A stretch of 64,000 nt of DNA from Antedon mediterranea (taxonomy: Eukaryota; Echinodermata; Crinoidea; Comatulida; Antedonidae), in contig NC_092673.1 in the NCBI RefSeq assembly GCF_964355755.1, positions 15,877,001-15,941,000 of the forward strand. Direction: 5' to 3'. Made by a program: the position numbers and the translations under genes. The notes beneath the pieces are model-generated. The model was not told where the DNA came from and made no database searches. It worked only from the letters and a program-made list of their open reading frames with translations. How positions within the stretch are numbered: position 1 is the first letter of the stretch; the number at the start of each line of letters is the position of its first letter. This document shows, one piece after another, positions 1 to 64,000 of the stretch.

Positions 1-719
1 GAGAGTACAATTAGAAAAGTCATCGGTTTGAAACGTGCACTGCTTATTTCCGACAGTTTTATGTATCGATAGGTTGTAATTAAATAGCAATATCACTTTG
101 CAAAGTTAAATTAAATTTCACATAAATATAGATATATCAGACATAAATGACAGGCTCACGAAAATCTTAATAGTAAAACGTCAGAAGGCAGAAGACTTGT
201 TTTGTACCATAGTCTACAGCATAAAACTCGATAAAAAATGTTATTTTGTTAAAAATGGCACCCCAGGCACATTTAAATTGCTTGACAGAATGGCATACTG
301 AACTAGGTCACGGATCACAAACATGATATATTGCAAATGTTACAAAAAAATACATTAATTTAAATTTGACCTATACACACGCAACTCGATAGCAGTATTT
401 ATATTCATTTCACCATAATAATCAAACTAATAATAATTAATCAAACAATATTGAGAGGATGACAATAAGCTTGCATTCTGATCTGGTGGTAGAACGATTC
501 TTCTCAAATAAGTAGGTCCAGTGTACACACAATGTTTGTGTTACTGTAAAGTGTGATATACAAGGGAATTATTAAGTACAGTATATTACATTATTTCTCA
601 TTATTATTATTAAATGTAAGGAAGTATACATCAATAGCTTTGTATGGTTGTATGTATTTTTGTTTATTTGTTTTGCATTATAATGTAAACACATTCCAAC
701 TTAGCTATGTCATAAAAGC
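1..719. other. Left edge, no gene found
   Basis: This is AT-rich sequence, probably MCMBP intron, because the C-terminal exons are still missing. Only a short SINE fragment at about 480-535 is recognisable. Confidence 0.5.
470..535 (+). repeat. tRNA-SINE fragment
   Basis: CTGGTGGTAGAACGATTCTTCTC and AGGTCCAGTGTACACA match the middle of the tRNA-derived SINE seen in full at 23910-24205 and 35918-36185. Both ends are missing. Confidence 0.6.
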
Positions 720-1066
720 TTAAAGATGTATTGTCCCCCAAAAACATAAAAAATGAAGATTAATTAAATCAGACTTTGAATATGTTATTTTTTAGTTTTA
801 ATAAAGTTAATCACTTCCACAGAAAAAGAAGCGAAAAAAATCATGTTTCACTTATTAAATGACAAAATAAATGGTTAAATTCAACCAAAAATCCATTGGC
901 TGGCAGCCAATTTGACCATTTTTTGCTTTAAATTACACTTTTTTTAGGTAAATACATTTTTTTTCGATCCAATTTTTGGTCAAAGTGCTATTATGCTACA
1001 TTAAAATGGAATATTCAACAAAAATTTTTTTTACAATTATTTTTTAAGGGGACAATACATCTTTAA
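720..1066. mobile_element. Non-autonomous TTAA element, 339 bp
   Basis: The element spans 724-1062, with inverted ends AGATGTATTGTCCCC and GGGGACAATACATCT, flanked on both sides by TTAA. It shares its ends with the copies at 15918-16100 and 36863-39312. The TTAA target and AG terminus would suit Kolobok or piggyBac-like transposons. No ORF is present. Confidence 0.8.
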
Positions 1067-1744
1067 AGTATTAAATCATATATAAAATTAGAAAAGTCAT
1101 TGGTTTAAATAGCAATATCACTTTGCAAAATTAAATTATATGGGCCAAAATAGCACCCTCTGTCACTCTCTGTATTTTGTTTGTTGTTTATTTCAACAAA
1201 ATGCAAAAAGATAACAACAATATGTGAAAGAGGTCACAATAACTAACTGTGATAAAGAAGGCTTGTGACCACCTGAACAATTGTTGGCACAACAAGTTAA
1301 TGACAATTAAATTATTGTTCATAAAAAAAAATTCTATTGTGTGTGTATTTTGCAGTTGTCGTTTCCATTGAAAATTTTTTTAGAAAATTGTATTTTAATT
1401 CACTAAAAAACATTCTTTACAGCGTTTTTTTTGTGAACAAACTGCTAGCCCGAATCCTGTCATGTTTAATACCTATCTGTTAAAAAATATATCAGCTACC
1501 ATAATTTTTAACAGCCTAAGGGGCTGATCGGCATCGTTCTCAAAATGAAAATGTCCTAAGCTAGGAGGTATATTTTCATTGATAACTTTTATAAACCCAC
1601 ATAAAAAAACAATTTGATAAACAACAGATCAATTTAAAGCTTCTTAAATATAAATTACGAATACAGTATTTGCGACACTACGCCGATTTTGTGATGCCAT
1701 GCCTCAATTATATTTTTTCAAAAACTCAAAACAATAAAACATAC
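1067..1744. other. Intronic, nothing recognised
   Basis: This lies 3' of MCMBP exon 11. I searched both strands by eye for the expected next coding exon and saw none. The sequence is AT-rich and unique in this window. Confidence 0.4.
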
Positions 1745-1878
1745 CGGTAACATTGACTTTGCCTCTGATAGAATGAGCAGAACAAGGTTTGTTGGAAAAT
1801 CAGCTGTATGGAAGTTGAAGTCATACTGTAGCTTCTGCCAGGTGATAGCATTTCCTAAGGCCTTTAGGTTTTCAATGC
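1745..1878 (-). CDS. MCMBP: MCMBP coding exon 11 (last one in the window)
   Basis: It encodes about residues 462-506: [20 protein letters not shown] and LSEAKSMLP, matching vertebrate ALSNLITWQKVDYDF and SEGRSLLP. It ends in phase 0 at CCG|GTATGT, so at least one more coding exon is needed beyond the left edge. Confidence 0.94.
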
Positions 1879-4800
1879 CTACACATGAATATAAAACAAA
1901 CAATTTTACTAAGTATTATTTGATTTCAGAAAAATGAAATTATTTTTTGAAACACAAACATTATTTTTCATGTTTGCTTTACAGGTGTTAAAAATATTCA
2001 TTCAAATAGCAGGTAGATGTCCACCCATATTGACTCAATGACAAAATTATGGGTTGGTTGATTATACCCAATACTCATGGATGTGCTTGGTAGGACAACC
2101 ACCTTTAAAGTCTTCCGCCCACCCAAAAACTAATATTTCAAGTCAATATAGAATCTCTGGGATACACACATTTCACAAAGAAACGAGTTGGAGTTCATGT
2201 ACCCAAATGTACACACGTGTATCCCTCCACATCGTCGAAACGTAACATCTAATCTTAGTTGTTAAATATTTGAAATTTCCAAAAATGCATACTAAAATGT
2301 TTTCAATTAAGTAGCCAATCGCATGGGACCGAAACTAGTCAACCGGATAATCAATGCACAATATATTTTTTGTGCGAAAACATGTGATATGAACTGTACT
2401 TTTAGACCGAAATTCTGAGCTGAAGTTTTATATGTATGAAATACCTTATGTGCCAAAATATTTATCTTTTTACAAATGTAGGTCTAGAACCTAGACTATA
2501 AATGTATATGTAAAAATAAAAAGGTTAAAACTGAACATTGATTACATCATCAAAACACAATTAGTTAACAAAAAATTAAATAAAAATATACAAAAAACTA
2601 AGAAATGTTTGAAAATAAGCATTTGGGCCATACCCTTTTGATCCAACTGCCCTGGTTCAAGTACAGTCTCATCAATTATTACGTGGGTTTTTTCCGTTAG
2701 TTGTAGCATTCCGCTCTTTAATCGATGCTCTGAATAGTTTTTCTTAGGGGTGAACCGTAATGTATTCATGTTTTTTAACGTCATCGGAAGGAAGTGCGAC
2801 TAAAAGAAAAAAATTAATGACATGAAGTGAAGATAATTAAATATTTTCTGTGACACCATCAAACAATTTCTTTGAAAAAAAATGTCATGAACCAGGCAAT
2901 TGTAGGAATTGATAGTGTTTTCTACCTTAGAGTCTATTTCATTACCATTGGACTATTTATTTAAATTGTAGAGTAGGTTAATAATTCAACTGAGACAAAG
3001 CAGCAGTCTCAAAATGTAAGAAATCAACAGATATAACAACAACAATTTATTTGGAAGCTACACTTTTGAAACAGTGGAAGACTTGAGTGAAAGTGTATTC
3101 AGAATAAATTAATAATATAATATAAATATCACAAATATAAAAATGGAAAAATAAATTTGAAAAGTAAACTTAAGAAATGATCTACTTCTATGTGAAAACT
3201 GCATTTTATAAAAATTATATATTTATTTAAAATGTAGAGTAGGTAATAATTCAACTGAGACAATGAAATGGTCTCAAAATGTAAGAAATCAAAAGATATA
3301 ATAACAACAACAATTTATTTGGAAGCTACACTTCTGAAACAGTGGAAGAATTGAATGAAAGGAAGTGTATTCAGAAAGAATAAATAATGTAGATAGATTA
3401 TATCATAAATATAAAAATGGAAAAAAAAAATTCAAAAATAAACTTGCTGCTGCGTGGAAACTGCATTTTATATCAATTGAAACAATTTTGAATCAAATAT
3501 TTTCTTATTGGAATGATATTTAACCTCTCCAATTTGTGACCTATATCATTTGAAAATTCCATTTAGATAATATAAGTTTGGCTTTATAGTATTGCACTTA
3601 CAGATTTGGTCAACCTCATGTTTGAACTATTAAAGCCATATACACTTGGTTCTTATTTGAAATAAAAGCCATACAGTACTCTTAAAGCTTTGTATCAGTA
3701 GCAAATACAAAACACTGACAAAAAATCAATACTATATTCTTTAACAGTTGAAATATTTCAGTAGAAAAGTAAATATTTGAAAGCTATCAAAATCTAAAAT
3801 TAATCAAACTTAGGAGTCATGTTTCAATATTAGACTCATCAATTTGGTTTTACAATTTCTATTTGATATGTACATAAAAAATAAATGTTTAAATTTATCT
3901 TAATAGTGGTGACAAATGTATAAATCGCAACTAAATACCAGATTTACTATTTGAAAGCTAATATTTACAATTTGGAATTGAAACTTTTCAAGACGTCAAC
4001 AACTACAGTAAGATCAGTTATAAAAACATCTTATATATCTTTTTCAATCATTTTTTTTACAAAGGAGTGTGTTTCAACATGGTGCAACTCATGTCATAAA
4101 TTACTTCTCAAAATTAATCAAATAAAACGCAAATATGAGTTGAAGCGCTATTGAAATGATCAGATTCTCTGAATCAAATATATTAAAAGAAACATAAAAT
4201 AGACCACAACAGTATTTGTTTATAGGGAGTTTTACTGTAGCCACAAACAGAAGAGCCAATAAGAAAGGTGTCCCTTTAATAGAGGTTCTACTGTAGCCAT
4301 AAACAAAAGAGCCGATAAGAAAGGTGTCCCTTAATAGAGGTTCTACTGTAGCCATAAACAAAAGAGCCAATAAGAAAGGTGTCCCTTAATAGAGGTTCTA
4401 CTGTAGCCATAAACAGAAGAGCCAATAAGAAAGGTGTCCCTTAATAGAGGTTCTACTGTAGCCATAAACAGAAGAGCCGATAAGAAAGGTGTCCCTTAAT
4501 AGAGGTTCTACTGTAGCCATAAACAAAAGAGCCAATAAGAAAGGTGTCCCTTAATAGAGGTTCTACTGTAGCCATAAACAGAAGAGCCAATAAGAAAGGT
4601 GTCCCTTAATAGAGGTTCTACTGTAGACATAAACAAAAGAGCCAATAAGAAAGGTGTCCCTTAATAGAGGCTCTACTGTAGCCACAAACAGAAGAGCCAA
4701 TAAGAAAGGTGTCCCTTAATAGAGGTTCTACTGTAGCCACAAACAGAAGAGCCAATAAGAAAGGTGTCCCCTTAATAGAGGTTCTACTGTAGCCACAAAC

Positions 4801-7800
4801 AGAAGAGCCAATAACAAAGGTGTCCCTTTAAGAGAGGTTCTACTGTAGCCACAAACAGAAGAGCCAATAAGAAAGGTGTCCCTTTAATAGAGGTTCTACT
4901 GTAGCCACAAACAGAAGAGCCAATAAGAAAGGTGTCCCTTAATAGAGGTTCTACTGTAGCCATAAACAGAAGAGCCAATAACAAAGGTGTCCCTTAATAG
5001 AGGTTCTACTGTAGCCATAAACAAAAGAGCCAATAAGAAAGGTGTCCCTTAATAGAGGTTCTACTGTAGCCATAAACAGAAGAGCAAATAAGAAAGGTGT
5101 CCCTTAATAGAGGTTCTACTGTAGCCATAAACAAAAGAGCCAATAAGAAAGGTGTCCCTTAATAGAGGTTCTACTGTAGCCATAAACAGAAGAGCCAATA
5201 AGAAAGGTGTCCCTTAATAGAGGTTCTACTGTAGCCATAAACAAAAGAGCCAATAAGAAAGGTGTCCCTTTAATAGAGGTTCTACTGTAGCCATTAACAG
5301 AAGAGCCAATAAGAAAGGTGTCCCTTTAATAGAGGTTCTACTGTAGCCATAAACAAAAGAGCCAATAAGAAAGGTGTCCCCTTAATAGAGGTTCTACTGT
5401 AGCCATAAACAGAAGAGCCAATAAGAAAGGTGTCCCTTTAATAGAGGTTCTACTGTAGCCACAAACAGAAGAGCCAATAAGAAAGGTGTCCCCTTAATAG
5501 AGGTTCTACTGTAGCCACAAACAGAAGAGCCAATAACAAAGGTGTCCCTTTAAGAGAGGTTCTACTGTAGCCACAAACAGAAGAGCCAATAAGAAAGGTG
5601 TCCCTTAATAGAGGTTCTACTGTAGCCATTAACAGAAGAGCCAATAAGAAAGGTGTCCCTTTAATAGAGGTTCTACTATAGCCATAAACAGAAGAGCCAA
5701 TAAGAAAGGTGTCCCTTTAATAGAGGTTCTACTGTAGCCACAAACAGAAGAGCCAATAAGAAAGGTGTCCCTTAATAGAGGTTCTACTGTAGCCACAAAC
5801 AAAAGAGCCAATAACAAAGGTGTCCCTTTAATAGAGGTTCTACTGTAGCCACAAACAGAAGAGCCAATAAGAAAGGTGTCCCTTTAATAGAGGTTCTACT
5901 GTAGCCACAAACAGAAGAGCCGATAAGAAAGGTGTCCCTTAATAGAGGTTCTACTGTAGCCATAAACAGAAGAGCCAATAAGAAAGGTGTCCCTTAATAG
6001 AGGTTCTACTGTAGCCATAAACAGAAGAGCCAATAAGAAAGGTGTCCCTTAATAGAGGTTCTACTGTAGCCATAAACAGAAGAGCCAATAAGAAAGGTGT
6101 CCCTTAATAGAGGTTCTACTGTAGACATAAACAAAAGAGCCAATAAGAAAGGTGTCCCTTAATAGAGGTTCTACTGTAGCCACAAACAGAAGAGCCAATA
6201 AGAAAGGTGTCCCTTAATAGAGGTTCTACTGTAGCCATAAACAGAAGAGCCAATAACAAAGGTGTCCCTTAATAGAGGTTCTACTGTAGCCATAAACAAA
6301 AGAGCCAATAAGAAAGGTGTCCCTTAATAGAGGTTCTACTGTAGCCATAAACAGAAGAGCCAATAAGAAAGGTGTCCCTTAATAGAGGTTCTACTGTAGC
6401 CATAAACAAAAGAGCCAATAAGAAAGGTGTCCCTTAATAGAGGTTCTACTGTAGCCATAAACAGAAGAGCCAATAAGAAAGGTGTCCCTTAATAGAGGTT
6501 CTACTGTAGCCACAAACAGAAGAGCCAATAACAAAGGTGTCCCTTAATAGAGGTTCTACTGTAGCCACAAACAGAAGAGCCAATAAGAAAGGTGTCCCTT
6601 TAATAGAGGTTCTACTGTAGCCACAAACAGAAGAGCCAATAACAAAGGTGTCCCTTAATAGAGGTTCTACTGTAGCCACAAACAGAAGAGCCAATAAGAA
6701 AGGTGTCCCTTTAATAGAGGTTCTACTGTAGCCACAAACAGAAGAGCCGATAAGAAAGGTGTCCCTTAATAGAGGTTCTACTGTAGCCACAAACAGAAGA
6801 GCCAATAAGAAAGGTGTCCCTTTAATAGAGGTTCTACTGTAGCCATAAACAAAAGAGCCAATAAGAAAGGTGTCCCTTTAATAGAGGTTCTACTGTAGCC
6901 ACAAACAGAAGAGCCAATAAGAAAGGTGTCCCTTTAATAGAGGTTCTACTGTAGCCCTACAAAAAAGCCAATAAGAAAAAAATTGTGAACTGTCAATATT
7001 CATTTGAAGGACAAAAATAAGACAAAATAATAAAGTAATGAATAATGACAACATCTGGAACATTTTTTACATTGTTGTAATTTTTTCATAATGCAATTCA
7101 AGTTAAAAAATGCTATTATGAGATTCTGACAAGCAAAAAACATTACATTAACATGAAAAGGAATTTTAATTGAATGGAGTAATATATGGATTTTGTACGT
7201 GAAATTTGTTTGCTTTTAAAATCCTGTAAGTCGCATCCAAAAGGTTATGTAAAGTAATTATATCATTTGATTTGTTATTAATAAATGTCAAGTTATAAAA
7301 TTACAATCCGTATCATATCACATAAAATAATCAGAAAAAGCTGATAGCCAATTTTCTTTTGGTCAATTTTTTTTCTTGAAGAGAAAAACATTTTAGTTAC
7401 AGGAAAAAGAAAATTGAGTGAATTTAAATGTAATACAAGAGCCAAAATGAGAAATGTTATTTCCTGTGTAGTATTGACATTGTATTTGGTAATCTAGTAC
7501 CCCTAATAAGTAGATTTTAGGCAGATTTTAGATAGGTCCTAATAGGTTTTACCTCATTAGCATAATTCAAAATCCCCACTAATAGTTTTAGATAGATTTT
7601 TCACTATTTTTAATCTGTGAGTAACACACTAGTTGTATACATCTCTCTATTGTCTACTTACAATAGCTATACCAAGGGCTACCAGCAACCTATTATTAGA
7701 CATAAACAAACTGATAATAGCCAGTAACTGTTAATAAACTATCTATTTTATACAATAGATAAATTTGGACTACCAGATAGCTATTAGAAATCTATGAGTA

Positions 7801-10800
7801 TCATATCTATCAACTGTCTACTTATAATAGCTATACTAGGGCTACTAATAACCTATCAATAGACTGTTAACAAATAATTAATAGCCAGTAACTCTAATCA
7901 ACTATCTATTTTATATAGCTGGGAAGTAGTCATTCCATCGTTGACTCATTGAGTTAAAATCCTTAGTAGGCGAGATAAAAGGTCTACTTAAAAACTATTA
8001 GGGCTACTAAAAATAGAGCTATTTCTACTTACGACTACTTAAATCTACTAATTTTTTTTGATATGGGTTATATAAATTGAAACTTTTACCGTTCAAGAGA
8101 CAAACAAAATATTTTATATTTTTTAGAATTCATTTTATACCCGGAACCCCCCTTTAAGTTATTGTATACTTCTTTTATTTCTTAAACTGTTTCTAAATAA
8201 ATATTGAATGAATTAGAATTAGTCAATAGGCGATGTGAAATGTGAATTTTGTTTTCGTTCCTAAATAAGGGTGACTAAGCAATCCTCAAGATTAAGTGTG
8301 GTCCCCAATAGCGACGCAACGCAGCGATGTATTGAAGCAAGGTGTGAGTGGAAACCGACAGCGCAACAGTGCTGCAAGCATTGCAGGTTTGATTTCATGC
8401 GGGTGGTCGCCAACACAATTATTGGAAGGGTATTTTTCTTACGTTGAGTAGGTTGCTTTATGTTGAATCGCTAGTGGGAACCTAACTTTAGTGTAAACAC
8501 ATGTCTTTTAATGAGAGTACAGAACATTTCATGGCAAGACTGTATAAAAAAGGCTGAAATCTACAATCAAATCCCTCCAATATCATCCTCAGTCTCTCAA
8601 CGCAGAAATAGATTTGCAGATCACTACTATCGAGCAAAAGAGCAGGTCATCTCTGATATACTGTAATGAACGTCTTGGGGTAGAAGGCCAATGAATTACA
8701 CTGACTGTGTTACAAGTGATGCCAACCCATTTATTGATGGCCTACTAAATCAAATGATGAACAAATCACTGTGGTGTGGCATTGTGAACTCCATCTTGGA
8801 TGCGTCCTCTTGATGATGATGAGTTTAAACAATGCAAACCAATCAGGTCCTTTGGAATATACCTCACAAGAGTGCTTAACAAATGCGTTGTTGATTCTGT
8901 CTGCTATCAAATTTTACTTATTTATCTATTTTTACTTTGTATTTTGTTGTAGATTTTTGCTAATATCATAATGTGCATTGGACAAATAATGCGTCATCAA
9001 GATTGATAGTGTTAAATAAATATTAGAAAGCACAAACCTTGGTTACGATCGTCTGTAATAAGGTGTTTATTTTGATAGGAAGGCAACTACTTGTCCGACA
9101 ACCGCTGATATTCAATGCAAACTTTCCCAATGAAAGCATCTCTCGTCTTGCGTACCTGATTAAATAAAAAAACAAAGGTAGTTGCAATAGAACATTTTAG
9201 GAATGTATATTATTATTAATACTGTATTAAAAAGTAGCTTTTAATTGTTAAAAAATTAATAAAATGCAATTTATAGTGTATATGTATTTTTGCAATTGTC
9301 CCAGTGTATACACAAAAAAGCAAAAGAAATCATCTGAACTGAAAATATTTTCTGTAGTATTTTTTTTTTCAACAATGCTTAATTATAACAATTGTAAAGG
9401 TTATGTTTCTGTTTGTTCTTAGGCTTATATGCAAAAGTATATTCACTTTCTTAGTAAAATTGTTAACCTAAAATGTGAACTTAGTTGACGTGCGAGTGTA
9501 GAATTTTAGTGAGTTTTTGACATCTGTATGTATTTGAACTGGAAAGCTTTATGGTTCAAGAAATTCATTTCCAATGAGACTTTTATCTTTTTACGCAAAC
9601 ATGTACATACACTTTTGAACCACATTCACAATTATATTATACACTTTCAGATGATATTAATGATAGTAAACAATTTTATTGTTTTCCAACTAATCGTCTC
9701 TAAAGATTTGTAATATCCTAATAGTTCTATAATGAGCATTTAATTTGTATTTAAGGTCAATCGATGATACAAAAGGTTAAATCAAAAGTTCACTACACAG
9801 CATTTACAGCCAGAGGATAAAATCAATTCATACATATTTAAACTGATTTTGAAAATAGTCATACCATAGAAAAATGTTTATTTAACACTTTGACTGCGAA
9901 ACGGAAAGATCTCCACAAATTACATTGGCATATTAACAAAAACTAAGTTAAATTACATTTCCATTTTTATCCCATTGTATAAATTGTGGGGGTGTTTAAA
10001 AAAAGAAACAATTTGTTGATGCAACTACTGTACATTATTTTTGTCATGGAAATTGAACAGAAGGTTTTGTATTGTACATAATTGACAATGTGTTAATTTA
10101 TTAAGACGATTTTACCATACTGTTTTACTTTCAATGTATTTACAGACTGTACTGGCAGTACATTGACTGCCTGTTTATATGCGCTACATATGCACACAAA
10201 AAATTTAATAAGAAGATTATAAATAAAATTCATTATTTTTATAGTCATTCTTGTTAACTAAAAAAAAAACTGCACAGACCAATGTATAAGCAGGTACTAG
10301 AATTTACATAACAGTCTGCAGAAGACACTGTGGTAATGCTATGTAGAACCAAAATGATGAGTCGGCAATAATAGCAAGGAAAAAAAAAACATGTGGAGGC
10401 CATGAGTTGAAAAGGACCCCAGGTGATAATAAAAAGACCAAGAAAATGAATAGCAAAGATTTGATGCCAATCAATGCTGTACTGATTCTAATATATTACC
10501 ACTTAGGGACTACGTTACATGTTCACACACATTTTCGCTTTTGATACACGAGATATAAATCAAATGTGAAACGCCTCCTGCCAATGTAATGTTTCATCTC
10601 CACAAAAACTAATGCGATTCAAATCTAATTGTATTCTAGAGGGCAACACATATGATTGTTAGGCACAGCACATTTATATGTTATTATGTATACATTACAT
10701 ATAATTGACCCATCACAATTCTATACAGTTTAAAACACAACATACTTATATAAATACATTTTTGGCCAATTACAATAGTACTAAAATTCGGAATACTTAT

Positions 10801-13800
10801 TAAACAATGACTGTATTAAAAAAAACAAATAGAAAAACAATATTGCCACAAATATGTATGTGTCTCTTGCAGGTGACAAACCAAAGACTGTAAAGGTTTT
10901 TTAAAAACATTTATAAGTGCAATTAGTGTACTGTAAAGCCCGTGGGCTTGTAGGTCTCTTGGATAGGCTTCTTTTCGAGATTATTTGTTGCTCAAATGCA
11001 ATCAAAAAAAATATTTTGAACAGTTTTGGAAAACAATAAATTGTCAATATATGTATATATGTATATATAAATCCAAAGGCAAATTACTGAAAAAATGACA
11101 ATGCTGTGGGTATCAGTGGCTGGATCTCAATGGAGATACAAAAAAAAAAAGCGAAAAGCTAAATCAAAACGATCAGCTAGAAAAGTTAGCAGAGCTTTCG
11201 GGCAAGTGATATATGTATATATAGATATAAACTCATTTTACATCGTTAGTTTGCACCACAAGTATCTGGCATTCAATCAGCCAATCATCATTCAATTTTT
11301 CAAGATTACTTTGGCAAACCAAAGAGGGGCTTCTTTTCAGTTTTTGCAAATAATGGCAATTTAGTCATTCCCTTTTTGTCATACTTACACGTTAGACAGA
11401 AGATGAAGTAAGAGATATTCTCCAGCTAATTCATCACCTCCCAAAACATCCGCAAACATGGAACACAGATTACTTCTGACCACCTCTGAATGGGCTTTCA
11501 TTGTTTCTAAAACTATCAACGAGAAATAAATGTACTTGTGGTTAATACATACATACAGTTGTTTCATCACGTTTATATTATACAAACTTATGATGGTTAT
11601 CTATAGGCTAAAGTTAACTTAAGTGTTTTTTTGGCGTTTAGGAAACCGATATACCAAAACCAGAACAAAACCGAAACTGCATTTATCAGCAATAAATTTA
11701 TTAAACAAGGCAAAAGGGCAAAAAGGAAAAAGCGCAATTCCATTCTATCATCGTATGCGTTTGAGTCTCAGCCTTCCCGGAACTGTTGCCTCCTATCCTA
11801 GTAAAAGCATTAGAAAAGAGCAGATATGAACAAAACCAATGATTAAAAGATAAATGCCTAATCAAGCTTATTGCCTCTAAATCCCAAATTTGTATTATGA
11901 AACATAATTATATTGAGATATAACTTTTAGCTTAAAACAACAGTGTTCTTAAATTTAAAACACACATTGAAAACACGTTTTGGTTAATAATACAAACATG
12001 GACATTCCCAATTTATTTATTACAATGTCACTAACTGTAGTTGACAATCAACCAAAATAGGCTGGATAATAAGCAGGTTTGTAACAATGAGTTTGGTTAC
12101 ACTGTAAAATATGTCAAAATATTCAATAGTCTTAATTTACTAAAGAAATCAAAGGTAATAAGTAGAAAATGTTTGTTTACATACAGTAGTGTACAAAAGT
12201 CCAACACAAGCGAGTGGCCGAGCGGAAAGACAGTGGAACCGTAATTACGTAGCCATAACATCATAAGGAACCTACAAACCATAGGTCCAGTGTACACATC
12301 TAGCTCATCCACTTTAAAGAACCTAGTACATCTTTTGAGATGAGTAGAGGGTTACTCCAATGTACTAGCACACACAGCCACAGTCACACGCATTGTGACC
12401 CAATTTAATTTAATGTTCCTGGTCGTATTTGTTCGAGGAATTTATTTATGTACCTTTTGGGTGAGTAGAGAGGCTTATTTCAAAGTAGATCTTAATTTTA
12501 ATACTTTGAATGTTTATAATATTGATATATTTTTTAATAGTTTATCCATTTTTAAATCTAAAATTGTAAAAGTTATTTCAATGTTTATTGTATTGTGGTA
12601 GAGAATTTGATTTTGGAAGAATTGAGTGCAACCTATGCAACTGGATTTGCACAAGTAAAGATACCAGATTAGAAAGTCCACAGCAAAACCAAATAAATTA
12701 CGGTGGATAATTGTGCTTTACCTGATGTAGCAGCCAAGTTAGAAGGGAGAAGAGGGTTTGAATGTGCAAGTTTATTGGCGATGAGTACATGTAATCTTGG
12801 TACCAGAGATGGAGGAGGTGAATGAACTCTTTGCTCTTCAGTTACCATACTGTCTTCTCCACCAAATGAGGAACTATAATAAAACAAAATATTCATAAAC
12901 TATAAATAGAAGTAAATAGAATCTGTTAATTATGCACTGCCGACCATTAGGGATACATCAAGCTTGCGTTTGGCTCCCTTGATTTATTCTAAGTAAATGA
13001 ATTTAATATTAAGGTGTATTAAGGGCATAAACCTATTTAGCTACTACTTTATAAATGTAAATTTTGACTTAAATACATAAATGAAGTGTCATGATTAATT
13101 GAATGAATGATTTATAAATGAAGGAAAGAAATCAATGGTGTGGTGTTACTTACAGAGACAAATAAATCTATAACTAGAACTATCTATATGAAAATTATGT
13201 TAGTTTCTCAGATAGTTTGGAAATGCTGTTTTAAATAATGTCAAGAACTGTACATAGAAAATCAGAAAGAAAGAAAACTTCACACAAACATGTTCTCCTT
13301 CACTAATACACAATCAACACTAATTATGTGTATAAGTATTTTTGTTACTAATTATGTGGCCTCTTCAATATGCGATAAAGTCATAACCATAATCACACAT
13401 AGTCACTAACCGTTTATCCAGATACAAAATGTCAAGGTCAGGGCATGGAGCTATAAAATTAGATGTCCGTTCATATGCACATTCTAGATCCACATACCAT
13501 GGAGCTATTATAGCTCAATGCACATACTAACAAAAACTGACTTCATTTTACATGAAGATACTTATATTGAAGCGAACCTGTGTGTAGGCCATACGGCGTT
13601 AAAAGACTGGTTCTTGTCAGATCACCAAAGTTAAGCAATGTTGGGCCAGGTCGCATTCTGGATGGGAGCTGTATATACCAGACACTAACAGTGATGGTGT
13701 TAATAATATCAGACTAGCATGTAATAGGCATTGGTTCAAGCCTGTACCATACTAACTGTATCCTTAGGCAAGATTTACTTTCATTTCCTTATCCTTCGGA

Positions 13801-16800
13801 TGGGACATAAAGCCGTTGGTCCCGTGTACTTAACAGTGTACGTTAAAGAACTTGGTACACTCCTGGTGTGCTGATCTGGTCTGCACTGCTGGCTGCCATG
13901 GGTCCGTGGAGGGCCTAATCCAAATTTCCTCAGTTTCCAGTTAAGTTTGAGGGAAAATATTAATACCTTTAACGGTTAGCTCCTGATCTGGATTAAAGTC
14001 CGCTAGTGTGAACCAGGCCAGGGGTTTTGATTGAACTCTTTTTAGAGTCTAGCAGCAGCTGAAGTGATGATAAATAGGCCTTAATAGCCTGGTTCATGAT
14101 ATGTTTAAATCGCCTTTTGTAAAAACCCTAATATATTAAAGTCATCAATATAACACAGAATTTGAGCTCTGCAATTACAAGTTGTAATTGCAGAATTAAA
14201 TAATTAAAAGTCATGAATTGTAATCACACTTACATCTCTCCTGAGTTATTATCACTGAGTGCTGGGTCAACTGATAATATTCCTACAAACTCTATCCCAT
14301 CATTCACTTTAAATCCCTCAAAATTGTCATAAATCTGAAAAGAAAAAAAAAGAATATATGTGAAAGTATTATTTGGAAATTGTCTATAACAATCATTAAC
14401 ACAAATATTATAGATTAGATAAGCCAAGAAACTCATATTGCATTTTAAATGTGTGGTGCAATGATGTAGTTGTTATCAATAAATCAAAAAGTAATCATCT
14501 AATGGTACTAAAACTGTATGCGGAAATTACAAATTTGAAATTTAAACTTATGCAGTGGATGAATAAAATAATTTTAAATTAATAAACATTATCAGATTGA
14601 GTATTCTATTTGTCTCCATTTTGTATTTTATAAGGACGTACTTATTTCTTATAAAACCAGGGCAAACTTTGAGTTTAAATAAAGAGCAAAGAAAGTTATA
14701 CAGTAATACATTTTAATTACTCCATTTATATAGATTAGAAATACTGTTTATTTGCCTGCTCCTGTATGTTCCGTAAAACATTTTTTATTGAGGGCGCTTT
14801 TGATAAAGGAACAGGATTCCATATGTACAGTGTTGAAACAATTTTAATTTCATTTTAGTAGTTTTTTTCATTAATAGTTTTATACTGTTAACAGCTGGTT
14901 TTAGAATAGGCCTCTCATAACAGTGCAAGTAAATGTACAGCTTAATATTTTATATGATATACAGATGATGCTCTTATAAATGAAATTACAATTTTTTTAT
15001 AGTTAATTTTTCACAAGAGAGAGTAATAATTCATTGCCATATTTTATGCCTTTTAAGTTGTGGAAAAAAAAATCATTTCATTTGTTCCATATATATAAAG
15101 TGAATGCAATAACAAGTTAAATATACTTTAACAAGACAAGCTGGGCCAGTTTCATCTGCAAGTGGAAAATTAAGATCTTGAATGTGGCCAGTTATTCCTT
15201 TCATTTCATCTCCTTTTTCTTCATCTTTCTTTGCTTTTTTCTCATCATTAGCATCTCCGGCTGCTGACTCATCTTCCATGGGCACGGCTGGACTAGCTTT
15301 TGTTGAAAGATCAAGACCACAACCAGACGACATGGTTAGTTGGTCCTCGTCAAGTCTTCTCTTGGGTCGAGAGTTATGACAAGTAGTGGACTGCTTACAT
15401 TTGCTTTGATCCGCATAAATCTGTCAGTTTTTCATTAAGAAAAACAACAATTTTATTTTTCTTTTTGTATCCATAAAAGAAACATTCTTAATTATTATTT
15501 TACAAAGGCAATGTTTTAAAATTTAAACTGTTAAAGGTCATCTTGATGGCAGAGAGTACTGTACTGTGTATTTTAAACTTGAAAATTAAGACTAAAAAGT
15601 ATTTTAAGTAAATTTTCTTTTGGATGATCCAAAAGAAAATTTACTTAAAATACTATACAGTGATCCAGATGAACCTTTTTACTAATAAGACTAAAAAGGT
15701 TCCCACCAGGACACAACACAAGCGCAATGTAGTTTGACTCACTACGACATGATGGATCAACTTACAATGTTTTGTGATTGGTCAACTTGTGCCTACATCA
15801 TTTTGTGAGAACCAGTCTATACATATAGTGGATACTAACCGGGCAGTTTTACTTACTTATCAGCCAAAGCTAAGGTTTGGGCTATTCTGAAAAATATTTT
15901 TGTAATGGCCTCTTTAAAGATTTATTGTCCCTCTGAAAAAAAAGTTTTTGTTGAATATGCCATTTTAATGTCACTAATAATAGTTATTCACTTTGACCAA
16001 AAATTGGATGTGATTGACATTATTAAAACTGCGAAATGGTCTATTCAATGTCTTTTTAAGTTAATCTCCATTTTTCATGTTTTTGGGGGACAATATATCT
16101 TTAAATCAAAATGTCATTAGAATAAAGTAGTGATTTTTTTCTCTTCAAATTTAATTTCATTGAGTGCTTTTTTTCTTCAATTTTAAAATAAATTGTAGTA
16201 TCTCAATAAAATGTCAGCTGACGGTTAAAAAGTAATAACATTATTGTGATGATTAATTTGAAAATGCTGTCGCTCACAGCTAGGAAGCCAACTACAAAAC
16301 TGTTCATAATAACTGACAACCGTGAAAAGTAAAGAACAATATACCAAAAAAAGAAGGATACATCTTTGACCCATTGATTTTCACCGGGTAGAGGTACACA
16401 ATAAAGCGTCTGCCGATCCATCGGCACTGTGGTGGCAGCATTCATGTCGATATGCTGATGTGTAGAGCATTCTGCTATATCTCTGTACATTCCACATTTT
16501 ATTTCCTGTATAAAAAAAATACAAAAATCTGTTTTTATTATCTTTTTTTTATTATATAGTTTTTAAACTATTTATTTGTACATGTGTTTAATATTGTTAT
16601 CAGTGACTAGTAAGGTAAATTTCAAGAGTTTGATCAAACCAGTTATGTAGGGGAATTAATAAAATATACAGCCATACTTGCAGTAGCAGTACCTAGTAGA
16701 AGATAGAGGAGCATGGAGCTGTACGCCTCTGGTCTGTAATTTATGTATTGGAAAGCGAGTTGGTAAAAGTACCTAGTAGAAGATAGATGCGGCAAATCTT

Positions 16801-18083
16801 TGTACCCTCAAATTCTAATGCGTATTCTTACCTTTTGACCAGAAGTTTTGTCTATGATTTCATAAGCTCCGATGTAGAACTCTGGATCAAACATATCTTG
16901 AATCATACAGCGAAAACGAACCAGCACATTTGTTTTGAGATCGTGTAGTGGTACATCGTTCAATGAAGGTATCTATATAATCATAAGACATTTTAAGATG
17001 TGGATGCACTTTGCTTGATAGAAGGATTGTGCATAGGTGCATTAAATTGGCACCCATCTCTACCTCCCCACCCCCTTTTATAAATTTTAAAAAATAACTT
17101 GTAAAAGATAGAACATCAGGTTTAAATTCAGCACATCATTTTAAAAGGTTTAGGCCTTTGGCATCCTATTTCAAAATTCTGTGTGTGTGTGTGTTTATTA
17201 TATATGGCCCTGTTAAACTGTGAGCAAACAAAAAACAAACTCATTTTAACAAGTTTTATTTAATATTTGAAATAAAATATAGCAACTGATTTGGGTTAAT
17301 TTGATGTGGAATTCATTGATGAGTTTTACTTACCGCACTGGGGTAAATCTTACTTTGTTACTTAAGCCTGCGTCTGGGGTTTGACCTTGGTTACACAAGT
17401 CAGGAGTATTAAGATTTTGTCTCGCTCATGCTATGATTAATTAATGAAGACTTACCCAAAGCAGAGAATCGGGATTCTCTAAACGCTGTCCAAATGTCTT
17501 TGATACCCTGTTTGTCATTGTATTCAAATCATTATCTTCCGCTGTAATAATAAAAAATAAGCATAAAAGCATGAATGAGCTAGCTATAATATGTCTTAAA
17601 TAATAATATTTTTAGTAGGCCGAGTAGAATCATTATGTCGTTCCCATTTGGCCTACTTTGCCATCGGGGAGGAAGAGAACAATATTATCATTATTTTACT
17701 AGCCTACTGTAGCTGGCTAGGTAGGCTCTAGCTAGAGGGCCTACGTACTACTACTATTTAGGCCTAGTAATAATAGGGCTAGGCCTCCAGCTCTATACTA
17801 CTACTAGCCTAGCTAGGCCTAGTAGTAGGCTACTACTAGGCTAGCTACTACTAGTACTCCAGGCTAGCTAGAGTAGGCTAGGTCTAACCCAGCCAGGCCT
17901 ATCCTACTAGAGGCCTAGTAGTAGGCCTTTTACTTAGCCTAGCTAGGCCTAGAGCTAGTAGTAGGCCAAGCCTATCATAAGTACCCCTAGCTAGGCCTAA
18001 AGTTCATATAAAGGTTAATTCCTACCGAATAAATTTTGGACAGTTGATAATGGATTACTTTGCCAATCAGTAATCCCAGGCAT
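1745..18083 (-). CDS. MCMBP: MCM complex-binding protein, 11 coding exons, 3' end outside the window
   Basis: MCMBP is a nuclear protein that binds MCM3-MCM7 and supports MCM assembly, stability and removal from replicated chromatin. Coding exons in gene order are 18083-18026, 17541-17456, 16972-16832, 16505-16362, 15420-15127, 14334-14234, 12873-12722, 11512-11389, 9155-9038, 2799-2634 and 1878-1745. They join without a frame break into 506 codons. The protein matches the vertebrate family throughout: [19 protein letters not shown] at the start, then [76 protein letters not shown] and [14 protein letters not shown]. An acidic/lysine-rich insert ([10 protein letters not shown]) sits in exon 5. 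The human protein has about 640 residues, so roughly the last hundred or more residues should lie left of base 1; I found no further exon in 1-1744. The gene is divergent from SEC23IP. Most introns are filled with repeats. Confidence 0.95.
2634..2799 (-). CDS. MCMBP: MCMBP coding exon 10
   Basis: It encodes about residues 407-462: [20 protein letters not shown] and [18 protein letters not shown], matching the vertebrate MTIENMNHLKF and VIDETLLEQGQLD blocks. The donor GTATGG is weak but the codon completes correctly in exon 11. Confidence 0.95.
2955..3476. repeat. Two-copy tandem duplication of about 260 bp
   Basis: 2955-3216 and 3220-3476 share GTAGAGTAGGT, AATTCAACTGAGACAA, CAATTTATTTGGAAGCTACA and AAACTGCATTTTATA in the same order. 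The copies have diverged by small indels. They lie in MCMBP intron 9. Confidence 0.75.
3477..4219. other. Intronic, no feature
   Basis: AT-rich MCMBP intron 9 between the duplication and the minisatellite; nothing else is recognisable. Confidence 0.4.
4220..6975. repeat. 55-bp minisatellite, about 50 copies
   Basis: The monomer reads GGTGTCCCTTAATAGAGGTT, CTACTGTAGCCATAAACAGA, AGAGCCAATAAGAAA. Lengths vary by a base or two through CCC/CCCC and TTAA/TTTAA. Point variants (CATAAAC or CACAAAC, AAGAAAGG or AACAAAGG, GTAGCC or GTAGAC) form shuffled blocks. The array fills much of MCMBP intron 9. Because 55 is not a multiple of three, all frames show false short ORFs. Confidence 0.95.
7505..8053. 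mobile_element. Possible TIR element with internal duplication
   Basis: Two related segments (about 7646-7760 and 7808-7920) share GTCTACTTA, AATAGCTATAC, AATAGCCAGTAACT and AACTATCTATTTTATA. The ends resemble inverted repeats around AGTAGATTT. This may be an old MITE-like element; its borders are uncertain. Confidence 0.4.
8293..8490. mobile_element. Short TIR element, copy 1
   Basis: The left end GGTCCCCAATAGCGACGCAA is mirrored by the right end ATCGCTAGTGGGAACC. Internal GCGCAACAGTGCTGCAAGCA and GCAGGTTTGAT are shared with 23067-23287. No ORF is present. Confidence 0.65.
8515..8668 (+). pseudogene. LINE reverse-transcriptase C-terminal remnant
   Basis: In frame it reads [20 protein letters not shown] and [20 protein letters not shown], then DIL and a stop. 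This resembles the C-terminal zone of many LINE proteins, where an RRxxFxGH-type segment follows the [12 protein letters not shown] just after is the decayed continuation. Short and broken. Confidence 0.5.
9038..9155 (-). CDS. MCMBP: MCMBP coding exon 9
   Basis: It encodes about residues 367-406: [20 protein letters not shown] and then LLQTIVTK. It was found by translating the region between exons 8 and 10 and matching vertebrate YTRRDVLPLGKFTVNLSGC. The phases match both neighbours. Confidence 0.92.
9156..11388. other. MCMBP intron 8
   Basis: AT-rich intron. I see only the short repeat at 11065-11138 and no other feature. Confidence 0.5.
11065..11138 (+). repeat. Dispersed 75-bp repeat, copy 1
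   Basis: After a (TA) run it contains AAATCCAAAGGCAAATTACT and GGTATCAGTGGCTGGATCTC, nearly identical to 23719-23792. It is probably the tail of a mobile element I do not recognise. Confidence 0.6.
11389..11512 (-). CDS. MCMBP: MCMBP coding exon 8
   Basis: It encodes about residues 326-367, including [19 protein letters not shown], equivalent to vertebrate LLGDSLAAEYLILHLISTV. The acceptor is GTTGATAG. It ends in phase 2 at AACGT|GTAAGT. Confidence 0.95.
12204..12392 (+). mobile_element. tRNA-derived SINE with internal deletion
   Basis: It starts with GCGAGTGGCCGAGCGGAAAG, a tRNA-Ser/Leu-like A box. It then has AGGTCCAGTGTACACATCTA and TTTAAAGAACCTAGTACATC, shared with the other SINE copies in the window. 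The B-box segment is missing. Confidence 0.75.
12722..12873 (-). CDS. MCMBP: MCMBP coding exon 7
   Basis: It encodes about residues 275-326 with [18 protein letters not shown] and NPLLPSNL, almost identical to the vertebrate block. The donor is TCAG|GTAAAG, phase 1. Confidence 0.95.
13585..13920 (+). mobile_element. SINE with 5S rRNA head, copy 1
   Basis: GGCCATACGGCGTTAAAAGA, TCAGATCACCAAAGTTAAGC, GTTGGGCCAGGTC and TGGATGGGAG follow 5S rRNA in order. A body shared with 27528-27890 follows (CCTTAGGCAAGAT, CCTTATCCTTCGGATGG). It is therefore a SINE3-type element, not a 5S gene. It lies antisense in MCMBP intron 6. Confidence 0.85.
13921..14233. other. Intronic, no feature
   Basis: MCMBP intron 6 between the 5S-SINE and exon 6. 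I see a short inverted repeat TACAAGTTGTAATTGCAG and nothing else. Confidence 0.35.
14234..14334 (-). CDS. MCMBP: MCMBP coding exon 6
   Basis: It encodes about residues 242-275, [20 protein letters not shown] then SVDPALSD, the counterpart of vertebrate [19 protein letters not shown] pyrimidine-rich acceptor precedes it. It ends in phase 2 at GAGAT|GTAAGT. Confidence 0.94.
14335..15126. other. MCMBP intron 5
   Basis: AT-rich, no repeat or motif recognised. Confidence 0.4.
15127..15420 (-). CDS. MCMBP: MCMBP coding exon 5
   Basis: It is 98 whole codons (residues 144-241) and the longest coding exon. It holds the variable basic and acidic linker (RPKRRLDED, then a lysine/glutamate-rich stretch) and the conserved [16 protein letters not shown] block. 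The donor is AAA|GTATAT. Confidence 0.92.
15598..15654. repeat. Perfect 28-bp hairpin
   Basis: AGTATTTTAAGTAAATTTTC and TTTTGGAT are followed, after one base, by their exact reverse complement. GACTAAAAAG occurs beside the hairpin and again at 15689. It may be part of a small foldback element in MCMBP intron 4. Confidence 0.8.
15914..16104. mobile_element. Non-autonomous TTAA element, 183 bp
   Basis: The element spans 15918-16100: AGATTTATTGTCCCTC at the left, GGGGGACAATATATCT at the right, TTAA on both sides. It is the shortest of three relatives in this window. It is in MCMBP intron 4. Confidence 0.8.
16362..16505 (-). CDS. MCMBP: MCMBP coding exon 4
   Basis: It is 48 whole codons (residues 96-143) and contains [11 protein letters not shown] and [18 protein letters not shown], matching the vertebrate YRDVAEC and CVPVPGE blocks. 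The donor GAT|GTATCC is weak, but the frame and homology carry straight on into exon 5. Confidence 0.92.
16832..16972 (-). CDS. MCMBP: MCMBP coding exon 3
   Basis: It is 47 whole codons (residues 49-95) and carries the most conserved N-terminal block, [20 protein letters not shown]. The donor is AAAAG|GTAAGA. Confidence 0.93.
17456..17541 (-). CDS. MCMBP: MCMBP coding exon 2
   Basis: It encodes about residues 20-48 and ends in NPDSLLW before a consensus GTAAGT donor. The acceptor is TTATTACAG. Its 86 bases complete the codon split after exon 1. Confidence 0.88.
17696..18000. repeat. AGGCCTAG palindrome cluster in MCMBP intron 1
   Basis: Over 300 bases are built almost entirely from TAGGCCTAG, CTAGCTAGG and TAGTAGTAGG words, self-complementary at many registers. 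The composition differs sharply from the flanks. Related clusters lie at 33880-34050 and 37319-37490. Confidence 0.75.
18026..18083 (-). CDS. MCMBP: MCMBP coding exon 1
   Basis: It encodes residues 1-19 plus one base and opens with MPGITDW, aligning with the start of vertebrate MCMBP. The donor is G|GTAGGAATT. The ATG was chosen by this alignment. Confidence 0.88.
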
Positions 18084-18810
18084 TTTAAAAGTTTAACGTA
18101 ATATTGTTTTATTTTTTATTTAATATGAGTAGGTACGCTCTATCGTCAACTCCCCAACAACTCTGTTCGGAGCACTGGAAAGTTGTTGGCGCGAAAATAT
18201 TCACATGTTTGTTGTTGAATTGTACGTCCCTTTAAATTACACACCTGACTGATTTTAAAACAGTATTATATGTGTCGTAAATACAATTAACTATAATAGT
18301 CGTAAAAATTATTCTTAACGCTATAATAAATTTAAAGTATATATTTATAATAATAAAATGAACGGTTTATTTTTACTTGATTTATAATTTTGGAGTTATA
18401 ATATATATACTATACTTATGATGTACAGGAGTGCAGGTTCGTTCATTATTTTAGAGGTAAACTACAAGGCCTAAGACGTTTGCAAGTTGGTATAAGTAAG
18501 CTTTTGATTATTTATAAATACTTTATTTTAATAAATACATTTTTAAGTATTGCTTTTATTCTTATGATTATTACATAGCCTAGTTGTACAAACACGTAAA
18601 TGGTATAACCATAAGCCTAGTTCTTTAATTGGAAAATGGTACGTCTGTATTTTGACATGACGTGTCCCATGTTGTTAAAATAATAGGAGTACCGACGGGG
18701 AGAGAGGAAGGGATTTTGTCGTCGCGGAAAGTAACACAATTTCAAGCTACAATACAATCATTATCCTTTGCCACAAAATATATAGATAATAGGATAACAA
18801 ACTAGATGCA
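18084..18810. promoter_or_regulatory. Bidirectional promoter region between MCMBP and SEC23IP
   Basis: This is the 727-bp gap between the two start codons, so it must hold both 5' UTRs and both promoters. The MCMBP side is less AT-rich and carries TTGGCGCGAAAA. I see no convincing TATA box at a fixed distance from either gene. Most of 18260-18600 is AT-rich with no motif I recognise. Confidence 0.7.
18186..18197. promoter_or_regulatory. E2F-type site upstream of MCMBP
   Basis: TTGGCGCGAAAA is, on the other strand, TTTTCGCGCCAA, a full match to the E2F consensus TTTSSCGC with its flanking bases. It lies about 100 bp upstream of the MCMBP start codon. E2F control is typical of replication genes; use of this site is inferred. 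Confidence 0.6.
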
Positions 18811-18814
18811 ATGA
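18806..18814 (+). promoter_or_regulatory. Minimal uORF overlapping the SEC23IP start
   Basis: ATGCAATGA is a two-codon uORF whose stop codon overlaps the SEC23IP ATG (ATGA). Such overlaps can allow termination and re-initiation; no function is shown here. Confidence 0.35.
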
Positions 18815-18931
18815 ATGATCAAAAGGACAACACTCCACCACTACTTCTTTTCCCTGCGAGTAACAATACTTCCCTAGGCCCAGATGCTTTGAGACCGGTA
18901 CCGGCCACCGCCTCTCTTTTCCCCGCACCAG
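18811..18931 (+). CDS. SEC23IP: SEC23IP coding exon 1
   Basis: It encodes residues 1-40 plus one base, low complexity with prolines and no conserved motif. The start ATG has G at -3. A second ATG five bases upstream (18806) opens only a two-codon uORF. The donor is CAG|GTTAGT. Confidence 0.85.
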
Positions 18932-21900
18932 GTTAGTGAATCTCGATTCATGGCAGCCTAGACATATGTTTGTTTAAAAACTGTTATTTATGGGCGAATA
19001 AAGTGTTGCAATAGGTTTTGTGTAGATGTAATAATAAATAGAATATAGGTTTAGGCCTATCTATCTAGTTTAGTTAATTTAATAAAATTAATATTGTAAC
19101 TACTTTTTTTTTTGATGTGTCGATTTAAAAATCACAATACTGTATTGTAACGCTAAAGCAGGAAGTGACCGGCATTAATTTTAGTATTTTATTGTCATTT
19201 ACTAAATGCTGAGAATTTGTCTGACACACCTTGTTACCCTGACAATTTAGCTTATTACAGTATAACAATCTCTAATAGCGGGATATCAAGAGTGTCTAGT
19301 CTCCCCTCATATGACTGTTCCAACGTCGTCAGGAACAGTCATATGAGGGGAGACTGGACACTCTTGATATCCCATCCACAATCGCTATTAGAGATTGTTA
19401 TACTGTTCTATTTGTTTGCAATGTTTTACTTTATCATCAAAGATCTATTATTTATAATTTACTCATAGTTAATAATCGTCATGATACTCTCACTTTCAAG
19501 CATCTTCGCTCCAGTAATGATATGTCAAAATTTTGCATCCCGACCAGATTCACTAGAACTTGGAATTCCATACCCAATGAGATTCGCGATATTTTTGTTA
19601 ATGGTTCATTTATTAATTTTAAATTATCTCTAAAGCTATATTTTAAATGTCGGAGAGAAACTTTTTAAATTTTTTAATGAAATGATATGTCTACTATATT
19701 AGTATATATTCTTGTTATTTGTTATTTATGTGTTGGAGAGACACACCTTACCGGTGACAGGGTTTTTTAATGCTTTTGTCTTTCCTCGGCCTCGTGTCTT
19801 TTATTTCATATATATTATATATTTCTATGTTTTTTTTGTAATTATTATTTTATGTTTATTGCCGAAATGAATAAAATAACTTAAAAAAAAAAATATTGTC
19901 ATTTGATATGAATCAAATTAACAACAACAAATTAATACTGTAAATGTTTATTAGGTAATTTCTGATAAAACAATTTTCTTCCTTCCAGAGGATGGAGAAG
20001 CTGACAGCTTTCTTGGTCAAAGTGATTTTGATTCACAACCTAACCAATCTGCTTCAATGTTATTCCAATCAAATATGCCACCACCCCAAGATCCTTTTGC
20101 AAATATATCGCAGTCATCACCAGCAATCAGTGGAACATCCTCATTGTTTGGATCAGCAAATACTCAAGGCCAGAGTCAGCCTTTATTCTCCTCACCAAAC
20201 CTACCACCCCCAGGACCACCATCTCAAGGAACACCAGATTCTTACATCCAGCAGCCACTGCAACCACCTCAAATACCACCTCCAATTGGCCCTCCGACTG
20301 GCCAATCACAGCAACCTCGTTTTGGCATAAAGGGATTTCAGCATAGGCCAATGCCACATCCTAATGTTGGTGGACCTCCAGCACCAATGCTACAGCAATC
20401 ACAGTCAGATGCTGGGCCACCTCCAACAAATTTTCCAGTGCAACAACCTTTTGTAGGAACTAATTATCAACAAAGACCACAGGTATTGTATGATCATAAG
20501 CTTTAATAATGTGGATCATTTGGCGTAATTGATTGACCGACTGACTCAAGTATAGTTTAACAAGCGAATAAAGTAAGTACTTAACATATTTTGTCACTGA
20601 TTTAGTTTGATGGCAGTAGACCTCCACCCACAGCAGCAGAGCTTCAGCAGTTTCAAGTTTCTGCACCACAGCAGCCGCTTTACAACCCAGTATACCAACC
20701 TGTTCAACCTCACTGGTTCTATTGCAAACAAGTGGAAAGCAAACAGGTCTGGCGACCTTTCACTATGAAAGATTCACTGTGCTTAGAAGAAGTCTACAAT
20801 AAAGGTACGTGCACAAGAATTGTCAGATTACCTTGAATTACCTTGAACTGTAAATGTTGTTTTCGGAAGTAGCTTTAAATAGAATCTATGTTGTGTATTA
20901 TCTTGTATATTTGAATAATGTCTGCCCTTTTCTTCTGTAAGCCAACATTGAAAATACAGTATCTACCTCTCACTCTTTTCGAATTTGTTCCAAATTTGTT
21001 AGGGTGTACATAATGTCTTTGAACATAATTCCATTCAAAATAATGTGAAATGCTCAAAGTTCAAAATCTGTTTTAGTGCAAGAAGATCCCGAGAATTGCT
21101 ACATCAGTACAGATGGTGGTCGCTATGATGTAAATCTTGCTCAGAGAAGCAGGCAGTCAATTTATTGGGACGAGGAAAAGTCTCAAGTACGACGTTGTAC
21201 ATGGTTCTACAAGGCAGAAGGAGAAAATAGATTTATTCCTTATGATGAAAAGCTTGCAGACTTTTTAGAAGTAAGTTCCTAGGCCGTAGCAAGAGGTTAA
21301 AAACAGGCGAGGAAAAATGCTTGAAATATAATTATTAATATAGAATATGACGATCTGTGCTGCTACAGCCCTGAGTTCTCAGTTGTTTCTCTCTTGAGTG
21401 GCAGAGAAATTTTTTTTTTCTAATAAGTAGGTGTATATTTTTGGTATAAGCTAATCTCTCCATATTTAATTTTTACAAATGTTGTTTAATTTTCTATTCC
21501 TCAATTTAGTTTGAATTTAAAAACTCTGCATTGGAAAATAAGTGGAACCGACGAATTGAACTAGAAAATGGTGAAACCGTCGTAATGCATAATTCTAATG
21601 TCATAGTTCATTTCCGACCATCGGGGATGGTAGATGAATGGGGTTCAGTTTCTGATGGACAGATGCGCCCTCGTGTTGTCAAACGTGGAGTTGAAAATAC
21701 AGATGAAATTCTTGATGGTGTGTATTTAAATTTGTAAATCTCAAACATATATATTTGCGTATCTGAGCTTTAAAAGCCTTTGTTTTTGTTCCTTAATATG
21801 TGTTTGACGGTATTTACCTTAAAATTGTTTTTCATTGCTTCTTTCTTTTTAGGTGAACCAGGAAAGATTGACCATTTGATGTTTGTAGTTCACGGTATTG

Positions 21901-24900
21901 GTCCTGTGTGTGACTTACGATTCAGATCCATTGTTGAATGTGGTAAAGTTTACTTGTTTTTAGTTCATTTTACTCAAGCTTATACCCTTTTCACATCTGC
22001 AAAATGTAACAAGCTTGGCAGTGTGAATACAATTTTGTATACCGACAAGAGCCCAGGTTTCCAAAATGTCCCTAGTTCTAACTACGCGCGTCTATTGCCC
22101 TGGTATTAAATTGACCAATCAGGGTAATCAAATATGCGCACAACTATGATTTCTCACAGGTTTACGTATGCATGTGTGTAAAACATGTAATAAGTTGGTA
22201 GATCAACCATTGTGAAAAGGGTATTAGATAACATAATTACAAAGGATACAAATAAAGTGAATACAATTGGTGGAAGGGAAAGAACAAAAATGTATTATAT
22301 TGCCAGACTAAGAAAGATATATACACTATCAAACTGTATGTGACAACAAAATGTGATGTGCCTAATATGGACATGATGTCATATCACTACCATATTTGGG
22401 CACATCACACTATTTTGTCAAACAGTTGATAGTGTAGACAGAACTTAAGAAAGACATCTATTTACGTTTTTTTTATTCTCTTTTTCAGTTGATGATTTTA
22501 GAGCTGTGTCGCTTAAGTTACTAGATACACATTTTAAGCATGCACAAGATGATGGGCGCATGGGACGGGTGGAGCTTCTTCCTGTCTACTGGTACGAGGC
22601 TTTACATGGAGATGCTACAGGAGTTGATAGGTAAGGCTTTTATTTATGTCATAAATTAATGCATTTCATGATAATAAAAAGCACAAATTCAGTTGTAACT
22701 TTGTTTGGTTCCTAAGTTGTCCTCTCTTAATAGGAGGTTTTCTGTTGATTTAATTAAGATTTTTTTATATTTTGCAGACTTCTAAGGAAAATTACATTAC
22801 CAAGTATTGGCCGTCTGAGACACTTCACAAACGACACACTTTTAGACATTCTGTTTTACTCTAGCCCAACATACTCGCAGAAAATTGCTGATGTCGTCGG
22901 TGGTGAAATTAACCGTCTTTATAATCTATTTAAGTCTAGAAACCCATCATTTGATGGTGAAGTGTCTGTGGTTGGACACAGTTTAGGTAAGTGCAAATGT
23001 TCAGACATTCATAAAAGCAGAAATAAATATCTGAGCATGCTCACAGAGCAACCTTCAGTGTGATAGCTAAAGCATGGTTCACATTGGTGCCGTAATGCAA
23101 CGCAGCAACGTATTGATTCAAAGTGCTGTATTGCGTAATCACATGCGGGAACAGACTACACAACAGTGCTGCAAACATCGTAGGTTTGATCTCACCCAGA
23201 CGGGGGCCGGGCAAACACAATTATCGGAAGGACATTTTTTTACGTTGCGTAGGTTGCGTTGCGTCGCTAGTGAGAACCAAGCTTTATAGTTTCAATGGTG
23301 CAATTTATTATTTATTTCATTTTCAGGTTCATTGATAATGTTTGACCTGTTGTCACACCAACACGATCTAAATGACCCTGTGCCTGACCAATCGGAAGAT
23401 ACATCACAGCTTAACACCCCTGCAGAACTGAGCAGTTCTTCCGGCGGATTAAGCACACCCATAAGTGAGGAAATATCGGAACCAGTGGAACCTAAGGAAG
23501 AGGTTACCTTAGAAGGAACATTTGAACAACTCGGGTTAAACAGTTTTCTACAAAAGTTTACAGATGAACAAATGGATATGGAAACTTTGGTAAGTGTTTT
23601 AATGCTCATCTTCTAATCACCTCTTTTTTTCTTTCAGCTGTGTAAAGTCAAAGAGCTCAATATAGTATAGCCCACCTTAAGGGGACCAAACAAAGTTTTC
23701 CTTAATACAGGCATCTGTATATATAAATCCAAAGGCAAATTACTGAAAAATTGACAATGCTGTGGGTATCAGTGGCTGGATCTCAATGGAGCTATCTGTA
23801 TATATATATATATTGCCCCTAGTTGTACATGTAAATGTATTTATAGCGCATTCTACAAACAATGTCATCTCAATGTGCTGTGGACTTAGATGTTACATGC
23901 TTCTCCCCTAAGCATCACGTCATGTCGGTGCTGCCAACTACGGTGCTGTCTCATCTGTCCACCAGAGTTGCTCTGTGTGCTAGTACACCAGGGTAGCCCC
24001 CTACTTGATCGTCTTGAGAGATTTACTAGGTTCTTTAAAGTGCACATGACCAATTTGTGTACATTGGACCTACTACGGTTTATAGTCCTTACCCGAGAAG
24101 ACTTGTTCTACCACCAGAACCATTGAGGGAGTAAACCTCGAACCCTGGCCATACGGTTATGGATTATGGTACCCACTGTCTTAAAGGCTCGGCTACTCAC
24201 TCCTTCTATTTGGTGTCCAACTGTAATATGTTCACCATCACATTTATCCCATAATGATAATCTTCTCTTTTTCATCCATATCACTTGAGATAATACCATT
24301 CTCAGAAGTACAGTTTTATTCTAGATAAATACAATTTTTATTATTAACAATACAGTGATAATGTTTCTTATTTTGTAGCTGTTGTGTGAAGATACTGATC
24401 TGAAGGAAATGGGTTTACCAATGGGACCTAGAAAGAAACTAAGAGGCCATCTAAAAAATCTCTCCAAAGCGAAAGAAAAGGAAGAGCGTGAAGCAGAGAT
24501 TCGAACTCGCCTTGCAAAGGAGCGCCAAGCATTGGAAGAACAGCACCAACGAGCGATTCAAGAAAGTCTAAACAACACAGCAAAAGAAACGTCATCAAAC
24601 ACATCTATCAATATTAATTTTGAACCTGGTCAACAAGGTACTCAATTGCACCCTCCTAGAAGGAGTTATTAGGGACTTTGCGCATCATGACGAGAAGCAC
24701 TGGATGACTGAATCACACTAACGCCCGTATTCTTAAACCGGACTTTAGTCATAGTTCAAAGTTCGACTTGGAAAAGTCGTAGTTCGAGCTATTACTTCAA
24801 ATTCGATTCAAAAACGAAGTAGTCAAAGTTTGCAGTTCGACTTAGTTGCACACGTCTGGGTAACAAAGGCTATACATTGGCCAATGACAAGAGAGTATTT

Positions 24901-27900
24901 GAGGAGCAGACGAAATTTTGCGCATTGATATCACTTTCCATTTTCTTACAACACTTTTTACGCATCAGGACTATACATGAAAAATAATTTTAATCGTTAA
25001 TTATTAGAACAAGATCAGTATTAATTTAACAGTGAAGTACTTTTGATTAACAACAAACAAAATCTTCAAAATATATTTAGGAACCAAGGCGGTACGGTAA
25101 CTTTTATATTTTCTAGGCCCCCAACAAAGTATGATCGCGACGAACCACGCACTTCATAGCGTGACAAGAAAGCGCTAGGCCCACTAAACATTCCATCGCG
25201 TGGTGAATTTCCGCATCTGCCATTGTCGCTATGGCGTGACGTAGTTGAAGTCGGACTTGCGCGAAGAAAATTATGTAATTTGTATACAGTTGTAAATAAA
25301 GATGATTTTCATTATTATAACATATACCAATGTATATTTAATTAAGCTAATATAAATATAGATATTTCATTCGTCAATATCTGGCCAATATAACAACTCA
25401 ATGACTGTTACGTTTTTTATAAACATCGTTTAAAAACCATTTAGTCGACCATTTAGTCTGCCCCCTCCAGGACTAAAAAAATCGATCAAAATCCGTCTCG
25501 ATTTAGTCGAGGTTGGCCTGATTTAGTCGGTGATTTAGTTGAAGTTCGGTTTATGAATTAAAATGACGTCATTTTTTTAGTTTTAGCTCGAACTACGACT
25601 AAAGTCCGGTTTAAGAATACGGGCGTAAGCCCTGCCGAGTGATATATAAACTGCATATTTGCCGTTATCTAAAAATGTCAAGATCACTCCTGAAAAATAC
25701 CACAATACAATTCTAATTTGAATTCTAATTTTATAACATTACATAATGTCTTAATGTGTTTACAAAAATAACATTTCAGTACCATAAATTTATTTGTGGG
25801 GGATAAACAGTGCTTATAATGGAATGGTTATTTTCATATCGCTAGGCTCAAGGAATAACATTTTACGCTCCTCTGAACACAGACGCTCTGTTTCTCACAT
25901 CGTTCTCGTCCTGATGCATAACATTCCTATTAGTAAGATGTCGGGACAGTAGATAGGATTAGTGCATGCTTCATACGCCATTGACTTTCACTACTGATTG
26001 CCTTTTCATTCTTTACTTTCACATTTTCTGTCTCAATTTAATTTTACTCCTTATATTTTTCAGGTGTGGGCCAACCTGTTGTCAAGTATCCTGCCTTAGA
26101 TTTCTGCCCTGTCAATTTCTTTGCATTGGGATCACCAATAGGAATGTTTTTAACAGTACGAGGATGTGAAACCATCAGCGAACAGTATCAATTTCCCAAT
26201 TGTACTGGATTTTACAATATATTTCATCCAGTAAGTCAAAATTAAAAAATCATTATGCCTGTTTTGTTTTGTTCACATCAATTTATACTCAGTATGGTAA
26301 CTGTTGTGGTGAAGTGATGCTATTTTTCTATTTTGTTTTTTGTAGTTTGATCCGGTAGCTTATCGAATTGAACCTTTGATAAATGAATCAATGAAGGCAA
26401 TGAAACCAGTGTTAATGCCACATCACAAAGGGAGGAAACGTTTTCACTTAGGTAAAATTTACAAATTGAATAATAATATGATATTCGTGAGAATATGCTA
26501 AACACCAAACAGATTCTCTACTCACTACATACTACAGTAAACAAACTGTAGAAATAACCTATTAAGCTCTGTCTACACTATCAAACTTTATGTGACAAAA
26601 AAATATATGGACACGATGATGTCATCACTACCATATTTGGGCATATCACTGCCCTATACTTTTTTTGTCAAACTAGTTTGATAGTGTACTCAGCTTTAGA
26701 TACAAAAAAAGAAAGTAAATTCTGATTCTCCTTAATTTAATTTTAGAACTTAAAGAAAGTTTGGCTGCTTTTGGGTCCGATTTAAAACGAGGTTTTATGG
26801 AGTCGATGAGAAAGACTTGGAAGACCCTTCATGAGTTTGCACAGGCTCATCGCACCAGTGAAACACCCTCAGTCACTGATGAAGAAATGGAAGCTGTGGC
26901 TGAGAAACTTACTCAAGAAGAGCTACAACATCGTGAAGAGACCACGCCTCAGCAAGGTCGGTCATTGGAATGTTTTATGAAGTTGTCATTACTCAAACCT
27001 AGTCAGAAAATAGATCTAATTGTAGACATCCTTCAGAAAGATAATTGTGTTTTAATTACTGTGGAGTGGCTTTGCATCGTGTTTGCCCTACTTTATATTT
27101 AGTACATTGAGAATGCGAAGCCAGGCTCGTGATCTGGAGGTCGTGGGTTTGAGTTTAACCCGAGAATAATTGTTCTCAATGTAATTAGTATAAAGTACAA
27201 TAATTACCTCACAGTAGGGCAAACATGTGACCAAACCTTCAGGACCAACATAGTTCTCTATAGGTGTTGGATATTTTGTAAACATATATTATTGTCTGTT
27301 CGTTTGTTTTATGGGAAAGTGTCTCCTGAATCTTATTTTACCATTTTGTTTTGTAACAGATGATGGTGAGGTCAAAGTTGGTCAACTGAATGGAGGCAAA
27401 CGTATAGACTATGTTCTTCAAGAAACTCCATTTGAAAGTTTTAATGAATACCTATTTGCTCTGAGTAGTCATGCTTGTTATTGGTAAGCAAAAAAGAAAA
27501 ATATTTATTTATTTAACTTCGTTTCACAAGTTATACGGCCATACTGCGTTGAAACATCAGTCCTCGTCAGATCACCGAAGTTACTCAAAGTTGGGCCTGA
27601 TTGTGTTCTAGATGGGAGACTGTCTGGGAATAGCAGCGGGTGCTGTATATACCAGAGAGTGATGGTGTAATGTAAGGAATAGCATGTAGTAGGCATGAGT
27701 TTGAGCCTATCTGTACCATACTCTATAATATCCTTAGGCAAGATGCTTTTACTCTCATTGCCTTATCCTTCGGATGGAATGTAAAGCGTTTGGTCTTGGT
27801 GTATATAAACACAGAACTTAGTACACTATTCAAAAAGAATAGGGGAACGTCTCGCTTTCTGTGTGCTGATCTGACCAAGATAATACATTAAACATTTACC

Positions 27901-28511
27901 TCTAACGGCTGTACTACAGCAGTACAGCTGACTTGAAGAGGCCTTCTTATAAACAATACAAAATTATACAACAACATTCAGACATCAAATAACAAGTTTA
28001 ATTTCACATACAGATTCAATAAGTAAAATGTTTAAAAGTAAAAATTCATACTTGTTCAAAATAACTTAGAAATGTTAAAATTCATAAAAATATATTAAAC
28101 TTTAGAATACTGTATAAATATTATGAAAAATTCTTAATAAAAGGACATTGGAACCATAAGTAAATATTGCTTGGAAATTTAATTATCTTTAAGATATACT
28201 TTTATTTTAACTTGGTTTTAAAAGGGGAGATAATTAAGAATGGCTCTGTAATAAAAAGATATTTTGAAGTAAATAAAATCACCCATATATGATATATATT
28301 TTAATACAATGTTATTGTTTTTTCATATTGCTTTGTAGCTATTAAAATAAAAGAACAAAGAAAATAAATATTTTTATTTATATTACTTTTTTCCAGGGAA
28401 TCGGAAGATACATCATTACTAATGCTGAAGGAGATTTATGCCAGCCGTGGTATATTCCCAATTCAAGTTGGAAGGCCAGACTCAGCTCCACCAACACCTA
28501 GACTTACCTGA
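18811..28511 (+). CDS. SEC23IP: SEC23-interacting protein (p125), complete, 15 coding exons
   Basis: It belongs to the intracellular phospholipase A1-like family and in vertebrates acts at ER exit sites, linking COPII layers through SEC23. Exons: 18811-18931, 19989-20482, 20606-20804, 21077-21270, 21510-21717, 21853-21942, 22489-22630, 22778-22986, 23327-23589, 24379-24637, 26064-26230, 26346-26451, 26747-26956, 27360-27483 and 28397-28511. They join into 966 codons plus TGA; the human protein has 1000. Residues about 60-235 are rich in proline and glutamine (SEC23-binding type). A WWE-like region starts near 240 (QPHWFYCK) and includes [25 protein letters not shown] and the lipase motif GHSLG (549-553, Ser551) follow. 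The SAM domain is about 612-675 and the DDHD domain about 735-950, with [34 protein letters not shown] and [16 protein letters not shown]1/DDHD2 are excluded by the N-terminal architecture and closer sequence match. Confidence 0.96.
19190..19904 (+). mobile_element. 5'-truncated LINE with 11-bp target duplication
   Basis: TATTGTCATTT flanks the insertion (19190-19200 and 19894-19904). Its 3' part reads in frame [35 protein letters not shown] and ends KCRRETF-stop at 19668, the C-terminus of a LINE protein. A UTR and an A-rich tail follow. The 5' part is a foldback (19257-19405), as left by inversion during insertion. It lies in SEC23IP intron 1, sense strand. Confidence 0.8.
19257..19405. repeat. 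Foldback at the 5' end of the LINE insertion
   Basis: CAGTATAACAATCTCTAATA and GGGATATCAAGAGTGTC, CCCCTCATATGACTGTTCC are repeated in inverse order and orientation to 19405, with arms of about 66-74 bp around CAACGTCGTCA. The right arm has ten extra bases (ATCCACAATC region). Confidence 0.85.
19989..20482 (+). CDS. SEC23IP: SEC23IP coding exon 2
   Basis: It encodes residues 41-205. It opens with [14 protein letters not shown], matching vertebrate GEEDSFLGQ, and then becomes proline/glutamine-rich ([17 protein letters not shown]). It ends in phase 0 at CAG|GTATTG. Confidence 0.93.
20606..20804 (+). CDS. SEC23IP: SEC23IP coding exon 3
   Basis: It encodes about residues 206-272. The end of the proline-rich region runs into the WWE-like region, [18 protein letters not shown] and LCLEEVYNK. 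The donor is AAAG|GTACGT. Confidence 0.94.
21077..21270 (+). CDS. SEC23IP: SEC23IP coding exon 4
   Basis: It encodes about residues 272-336, including [20 protein letters not shown] and [20 protein letters not shown], strongly conserved in the family. The donor is GAA|GTAAGT. Confidence 0.96.
21510..21717 (+). CDS. SEC23IP: SEC23IP coding exon 5
   Basis: It encodes about residues 337-405, with [20 protein letters not shown] and [14 protein letters not shown], as in vertebrate p125. The donor is GATG|GTGTGT, phase 1. Confidence 0.96.
21853..21942 (+). CDS. SEC23IP: SEC23IP coding exon 6
   Basis: It encodes about residues 406-435, [20 protein letters not shown], the conserved start of the alpha/beta hydrolase-like region. 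The donor is TGTG|GTAAAG. Confidence 0.96.
22318..22442. mobile_element. About 120-bp MITE, copy 1
   Basis: ACACTATCAAACTGTATGTG at the left mirrors AACAGTTGATAGTGTAGACA at the right. ATATGGACATGATGTCAT and ACTACCATATTTGGGCA are shared with the copy at 26569-26695. It is in SEC23IP intron 6. Confidence 0.8.
22489..22630 (+). CDS. SEC23IP: SEC23IP coding exon 7
   Basis: It encodes about residues 436-482: [39 protein letters not shown]. The terminal arginine codon is split (AG|GTAAGG), phase 2. Confidence 0.95.
22778..22986 (+). CDS. SEC23IP: SEC23IP coding exon 8, lipase serine
   Basis: It encodes about residues 483-552, with [20 protein letters not shown] and SVVGHSL. It carries the nucleophile Ser551 of the GxSxG motif; the last glycine of GHSLG is split by the intron, as in related genes. 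Confidence 0.96.
23067..23287. mobile_element. Short TIR element, copy 2
   Basis: CTAAAGCATGGTTCACA at the left mirrors TGAGAACCAAGCTTTA at the right. The interior shares CAACGCAGC, CAACAGTGCTGCAAACAT and GTAGGTTTGAT with 8293-8490. It is in SEC23IP intron 8. Confidence 0.75.
23327..23589 (+). CDS. SEC23IP: SEC23IP coding exon 9
   Basis: It encodes residues 553-640: [14 protein letters not shown], an acidic linker ([13 protein letters not shown]), and the first half of the SAM domain, [20 protein letters not shown]. The donor is TTG|GTAAGT, phase 0. Confidence 0.95.
23719..23792 (+). repeat. Dispersed 75-bp repeat, copy 2
   Basis: Nearly identical to 11065-11138, again next to TA-rich sequence. 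It lies in SEC23IP intron 9, on the sense strand. Confidence 0.6.
23910..24205 (-). mobile_element. tRNA-derived SINE, near complete
   Basis: On the minus strand it starts with a tRNA-like head: GTAGCCGAGCCTTTAAGACA (A box) and CCAGGGTTCGAGGTT (B box). It then runs through TTCTGGTGGTAGAACAAGTC, AGGTCCAATGTACACA, TTTAAAGAACCTAGTA and CTGGTGTACTAGCACACA. It is in SEC23IP intron 9, antisense. Confidence 0.8.
24379..24637 (+). CDS. SEC23IP: SEC23IP coding exon 10
   Basis: It encodes about residues 641-726: the second half of the SAM domain ([20 protein letters not shown]) and then a charged coiled-coil-like linker ([20 protein letters not shown]). The donor is CAAG|GTACTC. Read-through would add about 11 residues and stop at 24672, a possible short isoform without DDHD. 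Confidence 0.92.
24719..25628. mobile_element. 904-bp TIR element with TAA duplication, Harbinger-like
   Basis: The ends CGCCCGTATTCTTAAACCGG and ACTTTAGTCATAGTTC are mirrored at the right by GAACTACGACTAAAGTCC and GGTTTAAGAATACGGGCG. TAA flanks both sides, a target length and type of PIF/Harbinger. Subterminal words such as TTCGACTTAG repeat. No transposase ORF is seen. It is in SEC23IP intron 10. A second, truncated copy is at 56719. Confidence 0.85.
26064..26230 (+). CDS. SEC23IP: SEC23IP coding exon 11, start of DDHD
   Basis: It encodes about residues 727-782, with [20 protein letters not shown] and [10 protein letters not shown], the start of the DDHD domain. It follows the 904-bp transposon in intron 10. 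Confidence 0.96.
26346..26451 (+). CDS. SEC23IP: SEC23IP coding exon 12
   Basis: It encodes about residues 783-817: [12 protein letters not shown] and [14 protein letters not shown], a hallmark DDHD segment. The donor is TTAG|GTAAAA. Confidence 0.96.
26569..26695. mobile_element. About 125-bp MITE, copy 2
   Basis: CTGTCTACACTATCAAACTT at the left mirrors AAACTAGTTTGATAGTGTA at the right. It shares ACTACCATATTTGGGCA with 22318-22442. It is in SEC23IP intron 12. Confidence 0.8.
26747..26956 (+). CDS. SEC23IP: SEC23IP coding exon 13
   Basis: It encodes about residues 818-887: [33 protein letters not shown], and an acidic insert within DDHD. The donor CAAG|GTCGGT is poor, but skipping it leads to an early stop and the next exon fits the phase. 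Confidence 0.92.
27069..27235. repeat. Small foldback beside SEC23IP exon 13
   Basis: GTTTGCCCTACT and TTTAGTACATTGAGAA are mirrored by TTCTCAATGTAATTAGTA and AGTAGGGCAAAC. The centre holds CGTGGGTTTGAGTTTAACCC, which resembles a tRNA B box. A tRNA-derived foldback element is possible. Confidence 0.5.
27360..27483 (+). CDS. SEC23IP: SEC23IP coding exon 14
   Basis: It encodes about residues 888-928: [20 protein letters not shown] and [16 protein letters not shown], the C-terminal half of DDHD. It ends with TG|GTAAGC inside the tryptophan codon. Confidence 0.96.
27528..27890 (+). mobile_element. SINE with 5S rRNA head, copy 2
   Basis: GGCCATACTGCGTTGAAACA, TCAGATCACCGAAGTTA, TAGATGGGAGACTGTCTGGG and GTGCTGTATATACCAGAG follow 5S rRNA. 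The body matches 13585-13920. It lies in SEC23IP intron 14, sense. Confidence 0.85.
27891..28396. other. End of SEC23IP intron 14
   Basis: AT-rich sequence with no further repeat recognised. Confidence 0.4.
28397..28511 (+). CDS. SEC23IP: SEC23IP coding exon 15 with stop
   Basis: It encodes residues 929-966: [16 protein letters not shown], then a tail ending in PPTPRLT and TGA. The first part matches vertebrate WESEDTALLLLKEIY. Confidence 0.95.
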
Positions 28512-28553
28512 AAGCTAAAGAATTATTGAATTATAGTAATTATAATGATAGGC

Positions 28554-28975
28554 TACCGTTTATTTGAATAAACGCCTCGGGTGTTTATTGTTGGGGAAGG
28601 TTTTTAAAGGGACATTTATTTGAGGGAGGCGTTTATTATTTTGAGTTTAATATGGTAACATGTATAATCAAATATATTCTCCTTAAATATGAAAAAATAC
28701 AACACAATTAATATTAAGTGATAAAATACAGTAAAAATTCGAACAAAATGCTTGGTCAATTGTAGATCATTCAGTCAATGAATTCTACTACAAATAGAAA
28801 TGTGTTATAATACAATATTGTGTGTGTATCCATGTGACAAGGCATTTATTTGACGAAAAAATAATGGCCTCGGGGCATTTATTTGAAGGAGGCATTAATT
28901 CCAAACGATATTCAATGAAGGGGCGGGGGATGGGGGCTTTTATTCAAGGAGGCGTTTATTCAAATAAATACAGTA
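28554..28975. mobile_element. 422-bp MITE just after the SEC23IP stop
   Basis: TACCGTTTATTTGAATAAAC-GCC at the left mirrors GGCGTTTATTCAAATAAATA-CAGTA at the right. GGCATTTATTTGA and GGAGGCGTTTATT recur inside. It starts 43 bp after the stop codon, so it probably lies in the 3' UTR or replaces it. It carries AATAAA words that could act as polyadenylation signals. Confidence 0.7.
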
Positions 28976-29195
28976 TTTACTTTTATGAAATTTTTTCCCT
29001 AATTTTGGTGATTTCTTTTAAAACTACAAATAAAAGGATGCTAAATTATTGCTATGCTCTATATCCTTGGGGTTATGTCGCATACAATTGTTTGTGTTAA
29101 TCTATAATGCGGATATGTATCTAGCAGGTAAAATACGAGCATAATTCGTTCTAAATTATGACACATAAAATGTGTAATAAAATCTTGCCACCACC

Positions 29196-29312
29196 CCACC
29201 TTTATTACGCCTGTTCATATCTACCTAACAAGCTCCACCTTTATTACGCCTGTTCATATCTACCTAACAAGCTCCACCTTTATTACGCCTGTTCATATCT
29301 ACCTAACAAGCT
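29196..29312. repeat. Three perfect 39-bp tandem copies
   Basis: The unit CCACCTTTATTACGCCTGTT, CATATCTACCTAACAAGCT occurs three times with no change, so the duplication is recent or kept homogeneous. Confidence 0.9.
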
Positions 29313-29584
29313 CCAGCAGTACTTTTAAACAGCTTTATATTTATTGTTTTTGCTTATTGTTTTGTCGACTTTTCACTTATGTACATTGTATTGGGGCTTT
29401 AATAATTTTAAAATTTAAAATTATTTTAATGGTTAATACACAGAAACAGGCACTAATATATATATATATTGTTTATTTGTAAGAGTTTCAATAAATACAT
29501 TTTAATACTAAATAATGAATTCAAATTAAAGCATAAAACTGCAGTATTTTTATTCGTATTCAACTACATTGGCTTTAAAAATGT

Positions 29585-30066
29585 AGTACAGTACCATGGT
29601 TTAAAGCATGTGCCATGGTTTAAAACATGGTTCTTTGGTTTGAAACACGTACCATGGTTTGAAACACGTACCATAGTTTGAAACACTAGAAACACGTACT
29701 AGTGTTTTCAAAACGTACCATGGTTTGAAACACGTACCATGGTTGAAACACGTACCATGGTTTGAAACACGTACTAGTGTTTTAAAAACGTACCATGGTT
29801 TGAAACACGTACCAGTGTTTTAAAAACGTACCAGTGTTTGAAACACCATAGTTTGAAACACGTACCATGGTTTGAAACACGTATCAGTGTTTGAAACATG
29901 ACCATAGTTTGAAACACGTACCATGGTTTGAAACACGTACCGTGGTTTGAAAAACGTATGATGGTTTAAAACATGTACCATGGTTTGAAACACGTACCTG
30001 GGTTGAAAACGTACCATGGTTTGAAACACGTAACATGGTTTGAAACACGTACCATGGTTTGAAACG
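29585..30066. repeat. 19-bp array, about 25 degenerate copies
   Basis: The unit is GTACCATGGTTTGAAACAC. Variants include GTACTAGTGTTTTAAAAAC and ACCATAGTTTG. The palindromes CCATGG and ACTAGT alternate in the same slot. False ORFs in both strands come from the repeat. Confidence 0.9.
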
Positions 30067-30910
30067 GTGCTAAATGTACTTTTCATTGTAATATTATAAT
30101 TTCTGGAATTCTGTACATTTTAATGATTAATCGTGAAATATTTTGATATACTTAAGTATTAGAAGTTTTAGCATAATGACTACAATTCGTTCCACTATGC
30201 GTTGTTAATAGTAAACATCTCTTTTATCTTCTAGATTTACCCATTAATAATCTTTTTCTGTAAATTATATACTTACTATCAGTTGTTAATGTTCTAAAAT
30301 GGAACACTAATAAATATATTGTTTCTTTTATAAATCGTTAGTGTTAAATATTTGGTATACTTTGATTTTAATACTATGGCTAACCCCTATCTGAGGGCTA
30401 TCCTTACTAAGGATACACTGACACTTGGACACGAAGGTCTTGTCCTCTTAACATCAATTATTACTAGGCAATAGACCCTTTGAAAATAAATTACATAAAA
30501 CGAACAATTAAAAATCCCCCAGCACTGCCGCTACGTAGGCCTACTAGCTGCAGCTGCCCCGATAACTTGTGCTGCTGTCTCCTTAAAATTGCTAATGACC
30601 TGAGTAACCGAATTCATGTGACGTAGGAAAATGGGAGAATTACCGAACCGTTCGGCAGTTGCAAAGAAATTGGTTTAAAAAACACATTTTTTCGTACAAG
30701 TTTTCCGTTCTAATATAGCTTAATGGATAAAGGGGAATTATAAGGTGCCCCAGCTCGAACGGCGTATCGATAGAATTCCAACAACTATCTGCTGACGAAC
30801 ATATATTAGGACTTACTACCATGGAACAGAGAAGAGACCGCGGTGACATGATTGAAACTTTCACGATAATAATTACAATCTTCTTAATCCTTCAAAATCC
30901 AGAAATACAC
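30067..30910. other. Intergenic, no gene
   Basis: AT-rich, then mixed sequence at 30520-30640. Short frames are not supported by any similarity I recognise. Confidence 0.4.
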
Positions 30911-30911
30911 A

Positions 30912-31055
30912 AGAATCATAGACAAATGGAACGCACTACCACAACATGTTTTAGACGGTAATACTATAAATAATTTCAAACAATTATTGACAAACACATT
31001 AACATATCCAATAGAGGAGGCAGTCAATACATGTATTAACGCCTTTGCCTCCTGA
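30912..31055 (+). pseudogene. LINE C-terminal remnant
   Basis: An open stretch reads RIIDKWNALPQHVLDGNTIN, NFKQLL, then EEAVNTCINAFAS and stop. W-x-LP followed by INxFK is the usual last motif of RT-encoding LINE proteins. Nothing upstream is preserved. Confidence 0.55.
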
Positions 31056-31785
31056 TTCACTTAAAGAACACTAACCTAAATAGGCCTAGCCACAGCATTT
31101 AAAATTTAACATTTTCTAATACCTAGCAAAGCAAACATTTTGAAACCACCGACTCTCCCCATCATATTACCACAAAAGGAAAGTATGGGACAACATGATA
31201 GTTTTGAGTAATCAAGCAAAACGTGTTTTTGGTGAAATGTGTTTATATAGGCTTATGTGATTAGCATAGGTAATTAATAGAATATTCTAGGTATATTAGT
31301 TTACAAAAATGTTAGCTCAAAATGTCCCATACTTCCTTCTGCTTTGGTATTATGAGCGCACTATGTAGGAAAAAACCACATTGAAAGGAAGTAAATCCAC
31401 AATTATAGTAAATCAATGGTCACATGGAAAATACAATTATGAATTAATGGTAAGCAGCATTCACTACATAAATTATTACTAAAAACCAGTATTTTGTAGC
31501 AAAAAATACAAACATTTATTCATCAAACTTTGATTTACAAAATTACTTGTAAATCCCCGAAATTATTGTCTTCACTCTAGATTATTTTATATCCCAAAAT
31601 GTTAATTATTAAAATAAATATAAATATTGAAATGGTTTCTCTGGAAAATACTGTAGCACATAAAATGGTTAAAGTCTGATTTGTATGTAAATTATTCAGA
31701 CAAATAGAATTGTTGACAAATACATTATCCTCTAAATACATCATAATTGATGTATCTTCAGTGAATATTATTGATTTGATGTTTA
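31056..31785. other. Intergenic, no gene
   Basis: AT-rich sequence. No feature is seen before the degenerate transposon ORF. Confidence 0.35.
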
Positions 31786-31787
31786 AT

Positions 31788-32440
31788 TGATTATCTGTCA
31801 AGTCTACTGATGAATCATTTACTGGCAACCGTTTCCAAAATGAATGTCGATTTGCTGGCATGAATCGGCAGAGGTTGGTCAAAATGTAATTGTTCTTTTT
31901 GTCTCGGATGCCTCTTGGTGATTGAAGACAACAGATTTCTCAATTCTCTCGGCAATTTTCTTTTTCAAGAATAACCCAGACTGGTAATGTGTGTCGTCGA
32001 GTGAGGTTTTCCAGTGTAACATCATTGAACCTTTGATGAACTTCGCTTCCTGTATGATACATAAAAGAAGTTTATGGGTATACTTTCCTTGGCTTACACC
32101 ATTCTCAAACATATAGACATCTCCATATTCCAGTTTAGTTGCTGTGCCTCCTCGTGTGTTGATCACAGACACAAAGTCTTCACCATCATAAATATTCTTT
32201 CGGAATTTACCTTAGCTAACATAGCAGTATAAATTGTCCAATTCTTATTTTGGGCACTGAAGTTGTCCATATAAAACAAGAACCTTGTTCGGTCTCGAAG
32301 TTTTGGGTGGTCTATGTATTTATTATGTGCTTGCCACATCTTCTGAATTTCTTCCACAAACAGACTCATCCCATATTACACCAATAATGGGATCATCATT
32401 GGTACACGTCTTTCCACCGATAGGTGTGAATGTCAAATAA
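31788..32440 (-). pseudogene. Degenerate transposon protein, frameshifted
   Basis: Read from 32440 downward, three frames together give one protein-like trace. WDESVCGRNSEDVAS comes first; then, after a frameshift, YIDHPKLRDRTRFLFYMDNF and SAQNKNWTIYTAM; then after another, NIYDGEDFVSVINTRGG and GDVYMFENGVSQGKYTHKLL; then after a third, CRFMPANRHSFWKRLPVND. The MDN-xx-QNKNW core is typical of a transposase-like protein family common in invertebrate genomes. At least three frameshifts make it inactive. The superfamily cannot be fixed by eye. Confidence 0.55.
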
Positions 32441-33879
32441 AATTGTATTAGCCTCCTACGCGTAAAAATGTTGTATAGCCTTTAAATAGCAATAAATATT
32501 TAATTTAATCCGTAGTATAGTATTGGGTTTTACTTAGGGATCGTTGCAGCTTTCATAGAGGTAGTAGATACATAGGCCTACTAAATATAAATTCTCTAAA
32601 GAGAAACCAATAAATATGAGCTGGGACATTTTAATGTGATGGGTATTAGCTTGAGGTACATCTGACATATAATTTGGAAAGTGGATACAATTAGAAACAT
32701 TTATGAATCTATATGAAATTGTTAGAAATTAGAATAACTTTTATTAACCTTTATTATATATGGAGATGGATAATTGCAGTGATGAAATTTTATAATATAA
32801 AATGTAAATAAGATGATTTATTTTTGTATAAAGAAATTTGTAATAATAAATAATTTATATTTTGATTCATTGTATCAGTCATTGTGTTTTGTGTGTATAG
32901 CAATATAAAGGATTATTTGTGTGTGTTAGACTGTCTGCTACATTGATTTGTAACTGTGAAATACAGTCAACTCTCTCAACCAGAACATTCATGAAAACTC
33001 GTAACAAGACCATTATTTAAAGACCAGAATTCCTTTCTTGCTTTACAAAATGTTTTATAGAAATCATAAGTGTGTCTGGCTTCTTACTGAGAGTTAGCTC
33101 TATACTTTAATTAATATAATAGGTGTTACGTTACCAGTTTTTTTTAGAATAAAAATGTCTTTTTCTCTTATTTTGCAATTAAAAGTGTTCAGCCTTGAAG
33201 CTGCTTTTTGTTTCATCTACCCATAATACAAATATAAAACAAATCAATACAAAAATATAAAAAATACACAGAGGTAAAATACACTGGAATCTTACTGGAG
33301 TCTTGTCTTGTAATCAAATTAATTTATGTTATGTATATTGATAAACCAAACAGGACAAGATAGAAGCACAAAATCAAATGTAAAATTGTAAATTATTCTT
33401 TATAAAGAAAAGATTATTTTGAAAGAGGTGATGTATTATTAATATTATTATCATTACTGTTGGATAAGAAATGTAGGCCTATTACAATTAAATTGTAATT
33501 GGTGAAATGGATAAGAATATTATTATATTGCTATACATTTTATAGCAATATAATATTTGTATCGATTTTACCATGGAGAAATAATCTTATTAACCCGGAG
33601 TTTCCCTTTGATTAGGTTTTTGATGTTACTGCGACTGTGGCCAATGCTCTCCGATTTTGACATCGACCTATACTAAAATTCTATAGGTCCATGATATTTA
33701 GAGATAAACATTGATTGCGCCCTCAATAAAGTTTAATTTCAACAACAACATCATATAACAAATAATCTTTGACAACACGTGTGAGTGTGCTGAAAAAAAG
33801 TAAGTATTTTTCATTAATATTACTTTATTTATTAACTTAACAACGATATTATACGAAATTATATTCTTTGATCAGCTTG
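32441..33879. other. Intergenic, no gene
   Basis: AT-rich. One hairpin is visible at about 33515-33553 (ATTATATTGCTATA mirrored by TATAGCAATATAAT). Nothing else is recognised. Confidence 0.4.
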
Positions 33880-34050
33880 GCTAAACCTATCTAGGCCTAG
33901 CCTAGGCTAGTAGTACTAGCCTAGTAGTAGGTAATTAGATCTAGGCCTCCTAGTCCTAGGCCTAGGCTAGTATAGTATTAGTAGTAGGGCCCTGGGCCTA
34001 GCTAGTACTACAGCAGTACTACTCTAGTACTACCTAGGCCTAGTACTAGT
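33880..34050. repeat. AGGCCTAG palindrome cluster
   Basis: The same word set as in MCMBP intron 1 (TAGGCCTAG, AGTACTA, CTAGTAGTAG). Confidence 0.7.
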
Positions 34051-34059
34051 AGTGGGAAA

Positions 34060-34232
34060 AAGACGATCGGGACCACGGACGATCGGGCCCAGACGATCGG
34101 GCCCATTGTAAGACTATCAGGCCCAAAGCGTGAGACGATCGGGCCCAACAAGGTTTTATTAAGAAGATGGGACCAGAAACGATCGGGACCAGAGACAATT
34201 GGGCCCAACAAACAAGACGATCGGGCACGTCT
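34060..34232. repeat. Degenerate GATCGGGCCC array
   Basis: AGACGATCGGGCCCA recurs at irregular spacing of about 15-30 bases, with variants GATCGGGACC, CTATCAGGCCC and CAATTGGGCCC. GC-rich against an AT-rich background. Confidence 0.75.
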
Positions 34233-35229
34233 TATTTTGGTCGCAATTAAACCAACTTTTGGAATTTTTTATGGCGCGCGTCAGTATAGCTATGCATTTT
34301 TTATCATATCTGTCATGTTTTTTATTTCGATTGGGTTTTATTGAGTCGCGCCATTTTGTATTTGCCGCACTAAATACATTTTTGTGATTAATATTATGCA
34401 CTTGTCAATTTTATGACGCACTATACGACCCCCGGAAGAGGTAATCATTTTAATATAATGTTATGTGTGGTAGGAGATGAGACGAGTAAACCTTCCTGAG
34501 CGCCTCTTGTTCTTCAGCACATGATTTTGTTTACCTTGACAATCCGGGGATTCCCCTTAAAATAAAACGTAGCATGTTACGGAATAAACATCAAAGCAGT
34601 AACAGTTGCCTGCCAAAAGTGGAAACAGTTTGAATTTATAATATTTTCAATAAGGTTCTCTGTCATTATAATTTATAATATTTTCAATAAGGTTCTCTGT
34701 CATTATAATTTCAGTAAATTAAAAGCAAATAAAAAGAGTCTGTGTCTTATACATAATGGTTTGTAATTAATATCTGGTTAATTACTGCATGTACACTTTT
34801 GTGGGTAAATCGTATTCTCATATCCATAGTGTCAATATGCTACGGTAGATTCGTCTTTCCTCAATCAACAGTATTATTTTATAATATTGGGTTAAAACAT
34901 GTACTCTGGTATTCATCATTATTGTAGGCGTATTATTGGTAATAAATACGTTACTCTATTACTGATTATAAACTATTTTAATTAATATTTCTGATTTTTT
35001 TTTCAGAAACAACATTTTTTACAATGATTTTCAGCACACATTCACAAACATCTTGCAACCTGTAAAATAAATTGAAAACAAACATTATATACATTAGGCC
35101 TAAATAAACATTCATCCCTTATACGTAACAAATATTGACCAGAACCAATTACAACCGCAAAGGCGTATCAGCGACGCTCCATACTGAATACCAGATGTTG
35201 ATTTTTATCGGAACCAAAATAAAACATTT
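34233..35229. other. Intergenic, small tandem duplication only
   Basis: A perfect 37-bp tandem pair (AATTTATAATATTTTCAATA, AGGTTCTCTGTCATTAT) lies at about 34633-34706. Nothing else is recognisable. Confidence 0.5.
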
Positions 35230-35917
35230 TACCATATCGAACACAAGTCCCAATCATCTGATAACCTTATCAGATGCTCCAAGAACAAAGGAAAATTGTT
35301 TAATGTTATTAATAAGCTTTTGAAGGGCACGTCTGTAATTTCATATCCTACTCATGAAAATTTACCTGATTTGATCGAATTTTTTTCTAACTATTTTTTT
35401 GATAAGATTGCTAAAATATGAAATGAACTTTCCAAAACTGTTCTTTACCTCCGCCAATTACATATCCACCTGTTAATTGTTCATTTTCTGCTTTTACTCC
35501 TGTTGATTGCTCAACTGTTAGTGTTAATGAAATTTGTCTCTTCGTTATCCTCTGCCTCCTGTTCCCTTGATCCTATTCCAACAAATGTGTTCAAATCATG
35601 CCTTACTTCATTTTTAGATCCACTCCCAGTTATAGTTATCCATTATTTCAGGAACCGTTCCTGAAATCTTTAGAACTGCCGTTATTAAACCTATTCTAAA
35701 GAAGTCATCCCTTGACTCCAATTTGTTAAAAAATTTCCGACCAATATTAAATCTTTACTTCCTTGGAAAGCTCCTTGAGAAAATAGTTTCAAATCAATTC
35801 ATATCTAATCTCTACAAATTCAATTTTTTAAATCCATTTCAATCTGCATATAGAGTTGGTCACAGTAAAAACTGTCACAATGAAACTGCCCTCATCAAAA
35901 TTCATAATGATATTGCC

Positions 35918-36185
35918 ATAGCCATAACATCCGCATGGGTTCGAGGCTCACTCACTCCATGGTTCTGGTGGTAGAACAAGTCTTCTCGGATAAGGACTAT
36001 AAACCGTAGGTCCAGTGTACACATCTAGCTCGTGTGTACTTTAAAGAACCTAGTACATCTTTCAAGACGAGTAGGGGTTTACCCTGGTGTATTAGTACAT
36101 CACAGCCACTGATCACCAACTGGGCCCTCTGGGAGACCAGTAATTGACTGAAGAGGTTACCCAGTATAAATATATATTTCAATTT
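35918..36185 (+). mobile_element. tRNA-SINE inserted in the L2 ORF
   Basis: From GGGTTCGAGGCTCACTCACT (B box) through TTCTGGTGGTAGAACAAGTC, AGGTCCAGTGTACACATCTA and TTTAAAGAACCTAGTACATC it matches 24205-23910 in the opposite orientation. It splits the LINE between KIHNDIA and IVCSLDRKRA. The tRNA A-box end is missing. Confidence 0.8.
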
Positions 36186-36705
36186 CAATTGTCTGTTCCT
36201 TGGATCGAAAGCGTGCTGTTGCACTCGTTATGCTAGACCTTTCATCTGCTTTCGACACTGTTGATCACAACATCCTTCTTTGTCGCCTTTCAGATTACTA
36301 TGGAGTGTCTAATAGATTGGTTTCGATCTTATCTGACTGGCCGGACCCAGTGCGTAGAAATCAATGATACTAGATCTGCTCCTAAGAGCCTTGAATGAGG
36401 AGTTCCACAGGGTTCTATCCTGGGGCCCTTCCTTTTTACTCGGGGTACCCGAGTCTAGGACTTACTCATTTTCTCCTCTTCTTCCTCCATCTGGACACTA
36501 TTGAGTAAAAAGTGCGATTTTTTAAGTACTACTCCTCCCTTATTCGTTGTAGTATTGAGCTGGGATTTGGCCCATACATACTACAGGGACATGTCCTCAA
36601 AGCTATAGAGCCGGATTTTTAATTTTTTGTTAATTAATTTGTTTAATTAAGAATCCACAATGTGTGACACACACCACAGCGTTATGTAGTTATATGGTTA
36701 TATGC

Positions 36706-36777
36706 GGATTCTTGGCGTAGTGGTTATCACGTTTGCTTAACACGCAGAAGGTACCTGGTTCGAGCCCGGACGAAACC
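36706..36777 (+). tRNA. tRNA-Val-like sequence, type alpha copy 1
   Basis: GCGTAGTGGTTATCAC (D arm), TTTGCTTAACACGCAGA (anticodon arm with AAC) and CCTGGTTCGAGCCCGG (T arm) follow metazoan tRNA-Val-AAC. The acceptor arms (GGATTCT and CGAAACC) pair poorly. Likely a mobile tRNA-derived sequence, not a working gene. Confidence 0.4.
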
Positions 36778-36862
36778 TTTTTTTTAAACGTTATGGTGAA
36801 AAGTACTCTATACGCAATATGATAATTATACACAGTATATCTTATTTTTATTATTTTTTTAA

Positions 36863-39312
36863 AGATGTATTGTCCCCCTGAAAAAAAATTTTTTTTCGAT
36901 ATTTTTGTTGAATAGGCCATTTTAATTGCACATAAAAGTTATTCACTTTGACCTCAATTTGGATTGAAAAAAATAATTTTTTACACGGGAAAATCGCAAT
37001 TTAATGCAAAAATTAACCAACCGGAAGCTATTTGTCTGGAAGACAAATGTGTTCCGGTTTAATTTAACCCTTGACCTGAGTTAGCTCATAAATATTCATA
37101 TCGTATGGATACATCGTGTGGATGATGACGCTTTCCAAATCAACAGCCAACAACAACGATAGCAATGCCATGCGTGCGAGAGAGTCGAGTAGTGATGCGA
37201 GACGAATCTTGAAGAAAACACGAAAACTATAGCTAGCAGAATGCTAAGTTAGAATTACAGTTGGTAACTTTGATGTTGAATCTTATTCATTTAGGTGAGT
37301 TTTTGTTTCGCTAACAGGAGAGGCCTAGCTAGGCCTAGGCCCGAATTTGCTGCTACTGTACTACTAGGCCTAGGCCCTAGTACTACTAGCACTGACAGTC
37401 TCGAGTAGCCTAACTGCTGCCTACTTCTGTCTCTAGAAGTAGAGTGTAGTAGTAGGCCTAGGCAGTACACTGCTAGCTAGGGCTACAGTAGACCACCACC
37501 AGAAGGGATGTATTTTTGTTTTAATCATGATGAATTGGTTTAATTTTTAAAGATTTCAACTATCTATTCGGCAGTGAAAATTAAAAAAAAAAGAAAATCT
37601 AAATATTGTTTTGGATGTTTTACTGATGCAATATTTTAAAAATATTTTCTGTATCAAATGCAATAGGTTCAAATTAACATTCCGCAAAATGCAGATATTT
37701 TGACACAAATTTCTTCTTTTTTTTTTAGGTTGATTGATTGAACAATAAGAGCAAGTAGTGAGAAACATAAAATGTATCGTACAGTGGCAACATTCACAAT
37801 TTATTGAAACGTTTCTTACTATTAAAATGACACTTTGTAATGGATGTGAGCGATCTTAGAAGACTATAGCTGTCGTAATTACTGCCACAATCAACACATT
37901 GATAATTAGTAGACAAATTGACACAAAAAACAATACAGGAATTCAATAAGATATACTGTATATATATTTTATTAACTCCTTTTGCACTGTAATATTTACA
38001 GTAAAATTATGAAGTGTAAGTAAATTTGAAGAATTTATCCTGTGTACTGTTGTAGTAGTTTTTTTTATTTATTGAATGTTATGTTTACAAAATAATATAC
38101 TGTACATATAATACAAAAAAAATTATACAATATTTTACAAGCTGGACAAGAACATATTGGCCGAATGCAGCAGGAGAGTCAGAAATATTTTTCCTGCAAT
38201 ATCCAATCATATTCCAATACCGAGTCTATCATTGTTGTCTTTGGGTGACCTCTGTTCCAGTCTTCATCAGCTCAACGTCTTTAAAAAAAGTAAAAGCAAA
38301 GTATGAAAATATGGAAAAAATATATCATGCATATTTAGTGCAAAATTGGGCTAGTGAAATTGCTTACTTTGACATAGTCAAATAAGTATACTACCTTTCT
38401 ATGGTAATTAAAACACATTACTTATAATGTTATAACTTATAAAAATAGAAAATAAATATTTGACTTACTACAGTACAGAGAACATTTGTTTGTGTTGTAA
38501 AATGGCTAAGCTGGCTTTTCCCCTCTGTCTACTTGTACAGTGCTGCTGGAAGGTTCTCAATTTCAGGCTTGTATTGCAACCATTTTCCCTGAAAAATGTT
38601 TGTTTTATTTTTATCATAAACATTAGTTAAACAAGCTTCAACTGTAAATATATATGGTACAGCAAGCTGGCTGTATTTTCGGAATGTAGCTAAGATTGAT
38701 GGCATATAGCCTAGGCCAGTCTATGAAGAGTACAAACAATGTATAGGGCCTAGCTGGGCATCTTCTGCAGGGACCCGATTGTCACAGTCTGCTTGCTACT
38801 AGCCTAGTAATATGCAGCAGCATTTATTAATTATTCTAGGCCTAGCCCTGAACTGAAAAAATCCCAGGCTAAGTTAATTAATTTACCTTCCTGTTATTAT
38901 TCCGTTATATATATTATTATATTTAAAATAACCGTCTAGGCCTACATACCGACAAATTAACAGCTCAGCTTTACATATTTATACGATCAGCCATCCCAGG
39001 GAAACCCACAGTCGCGTCGATCTCTGGTGGTGTTGTTGTACCATACAACGTGCATCGTCCATTGTTAGATCAGATCTCTGCTGTGTGGATGCTCATTAAC
39101 ATATCATGCATATGTATGAGTTAGCTCTACCGGCCTAATTTCTGAGCCGATGAGTTCGAAAAAATGGTAAATTTATTTTGATTTTTTTATAAGCGAAATC
39201 AATATTTTTTTCGGATTCGGAAGTGAATAACTTTATGTTAACTACAAAACGGTCTATTCAAAATTTGATTTTTTTCATCTTTATTTTTCATTTTTTGGGG
39301 GACAATACATCT
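36863..39312. mobile_element. TTAA element of 2450 bp
   Basis: The ends AGATGTATTGTCCCCC and GGGGGACAATACATCT are exact inverted repeats flanked by TTAA (36859-36862 and 39313-39316). The empty site is preserved at about 39830 as TTTTTTTAAATACTTATT. Subterminal parts share GTTATTCACTT and related words with the 183- and 339-bp copies. The interior holds an AGGCCTAG cluster (37319-37490) and no recognisable transposase, so it is non-autonomous. Confidence 0.85.
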
Positions 39313-39447
39313 TTAAATACTTATTTTGTGTAATCGGTAATTATCACTTTTACACATTGTTTATTTTTCTTTGTGCTTATTACCATATTTATTTGTAATT
39401 TAAATGGATTAAAAAACTTTCTGTAACCCACATTTTTAGTGTAAGTG

Positions 39448-39518
39448 GGTTTCGTAGTGTAGTGATTGTCAAGTCTGCTTAACACGCAGAAGGTCCCGGT
39501 TAGAGCCCTGGCGAAACC
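39448..39518 (+). tRNA. tRNA-Val-like sequence, type beta copy 1
   Basis: It has a GGTTTCG/CGAAACC acceptor stem (7 of 7 pairs), a TCTGC-TTAACAC-GCAGA anticodon arm (AAC) and a defective T arm (GGTTAGAGC, so the B box is damaged). 71 bases. Probably a pseudogene. Confidence 0.45.
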
Positions 39519-39680
39519 TCGGGTTTCTTTTACTTTATGGTGAAATAACTGTATACGTCTGTATACAGCTTCTTTCGCTGTACCCCGAGTATTGCACATT
39601 CGTGCTTTTTTGTTAATTAATTTGTTTAATTAAGAAGCCACAATGTGTGACACACACCACAGCGTTATGTAGTTATATGC

Positions 39681-39752
39681 GGCTTCTTGGCGTAGTGGTT
39701 ATCACGTTTGCTCAATACGCAGAAGGTACCTGGTTCGAGCCCGGGCTAAACC
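39681..39752 (+). tRNA. tRNA-like sequence, type alpha copy 2
   Basis: Like 36706-36777 but with TCAATAC in the anticodon loop, which would read AAT. The T arm CCTGGTTCGAGCCCGGG is good. The acceptor GGCTTCT/CTAAACC pairs badly. Confidence 0.4.
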
Positions 39753-39965
39753 TTTTTTTTTAAACTTTATGGTGAAAAGTACTGTATACGCAATATGATA
39801 ATTATACACAGTATATCTTATTATTATTATTTTTTTAAATACTTATTTTGTGTAATCGGTAATTATCACTTTTACACATGTTTATTTTGCTTTGTGCTTA
39901 TTACCATTTATTTGTAATTTAAATGGATTAAAAAACTTTCTGTAACCCACAATTTTAATGTAAGA

Positions 39966-40036
39966 GGTTTCGTAGTGTAGTGGTTGTCAAGTCTGCTTAA
40001 CACGCAGAAGGTCCCGGTTCGAGCCCTGGCGAAACC
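39966..40036 (+). tRNA. tRNA-Val(AAC)-like sequence, type beta copy 2
   Basis: GGTTTCGTAGTGTAGTGGTT closely follows metazoan tRNA-Val. The 7-bp acceptor and 5-bp anticodon stems are perfect and the loop has AAC. The T arm CCCGG-TTCGAGC-CCTGG has one mismatch and the molecule is a base or two short. It is the most tRNA-like of the four. A T-run terminator (TATTTTTC) follows. Confidence 0.5.
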
Positions 40037-41075
40037 TATTTTTCTTTAACTTTCTAACTGTATTACGTCTGTATACAGCTTCTTTCGCTGTACCCCGAGT
40101 ATTGCACATTCGTGCTTGTTTCTCTATATATTTCCCCTCTCACTGAAATTATTAAAGAATACAATTTACACAACCACCTATATGCTGATGACTTACAGCT
40201 ATGTCGATTTTAGTCCTTCTGAATCTCACGATATAACAACTTGAAAGTTGTCTCTCTAAAATATCATTCTGGCTATCAACCAACATGCTCTTGCTTAACA
40301 ATTCTAAAACCGAATTTATCATTATCACATACAGTACGTTCCAAATTTAATATTCCCTTGATTTCTTTTAATTCCTGTACAATTTTTCCATCACCTTTTG
40401 TTAAAAATCTTGGGGTTTATTTTGATGGATTATTATCCTTCAACAAACATATAAGTCATGTTACAAAAACTACTAACTTCCATCTACATAAACATTGCTT
40501 GCATTCGAAAGTATCTGTCAAAGCGTACTACCTCTACATTAATAAATGCCTCTGTCACTTCTCGCCTTGATTATTGCAACTCTCTTTTTTTTGCCTACCG
40601 AAATCTTTAATGAATCGACTTCAACGTACGGTCTCCAGAACACTGCTGCACGCATTCTAACTCTAGAAGATCCTCACACATATCTCCTATTATAGCCTCC
40701 ATTGGCTACCTATTGACTCCCATATAAAATATAAGATCCTTTTACTAACATTTAAAGCGCTACTTCTTATACAATCTCTTTGATCGTCTTCCCTCCTACA
40801 CCCCTCTTGCTTGTCTTCGTTCGGCTAATCAAAACCTACTACTTGTTCCTAGAATTAACACCAAATCTTATGGACAAAGGTCTTTTATGTTCTCTGCTGC
40901 TTCTCTGTGGAATTCTCTCCCTCGTCATTTTACTAAATCAACTTATTATATTGCTATTTTTAAAAAGAAGTTAAAACGCATCTTTTTAACATCCAATATA
41001 AGCGCCTTTGATTTTTACTTCGGTTTAGTTGATTCTGGCGCTATACAAATACCTAATTATTATTATTATTATTAA

Positions 41076-42142
41076 TTATTAGTAGCATAGGATGGTTGCC
41101 TGTCAGACGGTGAAAAAAATGTTCCATATTTTTTTTAATCATACAGTTATAGGCCAATATTTTAAGAACATTTTATTACAGTATTTGTTTTCTCATAGGA
41201 CCTTCCGTTCAGGAAGTATGACTTTTTAATTAACATGGTGTCCTCAAATCTCCTGAGAACGCTATTTTATTTTTGTTTTTACGCTCGGCTGGTAACAACT
41301 GTTTCTCTGTTTTCTCTGCAAGATGGATTCCGTAGCTCGAAAATCGTCTTTAAAACCACACTATAAAGATGTACTGGTCTGACCACCTGTCGAAATACAT
41401 TCTATATGAATCAAAGAAAAATACATTCTGGTCAAGAGGTTCACATAAGCATTATTGCTTTAAAGTCTCTAAAGGTTGATCCAGGACCAGGTAGTTGATA
41501 ACAATCACTATCATCAGGCCTAAATATGGGTTTACGAGGATATCAGTCAGCTTTTATTTTGGTATTTGTATGGCGCACCACAATCTATCTGCTATGCCAT
41601 GCTTTTGATAATTTTGAACTAGGGCTAGGCAGTGCCATTGTTAACCCACTCACAGTTCATCCTCATTATCACTTTGGTAATAGTAGTGTACAATGATTGA
41701 CAGAGTATTGACTTAAGTTCATTTTATTATCACTCTGTGTAAATATAACCAAAATGGTATTAGTACAGAGAGTTATAAACTGCTGTGTGTTCTATTTATT
41801 ATCTTTGTTGAACATTAGAATACAATGTTAATATTAATCTATGGTAAAGATTATATATAAACAATTGTATAACAGGAACTCAATAATCAAAACAAACAAA
41901 TCATTAATAACAATTTCTACCCTAGTTTTCTGTATAAGTGTTATAATGAACTTGTTATCATATAAACTGTCCGACCAGAGCAATATGTAAAAAAAAAATA
42001 TATTTAGATTATAAAGATAATAAATGTTTGCTAAAGTATTCTGACTGTATATAGACCCTGAACCAGACCAGATCAAATGTGAGATAACAAATTACCTATC
42101 AGAGGTCCCTGTAGCCCATTCAAATAAGACCAATTTTGACAA
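41076..42142. other. Intergenic, no gene
   Basis: AT-rich with no recognised repeat. Short open frames here have no family resemblance. Confidence 0.35.
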
Positions 42143-43542
42143 ATATAGTCAGGGCCGTACACAACACAGGATTTTATTTGGGTGGATGCGGATTAATATA
42201 TTTTGGACCATTTTCATAATATTGAGTGAAGACGATAAGACCCTATAAAGTGTGGACCTTTTGCAATTTGGGGGGTGGGGGGGTGTGCGTCATTCCCTCC
42301 AACCCCCCGCCCCGCGTGCGATTTTTTTTATCGTACATAAGTTGGGGACCCCATCATGAAACGTCACAAAATAAACATGAATAATTCATCAGTTAAATTT
42401 TCTTGTTCCGTGTGCACCCAAGCGTATAGCAACAAGAAGTGATTACACAAAAGTGCGGTACGATTCTAGGCCTATCTCCGCTGATTTCATAATAGAATAG
42501 CGGAGTTTTGTGTGGATTGTCGAAATAATCAGCCTTTAGTTTATGGTGTTTTTAATATAGTTTATTACTAAAGAATTACGTGTTAAAATTATAGTTTCTA
42601 TTGATACTATTAGGCCTAATTACTAGTCTCTAAACCCCTGTATATTCTAGTAGTAGTAGCTGTGTGGGTGTGTGTGACTTGTGTCTTTGGGCTATGTCCA
42701 ATTACTACTTAGTTTAATGTTTTGCCTAGCTGTCGATTAGCCTCGACATATTTTGCATAGTGGACGTGTGTGTGAAGAAGAGTGCGCGAAGGCAATCACG
42801 TGAATTGACCTAGAATCCTAGGCCTATTATTGTAGAAAGAATCGTATCGCAGTTGTTGTTCCGTGTGCACCCAAGCGTTCTTGGACATAGCCCAAAGAAA
42901 GCTTAGACCCACAAGAATAAAGAATGTGTATAATTTGTGTACTGTATTTTTTTAATTCTGCTATCAATTATCAAACAATATGCATGTACTCAAAGGAACT
43001 TTAAAAATGCGCGTATATGAACACATGAGATGGGAAGATTTGACCCACGAGAATAAAAAATGTATTTTTGTGTAATGTTTATTGTTTAATTTTGCTGACT
43101 TATTACTCGGATTGTGTCATACCAAAGATAGTGTAACTATCTTTGGTCATACCTAACACACACACACGTCACACACATCCACACAGCTACTACTAGAATA
43201 GACATGGGTTTAGAGACTAATAATTAGGCCTAATAGTATTAATAGAAACTATAATTTTAACACGTAATTCTTTAGTAATAAATTATATTAAAAACACCAT
43301 AAACTAAAGGCCGATTATTTCGACAATCCACACAAAACGCCGCTATTCTTCAACAGCGGAGATAGGCCTAGAATCGTACCGCACTTGTGTAATCACTTCT
43401 TGTTGCTATACGCTTGGGTGCACACGGAACAAGAAAATTTAACTGATGAATTATTCATGTTTATTTTGTGACGTTTCATGAGGGGGTCCCCAACTTATGT
43501 ACGAAAAAAAAAATCGCACCCCGCGTAGGACCCTGATATAGT
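42143..43542. mobile_element. 1386-bp foldback element with 7-bp duplication
   Basis: ATATAGT flanks the element (42143-42149 and 43536-43542), which starts CAGGGCC and ends GGACCCTG. Inside, arms of nearly 400 bp (about 42296-42690 and 43150-43525) are inverted copies, with CGTACATAAGTTGGGGACCC, TCTTGTTCCGTGTGCACCCA and TAGGCCTATCTCCGCTG in both. A second, inner inverted pair (TTTGGGCTATGTCCAA near 42690; TTGGACATAGCCCAAA near 42890) lies inside. No ORF is present. hAT-like ends are possible. Confidence 0.8.
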
Positions 43543-43905
43543 GACCCATGAAACCCAAAAAAAGAGAGCACATCAACCAGATCTAACATGGGATACCACA
43601 TAAGACTAAATTAAGGTATTGTGAATACCTGTTTTAACACCCACTTAGCGTATGTGGACTTGTATCAGAATGGATGACACAATTGCAGTAAATGCATAAC
43701 TAACCAATTAGTTAATGATATGACTAACCAATTAGTTAATGATATGACTAGAAACCTACTTAAACAAATTAATTTCAAAAAAATAAAAGTTACAGTTATT
43801 TGGCTAAAAAATATAATTTGTTATAAACTAGAAATCTAGCTAGTCAACAGTAAAGTAAAAGATTAGGTCTCTTTAGAATACAGTGTGTGGTATTATGTTT
43901 GGACA

Positions 43906-44457
43906 CTAAGACCCCATTTACACTTACATTTGGGTCCAGGGCCGGTTGCAAATATTTACCTTTTAGGCCAGCTCAGAGCGTTTACACTAGCGACGCAGAT
44001 TACTGGTCGAAAATAATTTTATCGGAAGTACCATTGCATGCTGGGATACAAAGTACAGTTTGTTTACATTTTTCTCTCTCGATCGTCAATTCAACTTTCC
44101 GGGCGAACCGACCGTTTTATATTTATACTGTATTGTTGTTTTTTGTCCCGTTAAAAACAAAATGAACCCCACTGTTTTATATATAATATGGCTGTATTTT
44201 ATGTATGCGAAACAAGAGGACAAATACTTTATTGAAAGAAGTCACAGATGAGGATAATGAAGAGGAGGTTCTTTTTACAAAAAAGGTCAAACGTTGTTCA
44301 CGGTTCACTGCGTAAGCCGGCCCAAAACGTAAAAGCCGCTCCTGAACCTACCTGGAGAGGTGGCTCAGATCTGCGTCCGGCCCAGGGCCGGCCTAACTTT
44401 TTGGAGTATTTACACTTATCAATTGCCGACCCAGAGCCAGTGTAAATGGGGTCTAAG
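43906..44457. mobile_element. 542-bp TIR element with 5-bp duplication
   Basis: CTAAG flanks ACCCCATTTACACTTACATT at the left and CCAGTGTAAATGGGGT at the right. GGCCGG and GGCCCAG recur near both ends, and TTTACACTAGCGACGCAG lies inside. No ORF that fits a transposase is present. The transposon class is uncertain. Confidence 0.75.
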
Positions 44458-45110
44458 AAAACCAAGTTTTTATGGAAAATCTTTATAGCCTAAATACTTC
44501 TGGGGAATTAGAAGGTGTTCCACGCAAACTTCAGAAGTTTAGAAGAAAATAAAGTGCAAAGGCTTTGCCACTATGGCTACTGTATGTCGAAAAAAAACCT
44601 TATGACATTTCTTTAAAGAAATTTAATTTCTTAATTGTAGAAACAAACCCATTTTGAGTAAGAAATAGAAAAATGTGAAACTAGAGAAATAAAAGAGGAT
44701 AAATTATGTTTTTTTAAAATTTTTCTGTATATAACATACTCAATTTTTGACAATTTCATAGCTAAAACAATTTTTATCAGAGATTTTTCTTATGAAAAAA
44801 AGTAATTGTTCAGTAGGAGTTGATCAGGAATTGTGTTTCATTTCAGAATCCTTTTAGCCATGTTTGTTTTTGTACTTGAGAAAAATGTTATGCAGATTGT
44901 CAACAAGCTTACATTGAGAAAAACAAGGGACCTGATTATTATCAATGACCGTTGTGTGATTGTGTTTGCCTGTTGCCCCTAGATACAGCCAAACAAATCT
45001 TATCAAAATCATTATCGTCAGTTTAATATTAACTTTGTATTTAAACAAAAGATAAAGTAAAATCATCTGATTGTTTGAAACATGTATAAAGGTTATAGAA
45101 ATGTTTGGTT
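44458..45110. other. Intergenic, no gene
   Basis: AT-rich sequence with nothing recognised. Confidence 0.35.
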
Positions 45111-46789
45111 ATTACTTTATGATCTATTTATTAATAGACTAAAATGCACTGCTTCTCAGCAGGGCTGTTAGTCAGGGTATTTGTGTGTGGTATTGTACTA
45201 CCTTACTTTATGATCCATTTATTAATAGACTAAAATGCACTGCTTCCCCAGGGCTGTTAGTCAGGGTATTTGTGTGGGGTATTGTACTACCTTACTTTAT
45301 GATCCATTTATTAATAGCCTAAAATGCACTGCTTCCCCAGGGCTGAAGTCAGGGTATTTGTGTCGTGTATTGTACTACCTTACTTTATGATCCATTTATT
45401 AATAGACTAAAATGCACTGCTTCCCCAGGGCTGTTAGTCAGGGTATTTGTGTGGGGTATTGTACTACCTTACTTTATGATCCATTTATTAATAGACTAAA
45501 ATGCACTGCTTCCCCAGGGCTGTTAGTCAGGGTATTTGTGTGGGGTATTGTACTACCTTACTTTATGATCCATTTATTAATAGACTAAAATGCACTGCTT
45601 CCCCAGGGCTGTTAGTCAGGGTATTTGTGTGGGGTATTGTACTACCTCACTTTATGATCCATTTATTAATAGACTAAAATGCACTGCTTCCCCAGGGCTG
45701 TTAGTCAGGGTATTTGTGTGGGGTATTGTACTACCTTACTTTATGATCCATTTATTAATAGACTAAAATGCACTGCTTCCCCAGGGCTGTTAGTCAGGGT
45801 ATTTGTGTGGGGTGTTGTACTACCTTACTTTATGATCCATTTATTAATAGACATGCACTGCTTCCCCAGGGCTGTTAGTCAGGGTATTTGTGTGGGGTAT
45901 AGTACTACCTTACTTTATGATCCATTTATTAATAGACTAAAATGCACTGCTTCCTCAGGGCTGTTAGTCAGGGTATTTGTGTGGGGTATTGTACTACCTT
46001 ACTTTATGATCCATTTATTAATAGACTAAAATGCACTGCTTCCCCAGGGCTGTTAGTCAGGGTATTTGTGTGAGGTATTGTACTACCTTACTTTATGATC
46101 CATTTATTAATAGACTAAAATGCACTGCTTCCCCAGGGCTGTTAGTCAGGGTATTTGTGTGGGGTATTGTACTACCTTACTTTATGATCCATTTATTAAT
46201 AGACTAAAATGCACTGCTTCCCCAGGGCTGTTAGACAGGGTATTTGTGTGGGGTATTGTACTACCTTACTTTATGATCCATTTATTAATAGACTAAAATG
46301 CACTGCTTCCCCAGGACTGTTAGTCAGGGTATTTGTGTGGGGTATTGTACTACCTTACTTTATGATCCATTTATTAATAGACTAAAATGCACTGTTTCCC
46401 CAGGGCTGTTAGTCAGGGTATTTGTGTGGGGTATTGTACTACCTTACTTTATGATCCATTTATTAATAGACTAAAATGCACTTCTTCCCCAGGGCTGTTA
46501 GTCAGGGTATTTGTGTGGGGTATTGTACTACCTTACTTTATGATCCATTTATTAATAGACTAAAATGCACTGCTTCCCCAGGGCTGTTAGTCAGGGTATT
46601 TGTGTGGGGTATTGTACTACCTTACTTTATGATCCATTTATTAATAGACTAAAATGCACTTCTTCCCCAGGGCTGTTAGTCAGGGTATTTGTGTGGGGTA
46701 TTGTACTACCTTACTTTATGGTCCATTTATTAATAGACTAAAATGCACTGCTTCCCAGCAGGGCTGTTATTCAGGGTATTTGTTTGGGG
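45111..46789. repeat. 89-bp satellite, left block, about 19 copies
   Basis: The monomer reads ACTAAAATGCACTGCTTCCC, CAGGGCTGTTAGTCAGGGTA, TTTGTGTGGGGTATTGTACT, ACCTTACTTTATGATCCATT, TATTAATAG. Copies differ by few bases. The block is cut from its continuation at 49444 by the hAT-like insertion. Confidence 0.97.
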
Positions 46790-47689
46790 CAGGGGTGGCG
46801 CTAGGATCTTCCCGACGCGGGGGCTACATTCCCCGACGAGGGGGCTATGCGAGCGAAGCGAGCATCACTAGGCTGGGGGCCAGGGGGCCGCCAAGGGCCC
46901 CCGGTGGGGGTCCAGATGGCGAAGCCCCCGGAAGCAACGCGTTCTAGCGTCATTTGAGGTCATTTTAATTAGATTTAGGGTAGCCATTTTTTCCATTTTT
47001 TATAATGCATAAATAAAATACTGCGTGCAAAAAAACGATGCGCGATGACTGTTTCAATCCATATTTTTCAATTTAAAAAACAAAAGTTCAAAGAAAATTT
47101 AGAAAAATAGAGTTGGAGGTCCCCGGAAATTGGACTTATTATACTTCAAAACATGAAACAAAATATATAAGTCCCTATCATGGTTGTGACTGAGCTAAGA
47201 AATGTTTGAAAAATAGAGATGTTAGGTCCCGGAAAATGCACTTCTTGTACTTCGAAATATGACCAGCTTTATTGTTGGGGCTGAGCTAAGAAACTGTTTA
47301 AAACTAGAGCTGCAGGTCTTCAAAAAATTGCATTTCATACTTTGGAAACATCAGGCCTAGAGGCTTAAAAAACGCAAGCGTAGACCTTTTTCAGTCGGGG
47401 AAATAAGTTTATTCCTCCCAAGTGTATGCATGCGTACCATCTGGACTTCCGAGTGGTGAGAAATTCATGACATACAGGACATTGAAAATGTAATAACTTA
47501 GCTATAATAAGATGTTGGCTAAGCGAAAATGGCATGTTTTTTTGTTTATTAATGGATGAAAAATTTATTTTAGGTGCCCCACGGTACAGAGAAGGTTACT
47601 TGTAAATTAAAAAATTGGTGAACATACGAACAATTAACATAATTCGTTTTTGCTGCTGTAGTGTAGCGTACGTCGACGCAGTACACGAC

Positions 47690-49363
47690 GTAACCGTCAG
47701 TAAACTTCGCCTGGAAAATAACTATCAGTACACATTTTGGTCCCTGGATGGAACATGATATCACGCGTCTCGACCCAACGTTGAACTATTCGTACAAAGG
47801 GATACCGACAGACAAGTGCGAACCTAGCTATTGTTTAGTAGTAGGTTAGATCGCTGGCAATAATGAATGCATAAAAGTGCATAATATCACTCTGACGTAC
47901 TCTCACGGTCAATGAAACGTCGCGGTTTTCTAGGCGCTGAAGCTAGCTACGAAGTGAACGCGAACGCTTTTTACTGTATATTATATTCCCCGACAAAAAG
48001 TACCGTACCCGTGTTCCCTTCGGTAACCGCCGGTAAACTTCGCCTGGAAAATAACTACATTACACATTTTGGTTCCTGGATGGAACTTGATACCACGCGT
48101 GTCGACCCAACGTTGAACGATTCGTACAAAGGGATACCGCCAGACAAGTGCGTACAGGCCCGTAGCCAGGGGGGGTTTTTATGGTTCGGGCGAACCCCCC
48201 CTTTACAGCGAACCCCCCTTAACCAACTGCGAACCCCCATCCCCGACATGCCCAATACCTCACCCTCATCTCCAAAAATCCTCCAAATACGTGCCCCACA
48301 GTACAAAAAGTTGTTTGTAAATTGAAAAATTCGTAAACTTGTTCGTGAACCTTCTTCTCTGTATGAGCGTCAACTAGTGATACGTGTCTGTAAATTTCTA
48401 AAAGCTGCAAATGAATTGCCGATTTTAACCTGAAAAATAAATGTTTGGTCCCTGCATGTAACATGATATTGACGCGTCTCATAGCGAGCTGGCGTACGAA
48501 CGATTCGTACAAAGGACACCGCCAGACAACTGCGTACCTATAATTGTTTAGATCACTGGCAGTCAGGCAGCATGCATAAAGTATATAGCCTTCCGACGTA
48601 CATCAGTATTTATGTGTGACTATGAAGTATAATGTATCATAGAGGATTATAGTGAATATTAATAGTTTACACTATTCCTATAATATCTATGGTATCAAGT
48701 ACTGTAGTTCACATTATGGCATCAAATGTATCAATATCACCTATTTACATATTTATATTCCTCAACAAATTGCTGTAAATAAATATTATAGATAGAGCTA
48801 GCAAATAGCATTTGCCTTCACCCAGTGTGCTTTTTTCGGAGCTGCTCCTAGATATACGTTCGCATTGAACTTGAACGCAAAACAAAATACGGAGTAAATG
48901 ATCAAACAATCGGCGGTTCCGCACAGAGCACGCGCATCTAACATACGGCAACAAATAGTTATCGTCATTTAAATTATCGACGTGTTTGGAAGGAGGAAAA
49001 AAGTACGATCTTTTTGCTCATTGGTTATATAGCATGCTGCACGAGAGTGTCTTTTCTGGGCATCTAGGGGTGTCATTTAACAAAATTCGCTTCGCATCAG
49101 GGAGGGAGAGGGGGGGGGGGGTTTACCCAAATATTTAGTGTCCGAACCCCCCCTTGACAGATCCTGGCTACGGCCCTGGCGTACCTAGCTAATGTTTAGT
49201 AGTAAGTTAGATGCTGGCAATAAATGAATGCATAAAAGTGCATAATAGCCCTCTGACGTACTCTCACGGTCAATGGAACGTCGTGGTTTTCTAGGCGCTG
49301 AAGCTATATGAAGTGAACGCGAACATTTTTTACTGTATATTATATTCCCCGACAAAAAGTACC
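47690..49363. repeat. About 320-bp tandem duplication within the hAT-like element
   Basis: 47690-48003 is repeated by 48020-48154 plus 49184-49363. Shared words include AAACTTCGCCTGGAAAATAA, CGACCCAACGTTGAAC, GACGTACTCTCACGGTCAAT and CTGTATATTATATTCCCCGA. Confidence 0.8.
48150..49183. mobile_element. Nested element of 1024 bp inside the hAT-like element
   Basis: GCGTA flanks CAGGCCCGTAGCCAGG at the left and CCTGGCTACGGCCCTG at the right. The uninterrupted copy of the surrounding repeat (47805-47830, GACAAGTGCGAACCTAGCTA) shows the empty site. Its interior near 48290-48530 resembles the host element (GTGCCCCACAGTACA, GATTCGTACAAAGG), so the two are relatives. No ORF. Confidence 0.8.
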
Positions 49364-49443
49364 CGTGTTCCCCGACGGGGGGGGCTAGGCTCCCCGACGA
49401 GGAGGCTAGAGCCCCCGTAGCCCCCCCGCTGGCGCCACCACTG

Positions 49444-52400
49444 GTTTGGGGTATTGTATTACCTTACTTTATGATCCATTTATTAATAGACTAAAATGCA
49501 CTGCTTCCCCAGGGCTGTTAGTCAGGGTATTTGTGTGGGGTATTGTACTACCTTACTTTATGATCCATTTATTAATAGACTAAAATGCACTGCTTCCCCA
49601 AAGCTGAAGTCAGGGTATTTGTGTCGTGTATTGTACTACCTTACTTTATGATCCATTTATTAATAGACTAAAATGCACTGCTTCCCCAGGGCTGTTAGTC
49701 AGGGTATTTGTGTGGGGTATTGTACTACCTTACTTTATGATCCATTTATTAATAGACTAAAATGCACTGCTTCCCCAGGGCTGTTAGTCAGGGTATTTGT
49801 GTGGGGTATTGTACTACCTTACTTTATGATCCATTTATTAATAGACTAAAATGCACTGCTTCCCCAGGGCTGTTAGTCAGGCTATTTGTGTGGGGTATTG
49901 TACTACCTCACTTTATGATCCATTTATTAATAGACTAAAATGCACTGCTTCCCCAGGGCTGTTAGTCAGGGTATTTGTGTGGGGTATAGTACTACCTTAC
50001 TTTATGATCCATTTATTAATAGACTAGAATGCACTGCTTCCCCAGGGCTGTTAGTCAGGGTATTTGTGTGGGGTATTGTACTACCTTACTTTATGATCCA
50101 TTAATAGACTAAAATGCACTGCTTCCCCAGGGCTGTTAGTCAGGGTATTTGTGTGGGGTATTGTACTACCTTACTTTATGATCCATTTATTAATAGACTA
50201 AAATGCACTGCTTCCCCAGGGCTGTTAGTCAGGGTATTTGTGTGGGGTATTGTACTACCTTACTTTATGATCCATTTATTAATAGACTAAAATGCACTGT
50301 TTCCCCAGGGCTGTTAGTCAGGGTATTTGTGTGGGGTATTGTACTACCTTACTTTATGATCCATTTATTAATAGACTAAAATGCACTGTTTCCCCAGGGC
50401 TGTTAGTCAGGGTATTTGTGTGTGGTATTGTACTACCTTACTTTATGATCCATTTATTAATAGACTAAAATGCACTGCTTCCCCAGGGCTGTTAGTCAGG
50501 GTATTTGTGTGGGGTATTGTACTACCTTACTTTATGATCCATTTATTAATAGACTAAAATGCACTGTTTCCCCAGGGCTGTTAGTCAGGGTATTTGTGTC
50601 GTGTATTGTACTACCTTACTTTATGATCCATTTATTAATAGACTAAAATGCACTGTTTCCCCAGGGCTGTTAATCAGGGTATTTGTGTGGGGTATTGTAC
50701 TACCTTACTTTATGATCCATTTATTAATAGACTAAAATGCACTGCTTCCCCAGGGCTGTTAGTCAGGGTATTTGTGTGGGGTATTGTACTACCGTACTTT
50801 ATGATCCATTTATTAATAGACTAAAATGCACTGCTTCCCCAGGGCTGTTAGTCAGGGTATTTGTGTGGGGTATAGTACTACCTTACTTTATGATCCATTT
50901 ATTAATAGACTAGAATGCACTGCTTCCCCAGGGCTGTTAGTCAGGGTATTTGTGTGGGGTATTGTACTACCTTACTTTATGATCCATTTATTAATAGACT
51001 AAAATGCACTGCTTCCCCAGGGCTGTTAGTCAGGGTATTTGTGTGGGGTATTGTACCACCTTACTTTATGATCCATTTATTAATAGACTAAAATGCACTG
51101 CTTCCCCAGGGCTGTTAGTCAGGGTATTTGTGTGGGGTATTGTACTACCTTACTTTATGATCCATTTATTAATAGACTAAAATGCACTGCTTCCCCAGGG
51201 CTGTTAGTCAGGGTATTTGTGTGGGGTATTGTACTACCTTACTTTATGATCCATTTATTAATAGACTAAAATGCACTGCTTCCCCAGGGCTGTTAGTCAG
51301 GGTATTTGTGTGGGGTATTGTACTACCTTACTTTATGATCCATTTATTAATAGACTAAAATGCACTGCTTCCCCAGGGCTGTTAGTCAGGGTATTTGTGT
51401 GGGGTATTGTACTACCTTACTTTATGATCCATTTATTAATAGACTAAAATGCACTGCTTCCCCAGGGCTGTTAGTCAGGGTATTTGTGTGGGGTATTGTA
51501 CTACCTTACTTTATGATCCATTTATTAATAGACTAAAATGCACTGCTTCCTCAGGGCTGTTAGTCAGGGTATTTGTGTGGGGTATTGTACTACCTTACTT
51601 TATGATCCATTTATTAATAGACTAAAATGCACTGTTTCCCCAGGGCTGTTAGTCAGGGTATTTGTGTGGGATAATGTACTACCTTACTTTATGATCCATT
51701 TATTAATAGACTAAAATGCACTGCTTCCCCAGGGCTGTTAGTCAGGGTATTTGTGTGGGGTATTGTACTACCTTACTTTATGATCCATTTATTAATAGAC
51801 TAAAATGCACTGCTTCCCCAGGGCTGTTAGTCAGGGTATTTGTGTGGGGTATTGTACTACCTTACTTTATGATCCATTTATTAATAGACTAAAATGCACT
51901 GTTTCCCCAGGGCTGTTAGTCAGGGTATTTGTGTGGGGTATTGTACTACCTCACTTTATGATCCATTTATTAATAGACTAAAATGCACTGCTTCCCCAGG
52001 GCTGTTAGTCAGGGTATTTGTGTGGGGTATAGTACTACCTTACTTTATGATCCATTTATTAATAGACTAAAATGCACTGCTTCCCCAGGGCTGTTAGTCA
52101 AGGTATTTGTGTGGGGTATTGTACTACCTTACTTTATGATCCATTTATTAATAGACTAAAATGCACTGCTTCCCCAGGGCTGTTAGACAGGGTATTTGTG
52201 TGGGGTATTGTACTACCTTACTTTATGATCCATTTATTAATAGACTAAAATGCACTGCTTCCCCAGGGCTGTTAGACAGGGTATTTGTGTGGGGTATTGT
52301 ACTACCTTACTTTATGATCCATTTATTAATAGACTAAAATGCACTGCTTCCCCAGGGCTGTTAGTCAGGGTATTTGTGTGGGGTATTGTACTACCTTACT

Positions 52401-54699
52401 TTATGATCCATTTATTAATAGACTAAAATGCACTGCTTCCCCAGGGCTGTTAGTCAGGGTATTTGTGTGGGGTATTGTACTACCTTACTTTATGATCCAT
52501 TTATTAATAGACTAAAATGCACTGCTTCCCCAGGGCTGTTAGTCAGGGTATTTGTGTGGGGTATTGTACTACCTTACTTTATGATCCATTTATTAATAGA
52601 CTAAAATGCACTGCTTCCCCAGGGCTGTTAGTCAGGGTATTTGTGTGGGGTATTGTACTACCTCACTTTATGATCCATTTATTAATAGACTAAAATGCAC
52701 TGCTTCCCCAGGGCTGTTAGTCAGGGTATTTGTGTGGGGTATTGTACTACCTTACTTTATGATCCATTTATTAATAGACTAAAATGCACTGCTTCCCCAG
52801 GGCTGTTAGTCAGGGTATTTGTGTGGGGTATTGTACTACCTTACTTTATGATCCATTTATTAATAGACTAAAATGCACTGCTTCCCCAGGGCTGTTAGTC
52901 AGGGTATTTGTGTGGGGTATTGTACTACCTTACTTTATGATCCATTTATTAATAGACTAAAATGCACTGCTTCCCCAGGGCTGTTAGTCAGGGTGTTTGT
53001 GTGGGATATTGTACTACCTTACTTTATGATCCATTTATTAATAGACTAAAATGCACTGCTTCCCCAGGGCTGTTAGACAGGGTATTTGTGTGGGGTATTG
53101 TACTACCTTACTTTATGATCCATTTATTAATAGACTAAAATGCACTGCTTCCCCAGGGCTGTTAGTCAGGGTATTTGTGTGGGGTATTGTACTACCTCAC
53201 TTTATGATCCATTTATTAATAGACTAAAATGCACTGCTTCCCCAGGGCTGTTAGTCAGGGTATTTGTGTGGGGTATAGTACTACCTTACTTTATGATCCA
53301 TTTATTAATAGACTAGAATGCACTGCTTCCCCAGGGCTGTTAGTCAGGGTATTTGTGTGGGGTATTGTACTACCTTACTTTATGATCCATTAATAGACTA
53401 AAATGCACTGCTTCCCCAGGGCTGTTAGTCAGGGTATTTGTGTGAGGTATTGTACTACCTTACTTTATGATCCATTTATTAATAGACTAAAATGCACTGC
53501 TTCCCCAGGGCTGTTAGTCAGGGTATTTGTGTGGGGTATTGTACTACCTTACTTTATGATCCATTTATTAATAGACTAAAATGCACTGCTTCCCCAGGGC
53601 TGTTAGTCAGGGTATTTGTGTGGGGTATTGTACTACCTTACTTTATGATCCATTTATTAATAGACTAAAATGCACTGCTTCCCCAGGGCTGTTAGTCAGG
53701 GTATTTGTGTGGGGTATTGTACTACCTTACTTTATGATCCATTTATTAATAGACTAAAATGCACTGCTTCCCCAGGGCTGTTAGTCAGGGTATTTGTGTG
53801 GGGTATTGTACTACCTTACTTTATGATCCATTTATTAATAGACTAAAATGCACTGCTTCCCCAGGGCTGTTAGTCAGGGTATTTGTGTGGGGTATTGTAC
53901 TACCTTACTTTATGATCCATTTATTAATAGACTAAAATGCACTGCTTCCCCAGGGCTGTTAGACAGGGTATTTGTGTGGGGTATTGTACTACCTTACTTT
54001 ATGATCCATTTATTAATAGACTAAAATGCACTGTTTCCCCAGGGCTGTTAGTCAGGGTATTTGTGTGGGGTATTGTACTACCTTACTTTATGATCCATTT
54101 ATTAATAGACTAAAATGCACTGCTTCCCCAGGGCTGTTAGTCAGGGTATTTGTGTGGGGTATTGTACTACCTTACTTTATGATCCATTTATTAATAGACT
54201 AAAATGCACTGCTTCCCCAGGGCTGTTAGTCAGGGTATTTGTGTGGGGTATTGTACTACCTTACTTTATGATCCATTTATTAATAGACTAAAATGCACTG
54301 CTTCCCCAGGGCTGTTAGTCAGGGTATTTGTGTGGGGTATTGTACTACCTTACTTTATGATCCATTTATTAATAGACTAAAATGCACTGCTTCCCCAGGG
54401 CTGTTAGTCAGGGTATTTGTGTGGGGTATTGTACTACCTTACTTTATGATCCATTTATTAATAGACTAAAATGCACTGTTTCCCCAGGGCTGTTAGTCAG
54501 GGTATTTGTGTGGGGTATTGTACTACCTTACTTTATGATCCATTTATTAATAGACTAAAATGCACTGCTTCCCCAGGGCTGTTAGTCAGGGTATTTGTGT
54601 GGGGTATTGTACTACCTTACTTTATGATCCATTTATTAATAGACTAAAATACACTGCTTCCCCAGGGCTGTTAGTCAGGGTATTTGTGTGTGGTATAAT
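49444..54699. repeat. 89-bp satellite, right block, about 59 copies
   Basis: It continues the array at 45111-46789. Rare variants mark larger repeats: a five-base deletion (GATCCATTAATAGAC) at about 50093 and 53382, both preceded by the same run of variant monomers (CCTCAC, GTATAGTAC, ACTAGAATGC). Confidence 0.97.
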
Positions 54700-56718
54700 A
54701 CGGTAGTTTAGTTCTGTAGTCTATAATGCTTTATATTTCACATGACAGAAGATTGTAAAAATCTGTTGAATCAGTAAGTTTGTCTAACCTGCATAACATA
54801 ATGCCACACTCATGTTGGTAGAAATACACCAGGAGTAGATCCAGGATTTAGAGGGGAGGGCTAATAATAGACTGTGGAAAGAAGCCTAGGCCCCATGTTT
54901 CTAATCAAAATTTTAAAATGTCCTCTTTCGCCATGCTTTTATAAAGTCTCCCACCATTTAATTTTTATGATTTCAGACCTCCACATACTAAAATGGCGGT
55001 GCGAAATAACACTTTTGGTTTTTAATAATAAATGAACAATAAATGATATCATTATTGAATAAAGAATTGTTTATCTCGTAATAACTATATTTAATTCAAA
55101 ATAAAGTTCTGTTATTATTATTGTAATATCCATTTTTTTTTATCCATAATTGTTATTTTAAAATATTTTGTATAAAGCTGGTAGACTGCTCACAATAAAA
55201 TACAGACAGTACTTTTTGTTTCATTATGCAAAATATGATTTTTTTTAAATTAATAATTTATAATTAGGTGATACATTTAATATCTATAGCTTCTAGTGCA
55301 TTCTCCATACAAAACCAATTTCTGATAAATAAAATGAATGTGATGTGAAGTAGGATTGGCTTTCCCATGGATATCTTTTTCCTTCTTGATATACCTGAGT
55401 ACCAATAATTAACCAGTATATAGGCCAATAAATAATATTATCAATAATATTATCACAACATAAAATGGCATAGTAGGCCTCTATTAACCAAACACAGCCT
55501 CATAATTAGCCTTAATATAAATTGTTTTTTATACCTAAACAATTCCTGGTAATCAAAATACACATTATTATCCTAAAGCACAAAATATTATTAACAAATA
55601 TATCCATGACACTTTATTAATTTTATTTAATCAGCAAAGCATCTACTATGAATTAAAAATATACATAGTTATGTGATGTTTTGTTCCAAAATAAATAAAT
55701 CTTATAGTGTACAGTACAAGCGCAAGCAAGTACTTCTGTACACTTTGCACATCAATAATTCACCATCAATGCAATTACATTTTTAAAAATATAAGAAAAC
55801 GTATTTTGTTGCTCCTAATCTATACTTTACATGCATTAATGGAGATAATTTTGACACAATTTGATTTGTATATCACATGACTTTTAAGTTTAACCCAATG
55901 TTGTAACTCTTTATATATGGCTCTGGCTCCGCTCATAATTCATTCGTTTACATTGCTCGAATAGGAATTATGATATCTTCCTAACACTATCTTGTTTATA
56001 TTAAGTTTGCAAACGATAGATAGGTAAACAAGACTTATATTTTCTATTATAGGCTAGCATGCAAGACTGATTAGGAAGTCATGTGACGCACAGAAGCAGT
56101 GACAATTATAAACACCCTATAGTCAAGTAGCGTCTGTTGATGTAGAGTTGTTCAGTCGGACTGATTTACCAGTGGATGGAGGATTGTTTCCAGGGTAGGG
56201 TACCAACAATTCTGTTGTTCAGATTCAGTTGTAGTGTGAGTTTTTATATTATTTATTTAATATTTCATTTGACTTACAGAATTGTGCTTTGTTTTATGAC
56301 AATTACAGGAATAGCAATACTTTGTTTGGAAATGTTGGTTTATGGCAACCAGTTGCATCCATTGAAGTGTTTCTCAACTATTTTATTTTTACAGCAAAAA
56401 TTGCAATACAATAAAATTACAGATTTTAATTCGAAATTCAGAGGTAATCTTGGTGAACACTACAAGGGTGATCACTATCTTTTGCTCAAATTCTGCCTAT
56501 GTTATCACTTACCTTTCAGACTTTTCATTTAATAGCACATAAGTTGTTCAATAAACTTGTGTTAAAATGTTAATATCAAACGTACTAATGTCTGTTGGAG
56601 AGTACAAAGGTCACAGAAGTTAGGCTGCTGAATATCTTGTAGTACTAAGTATATTTTGAACGAAACATGTCTGACATGAATATAAAAAAAGGTGTATTAG
56701 CCTGATAGTACAGTGATA
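54700..56718. other. Intergenic, possible upstream region of the next gene
   Basis: AT-rich with no repeat recognised. 55990-56200 is less biased and ends in TTTCCAGG|GTAGGG, so a non-coding first exon of the gene starting at 58254 is possible. An open frame of 118 codons at 56176 has no resemblance to a known protein. Confidence 0.3.
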
Positions 56719-56800
56719 CGCCCGTATTCTTAAACCGGACTTTAGTCGTAGTTTGAACTTTGACTTCAAAAAGTGTTAGTTCGAGCTACAGGCTCTAGAC
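56719..56800. mobile_element. Truncated copy of the Harbinger-like element
   Basis: CGCCCGTATTCTTAAACCGG and ACTTTAGTCGTAGTTTGAAC match the left end of 24722-25625. After TTAGTTCGAGCTACAG the similarity stops and no right end follows. Confidence 0.8.
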
Positions 56801-56867
56801 CCCTTGATTTCTATGCTACAATTTACCCGATAAATATAGGCATATTTTGAACTTTAAAGGTCACTTC

Positions 56868-57072
56868 TTTTTAAAATTGAAAAAATGGATTGACACAGTT
56901 ATTGCGCATCACGCAGTATTTTATTTATGCATTATGAAAAATGAACAAAGTGGCTACCCTAAATCTGATTAAAATTGCCTCAAATGACGCTAGAACGCGT
57001 TGCTTCCAGGGGCTTCGCCATCTGGACCCCCACCGGGGCCCCTTGGCGGCCTCTCCCTGACACCCAGCCTAG
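56868..57072 (-). mobile_element. Fragment of the hAT-like element
   Basis: On the minus strand it matches 46865-47070: GGGGTCCAGATGGCGAAGCC, CAACGCGTTCTAGCGTCATT, AGGGTAGCCA and ATAAATAAAATACTGCGTG. Both ends of the element are missing. Confidence 0.85.
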
Positions 57073-57290
57073 AGAGAGATTAACCAAATTATTAACCAAA
57101 TAACTGATACGTTTTTCTGATACTCACAATTGCCTAGAGGGATGTTTTTGCTGTTTTTTTAGGGTGTAAAGTATAGCGGCCAAACTGAATGGCAGCCATT
57201 TGTTGTGTATTAATTAAAGAAAAGTCATAATTGCCGTTTGGGAAAATGAATCCACAAAACAATGTTTCCAGTTATTATGAAAAAATAATA

Positions 57291-58122
57291 ATCTTCATGT
57301 AGTAACACCAGCATACAGGGTCATCTTCATTCACTAACACCAGCATACAGGTCATCTTCATTCAGTAACACCAGCATACAGATCATCTTCATTCAGTAAC
57401 ACCAGCATACAGGTCATCTTCATTCAGTAACACCAGCATACAAGTCATCTTCATGCAGTAACACCAGCATACAGGTCGTCTTCATTCAGTAACGCCAGCA
57501 TACAGGTCATCTTCATGTAGTAACGCCAGCATACAGGTCATCTTCATGCAGTAACACCAGCATACAGGTCATCTTCATTCAGTAACGCCAGCATACAGGT
57601 CATCTTCATCCAGTAACACCAGCATACAGGTCATTTTAATGCAGTAACACCAGCATACAGGCCATCTTCATGCAGTAACACCAGCATACAGGTCATCTTC
57701 ATCCAGTAACACCAGCATACAGGTCATCTTCATCCAGTAACACCAGCATACAGGTCATCTTCATTCAGTAACACCAGCATACAGGAGTCATCTGCATGCA
57801 GTAACACCAGCATACATCTCATCTTCATTCAGTAACACCAGCATTTATACAGGTCATCTTCATTCAGTAATATGCAGGCATACAGGTCATCTTCATTCAG
57901 TAACGCCAGCATACAGGTCATCTTCATTCAGTATCACCATACAGGTCATCTTCATGCAGACGTAACACCAGCATACAGGTCATCTTTCATTCAGTAACAC
58001 CAGCATACATGTCATCTTCATTCAGTAACGCCAGCATACAGGTCATCTTCATTCAGTAACACCAGCATACAGGAGTCATCTTCATGCAGTAACACCAGCC
58101 TACAGGTCATCGTTCATTCATT
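57291..58122. repeat. 31-bp array, about 26 copies
   Basis: The unit is CAGTAACACCAGCATACAGG, TCATCTTCATT. Variants include CGCCAGC, TTCATGCAG and small indels. It ends about 50 bp before the putative 5' UTR exon at 58176. Confidence 0.93.
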
Positions 58123-58253
58123 TAATGCAAAGGTTTCTGTCTGATGGAATTATGTTTTACATTTCATATTTTCAGAAGAGAATGTGAGGCTTACTTTTAC
58201 ACTAGAAGCTATCGGCATTAATAATTGTTAAATGAAGACACTGTATTTTTGCA

Positions 58254-58749
58254 ATGGAAAGGTACGTTTTTAACAATTATTTCAAACAAAAATAACCAGC
58301 TCCAATATGTGTTGATATTATTGAAATATGTAACTATTAAAAACAAATTAAAATGTTTGAATAGTTATATTGACATAAATATATATATATAACATACTTT
58401 ATGATCAGAATTTATAGTTCAAACAAAAAGAAAACACTTTGATTTTAAGATATTCTTTTGAGAAAAATACTTAAAACTTTCTTAAAAGATTATAAAATCC
58501 AAATTTATTTCTTTCTTTCTTTAAAAATTATGAAATCATAAATATTACAATTAAAGGGCTCATTCTCATTAAATATAATAATAATAATATATCCATCAAT
58601 CATCATTCTCATTAAATACACGGGTATAAATGGATTATTTCTTACATTTTGACAGGAAACATTTGGTAGAAGCTTTGTTAAGGAATGATTTGAAAACAAT
58701 TAAACAAATCTGTAAGACGCAACCAGGTCTTCTGAAATCTATCAATGAG
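58254..58749 (+). CDS. Start of a putative ankyrin-repeat gene, two coding exons in the window
   Basis: I infer a gene start from two pieces that fit together. A start exon ends ATGGAAAG|GTACGT at 58261, phase 2. The next exon (58656-58749, acceptor TTTTGACAG) completes the codon and adds 31 in-frame residues: MERKHLVEALLRNDLKTIKQ, followed by a segment ending in GLLKSINE. This helix-turn-helix pattern, with small alanine/leucine positions, looks like the first repeat of an ankyrin protein, usually followed by G-TPLH in the next exon; that exon is not in the window. The donor after exon 2 (GAG|GTATAA) is weak. The 5' UTR exon may start at 58176 after TTTTCAG. An overlapping uORF (ATG at 58232) precedes the start. 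I cannot name the gene. Confidence 0.45.
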
Positions 58750-58856
58750 GTATAAAAACAGATATATTTTTATAATATTATCAAAGAAGAAATTCTTTTC
58801 ATTAAAGTTTAAAATTATAGAGGATGTAATTTTATTTAATAGTTTAAAGCTTTTTT

Positions 58857-59764
58857 AGGGTCTGTTTCTGCTGAAAAAATGAAAATAATCGATTTTTTCC
58901 AGTCACCGCAAACCACAAAAATAATCGCGTTGCAATTGAAAATTGCTACGACTTTAATCGGTTATTCAGGTAATCAGTTTTTAAAATCACGTCATCATTC
59001 TCCCACAGCGCAGTTCAAGTTATGAAAGGCCGATGAGAGTTGGTTTGTTTACATCCTATCGCTGCCTAAAACTCTCACATGTAGGATTAAAAATTACTCT
59101 TACGTAAAGCTATATTGTTTGTAAAATAAACATCTAGGCCTACTACCGTACCACATACAACAGAATAATGATGTTATATTAATAAGGACACGTCGGCGAA
59201 AAAAGTTCGTTTCGCCGTTCGTTGGTTCTACCTTCGGCCTGCTAGGCATATGCATTTCTACCGAAACAAGTCAACAGACAACAGGCCTAAAAAATGACAT
59301 GTAAAACATCGTTAGCCTGGACTGGTGGTGGTATGTAACGGGTGTACTTGTAACACAGAATCCTGGGGTCATCCTGGAGTTTCTCGGTATAATTCTACCC
59401 CACAAAATAATAAAAATCAAATGTTTAACATTTGATTGTTATTCGGTCGCGATCGTGGTTTTGCTGATCGTCGTCGATATCGCGCAAATAAACAGCATGT
59501 TTTGTGACGTGAATAAGTTTGTCATACTCTAGAGGTCAAAGTGAGGTCAATAATCGCTATTTGTGTTGCAGCTCAAAACTGCTCCGCAATAATCGGTTAA
59601 AACAAGAAATAATCGATTAAAACACGCAATGGATTGAGTGTTTTTAATCGGTTATTTTTAATCGGTTATTTTATTTTGCGCTGTTTCTGCTGCCCAAAAA
59701 TAATCGATTAAAAAAATAAACGGTTAATAATCGATTATTTCTGCTCAGCAGAAACAGGCCCTTA
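58857..59764. mobile_element. About 908-bp TIR element rich in AATCGATTA/AATCGGTTA
   Basis: AGGGTCTGTTTCTGCTGA at the left mirrors TCAGCAGAAACAGGCCCT at the right. AATCGATT or AATCGGTTA recurs at least eight times, clustered at both ends, like subterminal transposase sites. No ORF is present. It lies in the first coding intron region of the putative ankyrin gene. Confidence 0.7.
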
Positions 59765-59794
59765 CTTAATGAATTACAATTCTTTTGCATTATC

Positions 59795-59865
59795 ACACTG
59801 ATGATGGAAGCTTACCTCTATGTACTGATTATCCATATTAGGCTAAAAATAATCTATATATAAAT
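59795..59865. repeat. Single diverged monomer of the 71-bp satellite
   Basis: CACACTGATGATGGAAGCTT, TATGTACTGATTATCCATAT and TAGGCTAAAAATAAT match the array that begins at 61131, 1.3 kb away. Confidence 0.85.
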
Positions 59866-61130
59866 TTACGTAAGGGCAAAATTCGATAAATCTCTGTTTA
59901 TTTCTAGAATTTTTACTCGATGGTATATAAAGTTGGTTCATACTTTCGGTACTCATTTTAACCATCTGATGTAACCCTGTTTACTAATTAAATTGAGTTA
60001 GGTAATTAGTTATTGACGATTAAAACGAATTTAGGTTCAACGATTTGCCCCAAATAGGGGTGTTTTCCAATCGTGGTATACACTGTCTAATGGATGTCCA
60101 TCTTGAAAAATACCCGCCACAAAAATGCGAGGAGGCTTCGCATTTTCCTATCTCCTCCTCCGATAATTGTTTTTAATAGCTGAAAACTGGTTGAACAGCT
60201 AGAGTACAGCATCATAATGTTGAAGACAGGCCGATTTTCTTAAAAAATACTATTTTGATATATTTAATATACGATTATACAAATGTATTGATTTGCGATG
60301 AATGGAACATCCCAATCTCACAGTCTGCCAGAGTTTGGTTTAACACAAGTAGGTAAATTTATGAGCCCTTGGTTTAACACATACAGTAGGTAAATATATG
60401 GGCCCTTTGAGAATAAACTTGCAATACTTTGACAATACTGTAATTGGTCCTCATTTGAATCGAACATTTCTTACTGTGAATGTCTGTACTGTTAGATGTA
60501 ATATAAAAATATATACAAATAAACGTTATTACTGAGATTGTGGTGAGGCTCTACTGTTAGATATATAAACACATTATTATATATAAATAAACTTTATACT
60601 GACAGTTCCTTCTCAACGTTTGTATTAATTAATAATTACCAATAATATAAACGTCGTAGTGGTGTATCGTGACATGTACTTTAATATTTCAATCGATTAT
60701 GACAGTGACAGTTTCAACAAAGTATTAAATCGCAAATGTTTTACTGTATTTAGAGGTATATTATTTATAGGCCTATAAAACATGAACAACATATTTCGTT
60801 ACTGAGTGGATAAAGAATATATTTAAAAATTGTTCCTCTTTGTACTTATCCGCTTTCCCATCCCTCAACCCTAATGTTACATACAAAACACAAATTGGGT
60901 TTCTTTAAATGAGTCCAAATCAAAAATTTGGACTCATTTTGTGATAAGTTTCTCCTTCGGAAGTAATTCCCAGGGTGCTAATTTTAGTTGACTACATAAA
61001 TCGTGTCTATTTATTCGTTTCTGTAAACGACAATGTATTGTAGTCCTGCGGTACGTACATTTGAAATGCCAGTTTTGTTACGCTGAAATTACTGTGTATT
61101 CGAGAACCATCTGTGAGCACGACCATCTAG
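59866..61130. other. Intronic or intergenic, no gene
   Basis: AT-rich. A 13-bp hairpin AATGAGTCCAAAT/ATTTGGACTCATT lies at about 60909-60940. A near-duplicate GGTTTAACACA-AGTAGGTAAAT pair lies at 60337-60410. Confidence 0.4.
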
Positions 61131-63567
61131 TAATATAAATACACACTGATGATGGAGGTTTAACCTGTATGTACTGATTAACAACATTAGGCTAAAAATA
61201 ATAATATAAATACACACTGATGATGGAGGTTTAACCTGCATGTACTGATTATCCATATTAGGCTAAAAATAATAATATAAATACACACTGATGATGGGGG
61301 TATAACCTGCATGTACTGATTAACCACATTAGGCTAAAAATAATAATATAAATACACACTGATGATGGAGGTTTAACCTGCATGTACTGATTATCCATAT
61401 TAGGCTAAAAATACACACTGATGATGGAGGTATAACCTGCATGTACTGATTAACCACATTAGGCTAAAAATAATAATATAAATACACACTGATGATGGAG
61501 GTATAACCTGCATGCACTGATTAACAACATTAGGCTAAAAATAATAATATAAATACTGTACACACTGATGATGGAGGTATAACCTGCATGTACTGATTAA
61601 CCACATTAGGCTAAAAATAATAATATAAATACACACTGATGATGGGGGTATAACCTGCATGTACTGATTAACCACATTAGGCTAAAAATAATAATATAAA
61701 TACACACTGATGATGGAGGTATAACCTGCATGCACTGATTAACAACATTAGGCTAAAAATAATAATATAAATACTGTACACACTGATGATGGAGGTATAA
61801 CCTGCATGTACTGATTAACCACATTAGGCTAAAAATAATAATATAAATACACACTGATGATGGGGGTATAACCTGCATGTACTGATTAACCACATTAGGC
61901 TAAAAATAATAATATAAATACACACTGATGATGGAGGTTTAACCTGCATGTACTGATTATCCATATTAGGCTAAAAATAATAATATAAATACACACTGAT
62001 GATGGAGGTATAACCTGCATGTACTGATTAACCACATTAGGCTAAAAATAATAATATAAATACACACTGATGATGGAGGTTTAACCTGTATGTACTGATT
62101 AACAACATTAGGCTAAAAATAATAATATAAATACACACTGATGATGGAGGTTTAACCTGCATGTACTGATTATCCATATTAGGCTAAAAATAATAATATA
62201 AATACACACTGATGATGGAGGTATAACCTGCATGTACTGATTAACCACATTAGGCTAAAAATAATAATATAAATACACACTGATGATGGAGGTTTAACCT
62301 GCATGTACTGATTATCCATATTAGGCTAAAAATAATAATATAAATACACACTGATGATGGAGGTATAACCTGCATGTACTGATTAACCACATTAGGCTAA
62401 AAATAATAATATAAATACACACTGATGATGGAGGTATAACCTGCATGCACTGATTAACAACATTAGGCTAAAAATAATAATATAAATACTGTACACACTG
62501 ATGATGGAGGTATAACCTGCATGTACTGATTAACCACATTAGGCTAAAAATAATAATATAAATACACACTGATGATGGGGGTATAACCTGCATGTACTGA
62601 TTAACCACATTAGGCTAAAAATAATAATATAAATACACACTGATGATGGAGGTATAACCTGCATGCACTGATTAACAACATTAGGCTAAAAATAATAATA
62701 TAAATACTGTACACACTGATGATGGAGGTATAACCTGCATGTACTGATTAACCACATTAGGCTAAAAATAATAATATAAATACACACTGATGATGGGGGT
62801 ATAACCTGCATGTACTGATTAACCACATTAGGCTAAAAATAATAATATAAATACACACTGATGATGGAGGTTTAACCTGCATGTACTGATTATCCATATT
62901 AGGCTAAAAATAATAATATAAATACACACTGATGATGGAGGTATAACCTGCATGTACTGATTAACCACATTAGGCTAAAAATAATAATATAAATACACAC
63001 TGATGATGGAGGTATAACCTGCATGCACTGATTAACAACATTAGGCTAAAAATAATAATATAAATACACACTGATGATGGAGGTATAACCTGCATGTACT
63101 GATTAACCACATTAGGCTAAAAATAATAATATAAATACACACTGATGATGGGGGTATAACCTGCATGTACTGATTAACCACATTAGGCTAAAAATAATAA
63201 TATAAATACACACTGATGATAGAGGTATAACCTGCATGCACTGATTAACCACATTAGGCTAAAAATAATAATATAAATACACACTGATGATGGAGGTATA
63301 ACCTGCATGTACTGATTAACCACATTAGGCTAAAAATAATAATATAAATACACACTGATGATGGGGGTATAACCTGCATGTACTGATTAACCACATTAGG
63401 CTAAAAATAATAATATAAATACACACTGATGATGGAGGTAATTATAACCTGCATGCACGGATTAACCACATTAGGCTAGAAAAAATAATATAAATACACA
63501 CTGATGATGGGGGTATAACCTGCATGTACTGATTAACCACATTAGGCTAAAAATAATAATATAAATA
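61131..63567. repeat. 71-bp satellite, about 34 copies
   Basis: The unit reads AATAATATAAATACACACTG, ATGATGGAGGTATAACCTGC, ATGTACTGATTAACCACATT, AGGCTAAAAAT. Variant types (GGGGGTATAA, GGAGGTTTAA with TTATCCATAT, CATGCACTG with AACAAC, and a CTGTACACAC insertion) recur in a fixed order. Confidence 0.96.
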
Positions 63568-63780
63568 AATCAAAGCTTAGCAGAATCTAAATGAAGCATA
63601 AAAGACATGATTTTGTGAAAAATGTTACAATTAGAGAAAAAGTAAAGACTTGATTACAACAAACCAAATAAAAAACTAAATAGTTAATATGATTTATGAA
63701 CTGATTTAAAGTGTACAGTTACCTGTCAAATATTACATATATCTTTAATTTTCTCAATGAAAAATCTTCATAATGGTAAC
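63568..63780. other. No feature
   Basis: AT-rich sequence between the satellite and the next repeat. Confidence 0.3.
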
Positions 63781-64000
63781 CTACAATAATAATAATAATA
63801 TCCTGGATTTATATAGCGCCTAATGTTGTGAAACCTCTAAGCGCTGAACATTATTACCCCAGTCATTTTCCTGATCAAACACCTATGGAAACATACTCCC
63901 ATAATGCAGCTAGTAATAAGCGCAAAGTTGTGTCTTGATCTAACCGGGTTCCCAATTATACACCTGGGTGGAGAGAGGCAAACGTAAGTAAAGTATCTTG
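63781..64000 (-). mobile_element. LINE/SINE 3' part with (ATA)n tail, cut by the window edge
   Basis: After an (AAT)n run come ATCCTGGATTTATATAGCGC, CTCTAAGCGCTGAAC and CTGGGTGGAGAGAGGCAAAC. The trinucleotide tail next to a GCGC-TATATAAA-type sequence is the usual 3' end of L2-related retrotransposons, here on the minus strand. The family is not certain. Confidence 0.5.

Follow-up and report, generated by a model that had tools for sequence, protein, structure and literature searches.

The window, the whole 64,000-nucleotide stretch of Antedon mediterranea DNA that was analysed, contains a LINE split by an insertion carrying four tRNA-like sequences (Table 1). The earlier note had placed this split just before the YADD motif, and the insertion indeed lies between GVPQGSILGPFLF and SLYISPL...YADDLQL. 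One exact-pattern genome search for the intact LINE empty site gave 0 matches. The left part of the LINE itself seems interrupted near 35930-36190, as read from the sequence.

Table 1. Features of the insertion and its surroundings
Feature	Position	Strand	Basis or remark
Host LINE, left part, reverse transcriptase up to GVPQGSILGPFLF	35690..36437	+	in-frame stop present
T-run, 5' boundary (target/element Ts)	36433..36437	+	T-run of at least 5 directly 5' in most distinct heads
HINE, whole	36438-40120	+	185-bp head, then two tandem ~515-530-bp units; unit 1 split by another transposon
HINE head, 185 bp	36438..36622	+	self-alignment, fold, exact genome copies
Palindromic 5' subTIR ACTCGGGGTACCCGAGT (ACTCGGG-GTA-CCCGAGT), 7-bp stem, 3-nt loop	36438-36454	+	self-alignment and fold
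Unit 1, left part, with tRNA type I	36623..36862	+	self-alignment, 92.6% to unit 2
tRNA-Val(AAC)-like type I of unit 1, with damage in the acceptor stem	36706..36778	+	ARAGORN/Rfam; RF00005 28.3 bits
Non-coding DNA transposon inside unit 1, unrelated to HINE	36863..39312	.	2.45 kb; TIR AGATGTATTGTCCCCC; TSD TTAA (36859-36862 / 39313-39316); unit 2 equivalent uninterrupted
Unit 1, right part, terminating in internal 3' terminus copy	39313..39605	+	self-alignment, 91.4% to unit 2
tRNA-Val(AAC)-like type II of unit 1, with damage in the T stem	39448..39519	+	ARAGORN/Rfam; RF00005 42.2 bits
Internal copy of 3' subTIR GTACCCCGAGT	39580-39590	+	self-alignment
Internal 3' hairpin copy	39594-39605	+	self-alignment
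Unit 2	39606..40120	+	self-alignment, genome matches
tRNA-like type I, unit 2	39681..39753	+	RF00005 22.7 bits, lowest of four; no ARAGORN prediction
tRNA-Val(AAC)-like type II, unit 2	39966..40037	+	ARAGORN/Rfam; RF00005 47.4 bits
3' subTIR GTACCCCGAGT, inverted copy of head start	40090..40100	+	self-alignment
3' hairpin GCAC-ATTC-GTGC and terminal TTGTT	40104..40120	+	self-alignment, tails compared, fold
Host LINE, right part, SLYISPL...YADDLQL onward	40121..40990	+	3' limit approximate

Structure of the insertion

Each unit of the insertion holds one type I and one type II tRNA-like sequence, followed by a 3' terminus (GTACCCCGAGT and the GCAC/GTGC hairpin). The earlier description of a mobile insertion with tandem tRNA-Val-like dimers was correct. 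Of the span given there, 36438-40118, the start directly after the T-run stands, while the end moves to 40120 and positions 36863-39312 belong to an unrelated transposon, which has 27 near-full-length copies elsewhere at 94-97% identity among the genome matches scored. The 510-550 bp units are tandem, as proposed, but there are two of them, of ~515-530 bp, each with both tRNA types. Tandem Repeats Finder missed both units (longest period reported, 500). An LTR element was rejected because, in the self-alignment, the 3' terminus is part of each repeated unit and these units are internal to a distinct head.

Four tRNA-Val-like sequences of two alternating types had been read from the letters, and this reading is confirmed. 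Two of the four exceed the Rfam RF00005 gathering score of 29, and ARAGORN predicted three, with the anticodon AAC. The proposal that each type is damaged in a different arm is broadly right: bad pairs in type I lie mostly in the acceptor stem, and type II keeps the acceptor stem and has one bad T-stem pair, but the Rfam alignments also place bad pairs in the D stem of both types. The intact cloverleaf and host-like score of a functional tRNA-Val gene were not found in the window, where scores were 22.7-47.4 bits compared with 51.1-65.2 bits for complete genes of the host tRNA-Val array and C6. The A- and B-box-like regions noted earlier are kept in most copies examined. The tRNA-like copies have moved away from the tRNA fold, mostly keeping their A and B boxes.

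Ends, targets and a coding relative

With a probability of about 0.88, we assign the insertion to the HINEs, non-autonomous Helentron-associated elements that move by a rolling circle, and consider its cargo a tRNA-Val pair captured from the host array. The earlier note had not recognised the element. The class assignment follows from the termini, the T-run target, the empty sites and a coding relative whose ends match. The novelty is the cargo; the transposon class itself is already known.

Palindromic subTIRs lie at both ends (ACTCGGGGTACCCGAGT at 36438, its inverted half GTACCCCGAGT at 40090), and a short 3' palindrome with a 4-bp stem, GCAC-ATTC-GTGC, lies 5 nt from the end. A canonical Helitron was rejected, since the ends are T-run/ACTCGG and GTGCTTGTT and the target is a T-run. 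Canonical Helitrons are described with 5' TC and 3' CTRR ends (PMC10701932) and as inserting between A and T (PMC4067079 and general background).

Genome-wide pattern counts gave 370 exact heads, against 0 for the control, and 669 heads with up to three mismatches. Copy numbers are given as pattern counts because each genome DNA search scored no more than its 38-40 best candidates. Of the 362 type I matches, 41 are exact ones in the tRNA array. The 367 type II matches were counted with two mismatches allowed, and since array genes differ at two positions, some of these genes may be among them. The earlier note had proposed such a genome search and copy count, and had named as counter-indications a unit found only in the window, a known SINE or LTR family, and chance tRNA likeness. 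What we found was a dispersed unit in hundreds of copies, failed SINE tests, and homology that runs through the spacer to the host array.

Among distinct heads from the fetched loci and the window, 37 of 42 follow at least five T, a motif (TTTTT) that occupies 0.63% of window positions on both strands. Of the remaining five, one is an internal duplicate, while the other four belong to a variant type and follow CGTTTTATT. Distinct tails end in ...GTGC-TTGTT in 31 of 48 cases; a new head directly follows five tails and another tRNA unit follows 11. In L002, an insertion is nested within another head. An empty site is provided by a ~261-bp satellite, AAACAAGTGRACC-TTTTTT-AAAATCAG, with 1,587 pattern matches that are mostly of this form among the 100 listed. 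Comparison with filled satellite copies (L020, L026 and L031), in the way suggested earlier, shows insertion into a T-run with variable Ts and no clear TSD, any duplication amounting to at most two to three T at satellite sites.

A high copy number and paired tRNA-like regions that contain A and B boxes would also be expected of a dimeric tRNA-derived SINE, whose pol III transcript is copied by a LINE reverse transcriptase. In known dimeric tRNA SINEs, for example Twin of Culex, each mobile unit has two tRNA-related regions and is considered to be LINE-retroposed with a TSD. The two regions are common to both, but LINE retroposition and a TSD are not the case here. We rejected the SINE as extremely improbable: the precise ends lie outside the tRNA part, with a 5' palindromic subTIR and, instead of an A/T-rich tail, a 3' hairpin and TTGTT; the empty sites contradict it; Rep and helicase are encoded by an element with the same ends; and array spacer accompanies the tRNAs, whereas a mature pol III transcript would be without it. 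Internal pol III boxes, found in most copies examined, are not by themselves sufficient for a SINE.

The coding relative, L053 (C7:9356500-9365500, minus strand), matches the HINE at 93% in both head and tail. It carries OTU, Helitron_like_N (Rep), PIF1 and Exo_endo_phos domains, as well as a tRNA-like sequence. A second coding copy, L054, has a Rep region 98.9% identical to that of L053 and also a tRNA unit. L053, with L054 as its second copy, fits the description of a coding partner with the same ends and with Rep, helicase and endonuclease. Since the helicase/endonuclease ORF of L053 is in a different frame from its Rep ORF and L054 is broken into shorter ORFs, they may be decayed relatives instead of the active partner. 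Compared with L053, the 191-bp heads of six loci (L029, L030, L010, L060, L002 and L017) are 92.7-95.3% identical, and the terminal 47 bp of the elements at these six loci 97.9-100%; variant heads are at 88%. Head identity is thus mostly below the >95% given for HINE/partner pairs in the available text of PMC4067079.

L053 and L054 form a two-copy Rep group, the only one with matching ends among those inspected of 87 Rep matches. One Helitron group, of ~50 copies with ~3,100-aa ORFs, was covered by 18 kb at a single copy and the flank upstream of it, by both flanks of two further copies and by the downstream flank of two more. No matching ends were found there, in the 190-bit Rep group (L049, L050), or in parts of four other Rep groups (5 kb at C1:24.45 Mb; 4 kb at C3:24.14 Mb; 4 kb at C1:6.99 Mb together with 10 kb at C8:12.19 Mb; and 10 kb at C1:3.14 Mb). 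L051 contains a 12-bp match, ACTCGGGGTACC, without a preceding T-run.

Source and probable capture of the tRNA-Val pair

The host C10 array is a tandem of near-identical ~1.5 kb repeats, about 60 kb in total, each with AAC, AAC, CAC, CAC and TAC tRNA-Val genes. Unit positions 55-443 are colinear with an adjacent AAC-AAC pair of this array at 86-87% identity, spacer included; pairs with a spacing outside 270-310 and one L011 copy were left out of this comparison. Since the homology continues through the spacer to the array, the tRNA likeness reflects descent and not chance, and at the level of aligned sequence a common origin of cargo and array is shown.

This close homology, together with the tandem, near-identical repeats, could also be read in the opposite direction, with the C10 array built from the element. 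We consider such a transposon-seeded array very improbable. The complete array genes, with their CAC and TAC isoacceptors, score higher than the window copies and than L053, L054 and L057 (one tRNA match each above the cut-off, 33.1-41.6 bits); the 5.5 kb fetched, out of about 60 kb of array, gave neither a head nor a tail of a HINE; and the captured DNA stops at HINE junctions. When array flanks in L063 were compared with L057, the match stopped where a HINE tail and a second HINE head lie in L057. That both ends of the captured piece fall at HINE junctions indicates a composite, or end-bypass, mode of capture. One exact-pattern search for one junction of a donor locus, an array still with HINEs, gave 0 matches.

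Under capture from the array, two HINEs would have inserted in T-rich sites on either side of two adjacent array tRNA-Val(AAC) genes, mobilised by rolling-circle transposition with Rep, helicase and endonuclease encoded elsewhere in the genome. Replication from the upstream HINE would then have run past the 3' end of that element, copied the tRNA pair and halted where the downstream HINE has its 3' end. Once most of this second HINE had been deleted, the compact unit 'tRNA I - tRNA II - 3' terminus' would remain, and skipping of the first terminator would then give the two-unit elements, the window copy among them. The tRNA-like sequences would no longer be required to fold as tRNAs. Source, capture junctions, composite copies, coding relative and dispersed offspring all occur in one genome, and the end-bypass model can therefore be traced step by step.

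Known elements and the fate of the tRNA-like sequences

Capture of protein-gene fragments is well known in Helitrons and Helentrons. The literature searched gave no confirmed case in which either had captured a non-coding RNA gene, and the HINE with its tRNA-Val pair is apparently a well-resolved case of this kind. A 2023 paper terms its own unconfirmed case a potential first capture of an ncRNA gene (PMC10701932). As in that Arabidopsis tRNA-Cys cluster, which overlaps annotated Helitrons, the tRNA genes here lie in tandem units associated with rolling-circle elements. According to the available text, no Helitron was reliably predicted by the tools used over the Arabidopsis genes; here the ends are resolved, as are the empty sites, a coding relative and the source.

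Palindromic subTIRs, a 3' palindrome, variable terminal Ts and a TT/T-rich target are shared with HINEs and Helentrons of the DINE-1 class, and the OTU, Rep, helicase and endonuclease of the coding relative with Helentrons (PMC4067079). In the available part of that paper, the captured gene fragments described come from histones and a putative transmembrane protein, unlike the tRNA gene pair here. The 3' subTIR lies about 20 nt from the end compared with 38-60 in mite HINEs, and the 4-bp 3' stem is shorter and nearer the end (PMC4067079). Cg_HINE of Crassostrea gigas likewise has HINE ends around tandem central repeats, a T-rich target and no TSD, but its repeats are satellite-like, with tRNA not mentioned in the available text, and its authors could not relate it to an autonomous partner (PMC7492417); here the repeats are tRNA-like and a coding relative has the same ends.

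We also considered whether the transposon makes use of its cargo, through pol III/TFIIIC access, driving or insulation of the coding element, or a tRNA fold in rolling-circle termination. Type I lies with both boxes 5' of the ORFs in L053, and a unit lies 3' of the ORFs in L054. The A box fits the consensus in 16-17 of 17 unit1, 19-20 of 21 unit2, 6 of 6 single and 5-6 of 6 old copies, and the B box in 13-17 of 17, 17-20 of 21, 5-6 of 6 and 5 of 6, these groups being defined by sequence motif or locus and not strictly by position in the element. In the unit2 group, tRNA II differs from the array at 3 of 71 sites and the spacer at 27 of 208, but tRNA I differs as much as the spacer (9 of 72). 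Within the three main groups, tRNA I and spacer are 0.4-1.5% and tRNA II 0-0.9% from consensus, a similar divergence of tRNAs and spacer as passengers would show. These groups are young, about 1% from consensus, and box retention partly reflects this youth. Since, moreover, the type II T-run terminator is lost in the unit1 consensus and some HINE copies, e.g. in L010, lack the tRNA part, retention through use is unlikely.

Quite unlikely, too, is that the Helentron uses the captured pair as a portable pol III/TFIIIC module, its A and B boxes serving coding and non-coding copies, and that the 5' strand of tRNA I now pairs with DNA upstream of it in a new 8-bp hairpin (AAGAAGCC/GGCTTCTT). If true, a rolling-circle transposon would have acquired an RNA-gene promoter and be spreading pol III sites genome-wide. 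Both hairpin arms changed together in 9 of 16 readable unit1 copies. Among the pattern-readable copies, perfect pairing upstream of tRNA I was counted in 9 of 16 (unit1, 17 copies in all), 16 of 18 (unit2, 21 copies), 4 of 4 (old, 6 copies) and 0 of 4 (single, 6 copies). This is only partly consistent with a putative compensatory pair, and we do not rely on it.

Judged from sequence, the tRNA-like copies are most likely passengers that still have pol III promoter boxes. Many tRNA-Val-like sequences in this genome, probably hundreds, are probably such transposon passengers. This calls for caution in tRNA annotation, as some transposon-borne copies pass Rfam or ARAGORN (two and three, respectively, of the four in the window).

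Structure of the window element

Self-alignment resolved the window element, a non-autonomous Helentron (HINE) lying within a LINE, into a head followed by two units of about 515-530 bp, both closed by the same 3' sequence. Each unit holds one type I and one type II tRNA-Val-like sequence about 285 bp apart. Thus, the alternation of two tRNA types described in the earlier note is present, and the repeat structure behind it is that of two tandem dimeric units. In window order, the tRNA-like sequences score 28.3, 42.2, 22.7 and 47.4 bits, and ARAGORN called three of the four, with anticodon AAC. In both units the 5' strand of tRNA I would pair with upstream DNA in an 8-bp inverted repeat, whose two arms have changed jointly in 9 of the 16 readable unit1-group copies.

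Unit 1 is interrupted by 2.45 kb of DNA that has inverted ends of its own. This is a non-coding DNA transposon with the TIR AGATGTATTGTCCCCC and a TTAA duplication, in which no stop-free frame exceeds 108 codons. It accounts for most matches in a genome search with the whole interval, including 27 near-full-length copies besides itself (query about 414-2890; 94-97% identity) and partial ones. The insert is independent of the tRNA element.

Coordinates and contents of the features
Feature	Location	Strand	Content
Window	C4:15877001-15941000		Host genome size 354 Mb
Head	window 36438-36622
Inverted repeat, unit 1	window 36649-36713		AAGAATCC/GGATTCTT, upstream of tRNA I
Insert in unit 1	window 36863-39312
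Unit 2	window 39606-40120
Inverted repeat, unit 2	window 39632-39688		AAGAAGCC/GGCTTCTT, upstream of tRNA I
Shorter relatives of the insert	near window 720-1067 and 15913-16106		Similar ends
Landing-site satellite	C1:27.33-27.43 and 28.43-28.52 Mb; C2:22.16 Mb		Spacing ~261 bp
tRNA-Val array	C10:15.238-15.298 Mb		Large host tandem array; AAC, CAC, TAC anticodons
L005-L007	C10:9783337-9790994		Three element copies
L053	C7	minus	TTTTTACTCGGGG to GTACCCCGAGTATTGCACATTCGTGCTTGTT
L053 ORF, 489 aa			OTU
L053 ORF, 924 aa			DUF6570, Helitron_like_N
L053 ORF, 777 aa			PIF1, Exo_endo_phos
Other Helitron group (L037, L038)	C11:13485001-13503000 and about 50 further places

Copies, ends and target sites

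Helentrons and HINEs are defined in PMC4067079, and HINEs bearing satellites are described in PMC7492417. A genome search with the unit found dispersed copies, in which the better-matching unit is 97-99% identical and the second mostly 85-95%. Heads are 95-98% identical among the best matches listed. The 17-bp head start ACTCGGGGTACCCGAGT occurs exactly 370 times in the genome (control 0), and its 20-bp form 669 times when up to three mismatches are allowed (control 3). Element length was measurable in 19 of 20 fetched regions (the L035 piece has no tail), and was 1,197-1,231 bp (two units) in 12 and 698-710 bp (one unit) in seven. The three copies in L005-L007 share their flanks and have an exact spacing of 3,573 bp, which suggests that a segment including the insertion was duplicated in tandem.

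Among 42 distinct heads from the window and the fetched loci L001-L064, 37 directly follow 5-7 T. The other five comprise four of a variant-head type, which follow CGTTTTATT, and an internal duplicate in L053. Some heads adjoin the tail of a preceding element, the source of their Ts. Of 48 distinct tails, 31 carry GTGC-TTGTT; 32 are terminal, 11 continue into another tRNA unit and five directly into a new head. A satellite site, whose unfilled repeat is AAACAAGTGRACC-T6-AAAATCAG with 1,587 pattern matches genome-wide, is occupied by an element in three loci (L020, L026 and L031). Filled sites have gained about two to three T, counting both sides, with no longer duplication. The LINE in the window reads ...GVPQGSILGPFLF on the left and SLYISPL...YADDLQL on the right, which fits the same kind of site. 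A single exact-pattern search of the genome found no intact LINE paralogue representing the empty site.

Origin and probable capture of the tRNA sequences

The tRNA-Val(AAC) core pattern, allowing one mismatch, has 362 genome matches (control 0). Among the 100 matches listed, 41 of the 62 exact ones lie in C10:15,237,978-15,282,954. tRNA-Val genes are present in both array parts fetched from this chromosome (5.5 kb in all): in L061, AAC, CAC and TAC anticodons recur with a period of about 1.5 kb, and L063 has two AAC genes. Complete genes score 51.1-65.2 bits as tRNAs. Unit positions 55-443 are 86-87% identical to an AAC-AAC pair of the array, spacer included, and the alignment is colinear over its whole length. 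Array-like pairs also occur at C10:15.286-15.298 Mb, and C6 carries a separate tRNA-Val(AAC) trio (L062). In the 16 ARAGORN-read genes of L061 and L063, the base following the acceptor stem is T instead of the A usual for tRNA-Val.

In L057, which displays the junctions, tRNA I, spacer and tRNA II have array flank on both sides; a HINE tail precedes the upstream flank, and a variant HINE head and then a tail come after the downstream one. In L010, L060 and L054, too, a variant head comes after the same tRNA part. Compared with L063, homology to the array sets in directly behind the tail's T-run on the upstream side, and on the downstream side it stops at CGTTTTATT, the point at which the second head begins. 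Because array homology is bounded in this way, the captured piece appears to be framed by two HINE insertions at T-rich sites. Such framing is a prediction of composite or bypass rolling-circle transposition, which PMC4067079 suggests for DINE-1-linked gene duplications. The compact window units are without most of the second HINE, which would have been deleted. The donor junction had no match in a single genome search. A tRNA-Cys/Helitron association is suggested in PMC10701932, and the accessible parts of the literature searched (few subscription papers; including PMC10701932, PMC3706591 and PMC7754599) contained no confirmed tRNA capture by a Helentron or Helitron.

We compared copy groups, defined by motif or locus, with the consensus of the three L061 pairs. 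Differences in tRNA I, spacer and tRNA II were 8/72, 24/212 and 3/71 sites (unit1), 9/72, 27/208 and 3/71 (unit2), 9/72, 28/208 and 3/71 (single), and 3/72, 31/208 and 4/71 (the 'old' composite group). Some of the spacer difference came about in the array, so this contrast is no evidence of selection. In the three main groups (44 copies), tRNA I and spacer have diverged by 0.4-1.5% from the group to which each copy belongs; for the six 'old' copies the corresponding values are 1.4% (tRNA I), 4.3% (spacer) and 5.1% (tRNA II). The A and B boxes match the consensus in most copies examined, so pol III transcription would be possible. The tRNA-like sequences are most likely passengers.

A coding relative

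Helitron_like_N matched the genome 87 times, and among the Rep groups inspected only that of L053 and L054 has HINE ends. According to PMC4067079, Helentrons are distinguished by a C-terminal endonuclease on the Rep/helicase, and OTU belongs to their known extra genes. The L053 copy may not be intact, because its last ORF is in a different frame from the Rep ORF. Between its head and ORFs, tRNA I retains both boxes and tRNA II survives as a remnant. The Rep region of L054, on C8, is 98.9% identical to that of L053; here the tRNA unit lies downstream of the ORFs and is followed by a second, variant-head HINE. In another abundant Helitron group (L037, L038), many copies have open frames of ~3,000-3,180 aa; several of them are clustered locally, and the 3' flanks are repeat-rich.
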